Assembly: GCA_017883165.1 (NCBI GenBank)
Contig: JADGOC010000013.1
Coordinates: 1-44,798, forward strand
Reading direction: 5' to 3'
Length of the DNA: 44,798 bases
Origin: Acidobacteriota bacterium
GTDB taxonomy: Bacteria > Acidobacteriota > Vicinamibacteria > Vicinamibacterales > CAVVIG01
The translations under genes and the position numbers were made by a program. The notes below the pieces were generated by a model, which was not told the DNA's origin, made no database searches, and saw only the letters and a program-made list of their open reading frames with translations. This document shows, piece by piece, positions 1-44,798 of the stretch (position 1 is its first letter; each line of letters starts with the position of its first letter).

Positions 1-716
1 ACCGCGCCTTCGGGGATGACGAGCGGACGATCCGCGGTCGGCTTGATGATGCGGCCGTTCACGAGGTCGTACACCGGCGTCGAACCGGTCAGCACGGTGC
101 CGGCCGCGACCACGGCGCGCGTCTTGATGATGGCACCCTCGTAGATGCCGGTGTTGCCGCCCACGAGCGCATCGTCTTCAACGATGACCGGGAGCGCGCC
201 GATGGGCTCGATGACGCCGCCGATTTGCGCGCCCGCGCTGATGTGGACGCGCGCGCCAATCTGCGCGCATGAGCCGACGAGCGCGTGCGAGTCGATGAGC
301 GACTGCTCGCCGATCCACGCGCCGATGTTCACGAACATCGGCGGCATGCAGATGACGCCGGCCGCGATGTAGACGCCGTCGCGCACCGACGATCCGCCGG
401 GCACGATGCGCACGCCCGCCTGCGCGCCGGCGGGGAACTTCCGCATCGGCAGCGTGTCCTTGTCGTAGAACGGCCAGCGGCCGTGATCCATCGACGCGTC
501 GACCGTGTCGCCGAACCTGAAGCCGAGCAGGATGCCCTGCTTCACCCACGTGTTCACGCGCCAGCCGATCGGGCTGGACGGATCAGGCTCGGCCGCACGC
601 ACCCGGCCCGCCGACAACGCCTCGCGCAGCCGCGCAAACGCGGCCCGCGCCGCGTCGCGGTCGGCGGACGCGCCGGCCGCGGCCAGGTCTTGAATGGTGA
701 TTTGCAGATCAGGCAT
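1..716 (-). CDS. dapD: Tetrahydrodipicolinate N-succinyltransferase (3' end beyond the window)
   Basis: Succinylates tetrahydrodipicolinate in the succinylase branch of lysine/meso-diaminopimelate synthesis in the cytoplasm. About 238 residues are visible. The N-terminal part carries WVKQGILLGFR, then come left-handed beta-helix hexapeptide turns (ICMPPMFVNIGAWIGEQ, ALVGSCAQIGARVHIS, ALVGGNTGIYEGA) typical of this acyltransferase fold. The helical N-terminal domain and the WVKQ block resemble DapD rather than the shorter DapH acetyltransferase. The ATG overlaps the end of dapA by 8 nt, so it is the distal visible gene of the asd-lysC-dapB-dapA-dapD operon. The stop codon lies to the left of position 1. 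The identification as succinyl- rather than acetyl-transferase is from family knowledge and is likely but not certain. Confidence 0.9.
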   Translation of the reverse strand, partial: MPDLQITIQDLAAAGASADRDAARAAFARLREALSAGRVRAAEPDPSSPIGWRVNTWVKQGILLGFRFGDTVDASMDHGRWPFYDKDTLPMRKFPAGAQAGVRIVPGGSSVRDGVYIAAGVICMPPMFVNIGAWIGEQSLIDSHALVGSCAQIGARVHISAGAQIGGVIEPIGALPVIVEDDALVGGNTGIYEGAIIKTRAVVAAGTVLTGSTPVYDLVNGRIIKPTADRPLVIPEGA

Positions 717-1611
717 GCACGGGCTTCTTGAGGAGATCGAGATCCTTCAACACCTTGACGATCTTCTCTTTCGACGCCGGCGTCGGCGACACCATCGGCA
801 GCCGGTACACTTCCTCGAGCAGTCCCATCGCGGCCATCGCCGCCTTCACCGGCACCGGATTCGCCTCGACGAAGTTGATCAGCAGGAGCGGCAGGATGCG
901 CGCGTAAATCGCGCGCGCGGCGGCGAAGTCGTTGCGCTCGGCCGCCTCGACCATCCGCGCCATCTCGGCCGGAATCTCGTTCGACGACACGGAGATGATG
1001 CCGCGCCCGCCCACCGCCATCAGCGGCAGCGTCAGGGCATCGTCTCCCGAGAGCACGATGAAGTCGGCCGGCACCGCGCCGCAGATCTCGCACATCTGCG
1101 TGACGTTGCCAGACGCTTCTTTCACGCCGACGATGTTGGGGATCGACGCCAGGCGCACGAGCGTCTTCACGTCGATGTTGAGGCCGGTGCGCCCGGGGAC
1201 GTTGTAGAGCACGATCGGCAGCGGTGTGCTGTCGGCAATCGCGCGATAGTGCTGAAAGAGGCCTTCGGGCGTCGGCTTGTTGTAGTACGGCGTCACCGAC
1301 AGCAGGCCGTTCGCGCCCGCCTTCTTCATCTCGCCGGCGAGATGGATCACTTCCTTGGTGTCGTAGCCGCCGGCGCCCGCGAGAATCGGTACCTGCCCCT
1401 TCGCTTCATCGACGAGGACTTCGACGATGCGCAGCCGCTCGTGCGGCGTAAGCGTCGGATTCTCGCCCGTCGTGCCGCACGGCACGAGAAAATGGACCCC
1501 GGCGTCGATCTGCCGGCGTCCGAGACGCCGCACCGCCGCTTCGTCGAGGTCACCGCTTTTCGTGAACGGCGTCACCAACGCCGTGCCGACTCCCGTCCAT
1601 TGCGTTCTCAT
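709..1611 (-). CDS. dapA: 4-hydroxy-tetrahydrodipicolinate synthase
   Basis: Condenses pyruvate with aspartate semialdehyde, the first committed step of the diaminopimelate pathway. The 300-residue TIM barrel has normal family length. Visible active-site features are the pyruvate-binding CGTTGE (45-50), YNVPGRTG with the catalytic Tyr at 136, and GVKEASG with the Schiff-base Lys at 164. The ATG start fits the family N-terminus. The gene lies 121 bp downstream of dapB. That gap contains copies of a 9-bp repeat, so dapA may depend on read-through from asd or have its own weak promoter. Its last codons overlap dapD. Confidence 0.96.
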   Translation of the reverse strand: MRTQWTGVGTALVTPFTKSGDLDEAAVRRLGRRQIDAGVHFLVPCGTTGENPTLTPHERLRIVEVLVDEAKGQVPILAGAGGYDTKEVIHLAGEMKKAGANGLLSVTPYYNKPTPEGLFQHYRAIADSTPLPIVLYNVPGRTGLNIDVKTLVRLASIPNIVGVKEASGNVTQMCEICGAVPADFIVLSGDDALTLPLMAVGGRGIISVSSNEIPAEMARMVEAAERNDFAAARAIYARILPLLLINFVEANPVPVKAAMAAMGLLEEVYRLPMVSPTPASKEKIVKVLKDLDLLKKPVHA

Positions 1612-1709
1612 TTTTTACTCTTTCGCGGGGCCACACCCCCCGCTCGCTTGCCGTCGCTTACGCTCCGGATCTTGCTGCGGCGGCTCGTCCGCTCAGTCAG
1701 CGGTTCCGT

Positions 1710-1736
1710 GCTGCCTGTCCCGCCTATCCTGCCTAT
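1710..1736 (+). repeat. Three copies of a 9-bp tandem unit
   Basis: The units GCTGCCTGT, CCCGCCTAT and CCTGCCTAT stand in a row in the dapB-dapA gap, and the dapB stop codon (1733-1735) falls inside the last unit. The unit CCTGCCTAT recurs exactly at 39003-39011 inside another repeat block, so this is a dispersed, degenerate tandem repeat and not simple intergenic filler. No function can be read from it. Confidence 0.6.
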
Positions 1737-2422
1737 AGTCCGAGCACGTCTTTCATTGTGAACCAGCCTCGCTTGCCTTTGATCCACTGCGCCGCGACGA
1801 GCGCGCCGCGCGCGAACGTGCTGCGATCGCGCGCCACGTGCGACAGGGTGATCGATTCGGCTGAACCGTCGAATCCGATCGTGTGCGTCCCGGGGATATG
1901 TCCCGCGCGCGTCGACGCGACGTCAATCGGCCGGGTGAAACCGGCATGCTCCATCGCACGCTTCAGCGCGAGCGCCGTCCCGGACGGCGCGTCCTTCTTT
2001 GCCGCGTGGTGGGCCTCGTGCACAAACGCGCCGAAGTCGGCCTGCGCGGCGAAGAGCGCCGCCGCCTGCGCCACGACAGCCTCGAAGATCACGACGCCGG
2101 TCGAAAAGTTCGGGGCGGCCACGATGCCGGTGCCCGCAGCCGCCACCGCCGCGCGCACCGCCGCTTCGTCTTTCTGCCAGCCGGTGGTGCCGACGACGAG
2201 GTTCACGCCGCGGCGGGCCAGCGCCGGCGCGTTCACGGCCACCGCCAACGGCGACGAAAAATCGATCGCGACGTCCACGCGCGGCGCGCCGTCAAGATTG
2301 ACGCCGGCCGCGGCGGACGAATGGCTGTCGATGATCCCGGCGACCTCGAAGCCGTAGTCGGCCGCGAGGCTCTCGACGAGCTTGCCCATCCGGCCGTGGC
2401 CCACGAGCAGGAGGCGCGTCAC
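1733..2422 (-). CDS. dapB: 4-hydroxy-tetrahydrodipicolinate reductase
   Basis: Reduces hydroxy-tetrahydrodipicolinate with NAD(P)H in the diaminopimelate pathway. The 229-residue product has the N-terminal nucleotide-binding GHGRMG (8-13), GTTG (78-81), and EAHHAAKKDAPSGTA with the catalytic His pair at 138-139 and Lys at 142-143. The GTG start is chosen because it overlaps the lysC stop as GTGA and puts the Rossmann motif at the proper distance from the N-terminus. An apparent longer reading frame upstream is only lysC read in another frame. It is at the short end of the family (E. coli DapB is 273 aa). Confidence 0.93.
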   Translation of the reverse strand: MTRLLLVGHGRMGKLVESLAADYGFEVAGIIDSHSSAAAGVNLDGAPRVDVAIDFSSPLAVAVNAPALARRGVNLVVGTTGWQKDEAAVRAAVAAAGTGIVAAPNFSTGVVIFEAVVAQAAALFAAQADFGAFVHEAHHAAKKDAPSGTALALKRAMEHAGFTRPIDVASTRAGHIPGTHTIGFDGSAESITLSHVARDRSTFARGALVAAQWIKGKRGWFTMKDVLGL

Positions 2423-3801
2423 GTGACGGCCACGGTGCGGAAGAATTCGTCGTGCAGACGCGTCATGGCTTGCGTGACGTCGGCGTCCCGCAGTACGAAG
2501 GTGATGTTCCGCCGCGAAGCGGCCTGCGACACGAGCCGCAGCGGCACGCGGCCGAGCGACGTCACCGCGCGGCCAAACAGCGTCTGATCCACACGCAGAT
2601 TCTCGCCGACCGCGCAGATGATCGCCATGTCCGGCTCGCACGAGACGTCGGCGAACTTGCGCAAGTTGTCGACGATCGCATCGAGCCGGCGCGTATCGTC
2701 CACCGTCACCGACACGCTCACCTCCGACGTGGTGACGACGTCGACGGCCGTCTTGAAGCGCTCGAACACTTCGAACAGCCGGCGCAGAAACCCGTGCGCC
2801 CCCAGCATGCGCGTCGACGTGATGTCGATGACCGTGACGCCGCGCTTGCACGCGATCGCGCTGAGCCGGCCGTCGGGCGGCCGCGCCTCGGCGGTGATGA
2901 GCGTGCCTGACACCTCCGGGCGCAGCGAGTTCAGAATCCGGACGGGAATGTTCTTGCTCACCGCCGGCAGAATCGTGCTCGGGTGCAGCACCTTCGCGCC
3001 GAAGTACGCCAACTCGGACGCCTCGGCGAACGACAGCTGCCGCACCAGCTGCGGCTCGGGAATGATGCGCGGGTCGGCGGTCAACATGCCGTCGACGTCG
3101 GTCCAGATCTGGATCTCGTCGACGCCGAGGCACGCGCCGATGATCGCCGCCGAATAATCGGATCCGCCCCGCCCGAGCGTCGTCGTCACCCCCTGGGCGG
3201 TCGCGCCGATGAAGCCGCCCATGACGGCCACGTGGCCGTCCGCCGCGAGCGGCCCGATCACCTCGTTCGCCCTCGCGCACGTCTGGGCCATCTCCGGCGT
3301 CGCACCGGTGTGCTCGGCGTCGGTCGTCATGATCGTCCGCGCATCGATCCAGACCGCCGGCACGCCGCGCTCCGCCAGCACCGCCGCCACGATGCGGCTG
3401 CTCGCCAGCTCGCCGGAGGCCACCACGGCGTCGAGCGAACGGGGCGAGATCTCGCGCAGCACCGCGAGCGCGCGCACGAGGCCGATGATCGTGGCGAACT
3501 CTTCTCGAACGGCGGCGACGAGGTCGTCCCGCCGCGTCCCGGTCGTCAGCGCCGAGGCGATCGAGAGATGACGCGCGAGGAGGTCGTCCAGGCTGGCCGC
3601 CGCCCGCTCGACGTCGCCATCCTCGGCCAGACGCGTGGCCGCGATCAGCCGATCAGTGACATCGGCCAGGGCCGACACGACGATGACGGGCGGTTTGTCC
3701 CCGCCGGACGACTCGAATCGGGCGCGCACGATGCCGGCGACGCGTTCGATCGCGGCCGCGTCGGCGATCGACGTGCCGCCGAATTTCATCACGACGCTCA
3801 C
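2419..3801 (-). CDS. lysC: Aspartate kinase, monofunctional lysine-sensitive type
   Basis: Phosphorylates aspartate, the entry step for lysine, threonine and methionine. The kinase domain opens with KFGGTS (6-11) and contains the GRGGSDYSAA nucleotide-binding loop and WTDVDGMLTADPR. Two ACT regulatory domains occupy the C-terminal third, consistent with feedback inhibition by an end-product amino acid. The GTG start gives MSVVMKFGG and overlaps the asd stop as GTGA; an internal ATG at 3789 is an alternative. At 460 residues it is close to E. coli LysC. Its place in a lysine operon supports a lysine-responsive enzyme, but the effector is inferred. Confidence 0.93.
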   Translation of the reverse strand: MSVVMKFGGTSIADAAAIERVAGIVRARFESSGGDKPPVIVVSALADVTDRLIAATRLAEDGDVERAAASLDDLLARHLSIASALTTGTRRDDLVAAVREEFATIIGLVRALAVLREISPRSLDAVVASGELASSRIVAAVLAERGVPAVWIDARTIMTTDAEHTGATPEMAQTCARANEVIGPLAADGHVAVMGGFIGATAQGVTTTLGRGGSDYSAAIIGACLGVDEIQIWTDVDGMLTADPRIIPEPQLVRQLSFAEASELAYFGAKVLHPSTILPAVSKNIPVRILNSLRPEVSGTLITAEARPPDGRLSAIACKRGVTVIDITSTRMLGAHGFLRRLFEVFERFKTAVDVVTTSEVSVSVTVDDTRRLDAIVDNLRKFADVSCEPDMAIICAVGENLRVDQTLFGRAVTSLGRVPLRLVSQAASRRNITFVLRDADVTQAMTRLHDEFFRTVAVT

Positions 3802-4853
3802 AACAGTCCCTCGCGGTGCATCAGCTCGGCGTTCAGGATCGCCGCGCCCGCCGCGCCGCGAATCGTGTTGTGGCCGAGCGCGATGAATTTGTAGTCCAGC
3901 ACCGGACACGGCCTCAGCCGCCCGACGCTGACCGTCATGCCGCCTCCGCGATCGACGTCGAGCGAGGGCTGCGGACGATTGGGCTCGGTCAGATACACGA
4001 TCGGCTGCGCCGGCGCCGACGGAAGCCCGAGCTCCTGCGGCCGCCCTTTGAACGTGCGCCACGCCTCGACGATCGCGTCGAGCGAGGGCCGATGCTCGAG
4101 GCCGACCGACGCCGACAACGTGTGTCCGTTTTGCACGCCGACGCGCGTCGTTTGCGCGCTGATCGTCACGGGATGGAGCTCGATCCGCTTGTCGTTCAGG
4201 CAGCCGAGGATCTTCTTGGTCTCGGTTTCGATCTTCTCTTCTTCGCCGCCGCCGATGAACGGAATGATGTTGCCGAGAATGTCCCACGACGCCACGCCCG
4301 GATACCCGGCGCCCGAGATTGCCTGCATCGTCGTCACGATGGCCGTCTTGAGTCCAAAGGCACGCAGCGGCGCGAGCGCCATCGCCAGCACGACGGCCGC
4401 ACAGTTCGGATTGGTGACGATCCGGCCCTTCCAGCCGGGCGTCGTCCCCGGGGCGCCTTGCGCGTCGAGCAGCGCCAGATGATCCGCGTTGATCTCGGGA
4501 ATGAGCAGCGGAATCGTCGGCTCCATCCGATGGTTGCGCGCGTTGCTGACGACGATGTGGCCGGCGGCGGCGAAGGCGGCCTCGATCTCGCCGGCGACCG
4601 ACGAGTCGAGACCCGAGAAGACCAGCTGTGGCGCGCGGCCCGGCGTCGCCGCGTCGACGTCGAGGTCGCCCACCTCGTCGGGCAGCGGTGCGGCGAGACG
4701 CCAGGCCGCGGCCTCGCGGTACGCCTTGCCCTCCGATCGCTGGCTGGCGCCGAGCCAGGCGACACGGAACCACGGATGGCGCGCCAGCAGCGCGACGAAC
4801 TGCTGGCCGACCATGCCGGTGGCGCCGAGGATGCCGACGGGAATAGTGGGCAT
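3798..4853 (-). CDS. asd: Aspartate-semialdehyde dehydrogenase
   Basis: Reduces aspartyl phosphate to aspartate semialdehyde with NADPH. The 351-residue product has the Rossmann motif GILGATGMVGQ (7-17), the nucleophile Cys151 in TNPNCAAV, and His244 in RVGVQNGHT as acid/base. The sequence around these sites resembles the archaeal/fungal-type Asd branch rather than the E. coli-type enzyme; that is a family judgement. Start ATG at 4853 is preferred over upstream ATGs because it begins directly at the Rossmann strand. It is the first gene of the minus-strand lysine operon and diverges from the hydrolase at 4894. Confidence 0.94.
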   Translation of the reverse strand: MPTIPVGILGATGMVGQQFVALLARHPWFRVAWLGASQRSEGKAYREAAAWRLAAPLPDEVGDLDVDAATPGRAPQLVFSGLDSSVAGEIEAAFAAAGHIVVSNARNHRMEPTIPLLIPEINADHLALLDAQGAPGTTPGWKGRIVTNPNCAAVVLAMALAPLRAFGLKTAIVTTMQAISGAGYPGVASWDILGNIIPFIGGGEEEKIETETKKILGCLNDKRIELHPVTISAQTTRVGVQNGHTLSASVGLEHRPSLDAIVEAWRTFKGRPQELGLPSAPAQPIVYLTEPNRPQPSLDVDRGGGMTVSVGRLRPCPVLDYKFIALGHNTIRGAAGAAILNAELMHREGLL

Positions 4854-4876
4854 AAAGTGACGTTCGAAAACTGGTG

Positions 4877-4884
4877 AGTATAAC
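4877..4884. promoter_or_regulatory. Overlapping divergent -10 elements between asd and the hydrolase gene
   Basis: In the 40-bp gap TATAAC (4879-4884) reads rightward and TATACT (4882-4877) reads leftward on the same bases. The rightward box ends 9 nt before the TTG start at 4894, so that transcript would have almost no leader. No convincing -35 box is seen on either side. The two promoters must exclude each other if both are used. Confidence 0.4.
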
Positions 4885-4893
4885 ATTACCAAA

Positions 4894-5940
4894 TTGCTGC
4901 GATCTCTTTTTTACGCCTGGGAACGCCACCTTGTGTCCATCAGCAAGGATCGAGTCGTCAGACCCTTCGAGTGGGGGCTCGATTGGATCCCCGGGACCGG
5001 GAGACCTGCGGGCGCGCCGCCCGAAGCGATCGGCGACTGGGTGGCGCAGGTGATGGCAGATACCGACGCGTTCTTCACGCCGGCGCCGACCGATCGCTAC
5101 CGTCTCGACGCGCCGGCTGACGGCGAACGGCGGCTGACGTTTCCCAGCGCCTTCGACACGCCGCACCCGGAGAACAACACCGTGTACTGCCGCTATTTTC
5201 CGGCCGCGCGGGCCGGACGCCCGGGCGCGCCGCGGGCGGCGGTGATCGTACTGCCGCAGTGGAACGCCGATCGCGGCGGACACGTCGGCCTCTGCCGCCT
5301 GCTCGCCTGGAGCGGCATGAGCGCGCTGCGCCTCAGCCTTCCCTATCACGACGAGCGCATGCCGCCCGAGCTCACGCGCGCCGACTACATCGTCAGCTCG
5401 AACGTCGCGCGAACGGTGCAGGTGTGCCGGCAGGCCGTGCTCGACGCGCGGCGCGCGATCGCGTGGCTCGCCAAGCAGGGGTACGACCGGATCGGCATCC
5501 TCGGCACGAGTCTCGGATCGTGCCTGTCGCTCCTAACGACGGCGCACGAGCCGCTCATACGGGCGCAAGCGCTCAATCACATCTCGCCGCACTTCGCCGA
5601 CGTCGTGTGGCGCGGCATCTCGACGAACCACGTGCGGCAGGGTCTGGACGGCCACATCGAGCTCGATCTGCTCCGCGCGCTGTGGAAGCCGATCAGCCCG
5701 CGGTGGTATCTCGAGCGGGTCCGCGATCGACAGACGCTGCTCGTCTACGCGCGGTACGATCTGACGTTTCCGCGCGACCTCTCGGAAGATCTCGTGAACG
5801 AATTCGCCGAACGTGGGATTCCGTGCGAAGTGGTGGTACTGCCGTGCGGCCACTACTCAACCGGGAAGGCGCCGTTCAAGTTTGTCGATGGATGGGTGCT
5901 GACGCGATTTCTGAGACGAGCGCTGCTTGGGTCCTCCTAG
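4894..5940 (+). CDS. Alpha/beta hydrolase of the ABHD18-like family
   Basis: A 348-residue protein with an alpha/beta hydrolase core. The nucleophile elbow GTSLGS places Ser206, followed by a likely acidic residue in YARYDLTFPRD and the terminal His in CGHYSTGK, giving a complete triad. The N-terminal segment SLFYAWERHL and FEWGLDWI resemble the poorly characterised ABHD18/DUF2048 group. No signal peptide is seen, so it is probably cytoplasmic. The TTG start is chosen because the conserved AWERHL segment would be lost from the GTG at 4932. It stands alone on the plus strand and overlaps the convergent small membrane gene by 4 nt. The substrate is unknown. Confidence 0.75.
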   Translation: MLRSLFYAWERHLVSISKDRVVRPFEWGLDWIPGTGRPAGAPPEAIGDWVAQVMADTDAFFTPAPTDRYRLDAPADGERRLTFPSAFDTPHPENNTVYCRYFPAARAGRPGAPRAAVIVLPQWNADRGGHVGLCRLLAWSGMSALRLSLPYHDERMPPELTRADYIVSSNVARTVQVCRQAVLDARRAIAWLAKQGYDRIGILGTSLGSCLSLLTTAHEPLIRAQALNHISPHFADVVWRGISTNHVRQGLDGHIELDLLRALWKPISPRWYLERVRDRQTLLVYARYDLTFPRDLSEDLVNEFAERGIPCEVVVLPCGHYSTGKAPFKFVDGWVLTRFLRRALLGSS

Positions 5941-6140
5941 AGGTACTTCAGCAGTCCGCGCAGGGCGTTGTACAGCAAGTCCGCCAGATCGCGCACGAGC
6001 GGCGAGATTTCGCCCTCGTTGACCGCGTTGGCGACGGTCACGGGATTGGTGAGAAACAGCCAGATCGTCGCCGACGCCAGCACGGTGCTCACGATGGCGA
6101 CGACGCCGAACACGCTGGCGCTGATGCGTTGAATGATCAC
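5937..6140 (-). CDS. Small single-pass membrane protein
   Basis: 67 residues with one strong transmembrane helix (about 10-32, VFGVVAIVSTVLASATIWLF) followed by an amphipathic tail ending LLYNALRGLLKYL. The GTG start lies one nucleotide after the stop of the oxidoreductase gene, so it is probably translated from the same mRNA. No domain is recognised. Base composition and the tight spacing are the main evidence that it is real. Confidence 0.55.
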   Translation of the reverse strand: MIIQRISASVFGVVAIVSTVLASATIWLFLTNPVTVANAVNEGEISPLVRDLADLLYNALRGLLKYL

Positions 6141-6141
6141 G

Positions 6142-7167
6142 TCACACCTGAAGCACGATCTTCCCGAACTGGCCCGACTCCTCGAGCCGGCGCTGCGCCT
6201 CGGCGACCTCGACGATCGGATAGGTGCGATCGATCACGGGCCTGAGCTGTCCGGCGAAGAAGAACCGCGCCACCCGCAGCATCTCGCCTTTTGAGCCCAT
6301 GTACGATCCGTGGATCGTGAGCTGCTTGGCGAACAACGCGCGCAGGTCGAGCGCGGCGTTGTACCCGGTCGTGGCGCCGCAGGTCACCAGACGGCCGCCC
6401 CGGGCGAGCGATCGCACGCTTTGGGGCCACGTGGCTTCGCCAACATGTTCTATGACGACATCGACGCCCCGCCGGTTCGTCAGCCGCTTGATCTCCTCGG
6501 CGATGTCCTGCTTATGGTGGTGGATCACCTCGAAGGCACCAAGCGATCGCGCGCGCTCGAGCTTCGCCTCCGTGCCGGCGGTGGCGAACACCCGGGCGCC
6601 AAAGAGAAACGCGAGCTGAATCGCCGCCTGGCCCACTCCGCTGCCGGCGGCGAGCACGAGCACGTCCTCGCCGCGCTTGAGTTGGGCGCGCGTGATCAAC
6701 ATGTGCCAGGCGGTCAGGAACGTCAAGGGGAAGGCGGCCGCCTGCAGGAAGTCGATCTCGTCGGGCAGCGGCACGAGATTCTGCACCGGCACCTTGACGA
6801 GCTCGGCGTAGCCACCCGCGTGATTGAGATACCCCAGCACTTCGTACCGCGGGCATTCGTTGTCCTTGCCCGACAGACACGCCGCGCAGCGGCCGCAGCT
6901 CACGCCCGGCTGCAGCATCACGCGCCGGCCGGCGGCGACGTCGGGCACCATCGACGCGACAACCTCGCCGGCGACGTCGCTCCCCGAAATGTGCGGCATG
7001 GGAAACGTCACGCGCTCGAGGCCGCGCCGCTCCCACAGGTCGAGGTGATTGAGCGCGCAGGCGCGCACACGGACGAGCACCTCGCCCGGCGCGAGCTGCG
7101 GATCGGGCGCCTCCTCATACCGGAGGACCTCCGGCCCGCCATGTTGATGAAAACGAACAGCTTTCAC
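6142..7167 (-). CDS. Zinc-type quinone oxidoreductase / alcohol dehydrogenase (MDR family)
   Basis: A 341-residue medium-chain dehydrogenase/reductase that probably reduces quinones or enoyl/aldehyde groups with NADPH. It has GroES-like N-terminal strands (MKAVRFHQHGGPEVL), the structural-zinc Cys set CGRCAACLSGKDNEC, and the Rossmann loop LAAGSGVGQAAIQLA. The GTG start is chosen from the characteristic KAVRFHQHG opening; longer upstream reading is atypical. The small membrane gene follows one nucleotide downstream. 91 bp separate it from the M16 pair upstream, so it may or may not share that operon. Confidence 0.87.
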   Translation of the reverse strand: MKAVRFHQHGGPEVLRYEEAPDPQLAPGEVLVRVRACALNHLDLWERRGLERVTFPMPHISGSDVAGEVVASMVPDVAAGRRVMLQPGVSCGRCAACLSGKDNECPRYEVLGYLNHAGGYAELVKVPVQNLVPLPDEIDFLQAAAFPLTFLTAWHMLITRAQLKRGEDVLVLAAGSGVGQAAIQLAFLFGARVFATAGTEAKLERARSLGAFEVIHHHKQDIAEEIKRLTNRRGVDVVIEHVGEATWPQSVRSLARGGRLVTCGATTGYNAALDLRALFAKQLTIHGSYMGSKGEMLRVARFFFAGQLRPVIDRTYPIVEVAEAQRRLEESGQFGKIVLQV

Positions 7168-7258
7168 GGGAGGAGCCAGTTTATCAAACGGGAACGGCAG
7201 CCACCGGGCATTCGGGGCATGCGGCGCGACAACTGTGAAACCGGGTGCGCGGGGCTGC

Positions 7259-8620
7259 TCAGAACGTCGTGGCGGAGAGGACGATGGGCTGGCCAAGGCC
7301 CAGCCGCTCGAGATCGGGGCCGATCGCGTCGAGATCGCCCACCACGAGCGTCACGAGGCGCGAGGGATCAAGATGCCGCGCGGCGGCGGCGGTGGCCTCG
7401 GCCGCGGTCACCGCCTCCACCCGCGGGACATACTGCGCAAAGTAGTCGTCGGGCAGGTCGTACAGCGCGATCTGCATCGCGGCGCGGGCGATCTGCTCCG
7501 GCGTCTCGAAGCTGCGCGCGTAGCCGCGCGTGAGCGCCGCCACACCGAGGGCGAGCTCGGCCTCGGTGATCGGCCGCGGCCCGCGAATCGCCGCAATCTC
7601 GTCGAGCGACTCCGCGATCGCACGGGCCGTGCCGGCCGTCTGCACGCTGACCTGCAGGGAGAAGGGACCCCTCATGCGGCGGAAGTCGAACGCGGTGCGC
7701 GCGCCGTAGGTCAGGCCCTTGTCCTCGCGCAGATTCAGGTTGATGCGGCTCACGAACTGGCCGCCGAGCACCATGTTCGCCGCGACGAGCGCGTGATAAT
7801 CCTCGGTATGGCGAGCGGCGGACACCTGTCCGATGCGCAGTTCCGACTGCGGCGCGCCCGGCCGCGGCACGACGTGCAGGCGCGCGGCGGCGGCCGGCGT
7901 CTCGTCGCAGGCGGCGAGGTCCTGCGCGGCGCCGTGCCATCCGCCGAACGCGTCGCCCGCCAGCCGGCGAATCTCTTCGTGCTCGCAGTCGCCGACGGTA
8001 ATCAGCGTGGCGATCGAGGGGGTCATCTCATTCGCGTGAAACGCCCGCACATCGTCGACCGTCATGCCCGCGAGCGACGGTTCGCTGCCCATCGGCGTGT
8101 GCCCGTACGGATGGTCGCCGTAGAGCAGCCTGACGAAGGCGCGGTCGGCCACCGCGCCCGGTATGTCGCGCAGCTGCGTCAGGCGGTGCAGCCGTAACTG
8201 GCGGACGCGGGCGAAGTCGGCGTCGGCCAGGCTGGGGCGCGCGGCCATGGCCGCGACGATCGCCAGGCCCTGCCCCGCAAACCGACTGAGCGTCGTCACG
8301 CTCAGCGCGGAGCCGTCCGATCCGATGTCGTTGTCGAACTGCGCGCCGAGGCGCGCGAGCGCCTCGTGCATCTCGATCGCCGAGCGCCCGCCGCTGCCTT
8401 CGTCGAGCATGTCGAGCGTGATCGCGGCAAGCCCTTCCTTGCCGGGCGGATCGCTCGCCGACCCGCGGCGGACCAGGAGAATTGACGTGACGACCGGCAC
8501 CGCGGCGTGGCGCACGGTCCAGACGTGGAGGCCGTTCGGCAGCCTCGACTTCTCGATCACCGGGAAGACGAACGGCCGGCCCCGTCGAGCCTCGGGCAGC
8601 TGAGAGCGATTGACGATCAC
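7259..8620 (-). CDS. M16 family protein, non-catalytic subunit
   Basis: 453 residues with the two-domain M16 (pitrilysin/processing-peptidase) architecture. The zinc motif HxxEH is absent; DMLDEGSGG occupies that place, so it cannot bind zinc in the usual way. The C-terminal substrate-binding Arg/Tyr motif is kept (EDKGLTYGARTAFDFRR). Such proteins form heterodimers with a catalytic M16 partner, which here is encoded immediately upstream with a GTGA overlap. The GTG start is set by that overlap. No clear signal peptide is visible in this form. Confidence 0.87.
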   Translation of the reverse strand: MIVNRSQLPEARRGRPFVFPVIEKSRLPNGLHVWTVRHAAVPVVTSILLVRRGSASDPPGKEGLAAITLDMLDEGSGGRSAIEMHEALARLGAQFDNDIGSDGSALSVTTLSRFAGQGLAIVAAMAARPSLADADFARVRQLRLHRLTQLRDIPGAVADRAFVRLLYGDHPYGHTPMGSEPSLAGMTVDDVRAFHANEMTPSIATLITVGDCEHEEIRRLAGDAFGGWHGAAQDLAACDETPAAAARLHVVPRPGAPQSELRIGQVSAARHTEDYHALVAANMVLGGQFVSRINLNLREDKGLTYGARTAFDFRRMRGPFSLQVSVQTAGTARAIAESLDEIAAIRGPRPITEAELALGVAALTRGYARSFETPEQIARAAMQIALYDLPDDYFAQYVPRVEAVTAAEATAAAARHLDPSRLVTLVVGDLDAIGPDLERLGLGQPIVLSATTF

Positions 8621-9921
8621 GACACCTTCGCCGAAATGGAGTCTGGAATCGCAAGCTCGATGCGGCCGCGCGGGACGACGCTCAGCGTGACGCGGCGGGA
8701 GGGCTGAAGATACGTCTCAGCCGCCTGGCGCACCGACGCCGCGGTCGCGCCATTGTAGCGGGCGAGATCGCGATCGAAGTACGCCGGGTCGCCCATGAAG
8801 ACGTTGTAGGCGTTCAACTGGTCGGACTTCCCGCCGAAGCCGCCGACCGTCTGCAGCCGGAACATGAACTGCGATTCCGCCTGCACGCGCCCGCGGTCGA
8901 TTTCCTGGCTGGTCGGCCCCTCGGCGGTCAGACGCGCGATCTCGTCGAGCATCACGCGCTCGAGCTCGGCGAGGGCGTGCCCCGGCGCCGCCGTCGCCGC
9001 GAGCTGGAGAAAGCCGCCGATCTCGCGCGAGTTCTGAGAGGCGGAGACGTCGGTGGCGATGCGCTCGTCGAACACGAGCCGCCGATAGAGACGCGACGTC
9101 TTGCCGTTGGCCAGGAGATCGGCGATCAGATCGAGCTCCGCGTCCTCGGTGGCAAACATCGCCGGCGTAAGCCACGAGATGTACAGACGCGGCAGCTCGA
9201 CGCGGTCGTCGAGCCAGAGCCGCTGCTCGCCGTCGAGGGCCGCCGCCACGCGCACCGGCTCGACGCGCGGCCCCGCCGGAATCTCCTCGAAGTAGGCGCT
9301 CACGAGCGCGAGCGCCGCATCGGGATCGATGTCGCCGGCGAGCGCGATCGACGCGTTGGCCGGATGGTAGTACCGCTGGAAGAAGGCGTGCACTTCGTCC
9401 AATCGTACGGCTTCGAGATCCGCAATCTCGCCAATCGTCGTCCAGTGATACGGATGATCGGGCGCGAAGAGCGCCGCGAGCATCGCCATCGAGGCGAGGC
9501 CGTATGGGCGATTCTCGTAATTCTGGCGCCGCTCGTTCAGCACGACGTCACGCTGGTTGTTGAACTTGGCCTCGGTGAGCGCCGGCAGCAGAAAGCCCAT
9601 GCGGTCCGATTCCATCCAGAGCGCGAGCTCGAGCGCACCCGACGGCACGACTTCCCAGTAGTTGGTGCGATCGGCGTTGGTCGATCCATTCAGCGAAGCG
9701 CCCGCTCCCTGAAGCGGATGAAAGTAGCCGCGGTCGTAGTGCTGTGATCCCTCGAACATCAGGTGCTCGAAGAGATGCGCGAATCCGGTATGGCCCGGCC
9801 GCTCGTTCTTCGATCCGACGTGGTACCAGAGGTTCACGGCGACGATCGGGCAGGTGTGATCCTCGTGCAGCAGCACGTCGAGGCCGTTGGCGAGCGTGCG
9901 CTTCGTGAAGCCGATGTTCAA
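8617..9921 (-). CDS. M16 family zinc metallopeptidase, catalytic subunit
   Basis: A 434-residue peptidase with the inverted zinc motif HLFEH (His49, His53; Glu52 is the catalytic base) and the third ligand Glu130 in VVLNERR, giving the expected spacing of 76 residues. It probably cleaves short peptides or signal/transit-type sequences as a heterodimer with the product of the next gene. TTG at 9921 is the only reasonable start that begins at the beta strand NIGFTKRTLANGL; it lies 10 nt after the stop of the lipoprotein gene. The longer upstream reading frame is a shadow of that gene. Confidence 0.9.
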   Translation of the reverse strand: MNIGFTKRTLANGLDVLLHEDHTCPIVAVNLWYHVGSKNERPGHTGFAHLFEHLMFEGSQHYDRGYFHPLQGAGASLNGSTNADRTNYWEVVPSGALELALWMESDRMGFLLPALTEAKFNNQRDVVLNERRQNYENRPYGLASMAMLAALFAPDHPYHWTTIGEIADLEAVRLDEVHAFFQRYYHPANASIALAGDIDPDAALALVSAYFEEIPAGPRVEPVRVAAALDGEQRLWLDDRVELPRLYISWLTPAMFATEDAELDLIADLLANGKTSRLYRRLVFDERIATDVSASQNSREIGGFLQLAATAAPGHALAELERVMLDEIARLTAEGPTSQEIDRGRVQAESQFMFRLQTVGGFGGKSDQLNAYNVFMGDPAYFDRDLARYNGATAASVRQAAETYLQPSRRVTLSVVPRGRIELAIPDSISAKVS

Positions 9922-9931
9922 CGGCCCATGC

Positions 9932-10411
9932 TCAACGAAACGACCCGCAGGTCGGCATCTCGGTGCCGTAATACGGATTGGCGAGCGTCGACCCTTCCTG
10001 CAGCCACGGCTTGAGAACCATCGGACAGAACGCGATGCGCACACCAGGCGGCGGTGTGAGATGCAAGCCGTCCATGTAGGCGACGATGGCCTCGCTCAGC
10101 GCGCCGAAGCGGTCACGCGTGTCCGCGAGCTCCGTGGTCGACGTGAGCTGCACCGCCGCCATGTCGATCTTCATAGCCGGCGCGCCGAGGGCGCTCGCCG
10201 CCGTCGCGATGTTGCCGGCGTTCGCCTTCACATCGTCCACGCTGTCGCGCGCGAGCGAGGCCTGGATCTTGAGATACGGATCGACGATCGACTGCGGCAT
10301 CTGCCCACCGGCGGGAGGCGTGTTGCCCGTCTGCGGCGCCGGCGTGCACGCGGACGCCAGCACGCCCACGAGCATCATCACGCACGCAAGCGCCGTAAGA
10401 AATGTCTTCAT
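9932..10411 (-). CDS. DUF3347-like lipoprotein
   Basis: 159 residues. A lipoprotein signal peptide (KTFLTALACVMMLVGVL) ends in the lipobox ASAC with Cys22 as the lipidated residue. The mature part is helical and ends in FCPM...NPYYG..MPTCG, which matches the C-terminal signature of DUF3347, a domain found alone or fused to CusB-type metal-efflux proteins. A role in copper or other metal handling in the periplasm is therefore possible but unproven. The ATG overlaps the mrp stop as ATGA, so translation is probably coupled to that gene. Confidence 0.75.
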   Translation of the reverse strand: MKTFLTALACVMMLVGVLASACTPAPQTGNTPPAGGQMPQSIVDPYLKIQASLARDSVDDVKANAGNIATAASALGAPAMKIDMAAVQLTSTTELADTRDRFGALSEAIVAYMDGLHLTPPPGVRIAFCPMVLKPWLQEGSTLANPYYGTEMPTCGSFR

Positions 10412-11493
10412 CGGACAATCGTCAGCGGAATCGTGGCCGGGCGGTTGAAGCTCGCAATCGACACCTGCGCGGCTGTTCGCTCGGCGGCCGCCATGAAGGC
10501 CTGCGCCGCGGGCGAATCCGGCTCGCTGATCATCAGCGGCACGCCGACGTCGCTGCCTTCGCGGATCGGCTGGTAGATCGGCACGCGGCCCAGAAAAGGA
10601 ATGTTCAACTCGGCCGCCATCTTCTCGCCGCCGCCGTGGCCAAAAATGTCCGCCTCGTGCCGGCAGTTCGCGCACACGAAGTAGCTCATGTTCTCGACGA
10701 TGCCGATCGGCGGGATGTTGAGCTTTTTGTACATCGCGATGGCGCGGCGGCTGTCGGCGAGCGACACCTGCTGCGGCGTCGTCACGACGATCGCGCCGGC
10801 GACGGGCACCGACTGGCTGAGGCTCAACGCGACGTCGCCGGTGCCGGGCGGCAGGTCGATCACGAGATAGTCGAGGTCGACCCAGCGGACTTCGCGGAAG
10901 AACTGCTGCAGCGCGCCGTGCAGCATCGGCCCGCGCCAGATGATCGGCGCGTCGTCGGCCGTCAGAAACGCCATCGAGACGACCTGCAGGCCGTACTTCT
11001 CCGCCGGCACGATCTTCTTGCCGTCGGTCGTGAGCTGCTCGCCTTTCATGCCGAGCATGATCGGGACGTTCGGGCCGTAGATGTCGGCGTCGATCATGCC
11101 GACCTTGCCGCCGCACTTGGCCAGCGCGATCGCGAGATTCACGGCGACCGTCGTTTTTCCGACGCCGCCCTTGCCGGCGCCGACCGCGATGATGTTCTTG
11201 ACGCCGGGAATCGGCGAGCGCGTGCTGTCGCCGCCCACCGCTTCGCGCACGCGAGCGGACATGTTGACGTCGACCGCCGACACGCCCGGCAGCTGCGCGA
11301 CCGCGGCGCGCGCCTGATCGCGCATCTGTTCCTTGACCGGACACGCCGGCGTCGTCAGCTCGATCGTGAAGGCGACGCGGCCGCCGTCGATCGTGAGGTC
11401 CTTGATGAAGCCGAGGCTGACGATGTCCTTGTGCAGATCGGGGTCGGTGACGACCTTGAGGGCATCGAGCACGGCCGCCTGTTGTACTGGCAT
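10408..11493 (-). CDS. mrp: Mrp/ApbC family iron-sulfur cluster carrier ATPase
   Basis: 361 residues. The N-terminal MIP18/DUF59 domain (1-85, with Cys51 in TTPACPV) is followed by the ParA/MinD-like P-loop ATPase with GAGKGGVGKTT (105-115), DADIYGPN, and the cluster-binding CANC (274-277). It binds and delivers [4Fe-4S] clusters in the cytoplasm. The ATG at 11493 fits the family N-terminus; the much longer frame upstream is antisense to DUF4870. TATTCT ends 6 nt before the ATG, so a leaderless transcript is plausible. First gene of the mrp-DUF3347-M16-M16 run. Confidence 0.93.
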   Translation of the reverse strand: MPVQQAAVLDALKVVTDPDLHKDIVSLGFIKDLTIDGGRVAFTIELTTPACPVKEQMRDQARAAVAQLPGVSAVDVNMSARVREAVGGDSTRSPIPGVKNIIAVGAGKGGVGKTTVAVNLAIALAKCGGKVGMIDADIYGPNVPIMLGMKGEQLTTDGKKIVPAEKYGLQVVSMAFLTADDAPIIWRGPMLHGALQQFFREVRWVDLDYLVIDLPPGTGDVALSLSQSVPVAGAIVVTTPQQVSLADSRRAIAMYKKLNIPPIGIVENMSYFVCANCRHEADIFGHGGGEKMAAELNIPFLGRVPIYQPIREGSDVGVPLMISEPDSPAAQAFMAAAERTAAQVSIASFNRPATIPLTIVR

Positions 11494-11499
11494 CACCCA

Positions 11500-11541
11500 A
11501 GAATATCGGCTTTGGCGCGTGAATAACAAGGATGCTACACT
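11500..11541. promoter_or_regulatory. Divergent promoters for mrp and the DUF4870 gene
   Basis: Leftward, TATTCT (11505-11500) sits 6 nt before the mrp ATG. Rightward, TTGGCG (11512-11517) and TACACT (11536-11541) are 18 bp apart and precede the ATG at 11581 by 39 nt. The rightward pair looks like a normal sigma-70 promoter; the leftward one lacks a clear -35. Confidence 0.4.
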
Positions 11542-11580
11542 CCGCGAACCGCGCGGCCGGATCCGCACGCGCCTCTCAAT

Positions 11581-11937
11581 ATGCCAGAGACCACGCCCGA
11601 CTCGGCTGAACCCAATCGCGGCGTGATGATCGTGCTGGCCTATCTGTGGCTGCTCGCGCTCGTGCCGTTGCTGCTCGACAAGAGCGACCGCGAGGTCCAG
11701 TGGCACGCCAAGCACGGCATCGTCATCATGATCGCGGAGCTCGCCGCGCTGCTCGTCTACATCGTGATCACGAGCATCATCAGCCTGGCGGCGCTCGGCG
11801 TCGGCTGCGTGTTGAGCCTGTTCCTCGTGTTCGCGTGGGTCGGTGTGCTCGCGCTGCACGTCGTCGCCATCGTGAAAGGCCTCAACGGCGGGCGCCTCAT
11901 CATTCCCGGCGTGAGCGAGTACGCCGACCGGCTGTGA
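11581..11937 (+). CDS. DUF4870-type membrane protein
   Basis: 118 residues with three hydrophobic segments (about 15-32, 47-75, 80-100) and the QWHAKHG motif after the first segment that typifies DUF4870/Tic20-like small membrane proteins. Its biochemical role is not established. The ATG follows a promoter-like pair at 11512-11541. Its stop overlaps the yidD start as GTGA. Confidence 0.8.
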   Translation: MPETTPDSAEPNRGVMIVLAYLWLLALVPLLLDKSDREVQWHAKHGIVIMIAELAALLVYIVITSIISLAALGVGCVLSLFLVFAWVGVLALHVVAIVKGLNGGRLIIPGVSEYADRL

Positions 11938-12206
11938 AACCGGCGATCGCGGCCGTTGTGATCGCCGTCGGCGTACTGGCACTCCGGGGACAAGCGATCG
12001 CGATCGGCGGCATCCACGTGTATCAACGCACGCTCGCGCCGGTGGCGGCGCACGTCGGACTCCGCTGCCGCTTCACGCCGACATGCAGCCGCTACGGAGA
12101 AATCGTGATCGCGCGCGACGGATTGGTGCGTGGCGGGTGGAAGGCGGTGAAACGGATCGCGCGATGCGGACCGTGGACGGCGGCCGGAACGGTGGACGAA
12201 CCCTAG
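11934..12206 (+). CDS. yidD: Membrane protein insertion efficiency factor YidD
   Basis: 90 residues. The diagnostic block CRFTPTCSRYG (45-55) and ARCGPW (77-81) are present, with the three conserved Cys at 45, 51 and 78. A hydrophobic or amphipathic N-terminus should attach it to the inner membrane, where YidD assists YidC. Its usual neighbours rnpA, yidC and rpmH are not here, so this is an isolated copy. The GTG start overlaps the preceding stop. Confidence 0.9.
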   Translation: MKPAIAAVVIAVGVLALRGQAIAIGGIHVYQRTLAPVAAHVGLRCRFTPTCSRYGEIVIARDGLVRGGWKAVKRIARCGPWTAAGTVDEP

Positions 12207-12282
12207 CCGACGCTTCTCACGATCAGGATCAGGACCGCGGCGACAGAATGATCACCACGAGCGCGCCAACCTCGCCGTTCAT
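12203..12282 (-). pseudogene. Tiny membrane-protein gene with a probable one-base frameshift
   Basis: An ATG overlaps the GntR stop as ATGA and opens a frame reading MNGEVGALVVIIL, which is then closed after four further codons. One base away the next frame continues VAAVLILIVRSVG to a TAG. Joined, the two halves make a believable 26-27 residue single-pass membrane peptide, and both halves have high GC at third positions. A one-base loss (real or a sequencing error) is the simplest reading. It could instead be chance. The convergent yidD stop overlaps its end. Confidence 0.35.
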
Positions 12283-12671
12283 GACTTCATGCTTTCCGCC
12301 ATCGCCGTCAGCTCGCGACTGATGCTGGCGGATGACAAGCCTTGCGCGAGGCCCTCGGCCGCGAGCTGGCGCAGGCGCTGTCGAAACAGGTTGCGCGTTT
12401 CGGGATTCGCCGACGGCGCCACGCGAGCGAGCACGCGGACGCCGCGGCCCTGTGAGACGTCGAGCCAGCCTTCGTCGGCCAGCGTGCGGTAGGCGTCGGC
12501 GACCGTATTGAAGTGCACGCCGAGATCGACGGCCAGACGGCGCACCGACGGCAGGACGTCGCCGGGCGCGACCGCGCCCTCCACGAGCCTGGTGCGGAGT
12601 TGGTCGACGATCTGCCGGTTCGCCGGCGTCGGCGCGTCCAGATCGATCTGAATGCGGGGTGCGGGCGTCAC
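12279..12671 (-). CDS. GntR-family (YtrA-type) transcriptional repressor
   Basis: 130 residues. A winged helix-turn-helix of GntR type (about 15-75; LPSVRRLAVDLGVHFNTVADAYRTL) is followed by a short helical tail of the YtrA subfamily with no large effector domain. These regulators normally control small membrane or ABC-transport genes in their own operon. The GTG at 12671 lies 5 nt from a perfect palindrome overlapping its promoter, implying autoregulation. The only co-directional downstream gene is the frameshifted mini membrane gene, so the real target may have been lost. Confidence 0.9.
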   Translation of the reverse strand: MTPAPRIQIDLDAPTPANRQIVDQLRTRLVEGAVAPGDVLPSVRRLAVDLGVHFNTVADAYRTLADEGWLDVSQGRGVRVLARVAPSANPETRNLFRQRLRQLAAEGLAQGLSSASISRELTAMAESMKS

Positions 12672-12676
12672 TGTCT

Positions 12677-12699
12677 ACTGTATACAGACAGTATACAGT
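12677..12699. promoter_or_regulatory. Operator palindrome of the GntR repressor
   Basis: ACTGTATAC, five bases, then GTATACAGT form a perfect 9-bp inverted repeat. It covers the proposed -10 box and ends just before the repressor start codon. Position and symmetry fit autorepression by a dimer, which is inferred. Confidence 0.7.
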
Positions 12700-12716
12700 T
12701 TAGGGCGCGCTGTCAA
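12688..12716 (-). promoter_or_regulatory. Promoter of the GntR gene
   Basis: On the minus strand TTGACA (12716-12711) and TACTGT (12693-12688) are 17 bp apart. The -10 box lies inside the operator palindrome. Confidence 0.6.
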
Positions 12717-12720
12717 GCGA

Positions 12721-13104
12721 TCAGCCGTGTTCGATGAACAGCTTCTTGCCTTCCTCGTTCAAGAGGACCCACAGCGCATAGCAGCCGAGCGCGGTGCCGT
12801 AGGGCAGTAGCAGCAAGTCGATCGCGCCGAGCACGAGCGCGAGCACACGCGCGGCGTGATGCCGCCGGCGCAGCGGGATGCCGACCGCGACGTGCGCCAG
12901 CCCCCAGACGATCGCGATCACGGCGAGCGTCATGAACGCGGCCGCCGTCACGCCGGCGGCGAACTGGCCGCCGCCCCCGCGACTCGCCGACGTGATGATC
13001 GACGCGGCGGCAACCGCGAGCGCGAGCGTCGACAGCCCGACGAGCGTCGTCAAAATGCCCCAGATGATGAAGAGGACGCCGACGAAGTCGACGTGGGAGG
13101 ACAA
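12721..13104 (-). CDS. Conserved small multi-pass membrane protein
   Basis: 127 residues with three to four hydrophobic helices: GVLFIIWGILTTLVGLSTLA, AFMTLAVIAIVWGLAHVAVG and VLALVLGAIDLLLLPYGTAL. No named domain is recognised. TTG at 13104 is the likely start: it follows the stop of the DnaJ-like gene by one nucleotide and begins just before the first helix, whereas the longer frame upstream reads low-complexity shadow of that gene. Coupling to the zinc-finger protein suggests the two act together, perhaps at the membrane. Confidence 0.6.
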   Translation of the reverse strand: MSSHVDFVGVLFIIWGILTTLVGLSTLALAVAAASIITSASRGGGGQFAAGVTAAAFMTLAVIAIVWGLAHVAVGIPLRRRHHAARVLALVLGAIDLLLLPYGTALGCYALWVLLNEEGKKLFIEHG

Positions 13105-13105
13105 C

Positions 13106-13504
13106 TCAGGCGGCGGATCGAATGGCGACCCGCACTTCGACGCGCACCGGCGCGGCGTGAGGAGAGCTGACGCGGAAGCGGATGCGCGCGCCGTCGGCGA
13201 TCCGCGCGGGCACGGCCAGGCGGACCGCGTAGTGGACGAGCGACTCGCCGCTGCCGCAGCAGCCATCGCACGGCTCCGTCCACGTCTCGCCGCGGCCGCC
13301 GCAGCGCTCGCACATGCCGCGGATCGGCACCTCAAGCGGCATGACGAGACCGCGCCACGCGTCTTCCCGCGAGAGCGACACGTCGGTCAGCACGAGGTCG
13401 GCGTCGGCGCGCTCGCCGAGAAACGCGTCGCGCATCCGATCGACGGCGTGGCCGACCGACGGGAAATCGATGGCGATTTCGTCCGCAAAGCACTCGTGCA
13501 TCAC
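13106..13504 (-). CDS. J-domain-less DnaJ-like zinc-finger protein
   Basis: 132 residues. Two CxxCxGxG modules (CERCGGRG and CDGCCGSG, about residues 65-86) match half of the DnaJ zinc centre. They are preceded by a strand region ending VSLSREDAWRGLVMPLEVP that resembles DnaJ substrate-binding domain I, and followed by beta-strand sequence. No J domain or HPD motif is present, so it cannot recruit DnaK in the normal way. GTG 13504 or ATG 13501 are equally possible starts. A strong promoter lies directly upstream, and the membrane gene follows after one base. Function unknown; protein binding or zinc-dependent redox are possibilities. Confidence 0.65.
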   Translation of the reverse strand: MMHECFADEIAIDFPSVGHAVDRMRDAFLGERADADLVLTDVSLSREDAWRGLVMPLEVPIRGMCERCGGRGETWTEPCDGCCGSGESLVHYAVRLAVPARIADGARIRFRVSSPHAAPVRVEVRVAIRSAA

Positions 13505-13513
13505 GTCCCGCTA

Positions 13514-13542
13514 AAGATAGGAGCGGCCTGCCCGCTTGTCAA
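13514..13542 (-). promoter_or_regulatory. Strong sigma-70-like promoter of the DnaJ-like gene
   Basis: TTGACA (13542-13537) and TATCTT (13519-13514) are separated by exactly 17 bp on the minus strand. The -10 box ends 9 nt before the GTG start, leaving almost no untranslated leader and no room for a Shine-Dalgarno sequence. Confidence 0.65.
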
Positions 13543-13584
13543 GATTACTCACGGATGGTAGCGTTATTGAAGTCAACACAAATC

Positions 13585-13749
13585 ATGCCCACGAAGGAAT
13601 GCCCGCTCTGCGGCGAGCCGATGCGCCTCCGAGTGAGCGAAGCCGTCGTGCAGGTGCCGGGCAATCCACAGCCGGTCGCGCAAAACGTACGCGAGTGGGT
13701 GTGCCCCGAGTGCGACTACTTTGAAGAGGCCGATGCGGATGAAATGTAG
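13585..13749 (+). CDS. Small zinc-ribbon protein (YgiT-like)
   Basis: 54 residues with two CxxC pairs, CPLC (6-9) and CPEC (40-43), spaced as in a zinc ribbon; the middle reads LRVSEAVVQVPGNPQPVAQN as a beta hairpin. The arrangement resembles the MqsA/YgiT-type zinc finger but there is no HTH or toxin partner, so it is not a proven antitoxin. ATG 13585 is chosen over an upstream GTG because the zinc finger starts right after it. Confidence 0.6.
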   Translation: MPTKECPLCGEPMRLRVSEAVVQVPGNPQPVAQNVREWVCPECDYFEEADADEM

Positions 13750-13764
13750 GTACCGGCGCCCGCC

Positions 13765-13986
13765 TCAACGCGCGCCGATTGTGAGCAGCACTTCCTTGCG
13801 AAGGGTATCTTCGAAGTCCTCGAACTTCAGCGCCGTTTCACACTCGTCGCACAGCACTTCGAGAACCGCCGGCTGAGTTTCTTCCGTTACTTCCACACGG
13901 CCGTCTTCGACCCGGACGACGTGCATTTGCAGCGTCTTGACCAGAAAATTCCGGTCGTTGCCGCAACTCGAACAAGTCAACGCCAC
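13765..13986 (-). CDS. Small zinc-ribbon protein with acidic middle
   Basis: 73 residues. CSSC (5-8) and CDEC (46-49) flank a beta-rich acidic stretch VRVEDGRVEVTEETQ. GTG at 13986 is selected because GAGGGAG stands 6 nt before it; a longer frame extending upstream has no such signal. Family unknown, but the Cys spacing and conserved-looking N-terminus support a structural zinc site. Convergent with the previous small zinc protein, 15 bp apart. Confidence 0.6.
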   Translation of the reverse strand: MALTCSSCGNDRNFLVKTLQMHVVRVEDGRVEVTEETQPAVLEVLCDECETALKFEDFEDTLRKEVLLTIGAR

Positions 13987-14128
13987 GTAAGACTCCCTCA
14001 CCCCTGACAGGGGGCGTCTGACATCCAAAAACTCGATTCTATGTAATGGCTGGGACGGACGCAACGACAATTTCGGCCTGAAACGCCGGATCTTCGCAAA
14101 ATCGGCCAAAATTTGATAACTTTCGTCC

Positions 14129-14305
14129 ATGCCGACCACGACCGGTGCGTACGAAATCCACAGCGAGGCCCGCGGACCGCACTGGATCGCGTGGGTGACC
14201 CGCGGCGCCGGATCCACGCCGGACCGATCGATCGTGCTCATCGGCGCATCGAAAGACGAGGCCGAATCGCGCGCCCGCCAGTTCGCCGAGCAATCCTCAT
14301 ATTAG
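14129..14305 (+). CDS. Small conserved-looking protein
   Basis: 58 residues: a beta-type start GAYEIHSEARGPHWIAWVTR, a middle strand, and a helix IGASKDEAESRARQFAE. The layout (strand, HWxAW/Y strand, then a DEA-rich helix) is similar to the protein at 22109-22336, so the two may be paralogues. GATAAC stands 8 nt before the ATG. Its end overlaps the convergent DUF488 gene by 9 nt. No function can be assigned. Confidence 0.5.
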   Translation: MPTTTGAYEIHSEARGPHWIAWVTRGAGSTPDRSIVLIGASKDEAESRARQFAEQSSY

Positions 14306-14812
14306 GCCGGGGTAGGTAGCCGTGCCCTCCACGACGCGCGCGAAGTCGGTCAGCGTGTGCATTGGCGCCGCGCCGGCGGACATGATGTGCGCGACGCCGA
14401 TGCCACGCGCCACCAGCGCGTCGGCCGTGAGCTGCCGGTGGCACCGCCACCAGACCGCCTCCGCGCACATGATCGCCGTGATCGCATCGGCGGAGCCGGC
14501 GACGAGCTCGTCGAGCGCACCCACGAATTCCCTCGTCTGCATGTAATCGGCGTAGCCGCGGAAGCCTTCATGCCTCCACGCCGTGTTCGACGAATCGTGC
14601 CGCGCCTTGCGGTGGCCGCCGAGACCGGGAAAATGACGATAGGCGACGCCCGCCGCCGGGAGCGACACCGAGAGCGCGTCGGCGGCGAAATGCGGATGCC
14701 GCCGCGAGCGCGGCACCGAACGGATGTCGGCGAGCTGCCTCACGCCGTGCGCGTTCAACAGGCCGATGAACTCGTCGAGCGATCGTGTGGAATGCCCGAT
14801 CGTGTAGATCAT
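14297..14812 (-). CDS. DUF488 family protein
   Basis: 171 residues with the DUF488 hallmarks: N-terminal YTIGHSTRSLDEFI, DIRSVPRSRR (27-36 region) and the C-terminal Cys/Trp block CAEAVWWRCHR. DUF488 proteins are widespread and uncharacterised; the conserved Cys, Arg and His suggest an enzyme. The ATG overlaps the addA stop as ATGA, so it is probably co-translated with the AddAB genes. A DNA-related role is only a guess from that location. Confidence 0.88.
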   Translation of the reverse strand: MIYTIGHSTRSLDEFIGLLNAHGVRQLADIRSVPRSRRHPHFAADALSVSLPAAGVAYRHFPGLGGHRKARHDSSNTAWRHEGFRGYADYMQTREFVGALDELVAGSADAITAIMCAEAVWWRCHRQLTADALVARGIGVAHIMSAGAAPMHTLTDFARVVEGTATYPGLI

Positions 14813-17502
14813 TGGTGGCTGGTGGCTGGTGGCGCTGAGATCACGCTTCCCTCGATTTTCACGATAACCGATCGCGGCAGCACGCCGCCCAGGCTGCCCG
14901 GGCCCGCCTTGAACGTGCCGTTCTTCACGACGGCGGAGAGATACAGCCGATCGCGCGCGCGCGTCAGCGCGACATAGAGCAGCCGCTTAGTCTCCTCGCG
15001 TTCGCGGGCCGGCGTGTCTTCGTCGGCTTCCGACTCGAAATCGCCAATCGCGACCGACGGCGTGCCTCGTCCGTCGTTCAGCACGCGAATCGGCGCGCGC
15101 GGCCCGCCGGTGCCGCGTCCGATATTGACGACGAAGACGATCGGGAACTCGAGGCCCTTCGAGGCGTGCACCGTCATCAGATTGACGGCGTCGAGCGCGT
15201 CGATGACGGCATTCGATTCGTCGCCGAGCGCGAGCTGTTCCAGGTGGTCGGCGATCCGCGCGAGCGTCGCGTAGCCGCGGTTCTGAATGCGGCGGACGAG
15301 CGCCCGCAGCTTCTTCAGATTCTCGCGCGCCTGCCGGCGCCGCGGGCCGCGTGTCTCAAAGGCATACGCCGTTTCGCGCAGGACCGCGTCGAGCAGTTCC
15401 GCCGGCGTGGCGAGGTCCACCTGCGCGAGCCAGCGCGGCAGCGCCTCGCGGACGCGGGCGAGCACGGCGCGATCCTCGATCTCGAGCGTCTCATCCGCCT
15501 TTGGGGTGTCAACCGCCGTCAGCGCCTGCGCGAGCCTCGGAGCGAGCGAGGCGACCGCCCGATCGGACAGCCGCAGGATGCGTGAACGCATGAACGCCGC
15601 GGCGCGCATGTCTGAGGTCGGCTCGGCCAGGAACCGCAGCAGCGCAATCGCATCCTGAATTTCGTCGGCATCGAAGAAGCCGAGCCCCTTGTAGACGTAG
15701 GTCGAGACGCCGCGGCGATCGAGCGCGGCCTCGTACTCGCGATGGCTGTCGCGCGATCGAAAAAGGACGGCGATGTCGCCGGCCGTCGCCGCGCGGGCGA
15801 TGCCGGTGTTTCGGTCGCCGACGACGGTCGCGGTCGCAAGGAGCCGGACGATTTCATCGGCCACTCGATCGGCGGCTCCTTCGACCGTGTCCGAGGCGAT
15901 GAACCCGACGGCCTCTTGCGGGCCCTGCGGTGGCTCTTCAATCGGAAAGCGATCGCGCCCGTCGTAACGAAACGCGTCCCGCCGCTGGTCGTCGCTCGTC
16001 TTCGCGATCTCGGCGAACAGATCGTTCACGAACGCGAGCAGCGCCGGCGCCGCGCGAAAGCTCACCGAGATGGCGTGGCGGGGCTGGCCGTCCGGACGCA
16101 GCGTCTCGATGAAGTCGGCGGCGTCGCCGAGCACCGCGGACTCGGCGTCACGAAAACCGTAGATCGACTGCTTGCGATCGCCGACGACGAAGATCGACGG
16201 CGGCAGGGCGTCGGCGGCGGCACCGAAGCCTTCACCCCAGCTTTTCACGAGCAGCGACACGAGCTCCCACTGCGCGCGGCTGGTGTCCTGGAACTCGTCG
16301 ACGAGCACGTGGTGATACCTCGCCTCGAGCTTGTAGCGGCTGCGCGAGAACTCCTCCATCTGCCTCAGCAGATCGACCGCGCGCGACAGTACTTCCGAAA
16401 AGTCGAGGACGGCGTGCGCTTCGAGCGTCCGGACGTACTGGCCGGTGGCGATGTGGAACATCCGCCAGACGCCGCGCGACAGGATCGCGTTCAGGTCGCG
16501 CCGGAACGCCTTCACCGCGTCCATGATCGCCGGCGCGATCGCCTCGACGCCGGCGCGATGTTCTTTCCACGCCGCATCGGAGCGGCACTGGTCTTTCTTG
16601 AACTCACTCTGGCCGAATCCTGCCGCCTTTCGCGGCGTGCCGTCCTGCGTCAGAAAGTATCCGCGGATGCGATCGACGAGCATCCGGAACGCCGCCTGCT
16701 GCTCACGTGTGTCGAACGGCGCGTCGTCCGATTCGCAGAGCCGCGCCAGATCGACCGCCAGCATCGCGAAATGCGGATGGCCGAGGGGACCGTCGTCGAG
16801 GAACGTCCGGACGCCGCCGGAGACTCCGAGGAGCAGATCGCGCAGACGCTGGGCGGCGCGCCGGCACGCCGCTGCGGGCGTCAGATCGCGCGGGCCGAAT
16901 TCCAGAAAGTTGCGCAGCACGTCGCGGGCGACGAGCCGGCGATCGAGCAGCGCCGAGAGCCCGGCGCGCAGCCGCCGCTCCCCCAACTGCACGTACACCA
17001 TCGCCACATCGTCGTCTTCTCGCGCGAGATGGCGGCCGATGCGCAGCGCCCGGTCGAGCGCCTCCTCAACCAGACGCGGGATCTCGGTTTCATCCGCGAG
17101 GTCGAACCCGGGATCGACGTCGGCTTCGAGCGGGAATTCGCGGATGAGCGACAGGCAGAAGGCGTCAATGGTCGAGATCGCGATGTCGCCGAGCCGCTCG
17201 CGCAGGTCGCGCCAGCGGGCCGCATCGAGCTGCGAGGTACGGCTCGCTTCGCGCAGGCGCGCGACGATGCGCTGCCGCATTTCGGCCGCGGCCTTCCGCG
17301 TGAACGTGATCGCGAGAATGTTGTCGGGGGCGACGCCCGCGAATAGCAGATTCACATAGCGCTCGACCAGCACGCGGGTCTTCCCCGTGCCGGCCGACGC
17401 CTCGAGGACGACGTTCTCCGCGGGATTGGTCGCGTGACGCCGCGCGTCCGCGTCCGCGAGTGGCCGACCGTCGTCAAATGGCAGGCGCGCGTCAGACGTC
17501 AC
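14809..17502 (-). CDS. addA: AddA-like UvrD/RecB helicase lacking the nuclease domain
   Basis: 897 residues of superfamily 1 helicase: Walker A EASAGTGKT (34-42), Ia FTRKAAAEMR, motif II VDEFQDTS (near 400), FRSRDSHREYE, motif V TVHASKGLEFP (near 780) and motif VI YVALTRARDR (near 850). With AddB it should unwind and resect double-strand breaks for RecA loading. The protein stops about 45 residues after motif VI, so the C-terminal RecB-type nuclease of full AddA (about 1,200 aa) is missing. Its last residues, PPATSHQ, are encoded by a 7-bp tandem repeat. The GTG start overlaps addB by 11 nt. Confidence 0.85.
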   Translation of the reverse strand: MTSDARLPFDDGRPLADADARRHATNPAENVVLEASAGTGKTRVLVERYVNLLFAGVAPDNILAITFTRKAAAEMRQRIVARLREASRTSQLDAARWRDLRERLGDIAISTIDAFCLSLIREFPLEADVDPGFDLADETEIPRLVEEALDRALRIGRHLAREDDDVAMVYVQLGERRLRAGLSALLDRRLVARDVLRNFLEFGPRDLTPAAACRRAAQRLRDLLLGVSGGVRTFLDDGPLGHPHFAMLAVDLARLCESDDAPFDTREQQAAFRMLVDRIRGYFLTQDGTPRKAAGFGQSEFKKDQCRSDAAWKEHRAGVEAIAPAIMDAVKAFRRDLNAILSRGVWRMFHIATGQYVRTLEAHAVLDFSEVLSRAVDLLRQMEEFSRSRYKLEARYHHVLVDEFQDTSRAQWELVSLLVKSWGEGFGAAADALPPSIFVVGDRKQSIYGFRDAESAVLGDAADFIETLRPDGQPRHAISVSFRAAPALLAFVNDLFAEIAKTSDDQRRDAFRYDGRDRFPIEEPPQGPQEAVGFIASDTVEGAADRVADEIVRLLATATVVGDRNTGIARAATAGDIAVLFRSRDSHREYEAALDRRGVSTYVYKGLGFFDADEIQDAIALLRFLAEPTSDMRAAAFMRSRILRLSDRAVASLAPRLAQALTAVDTPKADETLEIEDRAVLARVREALPRWLAQVDLATPAELLDAVLRETAYAFETRGPRRRQARENLKKLRALVRRIQNRGYATLARIADHLEQLALGDESNAVIDALDAVNLMTVHASKGLEFPIVFVVNIGRGTGGPRAPIRVLNDGRGTPSVAIGDFESEADEDTPAREREETKRLLYVALTRARDRLYLSAVVKNGTFKAGPGSLGGVLPRSVIVKIEGSVISAPPATSHQ
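14813..14833 (+). repeat. Three tandem copies of TGGTGGC
   Basis: Perfect 7-bp unit repeated three times, followed by GCTGAGA. It encodes the extreme C-terminus of AddA on the other strand. A matching block with the same right flank lies at 37495-37515. Confidence 0.65.
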
Positions 17503-20443
17503 CGACGTAATCCTTCCGGCACACGGCCGCAAAGCTGCAGAAGCCGCACAGGAACACGTCGGTCGGGGTCGGCGGAAACTCGCCGCGCTCGATGCCGTCG
17601 ACCGCGCCGACGAGCTTCTCCTGCGCGGCCTTGAGGACGTCATCGCGATCCGCACGGGCGGTGAACAACGGGTAGATCCGTTTGGGCCCGCGGAACGCGA
17701 TGTACGCCGCCTCGCCGAGCGTCCAGCTGCGGCCGTTGTGCATCGTCAGCCGCTGCTCGGCGCACACGCCGTAGATCGGCAACTGCAGCGCCCGCGTCTT
17801 GCTCGGCGCCGACGACAGCTTGTAGTCGATCAGCCGGAACGTGCCGTCGGCGAGCAAATCAAGACGATCGGCGATGCCGCGCAGCGCGATGCGGCGTGGG
17901 CCGTCCGGGCCCGCGAGCTCGAACTCCCCGTCGAGCGCGTACTCGAGCAGACGCTCGACGACGTCGACGGGCCGCTCGGCCTCCATTCTGAACACGATCT
18001 CGCCGAGGCCCGCCGCCACTCCAGAGCCGAGCAGGCGCGTGCGTTCGAGCGCCGCTTCTGCCTCGGGCAAACGCGCCAGATGCCCTTCGACAATGTCGGA
18101 AAAGAGGGCGCGCGCAGTGTCGAGATTGTCCGGCGTGATCGCGCGATGGCCGCGTTCCTGCCACGTAGCGAAGAACGTCTGAAACACTTCGTGGATGAAC
18201 CGCCCCTGCTTCTTCGGATCCATCACCTCGTCGTCGTCGGGCTCTTCCTGGAGGCGAAGGACGTACTGCGCGAAGAACTTGAAGGGACAGGCGAGGTACG
18301 TCTCGATGGCGCTGACCGAGAGCCGCCGCGGGCGTTGCGCCCCGGCCTGGCCGTGATAACGCGAGTCGGCCTGCGGCGTGCGCGCCAGCCGCATCGACGC
18401 CCAACCCGCCGCCGGGCCCTCGAGCAGATCGATCGCCGGCGGCTCGAGCGACAGCGCTTCCTCGACAAAGACGCGGGCCGCAGGCGGCGGCTCGACTTCG
18501 GTGACGGCCAGACGCGCGCGGCCGAGATCGTCGACGAGAGACGACGGTTCGACCAGCGCCTCATCGTCGAGCGTGAACGTCGAGAGGGCGACCCGCTGCA
18601 CCGGCGAGCGCACGAGATCGACAAAGGCGGCAGTCGCCGCGCCGCGCCGATCTTTTTCCGACGGCCACCCGAGCGACGCGAGCATGGCGGGCGGATAGAA
18701 AATGTTGCGCCGCGGCCGCTCGGGCCACTCGCCTTCAATCAGCCCGACGATCACCGCTTCGTCGAAATCGCCGTACCGCGCCGCCTGGGCGTCGAGGAGC
18801 TGGAGCCCGGCATCACCGGACTCGGGCACGAACGTTTCGTCCTCGATCCAGCGCCGGACGTCGGGCGCGATCTCGTCGATGGTCACGTCTCGATCGTCGT
18901 GGTCGGCGTGCGCCGCGGCGAGCGACTCGAGAATGCCGGTGAGGGCCGCCCGCGCGCGAAGCTGACGAGCGGCGGACGCCGCGTCGCCGAGCGTCTCCGG
19001 CCCGCGCACATGCGACGCGAGAAACGACGACAGCCGTGCGAGCTGGGTCGAAGCGGGCGCCGGCTCGAGCAGCGTCTGCAGCGACTCGGCGGCCTCGACG
19101 ACGATGCGCAGCGCCGGCCGCGCCGCTTCGTCGCCGTTCCAGTTACCGGCGAGCGCGCGCAACCGATCACGCTCACCCAGGTATCTCGCATCGCTCAGCC
19201 CGCGGTCGAGCGCGGCGATCGCGTTCGGAGACAGGTCTCCGTCCGGTCCGCGCGCACCTGCCGCCCACTCGAAGTGCGGCGATCGAAGCAGCGCGACCGA
19301 CGCGTCGCGCGTGAATTGCGACGACACGAACTCGATCACGACGTCGAGCGCGGCCGCGAACGGCTCGGCCGCGAGCGGCAGCGCGTCGAAGGTGCGATAC
19401 GGAAGGCCCGCGCTGCCGAATACCTCGCGAGCCAGATATAAGTACGGCAGCGGCCGCTTGAACACGATCGCCGTGCGGTCGAGACGCCCGGGAGCGGCCG
19501 CGGCTTTCATGCGGCGCGCGACGACCACCAGCTCCTCTTCGCGATCGCGGCTCACGAACAGCGGCAGGTCGCCCGATCCAGCCGGCGCGATCAAGGCCGG
19601 CGGCGATGCCGCTCCAGCGGCGCCAATCGCGCGTCCCTCCACTTCCTCGATGCCGGGCAGCCAGTCGTGCACGCGCTGATGCAGGCCGGATGCGAGCAGC
19701 TCTTCGGTGACGACGAGATCGATCGCCTCGAGGCCGGGAAGACGCGTCAGCAGATCGAAGTCCACCGCATACAGGCCGTTCGGATCGGCGATCCAATCGG
19801 CGACGCTGACGATGACGTGCCGAATCGGATCGGGCGCGGCCGTGCGGAGCAGATGTTCGCGCAGCGCGTGCTCGTCCACGTACGCGCGCTCCGACAGTTG
19901 ACGCTCGTAGGCCCGATAGACGGCGGCGAGAAAGCGCGTCTGCCGCAGCATCCGTTCGGCGCCGCGATCGAGATCGGTGTCGCGCGCGAGGTTGTCCGCG
20001 AGGAGCTCCTCGAATCTCGACACGCTCTGGCGCTGCCGCCGCAGCTGATCGTAGAAACGCACGACTTCGGCGACGAGCCCCGGCCGGAGGTGAAACGGCG
20101 CCGGCGCGCCGCCCGCCGCCGCCTCGCCCGCCGCGGCGCGCATCATCACCTCGCGCTCGAACGTCGTCAGACGCCGCGGCGGCGCCGGCAGGCGCGCGTG
20201 GAGCCGATCGTACAGCTGCTCGCGCGTAACAAGGTCTGGAAGAACGGTGTCGCCGACGGCGAACGCGGTGTCTTCCGTCGCGCGGCGCAGCTGGAGCGCG
20301 GCGCCCCGGGTCGGAACGACGACGACCCGCGAGGGTCCGAGCGCGGGGGCGTCCGGCGGTCCAAGCGAGAGGATCGCCACGGCGCGGCGGAAGGCGTGCA
20401 GATCGGCGACGCGAATGAGTCGCGTCCGGCGCGGTGTGATCAC
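17492..20443 (-). CDS. addB: AddB-like PD-(D/E)XK nuclease with an iron-sulfur motif
   Basis: 983 residues. The middle is an inactivated helicase-like region. The C-terminal RecB-type nuclease has GIADRLDLL (near 855) and LIDYKLSS (near 875) providing the catalytic Asp and Lys. Four Cys, one in YLACPFKFF (near 717) and three in CGFCSFAAVC (966-975), reproduce the AddB [4Fe-4S] clasp around the nuclease. Partner of the adjacent AddA in break processing. The GTG start overlaps the preceding stop as GTGA; the frame upstream is a shadow. It appears to carry the only nuclease of the pair. Confidence 0.86.
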   Translation of the reverse strand: MITPRRTRLIRVADLHAFRRAVAILSLGPPDAPALGPSRVVVVPTRGAALQLRRATEDTAFAVGDTVLPDLVTREQLYDRLHARLPAPPRRLTTFEREVMMRAAAGEAAAGGAPAPFHLRPGLVAEVVRFYDQLRRQRQSVSRFEELLADNLARDTDLDRGAERMLRQTRFLAAVYRAYERQLSERAYVDEHALREHLLRTAAPDPIRHVIVSVADWIADPNGLYAVDFDLLTRLPGLEAIDLVVTEELLASGLHQRVHDWLPGIEEVEGRAIGAAGAASPPALIAPAGSGDLPLFVSRDREEELVVVARRMKAAAAPGRLDRTAIVFKRPLPYLYLAREVFGSAGLPYRTFDALPLAAEPFAAALDVVIEFVSSQFTRDASVALLRSPHFEWAAGARGPDGDLSPNAIAALDRGLSDARYLGERDRLRALAGNWNGDEAARPALRIVVEAAESLQTLLEPAPASTQLARLSSFLASHVRGPETLGDAASAARQLRARAALTGILESLAAAHADHDDRDVTIDEIAPDVRRWIEDETFVPESGDAGLQLLDAQAARYGDFDEAVIVGLIEGEWPERPRRNIFYPPAMLASLGWPSEKDRRGAATAAFVDLVRSPVQRVALSTFTLDDEALVEPSSLVDDLGRARLAVTEVEPPPAARVFVEEALSLEPPAIDLLEGPAAGWASMRLARTPQADSRYHGQAGAQRPRRLSVSAIETYLACPFKFFAQYVLRLQEEPDDDEVMDPKKQGRFIHEVFQTFFATWQERGHRAITPDNLDTARALFSDIVEGHLARLPEAEAALERTRLLGSGVAAGLGEIVFRMEAERPVDVVERLLEYALDGEFELAGPDGPRRIALRGIADRLDLLADGTFRLIDYKLSSAPSKTRALQLPIYGVCAEQRLTMHNGRSWTLGEAAYIAFRGPKRIYPLFTARADRDDVLKAAQEKLVGAVDGIERGEFPPTPTDVFLCGFCSFAAVCRKDYVGDV

Positions 20444-21852
20444 CGGAGTACAGGCGGCCGAAAGAGTAACTGCATCTCGCTCTTTGCGCGCGCGCCCAGC
20501 ATGAGGGCGCCGGCGGCCGCGGACGACGCGTCCCAGGCGCGCGCCATGCTGCCCGCGAGCGTCGCCTCGCGCCTGATCTGCACGGCGCTCTCGGCCATCT
20601 GCGCGGCGCTGACGAGCAGCGCATGCGCGCCGCGGAGATCGTCGGGCGGCTCGATCGCCGACGCACGCGTGAGGACCTGCGCGGCGGCGCGGTGCACGGC
20701 GGCCAGCGCTCCGGCGGACGACCCGGCCAGCGCCTTGACGTCCTCGAGCGCCGGCTTCACGCGGGCGAAAAGCGCCAACAGATCCACCGGCGCGCTGATC
20801 GACGCGCGGTACCTGCGGTACGCGGGCGCGCGCATCGCCCAGCGATCGCGCGCCAGACGAAACGCCCGCACGGCGTCCAGCCGCGCCTGCACGGTGGCCA
20901 CGAGCGCGTTGATGTCGTCCGGCCGTCTGTTGCCAAGCGCGGCGTCGCGACGCTGGATGGCGGCGAGCATCTGCTCGAGGCCGCGCACGTCGGCACGGCG
21001 CCCGCGCTGCTGCACCTGCAACAGCATGCGCCTGGAGAGCGTCTGGTATCTCCGGTCGACCTGACGCTCGGCGTCGAGCGCGGCCTTCGCGTCCGCGCGC
21101 GTCGCGCTCACCCAATCCGCCGGCAGCGTCGCCGCGCTTCGATCCAGCGTCCCGAGCGCGGCATCGAGCAGCGCTTCGCGCTCGGCGGCCGATTCGCTGA
21201 TCCGCACCGCCAGCAGCGTTTCCTCGATCGCGTCTTTCGAGGTGGGCGGCGGCAGCATCGGCTCGAGCAGGGACGATTCCCCTGTGTACGCCGACAGGCT
21301 GAGATCGAATTTGCCGGGGGCGCTGGCGGCGCGCAGGTCGGTAATCGCCTCGTCGAGCAGCGTGAGCATCTGCTGCACCTCCGCGGCGCGATAGTTGAAG
21401 TGATTGCGCGGCCACTCGGCCAGCGCCTTGCGCGCGTTCTCGACGAGCGCCAGACGCTTGGCGGCGTTAGGCGCCAGCGCGACTTCGTTGAGCGTGCGCG
21501 TCACGTCGTTCGACACCGCGGCGTAGTCGGCCTCGGCCTGCGTGGCGAAGTAGTGCACCGTTCGGGCGGACTCGGCGTAGCGGTTGGTCCGGACCCAATC
21601 GACGCGATCGGCGGCGATGTTGACGAGATGCAGCGGGGACACGCCGGCCGCGTCCATCGCGCCGACCGGCATGGAAAACACGACGCGGTCGCCGACGCGC
21701 GCGAACTCGCCGTAGCTCACGAGCGTCGTCCCGTCCTTGAAGAACACGCGAAACAGGGTCGCGTCATCGACAACGGGCGCCGCCGCCTCGGAAACGGCCG
21801 GCGCGAGCAGGCACGCGGCGATCAGCACGCCCGCTAACGTGCTTCTTTTCAT
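20440..21852 (-). CDS. Secreted, helix-rich protein of unknown function
   Basis: 470 residues with a signal peptide (KRSTLAGVLIAACLLAPAVSEAAA). A short beta region near 30-80 (FFKDGTTLVSYGEFARVGDRV) looks like a small SH3/PEGA-like fold, and the rest is alanine- and arginine-rich alpha-helix, probably coiled coil. Nothing matches a named family by eye. The ATG at 21852 has TACGCT 9 nt upstream. It sits first in the addB-addA-DUF488 run with a GTGA overlap, which is odd for an exported protein joined to cytoplasmic repair enzymes. Confidence 0.6.
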   Translation of the reverse strand: MKRSTLAGVLIAACLLAPAVSEAAAPVVDDATLFRVFFKDGTTLVSYGEFARVGDRVVFSMPVGAMDAAGVSPLHLVNIAADRVDWVRTNRYAESARTVHYFATQAEADYAAVSNDVTRTLNEVALAPNAAKRLALVENARKALAEWPRNHFNYRAAEVQQMLTLLDEAITDLRAASAPGKFDLSLSAYTGESSLLEPMLPPPTSKDAIEETLLAVRISESAAEREALLDAALGTLDRSAATLPADWVSATRADAKAALDAERQVDRRYQTLSRRMLLQVQQRGRRADVRGLEQMLAAIQRRDAALGNRRPDDINALVATVQARLDAVRAFRLARDRWAMRAPAYRRYRASISAPVDLLALFARVKPALEDVKALAGSSAGALAAVHRAAAQVLTRASAIEPPDDLRGAHALLVSAAQMAESAVQIRREATLAGSMARAWDASSAAAGALMLGARAKSEMQLLFRPPVLR

Positions 21853-22041
21853 GAAGTTTCAAGCGTAGTGTGCCGACTCGAGCCAGTCAAGACAGCGCGA
21901 AAGATCGCGACTGTGGAAAACCTGTTGATGATCGGTGGATTTCCTGTTGAGGGACTGTCGGCGGAAATATTTCCTTCGAACGTTCGCGTCGAGAGAATCT
22001 CTCGCGTCCATCTGTGCGCGCGTTTTCGCGGATCGCTTCGC

Positions 22042-22069
22042 TTGATCGCCGCGCGAAACGCCGTACAAT
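22042..22069 (+). promoter_or_regulatory. Promoter upstream of the small gene at 22109
   Basis: TTGATC (22042-22047) and TACAAT (22064-22069) are 16 bp apart. The predicted transcript starts about 33 nt before the GTG at 22109. The 250-bp region between this gene and the divergent one holds no other gene. Confidence 0.5.
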
Positions 22070-22108
22070 TCAAAGCGTTCCCAAACATCCAGCGCGTTCG
22101 CCAATATT

Positions 22109-22336
22109 GTGACCACGGCCGTCCATCGCTTCGAAGAATCCATTGGTGGACGACCCTATCTCATCGAGGTCGCGGCGGTTTCCCCGGATCGATGGCGTGC
22201 CTACATCGTCAGGATCCCTGGCGTGCCGACCGCGTTGATGCCATTTTACGGGCGCACGCCTGACGAAGCGGCGCACAATCTCAGCGCATGGTTGGCGCGC
22301 GCGCACGCGCAGGCCGCCGGTCCGCGCCCGGTGTAG
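22109..22336 (+). CDS. Small conserved-looking protein, similar to the one at 14129
   Basis: 75 residues: strands FEESIGGRPYLIEVAAV and DRWRAYIVRIPG, then a helix RTPDEAAHNLSAWLARAHA. The strand-strand-helix plan with a W(R)AY motif followed by a DEA helix resembles the 58-residue protein at 14129-14305 and antitoxin-like HicB-type small folds, though no HicA partner is next to it. GTG start; the TACAAT promoter is 39 nt upstream. Only 10 bp before the peptidase gene, so probably co-transcribed with it. Confidence 0.5.
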   Translation: MTTAVHRFEESIGGRPYLIEVAAVSPDRWRAYIVRIPGVPTALMPFYGRTPDEAAHNLSAWLARAHAQAAGPRPV

Positions 22337-22346
22337 ACTGCGAGGC

Positions 22347-23414
22347 ATGAGAGCCTCGGTCGCGGCCGCCATTTTTTCCGTCTTCTTCGCCATCCAGCCG
22401 CCGCAGAATCCGCCGCGGCCCGCCGGTCCCGACACCCCCGCCAGGCCGGGCCAATTCCAGGAGCGTGCGCCCGATTTCGAGCGCATGCTGCAGCAGCAGG
22501 CCGACACCGACAAGACGTGGCGCGCGGCCAGCGAAGGCTTCATGCGGATGGAGAAGATCACCTACCGCAGCAAAATCGGCGATCTCGACATCCCCGCGTT
22601 CGTGTTTCAGCCGCTGCACCAGCGCGGCCCCAAGGGCCATCCCGCCATCGTCTGGGTGCACGAGAACATCCGCGGGCACTTGTACGAGCACTACATCCCC
22701 TACATCCGCGAAGCAACGAGCAAGGGCTACGTCGTGATCGCGCCGGAGTATCGCGGGAGCATCGGCTACGGCAAGGAGTTCTACGACGCGATCGACTACG
22801 GCGGCAGCGAGGTCGACGATGTGGTCACCGCGGTGGACGTGTTGAAGGCGAAGTATCCGCAGGTCGATCCCGCGCGCATCGGCATCATCGGCTGGAGCCA
22901 CGGCGGCATGATCACGCTGCTGTCGATCTTTCGGAACGAGACGATGTTCAAAGCGGCGGTGGCGATGGTGCCGGTGAGCAATCTCTTTCAGCGCCTGGCG
23001 TGGAAGGGGGTCGAGCGGCAGCATCAGGCGATCGATCCGGCGAACCGCTACGGCGGGCTGCCGGCGGAGAAGCACGACATCTACAAGGATCGCTCACCCG
23101 TGTACAACGTCGAGAAGCTGCAGATTCCGTTGCTCGTGCACGTCACAAGGAACGACGAGGACGTGAACATCGAGGAGGACATGCAGATCGTCGACGCGCT
23201 GCGCTCGCGGAAGCCGTTTCTGGCGGAGACCAAGGTCTACGACAACCCGCTCGGCGGCCACACGTTCGACCGGCGCGTGGATCCGAAGACGTGGCAGCCG
23301 GAGAATACGCGCGAGCAGCGCGATTCATGGAACCGCGTGTGGACGTTCCTCGACTGGAATCTGGATCCCTTCCACGACGCGAGCGGCGCGGCGCCGACGA
23401 CGCTCCAGCGTTGA
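22347..23414 (+). CDS. Exported prolyl-oligopeptidase-type (S9) hydrolase
   Basis: 355 residues. N-terminal hydrophobic signal sequence (ASVAAAIFSVFFAIQ) followed by a Pro-rich linker, then an alpha/beta hydrolase with nucleophile Ser184 in GIIGWSHGG, a likely Asp in VTRNDEDVN, and His in GGHTFDR. The absence of a beta-propeller makes it a small S9-like peptidase or esterase acting in the periplasm or outside. ATG 22347 is preceded by TAGACT 7 nt upstream, so it may also be made from a leaderless mRNA. Substrate unknown. Confidence 0.8.
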   Translation: MRASVAAAIFSVFFAIQPPQNPPRPAGPDTPARPGQFQERAPDFERMLQQQADTDKTWRAASEGFMRMEKITYRSKIGDLDIPAFVFQPLHQRGPKGHPAIVWVHENIRGHLYEHYIPYIREATSKGYVVIAPEYRGSIGYGKEFYDAIDYGGSEVDDVVTAVDVLKAKYPQVDPARIGIIGWSHGGMITLLSIFRNETMFKAAVAMVPVSNLFQRLAWKGVERQHQAIDPANRYGGLPAEKHDIYKDRSPVYNVEKLQIPLLVHVTRNDEDVNIEEDMQIVDALRSRKPFLAETKVYDNPLGGHTFDRRVDPKTWQPENTREQRDSWNRVWTFLDWNLDPFHDASGAAPTTLQR

Positions 23415-23440
23415 CCGTCAGCGGCCGGGGCCGCTACAAT
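23411..23440 (+). promoter_or_regulatory. Promoter of tRNA-Ala
   Basis: TTGACC (23411-23416) and TACAAT (23435-23440) with an 18-bp spacer. The -35 overlaps the stop of the peptidase gene, and transcription would begin about 30 nt before the tRNA. Confidence 0.6.
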
Positions 23441-23475
23441 TGATGTTTGCCGATCCTGCCCTGAGCGGCACGTGT

Positions 23476-23551
23476 GGGCCAGTAGCGCAGTTGGGAGCGC
23501 GCATGAATGGCATTCATGAGGTCACCGGTTCGATCCCGGTCTGGTCCACCA
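23476..23551 (+). tRNA. tRNA-Ala, anticodon GGC
   Basis: Complete 76-nt cloverleaf. Acceptor GGGCCAG pairs with CTGGTCC and includes the G3:U70 wobble that identifies alanine tRNAs. D-stem GCGC/GCGC; anticodon stem CATGA/TCATG around loop ATGGCAT (anticodon GGC); T-arm CCGG-TTCGATC-CCGG; 3' CCA is encoded. A consensus-like promoter precedes it. No integrase or duplicated 3' end is seen nearby. Confidence 0.96.
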
Positions 23552-23693
23552 ACTCTCCTTTTCGGCCGCCACTCGTCGCCAAGTCCCTGGCGAAGCATTA
23601 TCGCGACATGGGATATCGTAAAGACCAATAAGAAGCCGAAGATCAGTTATGTGGATGTCCGAAAGGACAAGAAGTGAAGACGCAGGCGGTTGA

Positions 23694-24443
23694 TCAGATG
23701 ATCGCGTCGACTGCGGGCGGAAAGATCGCCGTGACGTCTCCCTCCAGCCGAAGCGTCACGCACGCGCGACCGTCGTGGTCGGTCGGTCCCCGATTGACGA
23801 TCACGTAAGGAATGCCGCGCTCGGCGGCCAGCAGCGGAATCGACGCCGCCGGATGAACCGACAGCGTGGATCCAAGCGCGACGACGAGATCGGCGTTCAT
23901 CGCGGCCGTGGCCGCCCGCTCCAAATCTCCCGGGCGCAACGATTGGCCGAAGCTGATCGTCGCCGACTTCAGCACGCCACCGCACTCGCAGCGCGGCGCG
24001 CGTCTCGTCGCCTTGAAGCGGGCGAAGAGCGGCGCGGGATCGCTCGCCGCGTGGCACGTCTGACACTCGACGATCAGATCGGTGCCGTGCAGTTCGACGA
24101 GCCGATCCGGCGACGTGCCGGCACGTCGATGCAGGCCGTCGACATTTTGTGTGACGACCGCCGCGACTTTCCCCGCGCGTTCGAGCGCGACGACGGCATC
24201 GTGCACGGCGTTGGGATGTGCGCGCTGATGGATTTCCCAGGTTTCCAGCTTGTAGTCCCAGTACTCAATCCGCGCGGCTTCCGAGGCGAGGAACTCGTCG
24301 TAGTACACGGGACGCCGGCGCGTCCAGACGCCGCCAGGACCACGAAAATCCGGAATGCCGCTCGCGGTCGAAACGCCGGCCCCAGAGAAGATCAGGATGC
24401 GCTGCGACGCTCGCAGCCGTTCGACCAAGCGCGAGTCCACCAT
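23694..24443 (-). CDS. Sirtuin, NAD-dependent protein deacylase
   Basis: 249 residues. Removes acyl groups from lysines using NAD. Seen are GAGVSTASGIPDFR (21-34), TQNVDGLH (98-105), catalytic His119 in ELHGT, and zinc ligands CQTC (127-130) and CEC (152-154); the second pair is spaced one residue closer than the usual CxxC. TISFGQSL completes the NAD site. The TRRR and YEFLASE region resembles class III/U bacterial sirtuins. ATG start. Separated from the tRNA by 140 bp with no recognised gene, and stands alone on the minus strand. Confidence 0.93.
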   Translation of the reverse strand: MVDSRLVERLRASQRILIFSGAGVSTASGIPDFRGPGGVWTRRRPVYYDEFLASEAARIEYWDYKLETWEIHQRAHPNAVHDAVVALERAGKVAAVVTQNVDGLHRRAGTSPDRLVELHGTDLIVECQTCHAASDPAPLFARFKATRRAPRCECGGVLKSATISFGQSLRPGDLERAATAAMNADLVVALGSTLSVHPAASIPLLAAERGIPYVIVNRGPTDHDGRACVTLRLEGDVTAIFPPAVDAII

Positions 24444-24483
24444 GTGCGTCAGGCGCGCTCTAAAGTGAGGTTCATGGCGCGAG

Positions 24484-24870
24484 TCAGAATTGAGTGATGC
24501 TCAGCGTGTTGCCATCCGGATCTTTGAACCACGCGACCCTGGCGCCGCTCGGCGACGTCCAGATGCCCTGCTCGTCCTGGCCCATGCCCGGATAGCGCTG
24601 CAGTTGCACGCCGGCCTCCCGCAACCGCTTTGCCGCTGCAACAATGTCCGGCACCTGCCACCCCAGGACGGTGTAATCGGCGGCCCGCACTTCCTTCACA
24701 ATCGTCACGCGCAGCATCGTCCCGTGCGCGTCGAACGCCAGGGCGAACTCGTCCTCGCTGACGAGGCGCAGTCCGAGCGTGTCGCGATAGAAGCTCCTGG
24801 CCTTGGCCGGTTTCGCGGTGGCGACGAATGCCACGATCGTGTACGACCCGAACGTTGCGTCAATAGCCAT
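24484..24870 (-). CDS. VOC (glyoxalase/bleomycin resistance) superfamily protein
   Basis: 128 residues with two betaalphabetabetabeta modules: KARSFYRDTLGLRLVSEDEFA in the first half and SGARVAWFKDPDGNTLSITQF at the end. The terminal FKDPDGN-L is the usual VOC signature with a metal-ligand Glu/Asp position. Substrate cannot be predicted; members include dioxygenases, isomerases and antibiotic-binding proteins. Start ATG is chosen as the first in frame. Confidence 0.85.
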   Translation of the reverse strand: MAIDATFGSYTIVAFVATAKPAKARSFYRDTLGLRLVSEDEFALAFDAHGTMLRVTIVKEVRAADYTVLGWQVPDIVAAAKRLREAGVQLQRYPGMGQDEQGIWTSPSGARVAWFKDPDGNTLSITQF

Positions 24871-24955
24871 ACGCGAGAGTGTCGCTCATGATTCTGCGTG
24901 TCGCAATCCCAGCCGGCTGTCATGAAGTATCGATAATGCGACAAGGACGGTCAAT

Positions 24956-26929
24956 TCAGGGTGTCTGCCGCCTGGGGTCGAGGGGCGTTGAAAGATAGAG
25001 TGTGCGTTCTTCGTCGTGCGCGATCAACGTCAGGGGCATCACATGTTCCACGTACGCGCGCAGTTCAGGAGATGCTGTTCGACGATTGAGCATGACGAAC
25101 GCGATGCCATCCGCCTGCATCTGTTGTCGGACACGCGCCGCGTCGGCCAATTCTCCGCTCGGCACGACGCTGGCGCTCGCCCCGGACAGGCGCAGCCAGG
25201 TGGCGATCAGGGCATCTGCCCGGTAGGTTGCGAGGACGCTGGTGGGCAGACGTGCCAGCACACCGCCGACGAGCGGCCGCTCGTGAATCGTCTGGCACAC
25301 GAACATGCGATGATCCACGGGCGTGATCTCTCCGAGGCCGTCGCCGAGGCCGAGCGGCAGCTCCACGAGCGCGCCGCGCTCAGGACGGTCTCGCACCACT
25401 CGATAAATCTCCGGACACTCGATCGACACGAGAGGAAACGGCGCGACCACGAAGTCGGCGAGCACCAGCGCCGCCATCGCCGATAGGGCCACCGCGGACT
25501 GACGCCACCGGATATGCGCGACGCTCGTCGCCGCCAGCACCGCGATGGCCAGGTACACGACCACCATCGCGCGACCCGGCATCCGGGCGTTTGCCGCGAT
25601 CGGCACGTACCGCATCAACGCCTCTGGCATGATCATGCCGGTGTTCTGCCCGGCCGCGTGGACGTGCGAGCCGAGCGCCCACACAAAGAACACGCCTCCC
25701 AGCACGGCCCACCGCCGAACAACGGGATCCCCGGACCGGCTTCGAGCCGCGGACGCCGCCAACACGAGCGGCGCGATCCCGATCCATGCGCCTGATTCGA
25801 TGAGGTCGATCCCGAGCCGTGAGTAGAGGTGCCGCAGCGCCCCACCCCACAGACTGTGAAATGGATTGCCGAGAAACAGCGTCACGACGTCGATGCCGAC
25901 GGGCGCGCTGCGCCAGTAGTACTGCTGCGTGACGTACTGGCCGCGCGCGAGCAGGACGGCCCCGTTCCACACGAGAGGCGCGGCCGCGATCAAGAAGATG
26001 CCGAGCATGACGGCCAGGGAGCGCGCGGCGCGGCCTGAAGACCACCCGTCGCGAGGCTGTGCGCCAATCCGCGGCCTGAACCACAGCCACAGAGCGGCGG
26101 CGATCAGCACCCAGAGGATCTGCAGGGTGTTGAACGTGTCCCGCATCGAGAACCGAAAAGGCCCGAGCTGACCGCTGAATCCGCCCGTGACGCCGATCGC
26201 GACGAGCACGACGAGATCGAGCGCAATCGCCGCGCCGACCAGCACCAATAGCCAGCGTCCATACGGCGGACGCGCGCGCAGTTCCACCGACCACTGTCGC
26301 GCGTCCAACAGGAGGACGCCACACGCGAAGGCGATCTCGTAGATCACGTAGTAGTAATCGATATACGCCGTCGCGGCCAGCACGATGCCGGCGAGCACGG
26401 CCCATTTGATCGATCCGCGCACGGCATCAGCGACGCCGAGTGCGAACAACGGAAGGGGCCAGGCCGTGATCAGGTTGAAGTGGCCGTTCAGATGGGCCGC
26501 GATGTACGGCGACGTCCCAAAGATGATTCCAGCGAGAATGGCGGCACCGCGCTGGCGGACGATCCGCCACGCCAAGAGGTACGCGCAGAAACCGTTCAGG
26601 GCGAGCGACCCGAGGATCGTGAGATTCAGCGCCGTCGCGACGGGGAACCGGCGCAGCAGCGTGGCTCCGAGCCACGCCGGCAATGCCGTATGCGTGTGAA
26701 GGATGAGGTCAGCGCCTGCTGGCGCGAAGAGATACGAGGTGTGCCAGAACCCGGTACCAGATGCCCGCGCCGTTCGCATCCACCAGAAGTTCCACAGGAA
26801 GAGCGCGTTGTCGCCGAATCCGCGACCGGGGAGGTGGGTCGAGAGGTGAAGAACGAGAGGCCAGCTCCAGACGACCGCCAGCGCGGCAAATCCAATGGCC
26901 ATGGCGACGTGCAGGAAGACGGCTCTCAT
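24956..26929 (-). CDS. Large multi-pass membrane protein, possible GT-C glycosyltransferase
   Basis: 657 residues with about 11-12 transmembrane helices and a large C-terminal outer-face region. The first loop has GRGFGDNALFLWNFWWMR, with an acidic residue pair position typical of GT-C-fold polyprenyl-sugar transferases, and a later HLNGHFN loop. This would fit a membrane mannosyl- or oligosaccharide-type transferase, but no diagnostic DxD is certain. It starts 21 bp after the elongation factor gene on the same strand. Function is tentative. Confidence 0.65.
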   Translation of the reverse strand: MRAVFLHVAMAIGFAALAVVWSWPLVLHLSTHLPGRGFGDNALFLWNFWWMRTARASGTGFWHTSYLFAPAGADLILHTHTALPAWLGATLLRRFPVATALNLTILGSLALNGFCAYLLAWRIVRQRGAAILAGIIFGTSPYIAAHLNGHFNLITAWPLPLFALGVADAVRGSIKWAVLAGIVLAATAYIDYYYVIYEIAFACGVLLLDARQWSVELRARPPYGRWLLVLVGAAIALDLVVLVAIGVTGGFSGQLGPFRFSMRDTFNTLQILWVLIAAALWLWFRPRIGAQPRDGWSSGRAARSLAVMLGIFLIAAAPLVWNGAVLLARGQYVTQQYYWRSAPVGIDVVTLFLGNPFHSLWGGALRHLYSRLGIDLIESGAWIGIAPLVLAASAARSRSGDPVVRRWAVLGGVFFVWALGSHVHAAGQNTGMIMPEALMRYVPIAANARMPGRAMVVVYLAIAVLAATSVAHIRWRQSAVALSAMAALVLADFVVAPFPLVSIECPEIYRVVRDRPERGALVELPLGLGDGLGEITPVDHRMFVCQTIHERPLVGGVLARLPTSVLATYRADALIATWLRLSGASASVVPSGELADAARVRQQMQADGIAFVMLNRRTASPELRAYVEHVMPLTLIAHDEERTLYLSTPLDPRRQTP

Positions 26930-26950
26930 GGGTCCCGCGAACGTCGCTGC

Positions 26951-27541
26951 TTACTTCCCCGCTCGGCCCGCGAACTCCCGCGTCTCGGTGTGGACCTTGA
27001 TCTTCTCGCCTTCTTTGATGAACAACGGCACGCGGATTTCCATGCCCGTCTCGAGCGTCGCCACCTTGGTGACGCTGCCGCTCGCCGTGTCGCCGCGCGC
27101 GCCGGCCTCTGTCGACGCGACCGTCAGCTCGACGTGCGGCGGAAACTGCAGGCCGATCGGATTGCCGTTGTAGGTTTGGATCTGGACCAACACGTTGTCC
27201 CCGAGCAGCAGGCGATCCTCGCCGACCAGATCAGGGCCGAGCGTCAGCGTCTCGTACGACTCCTGATCCATGAAGTGAATGCCCATGCCGTCGGTGTACT
27301 GGTAAGACGCCGGGAGCGTCGCCAGGTCCGGCTCCTTGAACTTGTCGCCTGCCTTGAACGTGCGGTCGAAGACGGCGCGCGTCAGCAGATTGCGCATCTT
27401 CAAACGCACGAGCGTCTGCCCGCCGCGGGCCGTGGGCTTGGAGATTTCGACGTCCAGGCAGTGGTACGGCGCGTTCTCGTATTCGAAGAACATCTTCCGC
27501 TTGATTTCAATCGCTTCGAGCAGGCTCGCCATCAGTCTCAT
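26951..27541 (-). CDS. Elongation factor P family, EfpL/YeiP-like
   Basis: 196 residues with the three beta-barrel domains of EF-P, which relieves ribosome stalling at proline runs. The loop at the P-site tip reads ISKPTARGGQTLVRLK (33-48), which matches the SPTARGAATL loop of E. coli YeiP/EfpL rather than the shorter KPGKGQ of EF-P: it has an extra two residues and Arg39 in place of the modifiable Lys. The C-terminus ETREFAGRAGK also follows YeiP. The ATG overlaps the preceding stop as ATGA; a second ATG at 27532 is possible. No EF-P modification enzymes are nearby. Confidence 0.85.
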   Translation of the reverse strand: MRLMASLLEAIEIKRKMFFEYENAPYHCLDVEISKPTARGGQTLVRLKMRNLLTRAVFDRTFKAGDKFKEPDLATLPASYQYTDGMGIHFMDQESYETLTLGPDLVGEDRLLLGDNVLVQIQTYNGNPIGLQFPPHVELTVASTEAGARGDTASGSVTKVATLETGMEIRVPLFIKEGEKIKVHTETREFAGRAGK

Positions 27542-28203
27542 TCTAGTGCTGAGCGGCCGCGCGCGACCAACGCGTCATACTCGGCCGGCGTATCGACATC
27601 CGCGAACGCGCCTTCGTCAGTCACCTCGACATCGCCCGCTGCCGACGCGTGCGCCCTGACGATCACGTTCGCGCCCTGCGACGGACCGATCGCGCGCAGG
27701 GGATCGAAGAGCGTCCGATCGATCAGCACCGGATGGCCGTGCCGCCCGCCGCGCACGGGGCGCACGATCGGCGCGCGCGTCTGGCGATACCGCTCGACGA
27801 CGGCACGCACCGTCGACGCCGCGACGAGCGGCACGTCGACCAGCGACACGAGCGCCGCGACGACGCCGGGGTGATCGACGGCCCGCAGGCCGGCGAGGAG
27901 CGACGTCAACTGCCCCGCTTCGTAGTCCTCGTTGAAGACGAAGCGCGCGTCCGTTCCGCGGCGCTGCAGCGCATCGACGATCGCCGCCGCCTCATAGCCG
28001 ACCACCACGACGACATCGTTAATCCCGGCGGCGCGGAACGTGGCGACGAGGTGCGTCAGGAACGTCTCGGCTGTCTCGCCTGGGCCGAGCGGCAGGAGCG
28101 CCTTGGATCGTCCCATCCGCGTCGACTTGCCGGCGGCGAGGAGAATGGCGGGAATGCCGGCGGGGATCACGCCGGGGATCGTAGATCCGAACGGCGCCCT
28201 CAT
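27538..28203 (-). CDS. MocA-like molybdenum cofactor nucleotidyltransferase
   Basis: 221 residues of the MobA/MocA NTP-transferase fold: LLAAGKSTRMGRSK (21-34) forms the nucleotide loop and SLVDVPLV supplies the metal-binding Asp. The GGRHGHPVL motif favours MocA/CoxI-type cytidylyl transfer to molybdopterin for xanthine-dehydrogenase-type enzymes, though other NDP-sugar roles are possible. ATG at 28203 is used; GTG at 28170 would give a more typical family N-terminus. It is divergent with the zinc ribbon gene by only 17 bp and coupled to the EF-P-like gene. Confidence 0.78.
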   Translation of the reverse strand: MRAPFGSTIPGVIPAGIPAILLAAGKSTRMGRSKALLPLGPGETAETFLTHLVATFRAAGINDVVVVVGYEAAAIVDALQRRGTDARFVFNEDYEAGQLTSLLAGLRAVDHPGVVAALVSLVDVPLVAASTVRAVVERYRQTRAPIVRPVRGGRHGHPVLIDRTLFDPLRAIGPSQGANVIVRAHASAAGDVEVTDEGAFADVDTPAEYDALVARGRSALE

Positions 28204-28207
28204 GCGC

Positions 28208-28213
28208 TAAAAT
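28208..28213 (+). promoter_or_regulatory. -10-like box TAAAAT before the zinc-ribbon gene
   Basis: TAAAAT ends 7 nt before the ATG at 28221, in a 17-bp divergent gap, so transcription would start at or next to the start codon. No -35 is seen. Confidence 0.35.
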
Positions 28214-28220
28214 TGCGGCT

Positions 28221-28412
28221 ATGACCGACGTCGATCTCCACATTCGCTGTCAGCGCTGCGGCACGCAGATGGACATGCGCGATCCCGGGCCGGGCCAGGC
28301 CTGGACGCCGGATCAGTTCTGGGTCTGTCCCCGGTGCGGCCGCCACTTCTGGTCGACCTATCCGACGTCTGGCCGCGAGAAGGCGAAACCGGCCACCGAG
28401 CCCGCGTCGTGA
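28221..28412 (+). CDS. Small zinc-ribbon protein
   Basis: 63 residues. CQRC (10-13) and CPRC (36-39) form a zinc ribbon, with aromatic residues (FWV, HFWSTY) around the second knuckle and a basic tail. No partner domain. It is followed by the hyperacidic gene: the stop codon overlaps an upstream GTG of that gene but a strong Shine-Dalgarno favours a later start. Resembles small DNA- or protein-binding zinc ribbons; function not known. Confidence 0.65.
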   Translation: MTDVDLHIRCQRCGTQMDMRDPGPGQAWTPDQFWVCPRCGRHFWSTYPTSGREKAKPATEPAS

Positions 28413-28441
28413 CAAGTAACGACATGTCGGCGGAGGTGTTT

Positions 28442-28591
28442 ATGACTCGCTTCGTTCTCGATGACGACATCGACGATGACGACGACGACGAAGACGATGA
28501 CGAGGACGGCAACGGAGACGACGAAGACGACGAGGACGAGGATGAGGACGACGAGGACGCTGAAACGTGGCAAGTCACGGCACTGGCTTGA
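28442..28591 (+). CDS. Small hyperacidic protein
   Basis: 49 residues of which roughly 30 are Asp or Glu, in a run from about 7 to 40, ending AETWQVTALA. Probably disordered and strongly negative, with a theoretical charge near -30. ATG 28442 is supported by GGAGG 5 nt before it; an in-frame GTG at 28409 overlapping the previous gene is an alternative. Could be a nucleic-acid-mimic, chaperone tail or metal buffer; none is proven. The GAC/GAT-rich DNA could also be a slipped repeat, but the good start signal argues for a gene. Confidence 0.55.
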   Translation: MTRFVLDDDIDDDDDDEDDDEDGNGDDEDDEDEDEDDEDAETWQVTALA

Positions 28592-28616
28592 CTTCCGGCG
28601 TCCGACTGCCTAGACT
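28588..28616 (+). promoter_or_regulatory. Promoter of the first cold-shock gene
   Basis: TTGACT (28588-28593) and TAGACT (28611-28616) are exactly 17 bp apart. The expected start leaves a leader of about 57 nt before the ATG at 28680, long enough for the cold-responsive leader structure seen in csp genes, though that structure was not evaluated. Confidence 0.6.
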
Positions 28617-28679
28617 GGGCCGAATTTCCAGCTCAATTGAGGGCCACAATCGGCCTGGCTGGGAACGGAGGCTTCGGGT

Positions 28680-28886
28680 ATGCCGACGGGCACAATTGCA
28701 CGGCTCCTCATCGACAAAGGGTTCGGGTTCATCCGCGACGAAGGCGGCACTGAGCACTTCTTTCACCGCAGCTCGGTCCGAGGTGCGGTATTCGAGTTGC
28801 TGCGCGAGGGACAGCGCGTCGAGTTCACGCCAGAGGATTCGCAAAAGGGTCCGCGCGCGGGCGACGTCCGTCTGATCGAAAGTTAG
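28680..28886 (+). CDS. Cold-shock domain protein
   Basis: 68 residues, a single CSD: RNP1 KGFGFIRDEGG (13-23) and RNP2-like EHFFHRSSV (25-33). The typical VFVHFS is replaced by HFFHRS, as in the second copy at 29841. Binds single-stranded RNA or DNA in the cytoplasm. GGAGG precedes the ATG by 8 nt. A hairpin follows the stop. Confidence 0.9.
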   Translation: MPTGTIARLLIDKGFGFIRDEGGTEHFFHRSSVRGAVFELLREGQRVEFTPEDSQKGPRAGDVRLIES

Positions 28887-28902
28887 CCTTCCGCTCGGCG
28901 AG

Positions 28903-28928
28903 GCCGGTCCGGCGTAGCCCGGGCCGGC
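28903..28928 (+). terminator. Hairpin after the cold-shock gene
   Basis: GCCGGTCCGG and CCGGGCCGGC can form a 10-bp stem (one G-U) with a 6-nt loop 17 nt after the stop. A U-tract does not follow directly, so intrinsic termination may be weak or the hairpin may be structural only. Confidence 0.4.
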
Positions 28929-28963
28929 TCCTCGCACGTCCGTTCTTCTGTCACAATCATTTC

Positions 28964-29060
28964 GGAAGCGAACGGGGCCCGGTGGCCCTCCCGGTCTTCA
29001 AAATCGGTTGCTCCCTGCTCACGCGGGGAGGCTCGGTTCGACTCCGAGGCGCTTCCGCCA
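28964..29060 (+). tRNA. selC: tRNA-Sec, anticodon TCA (selC)
   Basis: A 97-nt tRNA with all the selenocysteine traits: acceptor GGAAGCG pairs with CGCTTCC and is followed by G-CCA; a 6-bp D-stem with a 4-nt loop; anticodon stem CCGGT/ATCGG around loop CTTCAAA (anticodon TCA); a long variable arm of 8 bp (CTCCCTGC/GCGGGGAG); T-arm CTCGG-TTCGACT-CCGAG. An eighth acceptor pair would be A-G, slightly off. It shows that the organism decodes UGA as selenocysteine. No selA, selB or selD is in the window. Confidence 0.93.
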
Positions 29061-29066
29061 AACCGG

Positions 29067-29149
29067 GGGGGTCGGGAGCCTTCTGCAGTTTCTGCGTACT
29101 TTCAACAGCGCTCCAAGTACGCAGAAACTGCAAAAGGCTCCCGACCCCC
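29067..29149. repeat. Large near-perfect inverted repeat after selC
   Basis: 35-nt arms (29067-29101 and 29115-29149) with a single mismatch flank a 13-nt loop. It starts 6 nt after the tRNA-Sec CCA and ends on the first base of the HAD gene's stop codon. It could terminate both transcripts, but arms this long without a U-tract look more like a dispersed mobile palindrome. Confidence 0.85.
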
Positions 29150-29820
29150 TAAATCGCTGACAACACCGCGTCGAGGTCGCTGAGATCCGCGAACACCACG
29201 TCCGCGCCGGCGGCACGGAGCGTCTCGACGTCGTAGCCGCCGGTCGCCACGGCGATCGACCGCGCGCCTGACGCCGCCGCGCACGCCACATCGAGCGGCG
29301 TGTCGCCGACGACGACCACGTCCGACCCGGCAACCGTGGGCCCGCCGCACGCGCGGATGCGCGCCAGCGCTTTCGGCATCAGTCCATTCCGATCCGGCGC
29401 AGCGTCTCCAAACGCGCCGCACGGAAAATAGCGCCACAGGTCGAAGTATTCGAGCTTCACCCGCGCCGCTTCTTCGTAGTTGCCGGTGAGGAGCGCGAGA
29501 TACATGTCAGACCGACCGGCCAGCGCGTCGAGCAGGGGACGGACGCCCGGCATCACGCGCTTGCCGGAAACGGGGCGCTCGATCTCTCGAACGAGGTGCG
29601 TGAGGTAGACGTCGCGGAAGCGCGCGAGCTCGTCGGGCGGGATCGCGTGCGCGGCGGCCGCGTCGGACAGAATCCAACTGTCCGTGCGGCCGGGCATCGA
29701 GATCTCGCGGAAGGCGTCGGGGATGTCGAACAGATCTTCGAAGGCGTGCGCCATCGCGCGCCCACCCGCCCCGCCGGTGAGCACAAGCGTACCGTCGATG
29801 TCGAAAAGGATGACTTTGAT
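29149..29820 (-). CDS. HAD-family phosphatase with an apparent ATC start
   Basis: 223 residues if started at ATC 29820. Motif I is FDIDGTL (6-12) with nucleophile Asp7; motif II is LLTGNYE and motif III/IV VVVGDTPLDVACA, as in phosphoglycolate-phosphatase-like HADs. No ATG, GTG or TTG exists between the in-frame TGA (29829-29827) and motif I; the first usual start, GTG 29784, would delete the catalytic Asp. An ATC codon lies where homologues put Met (MKVILFDIDGT). It may truly start there, or one base may be wrong. Two cold-shock genes flank it. Confidence 0.75.
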   Translation of the reverse strand: MKVILFDIDGTLVLTGGAGGRAMAHAFEDLFDIPDAFREISMPGRTDSWILSDAAAAHAIPPDELARFRDVYLTHLVREIERPVSGKRVMPGVRPLLDALAGRSDMYLALLTGNYEEAARVKLEYFDLWRYFPCGAFGDAAPDRNGLMPKALARIRACGGPTVAGSDVVVVGDTPLDVACAAASGARSIAVATGGYDVETLRAAGADVVFADLSDLDAVLSAI

Positions 29821-29840
29821 CGTGTCTCAGTCGCCGGTCG

Positions 29841-30044
29841 TCAGGCGGCCTCGCTGCGAACGCTGCCGGCGCGCGGCCCTTTGGCCGACGGCTCTTCCTC
29901 GAAACTGACGCGCTGGCCTTCGTTCAACTCATCGAAACTGCCTTCCACCGAACTGCGATGAAAGAACCACTCCTGGCCGCCCTCATCGCGAATGAACCCA
30001 AATCCTCTGTCCCGAACGAGTCGCTTGATCGTGCCGGTCGGCAT
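29841..30044 (-). CDS. Second cold-shock domain protein
   Basis: 67 residues, about 60 percent identical by eye to the protein at 28680: MPTGTIKRL, RGFGFIRDEGG, EWFFHRSSV and the shared KGPRAG end. GGAG stands 11 nt before the ATG. The longer upstream frame is non-coding. Divergent from sodC. The two copies, 1 kb apart and pointing away from one another, suggest a local duplication. Confidence 0.9.
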   Translation of the reverse strand: MPTGTIKRLVRDRGFGFIRDEGGQEWFFHRSSVEGSFDELNEGQRVSFEEEPSAKGPRAGSVRSEAA

Positions 30045-30078
30045 CCGAGTCTCCTTGGGCGCATATGCCCGAGATCGG

Positions 30079-30107
30079 ATTATCAATATTCGTTCCAATA
30101 CGTCGAG
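30079..30107 (-). promoter_or_regulatory. Candidate promoter of the second cold-shock gene
   Basis: CTCGAC (30107-30102) and GATAAT (30084-30079) are 17 bp apart on the minus strand, leaving a leader near 28 nt. The -35 matches only moderately. Confidence 0.35.
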
Positions 30108-30209
30108 CCGGCGGATCGGCGATTTCTGAGCCGGCCGCCGGGCCAGCTCATCCGGCGGCCGACGCCAATTGCACAGCCTGTGTACAATCCTCACCTCAAG
30201 GAGACACAT

Positions 30210-30824
30210 ATGCGCATATCGCATGCAGTCGCCGCGGCCCTGGCGGTTTTCCTGGCGCCGGCCTTGGTGGTGACAACGTCAGCACAGGCTCCGAAATCGA
30301 CCGCCAAACCGGTCGCCGCGAAGAAGGCGGCGACGCCGCAAGGGCACGGGACCGTCGTCGCCCAGGCGCACGCGACGATCGCGGGCCAGGGTATCACCGG
30401 TTCCGCAGACTTCACCGAACGAAAAAACGGAACGGTTACGTACGTTGAAATTCATCTGACCGCGAAAGGGCTGAAGCCCGGCCTCCACGGCGTCCACCTT
30501 CACGCGGTCGGCAAGTGCGAACCCGACTTCGCGGCGGCCGGCGGACACTTCGATCCAGGTCCCGCCGGGAACATGGATCCCGACGCCAACCACCCGTTCC
30601 ACATGGGCGACCTGCCGCAGCTCGTCGCCGGCGCGAACGGCGAGGGGACGCTCGACGCGATCACCACGCGAGTGACGCTCACCGACGGTCCGCTGACGCT
30701 CTTCGACGCTGACGGCTCGGCCATCGTCATTCACGGCAATCCGGATCAAGGCATCACCGGTGAGCACGGGTCGGGCGTGAGCGGAGGCCCGAGAGTCGCC
30801 TGCGGCGTGATCGAGAAGAAGTAA
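30210..30824 (+). CDS. sodC: Periplasmic Cu/Zn superoxide dismutase
   Basis: 204 residues. Signal peptide to about residue 26 (AVAAALAVFLAPALVVTTSAQA), then a Lys/Ala-rich linker and the SodC domain. Copper/zinc ligands are visible: GVHLHAVGKC (His96, His98, Cys103), GGHFDP (His113), HPFHMGD (His128 or His131, Asp134) and VIHGNP (His175); Cys103 pairs with Cys198 in VACGVI. Converts superoxide to oxygen and peroxide outside the inner membrane. AAGGAG lies 7 nt before the ATG, which is chosen over a longer frame with no signal peptide. Confidence 0.95.
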   Translation: MRISHAVAAALAVFLAPALVVTTSAQAPKSTAKPVAAKKAATPQGHGTVVAQAHATIAGQGITGSADFTERKNGTVTYVEIHLTAKGLKPGLHGVHLHAVGKCEPDFAAAGGHFDPGPAGNMDPDANHPFHMGDLPQLVAGANGEGTLDAITTRVTLTDGPLTLFDADGSAIVIHGNPDQGITGEHGSGVSGGPRVACGVIEKK

Positions 30825-30827
30825 TTC

Positions 30828-31532
30828 TCAGCGGCGCCGAAACCACCCGCGTTTGTCGGCCAGCCGCCCCGTCGCCGCGTCGAGCGTCAGCACGCGCGTC
30901 GCCACGGCGCCCGCGAACACCTCATCCGCCGTCGCGGCGACGATGGCGACGCCGCGCCGCGCGGCGATCGCGCGCATGTGCCGGCCCATCGGCGCCGCCT
31001 CGGCGCGGGGCACCTCCGCCGTGGGGTGTTCGAGCAGCATGATCGCCGGATCGAGCGCAAGGGCGCGCCCCAGACGGACGCGCATGCGGGCGGCGCGATC
31101 CAGCTCCCCAAGCGGACGCCCCCAGGCCGCCTCCGGCAGCTCCGCCTCGCGCGCCAGCGCTTCGGCGCGCACTCGCACCTCGTCGCGCGGCGGCTCGATC
31201 TCCAGGGAGAACGGTATCGAGAGATTCTGAATCACCGACAGGCCGTCGAGCAGCACGGCACGCTCGCTCACGATGCCGAAGCGGTCGACGAGGGCCAGCC
31301 AGTCGGCGCTGTCGGCGATCTCGGAGGTCGGCCGGCCAAAGATCTTCACTTCCCCGCGATCGGGCACCGTCGCACCCGTGACGAGATTCACGAACACCTC
31401 CGCCGTCACCTGATCGAGGCCGAGGATCGCGACGTGCTCGCCGGCGCCGATCGCCAGCCGTTCGATTCTGAGCGGACGCAAACCCCGGTACTCTCGTGAA
31501 ACGTCGGTCATCTCGAGGACGGGAGCGCTCAC
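30828..31532 (-). CDS. Degenerate ABC ATPase domain protein
   Basis: 234 residues folded like an ABC transporter ATPase, yet every catalytic motif is altered: the Walker A place reads ILGLDQVTAEV (no GK[ST]), Walker B is AIMLLEHPTA (LLDEP expected), the signature region is LGELDRAARM, and the H-loop has AAT. It should not hydrolyse ATP in the standard way. The fold, spacing and flanking strands are well kept, so it seems conserved as a pseudo-ATPase. The GTG start overlaps the membrane gene upstream as GTGA. Convergent with sodC. Best guess: a structural or sensing subunit. Confidence 0.7.
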   Translation of the reverse strand: MSAPVLEMTDVSREYRGLRPLRIERLAIGAGEHVAILGLDQVTAEVFVNLVTGATVPDRGEVKIFGRPTSEIADSADWLALVDRFGIVSERAVLLDGLSVIQNLSIPFSLEIEPPRDEVRVRAEALAREAELPEAAWGRPLGELDRAARMRVRLGRALALDPAIMLLEHPTAEVPRAEAAPMGRHMRAIAARRGVAIVAATADEVFAGAVATRVLTLDAATGRLADKRGWFRRR

Positions 31533-32008
31533 GAACGCAGGAGGCGGTTCACTTCGTCGACGATGCGAGTGGATTCGGTGAGGGCGGCGATCTCGGTCCT
31601 GAGCGCGGCCAGGTTGCACGCGATCGCCCCATAGGCGACCATCGCGTGCACGATCGGCGGCAGGACGCCGGTGTCGACGCTCGCGCCCAGAATGGCGGTG
31701 GTCATCGTCACGGCCATCGCGAGGGTGGCGATCGAAAATACGGGCTTGCGCGCGGCGGCGATCCGGCGATACTGATCGCCGGTGAGCTGCCCCTCGGCCA
31801 TCGCATCCTTCACCGCTTTCCCCTTGCCGATGAGGTAGAACATCATCATCGAATGCGCCAGCAGAATCAGCAGCGTCGAAAAGATGCCGAAGGAGATGTG
31901 GCGCCAGATGTCGGCGCTTCCGGCCACGCGGAGCCCGAAGAAGGCAGTCGTAATCAGTCCGATCAGTCCGAGACCAACGGCGGTGAGTAACGCGGCAGAC
32001 ACGGACAC
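31529..32008 (-). CDS. Four-helix membrane protein next to the degenerate ABC gene
   Basis: 159 residues, with four hydrophobic stretches (AALLTAVGLGLIGLITTAFFG, GIFSTLLILLAHSMMMFYLIG, SIATLAMAVTMTTAI, VHAMVAYGAIACNLAAL) and a basic loop between 2 and 3. Not a recognisable permease. GTG 32008 or 32002 are both possible starts. Only 3 bp separate it from the divergent secreted gene. Its coupling to the pseudo-ATPase suggests a two-protein unit. Confidence 0.65.
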   Translation of the reverse strand: MSVSAALLTAVGLGLIGLITTAFFGLRVAGSADIWRHISFGIFSTLLILLAHSMMMFYLIGKGKAVKDAMAEGQLTGDQYRRIAAARKPVFSIATLAMAVTMTTAILGASVDTGVLPPIVHAMVAYGAIACNLAALRTEIAALTESTRIVDEVNRLLRS

Positions 32009-32011
32009 AGT

Positions 32012-32776
32012 ATGACGCAAAATCGTTCGATCGCCATCGCCGCCGCGCTGACGCTGCTCGCCGCGCCGCATCCGCGCCAGTACCGCTTCACGATGGAGTA
32101 CTTCAATTTCGATGCGAAGGGACAGTGCCTTCAGAAGCAGCGCATCGTCGGCGAGTACACGGCCGCCGAGCCGGGAGACGATGTCCGGTGGACGCACGTG
32201 ACGCTGGCGACCGCGGACTCGCTGACGGGCGGATACGCGCGCGAGGAGCCGCAGACGTACATGGAAGGGTTCAGCTATTCGCCCGCGCGCGAGCGGATCT
32301 TCTCGTCCGAGTTCTTCAAGGCCTTTCCGCCGATGGCGACCCAGGCCAGAAATCTCGTGTGGGACACGTTCATGTTCGACACCTTTGCGCTCGACCTGAA
32401 CAGGGTCAAAGCGGGTTCGCCCTATCACGTGCCTGCGTGGGCCGTGCCGTTCGCCGGGGCCGGCTCGTTCACGCACAGCGACATTCAGCTCACGTGGGTC
32501 GGTGTGGTCGAGCGCAACAAGCAGGAATGCGCGCTCATCCGCTATGAGGCGTTCTTCAACACCATCGAGCACGAGCTGCCCGGCATGAAGCTCGTGGGCC
32601 GCAGCGATTACTGGGGCGACATGTGGGTCGCGCTGGCGAGCGGCGAGATCGAATACGCCACGCTGTACGAAGAGGTGACCGGCGAGCTGCGTGTGTCCGC
32701 GCAGGCCGCGCCGCGGGTCGTCAACGTGGTGCGGAAAGGCGCCTTCGAGAGGCTGCCGATCGCGAACGCTCGTTAG
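32012..32776 (+). CDS. Secreted protein of unknown function
   Basis: 254 residues. A hydrophobic start (SIAIAAALTLLAAPHP) is probably a signal peptide. The mature part is beta-rich with aromatic motifs (TMEYFNFDAKGQC, EFFKAFPPMATQA, FMFDTFALDL, DYWGDMWVALASGEIEYATL). No family is recognised. It is divergent from the membrane gene by 3 bp, so its promoter must lie inside that gene or it is leaderless. The convergent PHP gene overlaps its end by 4 nt. Confidence 0.6.
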   Translation: MTQNRSIAIAAALTLLAAPHPRQYRFTMEYFNFDAKGQCLQKQRIVGEYTAAEPGDDVRWTHVTLATADSLTGGYAREEPQTYMEGFSYSPARERIFSSEFFKAFPPMATQARNLVWDTFMFDTFALDLNRVKAGSPYHVPAWAVPFAGAGSFTHSDIQLTWVGVVERNKQECALIRYEAFFNTIEHELPGMKLVGRSDYWGDMWVALASGEIEYATLYEEVTGELRVSAQAAPRVVNVVRKGAFERLPIANAR

Positions 32777-33603
32777 CGCGCGGCCGCCTTCCGCCGGAGG
32801 AGCGCGTCGTACGCGGCGCGCGGGAGCGACACGCTGCCGGGCGAGACCGCGCCGTGCGATTCGTCGCCGTGATAGTCCGATCCGCCTGATACGGCGAGGC
32901 CGAGCCGATCGGCCAACGCGATGTAGCGGGCCGTCTGCTCGCCGTCCTGCTTGGTGTGGTACGCCTCGAGCGCATCGACGCCCGCCTCGGCGAACTCCGG
33001 AATCCATTCGTCCCGGCCGACGAGCCCGGGATGCGCGATCGAAGCGACGCCGCCGGCGGCGTGGATGCGCGCGAACACGTCCTCGGGCGGCGGCGCGAGG
33101 CGCGGCACAAATGCCGGACGTCCACGCGACAGCCAGCGTTCGAACGCTTCGCCCGTCGTCGCGCAGTAGCCGCGCTTGACGAGCGCGCGCGCGATCCACG
33201 GCCGGCCGGCCGATGTAGCCGGGTCGTCGATCCCGGGCTTGAGCACGGCGTCGGCGTCGAGCTCGACGCCGCTCATCGCGAGTCGGAGGATCATCTGCCG
33301 GACCCGATCGACGCGGCGCCGCCGCTGGTCCGCGAGGAAGGACACGAGCGGCGGCGATGCGGCGTCGATGAAATAGCCGAGCACGTGGACGTCGGTCGCA
33401 TCGCGCACGGAGGTAAGCTCGATGCCGGGCACGAACTCGATGCCGGCGTCGGCGCATGCGGCCGACGCCGGCGCGCAGCCGGTGACGGTGTCGTGATCGG
33501 TGACGCCCAGCACGGTGACACCCGCCGCCACCGCCGCCGCCACGAGCGAAGCCGGCGACCGCCGGCCGTCGGAGGCGGTGGTGTGGGTGTGGAGATCGAT
33601 CAA
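32773..33603 (-). CDS. PHP-domain phosphoesterase (YciV/RNase AM-like)
   Basis: 276 residues. The PHP metal site is clear: IDLHTHTTASDG (2-13), GVTDHDT, a later GIELTS, AHPGL and SGSDYHGD. The family includes the RNase AM/YciV phosphoesterase, which trims 5' ends of RNA or hydrolyses nucleoside phosphates. The TTG start follows the Fur-fusion stop as TTGA and begins directly at the first metal motif. Last gene of the erpA-Fur run. Confidence 0.88.
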   Translation of the reverse strand: MIDLHTHTTASDGRRSPASLVAAAVAAGVTVLGVTDHDTVTGCAPASAACADAGIEFVPGIELTSVRDATDVHVLGYFIDAASPPLVSFLADQRRRRVDRVRQMILRLAMSGVELDADAVLKPGIDDPATSAGRPWIARALVKRGYCATTGEAFERWLSRGRPAFVPRLAPPPEDVFARIHAAGGVASIAHPGLVGRDEWIPEFAEAGVDALEAYHTKQDGEQTARYIALADRLGLAVSGGSDYHGDESHGAVSPGSVSLPRAAYDALLRRKAAAR

Positions 33604-34604
33604 CGTCCCGACTTCGCAGGCCGAGTGGCGGCCCGACGTGGGCGGTGGCGGCGCGACACGGGCGGCGCCTGCCGCTCGCGCAACGCGCGGTACTCGCCGA
33701 TCAGCAGATCGAGGTGCGCGCGCTCTTCGGCGGCGAACTCGAGGAAGATCTGCTTGCCCTCGGAGTCCTCGAACCGCTCGCCGTAGCGCTTGAAGAATGT
33801 GTGCGATCCGCGCTCGCACTTGATGCCGATGAGCAGCGCCTGCTGATCGTCGACGCCCGCGCGGAGCTGCTTCGCGCCTTCGGCGAACAGCCCGCTCGCC
33901 GCGCCCTTGAAGAAGAGGAACGTCGGGCGCGACTCGAGCTGCGGATCCTGCGCCGTCAGGCCGCGGTAGCGTGCTTCGAGCGTCGCCAGATGCTCGCGCT
34001 CCTCGGCCGCGAGCTTCCGGAAGACGCTCCGCCCTCGCGGGTCACGCGTCAGGTGCGCCGCGCGCGTGTAGAACGCGAGCCCGCTGCGCTCGGTCGCGAT
34101 GGCGATCCGCAGCGCGTCGCGCGCGAACACGAGCTCGGTGGTGGCGCCGTCGATCGCGCCCGCGCCCTTCCCTGTGCGCCCCGTTCGGCACGCCTCGCAC
34201 ACCCCGTGAATCTGCACGAGCGTCTGCGACGCGGCAAAATCGCGCGCCGCCGCGATCTCTTCGACCAGCGCCTCGACGTCGGAGCTGAGAAACTCCGACG
34301 ACTGGTGGCAGATCGTGCAGATGAGATGGAAATGGCGCGGATGGCGGTACGACGGCTCGAAGCGCGAGCGGCCGTCGCCGAAGTCGACCTTGCGCGCGAT
34401 CCCCGCCTCGACCATCCACTGGAGCGTCCGGTAGACGGTCGCCCGGCCGATGCCCGCGTCCTGGCGCCGAGCGAGGTCGCAGAGATCGTCGGCACTCGAG
34501 TGACCTTCCTGCTCGAGGAAGATACTCAGAATGCGATCGCGTTTGGTTGAGTGTTTGCCGCCTGCGGGACGCAGGCGCGAGAGGTCGGGAAGAGGTCGGG
34601 CCAT
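33600..34604 (-). CDS. Fur repressor fused to a rubrerythrin-like diiron domain
   Basis: 334 residues. The N-terminal half is a full Fur: winged helix (RATVYRTLQWMVEAGIARK, 54-72), metal ligands H88, H91 and H93, and structural zinc pairs C96-C99 and C136-C139. The C-terminal half (about 155-310) is a ferritin-like four-helix bundle with the diiron ligands E172, E202-H205, E264 and E294-H297. So a DNA-binding iron/peroxide sensor and a peroxide- or iron-handling centre are on one chain. ATG start. It lies 25 bp downstream of erpA and is TTGA-coupled to the PHP gene. The frame is open throughout with normal codon use, so a real fusion is likely. Target genes are unknown. Confidence 0.88.
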   Translation of the reverse strand: MARPLPDLSRLRPAGGKHSTKRDRILSIFLEQEGHSSADDLCDLARRQDAGIGRATVYRTLQWMVEAGIARKVDFGDGRSRFEPSYRHPRHFHLICTICHQSSEFLSSDVEALVEEIAAARDFAASQTLVQIHGVCEACRTGRTGKGAGAIDGATTELVFARDALRIAIATERSGLAFYTRAAHLTRDPRGRSVFRKLAAEEREHLATLEARYRGLTAQDPQLESRPTFLFFKGAASGLFAEGAKQLRAGVDDQQALLIGIKCERGSHTFFKRYGERFEDSEGKQIFLEFAAEERAHLDLLIGEYRALRERQAPPVSRRHRPRRAATRPAKSGR

Positions 34605-34629
34605 GTCCGGAAACAGACCCGACCGTTGT

Positions 34630-34959
34630 CTATTCCACGCTGAACGAAGACCCGCAGCCGCAGGTGGACGTCGCGTTCGGGTTCTTGATCGTGAACCCGC
34701 CGCCGGTGATCGTGTCGACGAAATCGACCTCGGCGCCTTTGAGGTACCGGATGCTGATCGGGTCCACGAAGAGCTTGATGCCGTGCGCTTCGAAGACCTC
34801 GTCGCCGGAGCCCTGGCCGTTCTCCTCGATCATGAGCCCATACTGGAAGCCGGAGCAGCCGCCGCCCTGAACGAACACGCGCAGGCCGCTGCCCGCCTTG
34901 TTCTCTTCCGTCAGCAGTTCGTTAATCTTCGCCGCAGCGGTCTCGGATACGTTGATCAT
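34630..34959 (-). CDS. erpA: Iron-sulfur cluster insertion protein
   Basis: 109 residues of the A-type carrier family, which passes [2Fe-2S]/[4Fe-4S] clusters to apo-enzymes. The three ligands are Cys35 in GGGCSGFQY, and Cys100 and Cys102 in STCGCGSSF. ErpA and IscA are hard to tell apart; the VQGGGCSGFQYGL core and lack of an isc operon favour ErpA. GGAGA stands 13 nt before the ATG, and TATAAT (34996-34991) about 32 nt before it. First gene of a unit followed by the Fur fusion. Confidence 0.93.
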   Translation of the reverse strand: MINVSETAAAKINELLTEENKAGSGLRVFVQGGGCSGFQYGLMIEENGQGSGDEVFEAHGIKLFVDPISIRYLKGAEVDFVDTITGGGFTIKNPNATSTCGCGSSFSVE

Positions 34960-34990
34960 GAAGGTCTCTTCTCCTCAGGGATTACATACC

Positions 34991-35018
34991 ATTATAGCAA
35001 GAAGCGGGTTGGTATACT
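34991..35018. promoter_or_regulatory. Divergent promoter region of erpA and fdhE
   Basis: Leftward TATAAT (34996-34991) precedes erpA by 32 nt. Rightward TATACT (35013-35018) ends 6 nt before the fdhE TTG. Neither has a clear -35. A Fur-type AT-rich palindrome was looked for and not seen in this short gap. Confidence 0.45.
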
Positions 35019-35024
35019 GCCCCG

Positions 35025-35960
35025 TTGGCCCCCTACATCGACGTCCCACCCAGCAGCCGCGACGACCTGCTGGCGTCGGCCTGCGCCCGCTGGGACGCCG
35101 TTCTCGCCGCCCGCCCCGACCTCGAGCCGGCCATCGACCTCCAGCGCCGCCTCATCACGCTCGTCGTCGATCTGACGCGGACGATCGATCGCGGCCGCCT
35201 CCCGCGCCTGTCGCTGCCGCCGAAATACGTCGCCGCCAAGCTGGACCGCGGGGTGCCGGCCTTCGCCGGTGAACCGATTCCCCTGCCCGTGCCGGCGCTG
35301 ACGGCTCCGCTGCTGGAACTCTGCTCGGAGCTCGCGGCCGGCGGCGCGGGAGCCGCCGCCGAGCACATCCGGTCGGCGATCGAGAGCGGCAGCATCGAGA
35401 TCGGGTCGCTGCTCGCGGCGTCGCTGTCTCGGCATCAGGAGGCGATTCGCGAAGGCGCCGTCCACCGCGGCCTCGCGCCCGATCTCGTGTGGCTCGTCGC
35501 CGAGCTCGCGGTCAGCCCGTTCGCGCATGCGCTCCAACGGGCGCTCTTCTCGAACGCGGCGTCAGACCAAAGCATCGCCGACGCGCGCGCACGCTGGGAT
35601 CGCGGGTACTGCCCCGCCTGCGGATCGTGGCCCGCGCTTGCCGAGGTCGTCGGCGGCCGCCGCGTGCTGCGCTGCTCGTTCTGCGCGGCGGCGTGGGAGC
35701 TGAACGCGTACGCGTGCATCTACTGCGCCGAAAGCGGCGAGGCGTTCGTGACCGCGGCGCCCGACGAAGAACGGAAGGATCGGCGCGTCGAAGTGTGCGC
35801 CACGTGCGCCGGCTATCTGAAGACGATCGACATGCCGGAGCTGTCGCCGTTTCCGCTGCTCGCGATCGCCGACCTCGAAACGATGGACCTGGATATCGCG
35901 GCGATGGAACGGGGCTACGCCCGCCCGCCTCTGAAAGACTTTCACCACAAGGGACTATGA
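35025..35960 (+). CDS. fdhE: Formate dehydrogenase accessory protein FdhE
   Basis: 311 residues. A helical N-terminal part is followed by four CxxC pairs, CPAC (196-199), CSFC (217-220), CIYC (231-234) and CATC (258-261), which form the rubredoxin-like iron site of FdhE. It is needed for active membrane or periplasmic formate dehydrogenase, a molybdo-selenoprotein in many bacteria. No fdh structural gene is in the window. A TTG start at 35025 is used; TATACT 6 nt before it supports it. It overlaps the convergent fumarase by 6 nt. Confidence 0.9.
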   Translation: MAPYIDVPPSSRDDLLASACARWDAVLAARPDLEPAIDLQRRLITLVVDLTRTIDRGRLPRLSLPPKYVAAKLDRGVPAFAGEPIPLPVPALTAPLLELCSELAAGGAGAAAEHIRSAIESGSIEIGSLLAASLSRHQEAIREGAVHRGLAPDLVWLVAELAVSPFAHALQRALFSNAASDQSIADARARWDRGYCPACGSWPALAEVVGGRRVLRCSFCAAAWELNAYACIYCAESGEAFVTAAPDEERKDRRVEVCATCAGYLKTIDMPELSPFPLLAIADLETMDLDIAAMERGYARPPLKDFHHKGL

Positions 35961-37472
35961 CGTGGATATCGCGGCGAGATGTTCGCCTGATGTCTGCTCG
36001 ACGTCCTTGTGCAGACTGTTCCCGTGCGCATCCATCGTCACGATGGCGGGAAAATCCTTGACCGTGAGATGCCACATCGCCTCGGGCGTGCCAAGCTCGA
36101 GGAGCGAAACGCCGTCGATCTTCTCGATCGTGCGCGCGTAGAACTGCGCCGCGCCGCCGATCGCGTTCAGGTACACAGCGCCGTGCTCTTTGAGCGCCGC
36201 CAGCGTCTTCTCGCCCATCCCCCCCTTGCCAATGACCGCGCGGACGCCGTACCGCTTGATGATCTCGCCTTGATACGGCTCCTCGCGGATGCTCGTCGTC
36301 GGCCCGGCGGCGTTGATGCGCCACCCGTCGCCCTCTTTCACGGCGACCGGACCGCAGTGGTACAGAACGGACCCGCGCAGATCGACGGGCGGATCGTGCT
36401 TCATCAGATACGCGTGCACGGCGTCGCGGCCGGTGAACATCCGGCCGGAGATCATGACGACGTCGCCGACCTTCAACGAACGAACCTGCGCGTCGGTCAG
36501 CGGCGCCTGGAGGTTCACTTCACGACCCGTGCGCGCGAAGCCCGCCTGATCGAGCATCGGGATGATCGGATTCGCGGGATCGCGATACAGCCATCGCTCG
36601 ATCGCGCCGGTCGATCGATTGAGGATCACGCCGAGACGACGGAACGCCCAGCAGTCGTAGGCGACCGACACAAAGAAGCTGGCCGGCAGCCGGTTGATTG
36701 CGCCGATCTTGCAGCCGATGAGCGTGACCTTCCCGCCAAACCCCATCGTGCCGATCTCGAGCGTGTTCGCCGCGGACATGATTGACGCTTCGAGCTGCGC
36801 CAGCCGCGCATCCGGATTCACATCGTCGAGCGTGCGAAACAACTGCTCCTTCGCGTGCAGATAGCCCGACGCCCGATCGCCGCCGATACAGACGCCGAGG
36901 GCTCCCGGGCTGCAGCCCTTGCCCTGCGCCTGCCAGACGGCGTGGAGAATGCATTTTCTGACGCCGTCGAGCGTGCGGTCGGCGCGTCCGAGATGCGGCA
37001 GCTCCATCGGCAGCGCGTATTGCGCGTTGCTGTTCTCGCAGCCGCCGCCTTTCAGGATCAGCCTGATCTCGATCTCGTCCTTCTCCCACTGATCGAAGTG
37101 GATGACCGGCGTCCCCGGCCCGAGGTTGTCGCCCGAGTTCTGGCCCGTGATCGAATCGACCGAATTCGGCCGCAGCTTGCCGCGCCGCGTCGCCTCGGCG
37201 ACCGCTTCGCGGATCTGCTGGCGCATCACCACCTGATTCGCGCCGATCGGCACCCTGACCTCGAAGGTCGGCATGCCGGTGTCCTGACAGATCGCCCCCT
37301 CGTGATCGACCGCGAGATCGATGTTCTGGGCAATGATCGTGAGGGCCTGCGACGACTGGGTGTTGTCGGGTTCCGCGGCGCGGGCGGTCTTCATCGCCGC
37401 GCGAACGTCCGGCGGCAGGTCCGTCGAGGTGCGGACGATGAGCTGCAATACGCTGTCGAAAAATGAGGGCAT
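35955..37472 (-). CDS. fumA: Class I fumarase, [4Fe-4S]
   Basis: 505 residues, single-chain form. Interconverts fumarate and malate in the citric acid cycle. The cluster ligands are C62 in ICQDTG, C145 in GGGCENSN and C187 in GKGCSPG; the C-terminal half ends with the swinging domain (KGGMGEKTLAALKEHG, GTPEAMWHL). The cluster is oxygen-sensitive, fitting the neighbouring iron-sulfur supply gene. ATG 37472 is chosen; a longer frame reads into the repeat. TATACT stands 7 nt before the ATG. Confidence 0.93.
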   Translation of the reverse strand: MPSFFDSVLQLIVRTSTDLPPDVRAAMKTARAAEPDNTQSSQALTIIAQNIDLAVDHEGAICQDTGMPTFEVRVPIGANQVVMRQQIREAVAEATRRGKLRPNSVDSITGQNSGDNLGPGTPVIHFDQWEKDEIEIRLILKGGGCENSNAQYALPMELPHLGRADRTLDGVRKCILHAVWQAQGKGCSPGALGVCIGGDRASGYLHAKEQLFRTLDDVNPDARLAQLEASIMSAANTLEIGTMGFGGKVTLIGCKIGAINRLPASFFVSVAYDCWAFRRLGVILNRSTGAIERWLYRDPANPIIPMLDQAGFARTGREVNLQAPLTDAQVRSLKVGDVVMISGRMFTGRDAVHAYLMKHDPPVDLRGSVLYHCGPVAVKEGDGWRINAAGPTTSIREEPYQGEIIKRYGVRAVIGKGGMGEKTLAALKEHGAVYLNAIGGAAQFYARTIEKIDGVSLLELGTPEAMWHLTVKDFPAIVTMDAHGNSLHKDVEQTSGEHLAAISTS

Positions 37473-37479
37473 AGCGAGC

Positions 37480-37487
37480 AGTATACT
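37480..37487. promoter_or_regulatory. AGTATACT palindrome, -10 for fumA
   Basis: Read leftward it gives TATACT ending 7 nt before the fumA ATG; read rightward it gives TATACT 16 nt before the aspA GTG. It may serve both divergent genes. Confidence 0.4.
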
Positions 37488-37494
37488 CAGTGAC

Positions 37495-37515
37495 TGGTGG
37501 CTAGTGGCTGGTGGA
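37495..37515 (+). repeat. Three tandem copies of a 7-bp unit at the aspA start
   Basis: TGGTGGC, TAGTGGC and TGGTGGA, followed by TCTGAGA. The same unit and right flank occur at 14813-14839. The GTG chosen for the next gene lies inside this block. Confidence 0.6.
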
Positions 37516-38955
37516 TCTGAGAATTTCCGCACGGAACGCGATCCGCTGGGCGAGCTGAACGTGCCCGCCGACGCGTACTACGGCGTGCAGACGGCGCGGG
37601 CCGTCGAGAACTTTCCCATCAGCGGCCTCCGCGCGCCGGCCGATCTCGTTGCCGCGACGATCTTCGTCAAGAAAGCGGCGGCCGAGGCGAACGCCGCGCT
37701 CGGGCGTCTCGAGGCGAGCGTGGCGCGCGCGATCGTGTCGGCGGCCGACGAAATCCTCGCAGGACGCCTGCGCGACCAGTTCGTCGTCGACGTGTATCAG
37801 GCGGGCGCGGGCACGTCGCACAACATGAATGCGAACGAGGTGCTGGCCAACCGCGCCGCTGAGCTGCTGGGCGAACCGCGCGGCACGTATCGGCGCGTGC
37901 ATCCCAACGATCACGTCAACATGGGCCAGTCGACCAACGACGTCTTCCCGACCTCGACGCGCCTCGCCTTGCTCCTCGGCACCGGCCCGCTCGTTGCCGC
38001 GGCGCACGGGCTGGCCGAAAGTCTCGCGCGCAAGGCTGACGAGTTTTCCGGCGTCCTCAAGACGGGCCGGACGCATCTTCAGGACGCGGTACCCATCACG
38101 CTTGGACAGGAATTCGGCGGCTACGCCGCCTGCATCCGCCGCGGCGCCGACGATGTGGCCGAAGCCGCGGAGCAGCTGCTGGAACTCAACATTGGCGCGA
38201 CCGCCGTCGGCACGGGCCTGAACGCGGGCGACGACTATCGGCGGCTCGTGGTCGATAACCTGTCGCGGTACACCGGTCTGGGGCTCACGCCCGCGATCAA
38301 TCTCTTTCGCGTCACCCAGAGCATGGGCGACGTGCTGGCGTACTCGGGCGCCATGCGCCGGCTGGCGGTCGAGCTCGGCAAGGTCGCCAGCGATCTGCGT
38401 CTGCTCAGCATGGGGCCGCGCGCCGGAATCGCCGAGATCGCGCTGCCGGCCGTGCAACCGGGGTCGTCGATCATGCCGGGGAAGGTGAATCCGTCGGTCC
38501 CCGAGATGGTGAATCAGGTGTGCTTCCAGGTGATGGGCTGCGATACGACGATCATGATGGCGTGCGAGGCCGGCCAGCTCGAGCTGAACGTGATGATGCC
38601 GGTCATCGCGTGGAACGCCCTGCACGCGTCGACGATTCTGCGCGAATCGATGAAGGTGCTGCGCACGCGGTGCGTCGACGGCATCGCCGCCGACGCGGAC
38701 CGCGCGCGCGAGCTGCTCGATCGCAGCACCGCGCTCGCGACCGCGCTCAGCCCGCACATCGGGTACGCCGCAACCGCGGAAATCGCGAAGGAGTCGGTGA
38801 AGACCGGCCGCTCGATCCGCGAGCTCGTGCTCGAGCGCGGGTTACTGGACGCGAAGCGACTGGACGAGATTCTCTCGGTAAAGGCGATGACGCGAGGAGG
38901 GATCGTGGGGGCGGGAAAGGCAGAAGAGTCTGGACGGAAGGAAGAAAGGAAATGA
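37504..38955 (+). CDS. aspA: Aspartate ammonia-lyase (aspartase/fumarase II superfamily)
   Basis: 483 residues. Deaminates aspartate to fumarate. The superfamily marks are GQSTNDVFPT (141-150), GRTHLQDAVP (188-197) and GSSIMPGKVNP (320-330) with the flexible-loop catalytic Ser. LGELNVPADAYYGVQT and MVNQVCFQVMGCDTT favour aspartase over fumarase II, but FumC cannot be excluded. The GTG start is in the repeat, and no better start follows before the conserved N-terminus. Divergent from class I fumarase; both share fumarate. The stop overlaps the methyltransferase start as ATGA. Confidence 0.8.
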   Translation: MAGGSENFRTERDPLGELNVPADAYYGVQTARAVENFPISGLRAPADLVAATIFVKKAAAEANAALGRLEASVARAIVSAADEILAGRLRDQFVVDVYQAGAGTSHNMNANEVLANRAAELLGEPRGTYRRVHPNDHVNMGQSTNDVFPTSTRLALLLGTGPLVAAAHGLAESLARKADEFSGVLKTGRTHLQDAVPITLGQEFGGYAACIRRGADDVAEAAEQLLELNIGATAVGTGLNAGDDYRRLVVDNLSRYTGLGLTPAINLFRVTQSMGDVLAYSGAMRRLAVELGKVASDLRLLSMGPRAGIAEIALPAVQPGSSIMPGKVNPSVPEMVNQVCFQVMGCDTTIMMACEAGQLELNVMMPVIAWNALHASTILRESMKVLRTRCVDGIAADADRARELLDRSTALATALSPHIGYAATAEIAKESVKTGRSIRELVLERGLLDAKRLDEILSVKAMTRGGIVGAGKAEESGRKEERK

Positions 38956-39629
38956 GAGCCGCGACGCTACTCGCGCTCGCACTTGCTGCAGGCTTTTCCC
39001 ATCCTGCCTATCCCGCCCTTCCAGCCCATCCAGCCCTCCAACAGGCCAAGCCCAGCGTCCGCCTCTTTCCGCCTCAGGATCTCGGGCTGCTCGAAGGCCC
39101 CGACCGCGATCAGTGGCAGAAGCCCGATCAGATCATGGACGCGCTGGGCATCGCGGAGGGCTCTCTTGTCGCCGACCTCGGGGCCGGCGGCGGCTGGTTC
39201 ACCATTCGCCTCGCGCGCCGCGTGCTGCCGAACGGCGTCGTGTACGCGGAGGACATTCAGCCGCAGATGATCGAGGCCGTGACCCGCCGCGTGCAGCTCG
39301 AAGGGCTCACGAACGTGAAGGCAGTGCTCGGGACGGCAAACGATCCCCGGCTGCCGACCGGCATCGACGCCGTGCTCATCGTCGATGCGTATCACGAGAT
39401 GGAGGATCCGGTGGCGCTGCTCAAGAACGTCGCGCGATCGCTCAAGCCGCAGGGGCGCATCGGCATCGTCGACTTCAATCCTGGCGGCGGCGGACCGGGA
39501 CCGGAGCCGGAAGAGCGCGTCGACCCGCAGGCGGTCATCAACGCGGCCGCGGCGGCGGGACTGCAGTTGAGCGCCCGCGCGGCCGTCCCGCCGTTTCAGT
39601 TCTTGCTGGTGTTCGGAAAAGGACGCTAG
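38952..39629 (+). CDS. SAM-dependent methyltransferase with an N-terminal export-like segment
   Basis: 225 residues. A hydrophobic segment (LLALALAAGFSHPAYPA) precedes the class I methyltransferase fold with DLGAGGGWF (75-83), AEDIQPQM and DAYHEMEDP. Proteins with a signal-like N-terminus and a SAM-binding domain are puzzling because SAM is cytosolic. Residues 15-29 are encoded by five in-frame 9-bp repeats. AAGGAAATG gives a good ribosome-binding site. Coupled to aspA. Substrate unknown. Confidence 0.8.
   Translation: MRAATLLALALAAGFSHPAYPALPAHPALQQAKPSVRLFPPQDLGLLEGPDRDQWQKPDQIMDALGIAEGSLVADLGAGGGWFTIRLARRVLPNGVVYAEDIQPQMIEAVTRRVQLEGLTNVKAVLGTANDPRLPTGIDAVLIVDAYHEMEDPVALLKNVARSLKPQGRIGIVDFNPGGGGPGPEPEERVDPQAVINAAAAAGLQLSARAAVPPFQFLLVFGKGR
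38994..39038 (+). repeat. Five 9-bp tandem units inside the methyltransferase gene
   Basis: TTTTCCCAT, CCTGCCTAT, CCCGCCCTT, CCAGCCCAT and CCAGCCCTC, consensus CCNGCCYAT. They are in frame and encode FSH-PAY-PAL-PAH-PAL. The second unit is identical to the last at 1710-1736. Confidence 0.6.
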
Positions 39630-40246
39630 CGCGCGCGTGTGCCAGTCAGCCGCCACAGCCCCGGCATGACGCCGGCGGCCGCGAGCAGCTTGAGGAGATC
39701 CGGCAGGACGAACGGATAGAAGCCGGCCGCGAGCGCCCCCGCGACGCCGCGCGACGGCTGCACGACGAAGCCGAGCCACGACACGCCGACCAAGAAAACG
39801 ACGGCGAGGCCAGCGGCCATCGCGACGACCGATGTCAAATAGCGCCGATCGAAGCCGCGCTCGGCCAGGTAACCGGCGAGACACGCCGCGAACGGATAGC
39901 TCATGAGATAGCCGCCGGTCGGCCCGAGCAACCGTGCGACGCCGGGCGGCAGAATGGGTGACGCGGCGAACACGGGGAGGCCGGCCATCCCCAGCGCGAG
40001 ATACAGTATCTGGCTCGACATGCCGAGACGCGCGCCGAGCGCCAAACCGCCGACGAGCACGATCATCGGCTGGAACGTGAACGGCACCGGCGTGAACGGC
40101 AGCGGAATGCTGACCTGCGCGGCGATGGCGGTCAGCACGGTGACGAACGCGACGGCGCCGGCGCGCTCGGCGGCCTGCCACCCGCGCGAATCGGCGCCGG
40201 CGGTGAAGGTGTCGAGTAGCGTGGACCGGGAGAGCGGCTGCGGCAT
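39626..40246 (-). CDS. bioY: Biotin transporter BioY (S component)
   Basis: 206 residues and six hydrophobic helices. ATERAGAVAF-like amphipathic start, then PFTPVPFTFQ and LGPTGGYLMSYPFAA, the BioY signature motifs. It binds biotin alone or with an ECF ATPase and EcfT; none of those is in the window. ATG start. Divergent from thiD with a gap of 16 bp. A convergent 4-nt overlap with the methyltransferase. Confidence 0.92.
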   Translation of the reverse strand: MPQPLSRSTLLDTFTAGADSRGWQAAERAGAVAFVTVLTAIAAQVSIPLPFTPVPFTFQPMIVLVGGLALGARLGMSSQILYLALGMAGLPVFAASPILPPGVARLLGPTGGYLMSYPFAACLAGYLAERGFDRRYLTSVVAMAAGLAVVFLVGVSWLGFVVQPSRGVAGALAAGFYPFVLPDLLKLLAAAGVMPGLWRLTGTRAR

Positions 40247-40262
40247 GAGCGAATCTTAACGT

Positions 40263-41054
40263 ATGCGTACCGTGCTGACAATTGCGGGCAGCGACTCGAG
40301 CGGCGGCGCCGGCATCCAGGCCGATCTGAAGACGTTTGCCGCGTTTGGCGTCTACGGCACGAGCGCCATCACGGCGATCACGGCGCAAAGCACTGTCGGG
40401 ATCACGGACGCATCGGTGCTCTCGGCCGATCTCGTCACGGCGCAGATTGAAGCGGTCGCGGGCGACATCGAGGTCCACGCCACGAAGATCGGCATGCTCG
40501 CCACCTCCGCCATCGTCGAGGCGGTCGCCGCGGCAATCGAGGAATTGGACCTGCCGCTGGTCGTCGTCGATCCGGTGATGGTGTCGAAAAGCGGCGCGCG
40601 CCTGCTCGACGACGATGGGGTGAGGACGATGTGCACGGAGCTGGTGCCGCGTGCGTTCATCGTCACGCCGAACCTGCCGGAGGCGGAGGTACTGAGCGGC
40701 ACGACGATCGCGTCGCCGGGCGATGCGCGCGAGGCCGCGCGGCGCATTCACGACATCGGAGGCGCGTCGGTCATCATCACCGGCGGGCACGGCACGGGAC
40801 ACGAGATCGTCGATCTCCTGTTCGACGGCCGCGCGTTCAGCGAATGTCGCACGCCGCGGATCGAGACGCGGAACACGCACGGCACCGGGTGCACGTTTGC
40901 GTCGGCGATTGCCGCCTGTCTCGCGCTGGGGATGAGCCCCGAGGAGGCAGCGGCGCGGGCCCAGCAATATGTGGCGGGCGCGATTCGACACGCCCTCGCG
41001 ATCGGACACGGCCACGGGCCGCTGGACCATTTCTGGCAGACCCGCCGTACATAG
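40263..41054 (+). CDS. thiD: Hydroxymethylpyrimidine (phosphate) kinase
   Basis: 263 residues. Phosphorylates HMP and HMP-P in thiamine synthesis. The ribokinase-fold signatures are AGSDSSGGAGIQADLKTF (8-25), VVDPVMVSKSG, NLPEAEVL and the anion hole NTHGTGCTFASA with catalytic Asp/Cys neighbourhood. ATG start; the gap with bioY is only 16 bp. No other thi genes are near. Confidence 0.94.
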   Translation: MRTVLTIAGSDSSGGAGIQADLKTFAAFGVYGTSAITAITAQSTVGITDASVLSADLVTAQIEAVAGDIEVHATKIGMLATSAIVEAVAAAIEELDLPLVVVDPVMVSKSGARLLDDDGVRTMCTELVPRAFIVTPNLPEAEVLSGTTIASPGDAREAARRIHDIGGASVIITGGHGTGHEIVDLLFDGRAFSECRTPRIETRNTHGTGCTFASAIAACLALGMSPEEAAARAQQYVAGAIRHALAIGHGHGPLDHFWQTRRT

Positions 41055-41064
41055 GGCCGGCCTG

Positions 41065-41095
41065 TCCGCCGTAGCCGCGAAGCGGTGAAGGCGGA
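41065..41095. repeat. REP-like palindrome
   Basis: TCCGCC-gta-GCCGC-gaa-GCGG-tgaa-GGCGGA: a nested imperfect hairpin between thiD and moaE. It can act as a terminator for thiD or be a dispersed REP unit. No RAYT transposase is in the window. Confidence 0.5.
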
Positions 41096-41101
41096 ACCCC
41101 G

Positions 41102-41107
41102 TATACT
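41102..41107 (+). promoter_or_regulatory. -10-like TATACT at the start of moaE
   Basis: TATACT ends 3 nt before the ATG and 6 nt before the following in-frame GTG. If it is the -10 box, transcription would begin at about GTG 41114. Confidence 0.35.
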
Positions 41108-41110
41108 GAG

Positions 41111-41590
41111 ATGGTGACGACTCCGCTGCTCTCGATCGGCGTCGAGCCGCTTCGGGTCGACGGCTTGGTGTCGGCGGTCAGCGGCGAGGGGGACGGCGCG
41201 GTCGTCAGCTTTCTCGGCCTCGTGCGCAACCACAATGCCGGACGCCGCGTCCGATACTTGGAGTACGAGGCCTACGAACCGCTCGCCCTCAAGGTGTTCG
41301 AGCGAATCGCGGCCGAGGCGCGCGAGCGGTGGCCGGGCGTGCGGTTCGGCCTGCAGCATCGGATCGGCCGCCTCGAGATCGGCGAGGCGAGCGTGGCGAT
41401 CGCCGCCGCGTCCGCCCATCGGGCGGATGCCTTCGCGGCCTGCCGCTACGCGATCGAGCGCGTCAAGCAGATCGCGCCGATCTGGAAGCACGAGTTTTTC
41501 GAGGGCGGCGACGTCTGGATCGAAGGCGCGACGGCGGATCCCGAGGATCGGCGCGCGCGCGCCGAGGCCGAACGGGTCGCATGCGCGTGA
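41111..41590 (+). CDS. moaE: Molybdopterin synthase catalytic subunit
   Basis: 159 residues. Transfers sulfur from MoaD thiocarboxylate to precursor Z to give molybdopterin. FLGLVRNHNAGRRV (36-49 region), EYEAYEP and KHEFFEGGDVWIEG with the catalytic Lys are the family blocks. Either ATG 41111 or GTG 41114 could be the start. Overlaps moaD by 10 nt. Confidence 0.94.
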   Translation: MVTTPLLSIGVEPLRVDGLVSAVSGEGDGAVVSFLGLVRNHNAGRRVRYLEYEAYEPLALKVFERIAAEARERWPGVRFGLQHRIGRLEIGEASVAIAAASAHRADAFAACRYAIERVKQIAPIWKHEFFEGGDVWIEGATADPEDRRARAEAERVACA

Positions 41591-41826
41591 CCGTCCGGCT
41601 GTTCGCCCGGCTGCGCGACGTCGCGGGCGCGTCGGAGTTGACGCGCGAGGTCGCGCCCGGGGCGACCGTCGGCGCCGTGTGGGCGCAGCTCACGCGCGAA
41701 TTCCCCGATTTCGCCGCCTACGAGCGATCGATTTCGAGCGCGGTGAACGCCGACTATGCGCGCATGGACCGCGAGGTCCGCGACGGCGACGAGATCGCGT
41801 TTCTGCCGCCGGTTTCCGGGGGATAG
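41581..41826 (+). CDS. moaD: Molybdopterin synthase sulfur carrier subunit
   Basis: 81 residues of beta-grasp ubiquitin-like fold (VTVRLFARLRDVAG at the start) ending in PPVSGG, the GlyGly tail that becomes the thiocarboxylate. Order moaE-moaD is reversed compared with E. coli. ATG overlaps moaE. With MocA-like at 27538 and FdhE it points to active molybdoenzymes in this organism. Confidence 0.94.
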   Translation: MRVTVRLFARLRDVAGASELTREVAPGATVGAVWAQLTREFPDFAAYERSISSAVNADYARMDREVRDGDEIAFLPPVSGG

Positions 41827-41829
41827 CCC

Positions 41830-42903
41830 GTGTTTGACAAACTTCAGTCGGTGGAACGGCGCTACGAGGAGATCCTCGCGCGCCTCGGCAGCGCCGAGGC
41901 GCAGACGGACCCGTCCGCGTTCCGGAAGCTCTCGAAAGAGTTCTCCGAGATCGAACCGATGGTCCTTCGCTTCCGCGAGTACAAGACGCTGGTCCGCGAC
42001 ATCGGCCACACCGAAGAACTCGTCGCCGGCGGCGACGCCGATATGCGCGAGCTGGCGCGCGAGGAGCTCAAGTCGCTCGTCGCCAGGCGTGACGCCCTCG
42101 TCGCCGAGCTGAAGGTGCTGCTCATCCCGAAGGATCCCAACGACGAGAAGAACGTCGTCCTCGAAATCCGCGCCGGCACGGGCGGCGACGAAGCGGCGCT
42201 GTTTGCAGGCGAGCTGTTCCGGATGTACAGCAAGTACGCGGAGCGGCGCGGGTGGAAGCTCGAGGTCATGTCGAGCAGCGACACCGGCGTCGGGGGACTG
42301 AAGGAAGTGACCGCAATGATCGAGGGGCGCGGCGTCTACAGCGTGCTCAAGTACGAGAGCGGCGTGCACCGCGTCCAGCGCGTGCCGGCCACCGAAGCGA
42401 GCGGACGCGTTCACACGTCCACCGCCACCGTTGCGGTGCTACCCGAAGCCGAAGAGGTCGACATCCAGATCAACGAGAAGGACCTGCGCATCGACACCTT
42501 CTGCTCGAGCGGGCCCGGCGGGCAGAGCGTCAACACGACCTACTCCGCCGTGCGCCTCACGCATCTCCCGACCGGCGTCGTCGTCTCGCAGCAGGATGAG
42601 AAGTCGCAGATCAAGAACAAAGCGAAGGCGATGAAGGTGCTCCGCGCTCGCCTGTACGAAATGGAGCTGAACAAGCAGCACGAGGCGATCGCGAAGGACC
42701 GCCGCAGCCAGGTCGGCACCGGCGAGCGCTCGGAAAAAATCCGCACGTACAACTTTCCGCAGAACCGCATCACCGATCACCGCATCAACTTCACGACGCA
42801 CCGTCTGACGGAAGTCCTCAACGGCGATCTGGCGGAGATCCTGGACAACGTCATCACCCACTACCAGTCGGAAAAACTCAAAGACGCCACCGCTGTCTCC
42901 TAA
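41830..42903 (+). CDS. prfA: Peptide chain release factor 1
   Basis: 357 residues. Terminates translation at UAA and UAG. The stop-codon motif PAT is at 186-188 and the catalytic GGQ at 230-232 ([12 protein letters not shown]), with the Gln that PrmC methylates. GTG start, 3 bp after moaD. In a selenocysteine-using organism RF1 does not compete for UGA. Confidence 0.97.
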
Positions 42904-43756
42904 ATCCATTCACGCCCACGTCGCCGCAGCCCGCGAGCGGCTGCGCGAGGCCGATCTCTCGCCTCAGGAGGCCGAGGCCGGCGCGCGCCTGCTGGCCCAG
43001 CACGTGCTCGGCTGGGATGCCACGCGCTATTTCACGGCGGGCCACGAGGCCGAGCCCGACGGCTTCGCGGCGCGCTACGACGCGCTCATCGCCCGGCGCG
43101 CCGCGCGCGAGCCGGTCGCCTACATCACCGGCCGGCAGGAATTCTGGAATCTCGACTTCGAGGTATCGCCGGCCGTGCTGATTCCGCGGCCGTCGACCGA
43201 ACTGATCGTCGAAGCGGCGATCGAGCTCGTGGGTGACCGCAGCGCGCCGCTCGCCATCGCCGAAGCCTGCACGGGATGCGGATGTCTCGCCGTCGTGCTC
43301 GCCAGAGAATTTCCCGCCGCGCACGTCGTCGGCACCGACATCTCCGAGCTCGCGCTGGAGGTCGCGGCGCGCAACGTCGCGCGGTATGGGGTCGGCTCGC
43401 GCGTGCGCCTGGCGCGCACCGACGTGCTCGAGACCGAGACCGGTCCGTTCGATTTGATCGTCGCCAATCCGCCGTACGTCAGGGTCCGCGACCGGCGCGG
43501 CTTGCAGCCCGAAGTGCGCGAGCACGAACCGGACGTCGCGCTGTTCGGCGGTATCGACGGCGTCGATATCGTGGCGCGCGTCGTCTCGCACGCCGCGCCG
43601 CGCCTCGCCGCTGGCGCCTACCTGATCTTCGAGTTCGGTTTCGGCCAGGACATGGCGGTGGAGCAGTTGATTGCGGACGAGCCCGGACTCACAATGGTTG
43701 GCCTGCGGCGTGATCTCCAGGGCATTGCGCGTGTTGCGATCGCGCGGAAAACGTAG
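42893..43756 (+). CDS. prmC: Release factor glutamine methyltransferase with no usual start codon
   Basis: 287 residues from CTG 42893. N5-methylates the GGQ glutamine of RF1/RF2. The N-terminal helical domain ([21 protein letters not shown]), [33 protein letters not shown] and the NPPY active site are all present. In frame between the TGA near 42804 and GTG 43004 there is no ATG, GTG or TTG; starting at 43004 would remove about 37 residues of a conserved domain. CTG 42893 or ATT 42908 are the best non-standard candidates. The CTG overlaps the end of prfA, consistent with translational coupling. Confidence 0.85.
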
Positions 43757-43762
43757 ACGACC

Positions 43763-44107
43763 ATGGCTGACTGCCTCTTCTGTAAAATCGTCAACCGCGA
43801 AATCCCGGCGTCCATCGTCTACGAAGACGAGCGGATCCTCGCCTTCAACGACATCAACCCGCAGGCGCCGACGCACGTGCTGGTCGTGCCGAAGGCGCAC
43901 ATCGCCACGCTCAACGACGTGTCGTCACAGGACGATCAGATCGTCGGCGAGCTCGTCCGCCGCGCCGCGGCGATCGCGAAAACCCGCGGAATTTCCGCGG
44001 GCGGCTTCCGCACGGTGTTCAACACGAACCGCGAGGCGGGGCAAACGGTCTTTCATATCCACCTGCACCTGCTCGGCGGGAGGGCGATGGAATGGCCGCC
44101 GGGGTAG
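43763..44107 (+). CDS. HIT-family (HinT-like) nucleotide hydrolase
   Basis: 114 residues. Hydrolyses adenosine 5'-phosphoramidates and related AMP conjugates. DCLFCKIVNREIPA starts the protein, and the HIT triad is in TVFHIHLHLLGG near the C-terminus. ATG start. Six bp after prmC, probably the last gene of the prfA operon. Confidence 0.93.
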   Translation: MADCLFCKIVNREIPASIVYEDERILAFNDINPQAPTHVLVVPKAHIATLNDVSSQDDQIVGELVRRAAAIAKTRGISAGGFRTVFNTNREAGQTVFHIHLHLLGGRAMEWPPG

Positions 44108-44120
44108 GAGTTTATAGTTC

Positions 44121-44798
44121 CTAATTTCGCGTTAGCAGGTACGCGCCCAGGCGGGCCGTGCGATCGAGGTGGAAATCCACCACGCGATAGCCGCGCGCGA
44201 AGTAAGTCGTGAAGATCTCCCGCGTCCTCAGGCGCCACGCGAGCGCGAGCTCCGGATTGCGCGACAGCATGTCGGTGAAGCCGACCGGAATCTGCACCGT
44301 CAGGCGTCCGACGTCGAGCGACAGGTCCACGCCGGCGCATTCGAGCCACTCGCCGGCCGCCCGGATTCGATTGGCCGGCCGCGCGTCGGCGATCTCGCTC
44401 GACTCGAGCACGAACGGTCCGGACGCCGCGATGCGCCGCTCGACGTGCGGCGTGCGAATCCACCACTCCGCCACGAATCGATCGGTTGGATTGCCCGCGT
44501 GCAACGGGCTCGCGGATTCGCCGTAAGCGTTCTCCTCGTACTCCTCAACGATCACGCCGAGCTTCGCAAAGTTGAGGTGGGCGTTGGCCGCCTGCATCGG
44601 ATCGAACGTCCACTCGACCAGGTCGAGCCCCATCGCGAGCGCCCGCTCGCGCTGCAGCAGCTTCAAACGAAACCCAAGGCCGGCGTCGCGGCACTCTTCG
44701 GCCACGCCCAGCATGTGCGACCACTGGGTCGGCCGGCCGTCTTTCAAGCCAGCCATCGAGTAGACGAAGCCGACCATCCGGTCGCCGTCGAACGCGCC
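44121..44798 (-). CDS. GNAT-like acyltransferase, COG3375 type (N-terminus beyond the window)
   Basis: 226 codons are visible and the frame stays open to the right edge. The acetyl-CoA loop is replaced by ECRDAGLGFRLKLLQRERAL, followed by EWTFDPMQAANAHLNFAKLG and the YEENAYG block. The combination resembles the COG3375 group of predicted GNAT acyltransferases, which often sit by menaquinone or o-succinylbenzoate enzymes. Function uncertain. Convergent with the HIT gene. Confidence 0.75.
   Translation of the reverse strand, partial: GAFDGDRMVGFVYSMAGLKDGRPTQWSHMLGVAEECRDAGLGFRLKLLQRERALAMGLDLVEWTFDPMQAANAHLNFAKLGVIVEEYEENAYGESASPLHAGNPTDRFVAEWWIRTPHVERRIAASGPFVLESSEIADARPANRIRAAGEWLECAGVDLSLDVGRLTVQIPVGFTDMLSRNPELALAWRLRTREIFTTYFARGYRVVDFHLDRTARLGAYLLTRN

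Follow-up and report, generated by a model that had tools for sequence, protein, structure and literature searches.

A Fur repressor fused to a C-terminal diiron domain in Acidobacteriota

The gene at positions 33600–34604 (minus strand) of the window, the 44,798-nucleotide stretch of Acidobacteriota DNA analysed here, encodes a genuine fusion of a Fur repressor to a diiron domain. A single open reading frame runs from an ATG start through 334 codons with no internal stop, and the Fur winged helix and four-helix diiron domain that a sequence-only reading had placed within it are borne out by the ORF, by Pfam and by homologues. Fur is among the best studied of bacterial regulators, and the Fur family has been classed as architecturally monolithic in a survey of transcription-factor architecture (PMC5882156). 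By every test made on its sequence the protein is a Fur with a diiron domain added, and this ancient, strictly conserved fusion would supply Fur with a second iron centre. The earlier reading knew of no described regulator of this plan and we found none in the papers searched, a coverage that left out subscription journals and domain-architecture databases, where an automatic listing may exist.

The Fur domain (residues 15–141; 34182–34562, minus strand) matches PF01475 at residues 15–132 (E=5e-23, 81.9 bits against a cut-off of 23.1), and a structure search pairs residues 2–145 with Fur structures such as PDB entries 9ire, 1mzb and 5nhk. With iron-type Fur proteins it shares the winged-helix fold, two zinc CxxC pairs (C96/C99 and C136/C139), a His/Glu regulatory site (H35, E83, H91, H93 and E104) and a TVYRT recognition helix; it differs from them in the diiron bundle at its C-terminus. 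Between the two lies a variable linker (residues 142–157; 34134–34181, minus strand), with low pLDDT at its start and weak codon constraint, and the protein ends in a basic, variable tail (residues 311–334; 33603–33674, minus strand) recognised from the translation and the codon pattern.

The diiron domain itself (residues 158–310; 33675–34133, minus strand) is a four-helix bundle of the COG1633/rubrerythrin-like type. The rubrerythrin model PF02915 matches it in two stretches at residues 163–218 (E=4e-10, 40.6 bits against a cut-off of 22.8); the domain search that the earlier reading had proposed finds both families above their gathering cut-offs in the one protein. The ligand set E172, E202, H205, E264, E294 and H297 follows the E, ExxH, E, ExxH pattern of rubrerythrin and COG1633 proteins. 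AlphaFold2, given 34 natural relatives, predicts a Fur fold and, past a weakly modelled linker, a four-helix bundle of high confidence, with pLDDT of 92–98 across most of the bundle, and residues 151–315 match COG1633 and rubrerythrin structures (2oh3, Z 15.9; the rubrerythrin 1ryt, Z 15.0), with Dps-like structures also among the nearest folds. Unlike rubrerythrin, the domain is attached to a DNA-binding repressor and lacks a rubredoxin Fe(Cys)4 domain, C263 being the sole cysteine beyond residue 139.

No NCBIfam model matched the fusion protein at its cut-off. The best matches below cut-off were to the Bacillus-type Fur (residues 10–141) and to the ferritin domain of the trifunctional protein PRK12775 (residues 129–310), the latter being the best profile match to the whole diiron half (E=1.6e-18); the fusion nevertheless scores 66 of 1895 bits against PRK12775, far under the cut-off, and the ferritin domain of that protein is joined to metabolic domains and not to a regulator. 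The encapsulin cargo EncB (EncB_fam, 30 of 90 bits) and MbfA (25.9 of 450 bits) likewise fell under their NCBIfam cut-offs, and a search of Rfam gave no match.

A search of 60 related genomes gave homologues of the fusion in 58. Almost without exception these are full length, 60–82% identical and present in single copy, and two of the genomes carrying it are single-contig assemblies (G029 and G041). Of 396 genomes surveyed across the phylum, 42 come from the window's order and 41 of these have the fusion; so do 28 from outside it, spread over about 10 further families, whilst many others have Fur alone. Comparison of close relatives shows changes that are mostly third-position in the Fur and diiron halves, with drift in the linker and tail: purifying selection acts on both halves and the linker and C-terminal tail are little constrained. 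That an assembly or frame artefact has merged two separate genes is ruled out by this conservation and selection, and we give the idea virtually no credence. The frame is intact near codons 145–160, where the sequence-only reading had allowed for a stop or frameshift, and its other reservation, that the halves might be separate genes elsewhere with no further fusions, falls away with the fusions found in other families. Two genomes of the order are without the fusion: one (G049, family f15) has only a short FurA-like paralogue, the other (G036, family f11) no Fur match.

The metal ligands, which are exactly those that the earlier reading had listed, are conserved to a striking degree. All 50 order members compared have the same five residues at the Fur regulatory site, the same four zinc cysteines and the same six diiron ligands, and 12 further fusions not belonging to family f42 keep every one of them. 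Since the six diiron ligands are all present in 62/62 fusions outside family f42, and purifying selection acts on this half, the diiron metal site appears to matter. The counterpoint is family f42 itself, where five of six fusions (L055, L060, L061, L063 and L064) have lost at least one diiron ligand yet retain the domain. Genes for NADH dehydrogenase and methionine aminopeptidase are found close to the fusion gene in this family.

As to wider distribution, a search of 84,980 species gave 35 confirmed loci, all bearing Acidobacteriota names (one is labelled Aminicenantes); the search used one short degenerate pattern spanning the junction, which fusions in other phyla with a different junction would escape. 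Plasmid-borne spread was considered and rejected, no plasmid record covering 80% of the fusion protein.

Tree position and ligands both identify the Fur half as an Acidobacteriota iron-type Fur and not as PerR. Fused Fur domains cluster with the Fur-type proteins of the phylum, apart from PerR/Zur-like paralogues (support 99/97), and the regulatory site (HEHHE) is invariant in 68/68 fusions compared and in 24/24 stand-alone Fur-type proteins. PerR, a member of the same family, may have a peroxide response in common with the fusion, but requires Asp104; Asp is found at position 104 in 19 of 23 paralogues, Glu in all fusions compared. Glu at this PerR-determining position has been tied to H2O2 insensitivity (PMC4866751), and because the fusion carries E104 the site within the Fur half is expected to be of the Fur type and not to react to peroxide. 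PerR identity was rejected on this residue and on tree position, and the replacement of PerR's Asp104 by Glu implies that any peroxide response would come from the diiron half.

The fusions also differ from iron-type Fur at the second metal site (H87/D89/H125 in E. coli Fur). The Asp is missing in every fusion compared and the whole site is lost in those of the window's order, whereas stand-alone Furs keep the Asp in 20 of 24 cases and the His in 24 of 24. Gain of one metal site may thus have accompanied loss of another, although the loss could reflect just one or two events. Further clues to ancestry come from the tree of diiron halves, in which a branch with support 78/81, present in 76% of bootstrap trees, splits the fused domains from the stand-alone rubrerythrins of the phylum. 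That the fused diiron halves form one clade, albeit with modest support, suggests a single ancient fusion; in the Fur tree the fused state requires three changes, and a single fusion followed by later losses of the bundle would fit both trees. Multiple origins are possible.

Is the fusion the cell's working Fur? In the window's genome, which is 100%-complete, it is the only PF01475 match save for one sub-threshold match of 11.6 bits, and it is the sole match in eight further genomes of the order (at least 96% completeness) and the sole detected Fur in three genomes from other families (G067, G157 and G148), these counts coming from one Pfam search of incomplete assemblies. In the three genomes from other families, Fur boxes lie at iron-uptake genes, as would be expected of iron-type Fur. 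One is about 16 bp upstream of feoA in G067, which also has a perfect palindrome, TGAGAATCATTCTCA, between divergent genes for a ZIP transporter and a porin-like protein; others are 28 bp upstream of feoB in G157 and 19 bp upstream of a relative of G067's porin-like gene in G148. The feoA/feoB box sequences are TGAGACYNRGTCTCA and TGAGAATCATTCTCA. Sites with at most one mismatch number 6, 13 and 16 in G067, G157 and G148, respectively; reversing the pattern gives 0, 3 and 0. The porin-like gene encodes a coiled-coil protein without a Pfam match, and has a Fur box upstream in two distant families (L250 and L285), in one of which it is divergent to the ZIP transporter gene.

The canonical box is nearly absent from the window's order (0–2 sites), as it is from G264, a genome of the same class with a stand-alone Fur (0 sites). 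The window's genome has two near-matches, neither upstream of an iron gene. This outcome led to a G+C-shifted box, TGAGANNNNNTCTCA, which is present at four feo loci of the order, belonging to four families (G021, G029, G031 and G033). Four such loci compare with 0.06 expected, with 0 in 452 kb of other order loci and with 0 for the control, a statistic that is partly post hoc and hence indicative, the sequence having been noticed by eye amid the top matches before its occurrences were tallied. The box is missing from most of the order's feoB-like loci; G029 and G031, half of the genomes that carry it, encode a second Fur-family protein besides the fusion; and the evidence within the order comes from relatives' feo loci, that of the window's genome being interrupted by a contig end. 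Taken together, the iron-type tree position and ligands, the frequent status of sole Fur and the boxes at iron-uptake genes indicate that the fusion is probably the order's housekeeping iron Fur, to which a diiron module has been tethered.

Gene order marks two neighbours as conserved operon partners of the fusion. Upstream lies erpA (34630–34959, minus strand), encoding an A-type Fe–S carrier that scores above the NCBIfam ErpA cut-off. Downstream, the fusion's TGA stop overlaps (TTGA) the in-frame TTG start of a gene for a PHP phosphoesterase (32773–33603, minus strand), which by profile matches is RNase AM/nucleoside bisphosphatase-like. Almost every locus in the window's order keeps the arrangement erpA–fusion–PHP, the PHP gene not being detected beside the fusion in G029 and G041, both of them single-contig; beyond the order other genes flank the fusion, and it does not directly adjoin erpA. 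Between erpA and a divergent FdhE-like gene is a promoter region (34960–35024) with a TATAAT for erpA and an inverted repeat, GTATACCAA-N8-TTGCTATAA, also written AGTATACCAA-N8-TTGGTATAAT, that consists of two divergent extended −10-like elements and may represent two overlapping promoters, or an operator. It is kept in part of the family (relatives L002, L003, L007 and L013). The suggestion that erpA and the PHP gene are targets of the regulator found no backing: 34960–35024 contains no Fur box, only these elements, and the boxes that were found precede feoA, feoB, ZIP and porin-like genes.

What might the diiron module do? The best explanation, which we hold with about even confidence, is that a housekeeping iron Fur has acquired a tethered diiron bundle as a second input. 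As in the Fur family at large, the Fe(II)-loaded fusion dimer would bind Fur boxes and repress. The bundle, joined to the Fur C-terminus through a flexible linker, would bind iron reversibly when reduced and be oxidised by O2 or H2O2 to the di-Fe(III) state, and its state would in turn alter how the Fur half binds DNA or is loaded with metal. In this way a Fur with a peroxide-insensitive site of its own could respond to iron and to oxidants. The effect might be stronger repression of iron-uptake genes during oxidative stress, or else a PerR-like release; the sequence fits either. We consider a redox/iron input the most likely role because the Glu found at the Fur site is of the peroxide-insensitive type and, by analogy, because eukaryotic diiron iron regulators act likewise. 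In BRUTUS and FBXL5 a diiron bundle is also fused to an iron-regulatory effector and serves as an iron/redox sensor, O2 and H2O2 oxidising it and reduction releasing part of its iron (PMC12022348). Theirs is a hemerythrin fold attached to a ubiquitin ligase, as opposed to the DNA-binding repressor seen here, so that the likeness is one of analogy and not of homology. The fuller proposal, that one repressor, the main and often only Fur, integrates iron level at the Fur site with O2/H2O2 at the diiron site in cis, is put forward more tentatively. The sequence-only reading suggested that the diiron half could sense or consume peroxide, or bind iron, and so control DNA binding in cis; this may hold, and stays the leading inference.

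Other roles for the bundle have to be set against a second input. It could be a tethered peroxidase or ferroxidase that guards Fe(II)-loaded Fur, along with the DNA to which it is bound, against Fenton chemistry, consuming H2O2 or Fe(II) locally without controlling DNA binding. The complete ligand set of a rubrerythrin-like bundle, the presence of COG1633/rubrerythrin and Dps-like structures among the nearest folds and a Fur half that by ligand type is not peroxide-reactive are all in keeping with this, but the protein has no rubredoxin domain as electron source and a single active site per repressor offers small detoxification capacity; we regard such a role as unlikely. Ferritin-like bundles commonly oligomerise, and the domain might instead serve chiefly in assembly, dimerising or oligomerising the Fur dimer with its metals as structural cofactors. 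Retention of the bundle in f42 whilst its ligands decayed speaks for this: it implies that the fused domain can have a use without a metal site and, as far as these sequences go, counts most heavily against a role for the metal in every fusion. Strict conservation of the six ligands in the 62 other fusions and the existence of phylum relatives that manage without a bundle nevertheless make assembly as chief function a rather doubtful proposition. Least probable of these roles, and to our minds improbable, is storage or passage of iron in cis, with the bundle acting as an Fe(II) buffer for the Fur site or as donor to ErpA from the same operon. Reduced diiron bundles do release Fe(II) (PMC12022348) and the erpA–fusion order is conserved throughout the window's order, but beyond it the two genes are not directly adjacent.

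Should the diiron centre control DNA binding, as the second-input reading has it, bacteria would have in the fusion an equivalent of the diiron iron sensors of eukaryotes, and it would illustrate a route by which Fur can gain oxidant sensing without turning into PerR. In Acidobacteriota, a large group of soil bacteria that is ecologically abundant and has been little studied, the main, often only, Fur carries the diiron domain and with it an iron centre apparently reactive towards oxygen or peroxide.

Two smaller observations concern the surroundings of such domains. Elsewhere in the phylum, long frames with several domains (L236 and L237) carry other rubrerythrin-like domains as their C-terminal part. 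Near the operon, the window contains a Cu/Zn superoxide-dismutase-like frame (29958–30824), and one lies near the fusion in some relatives too.
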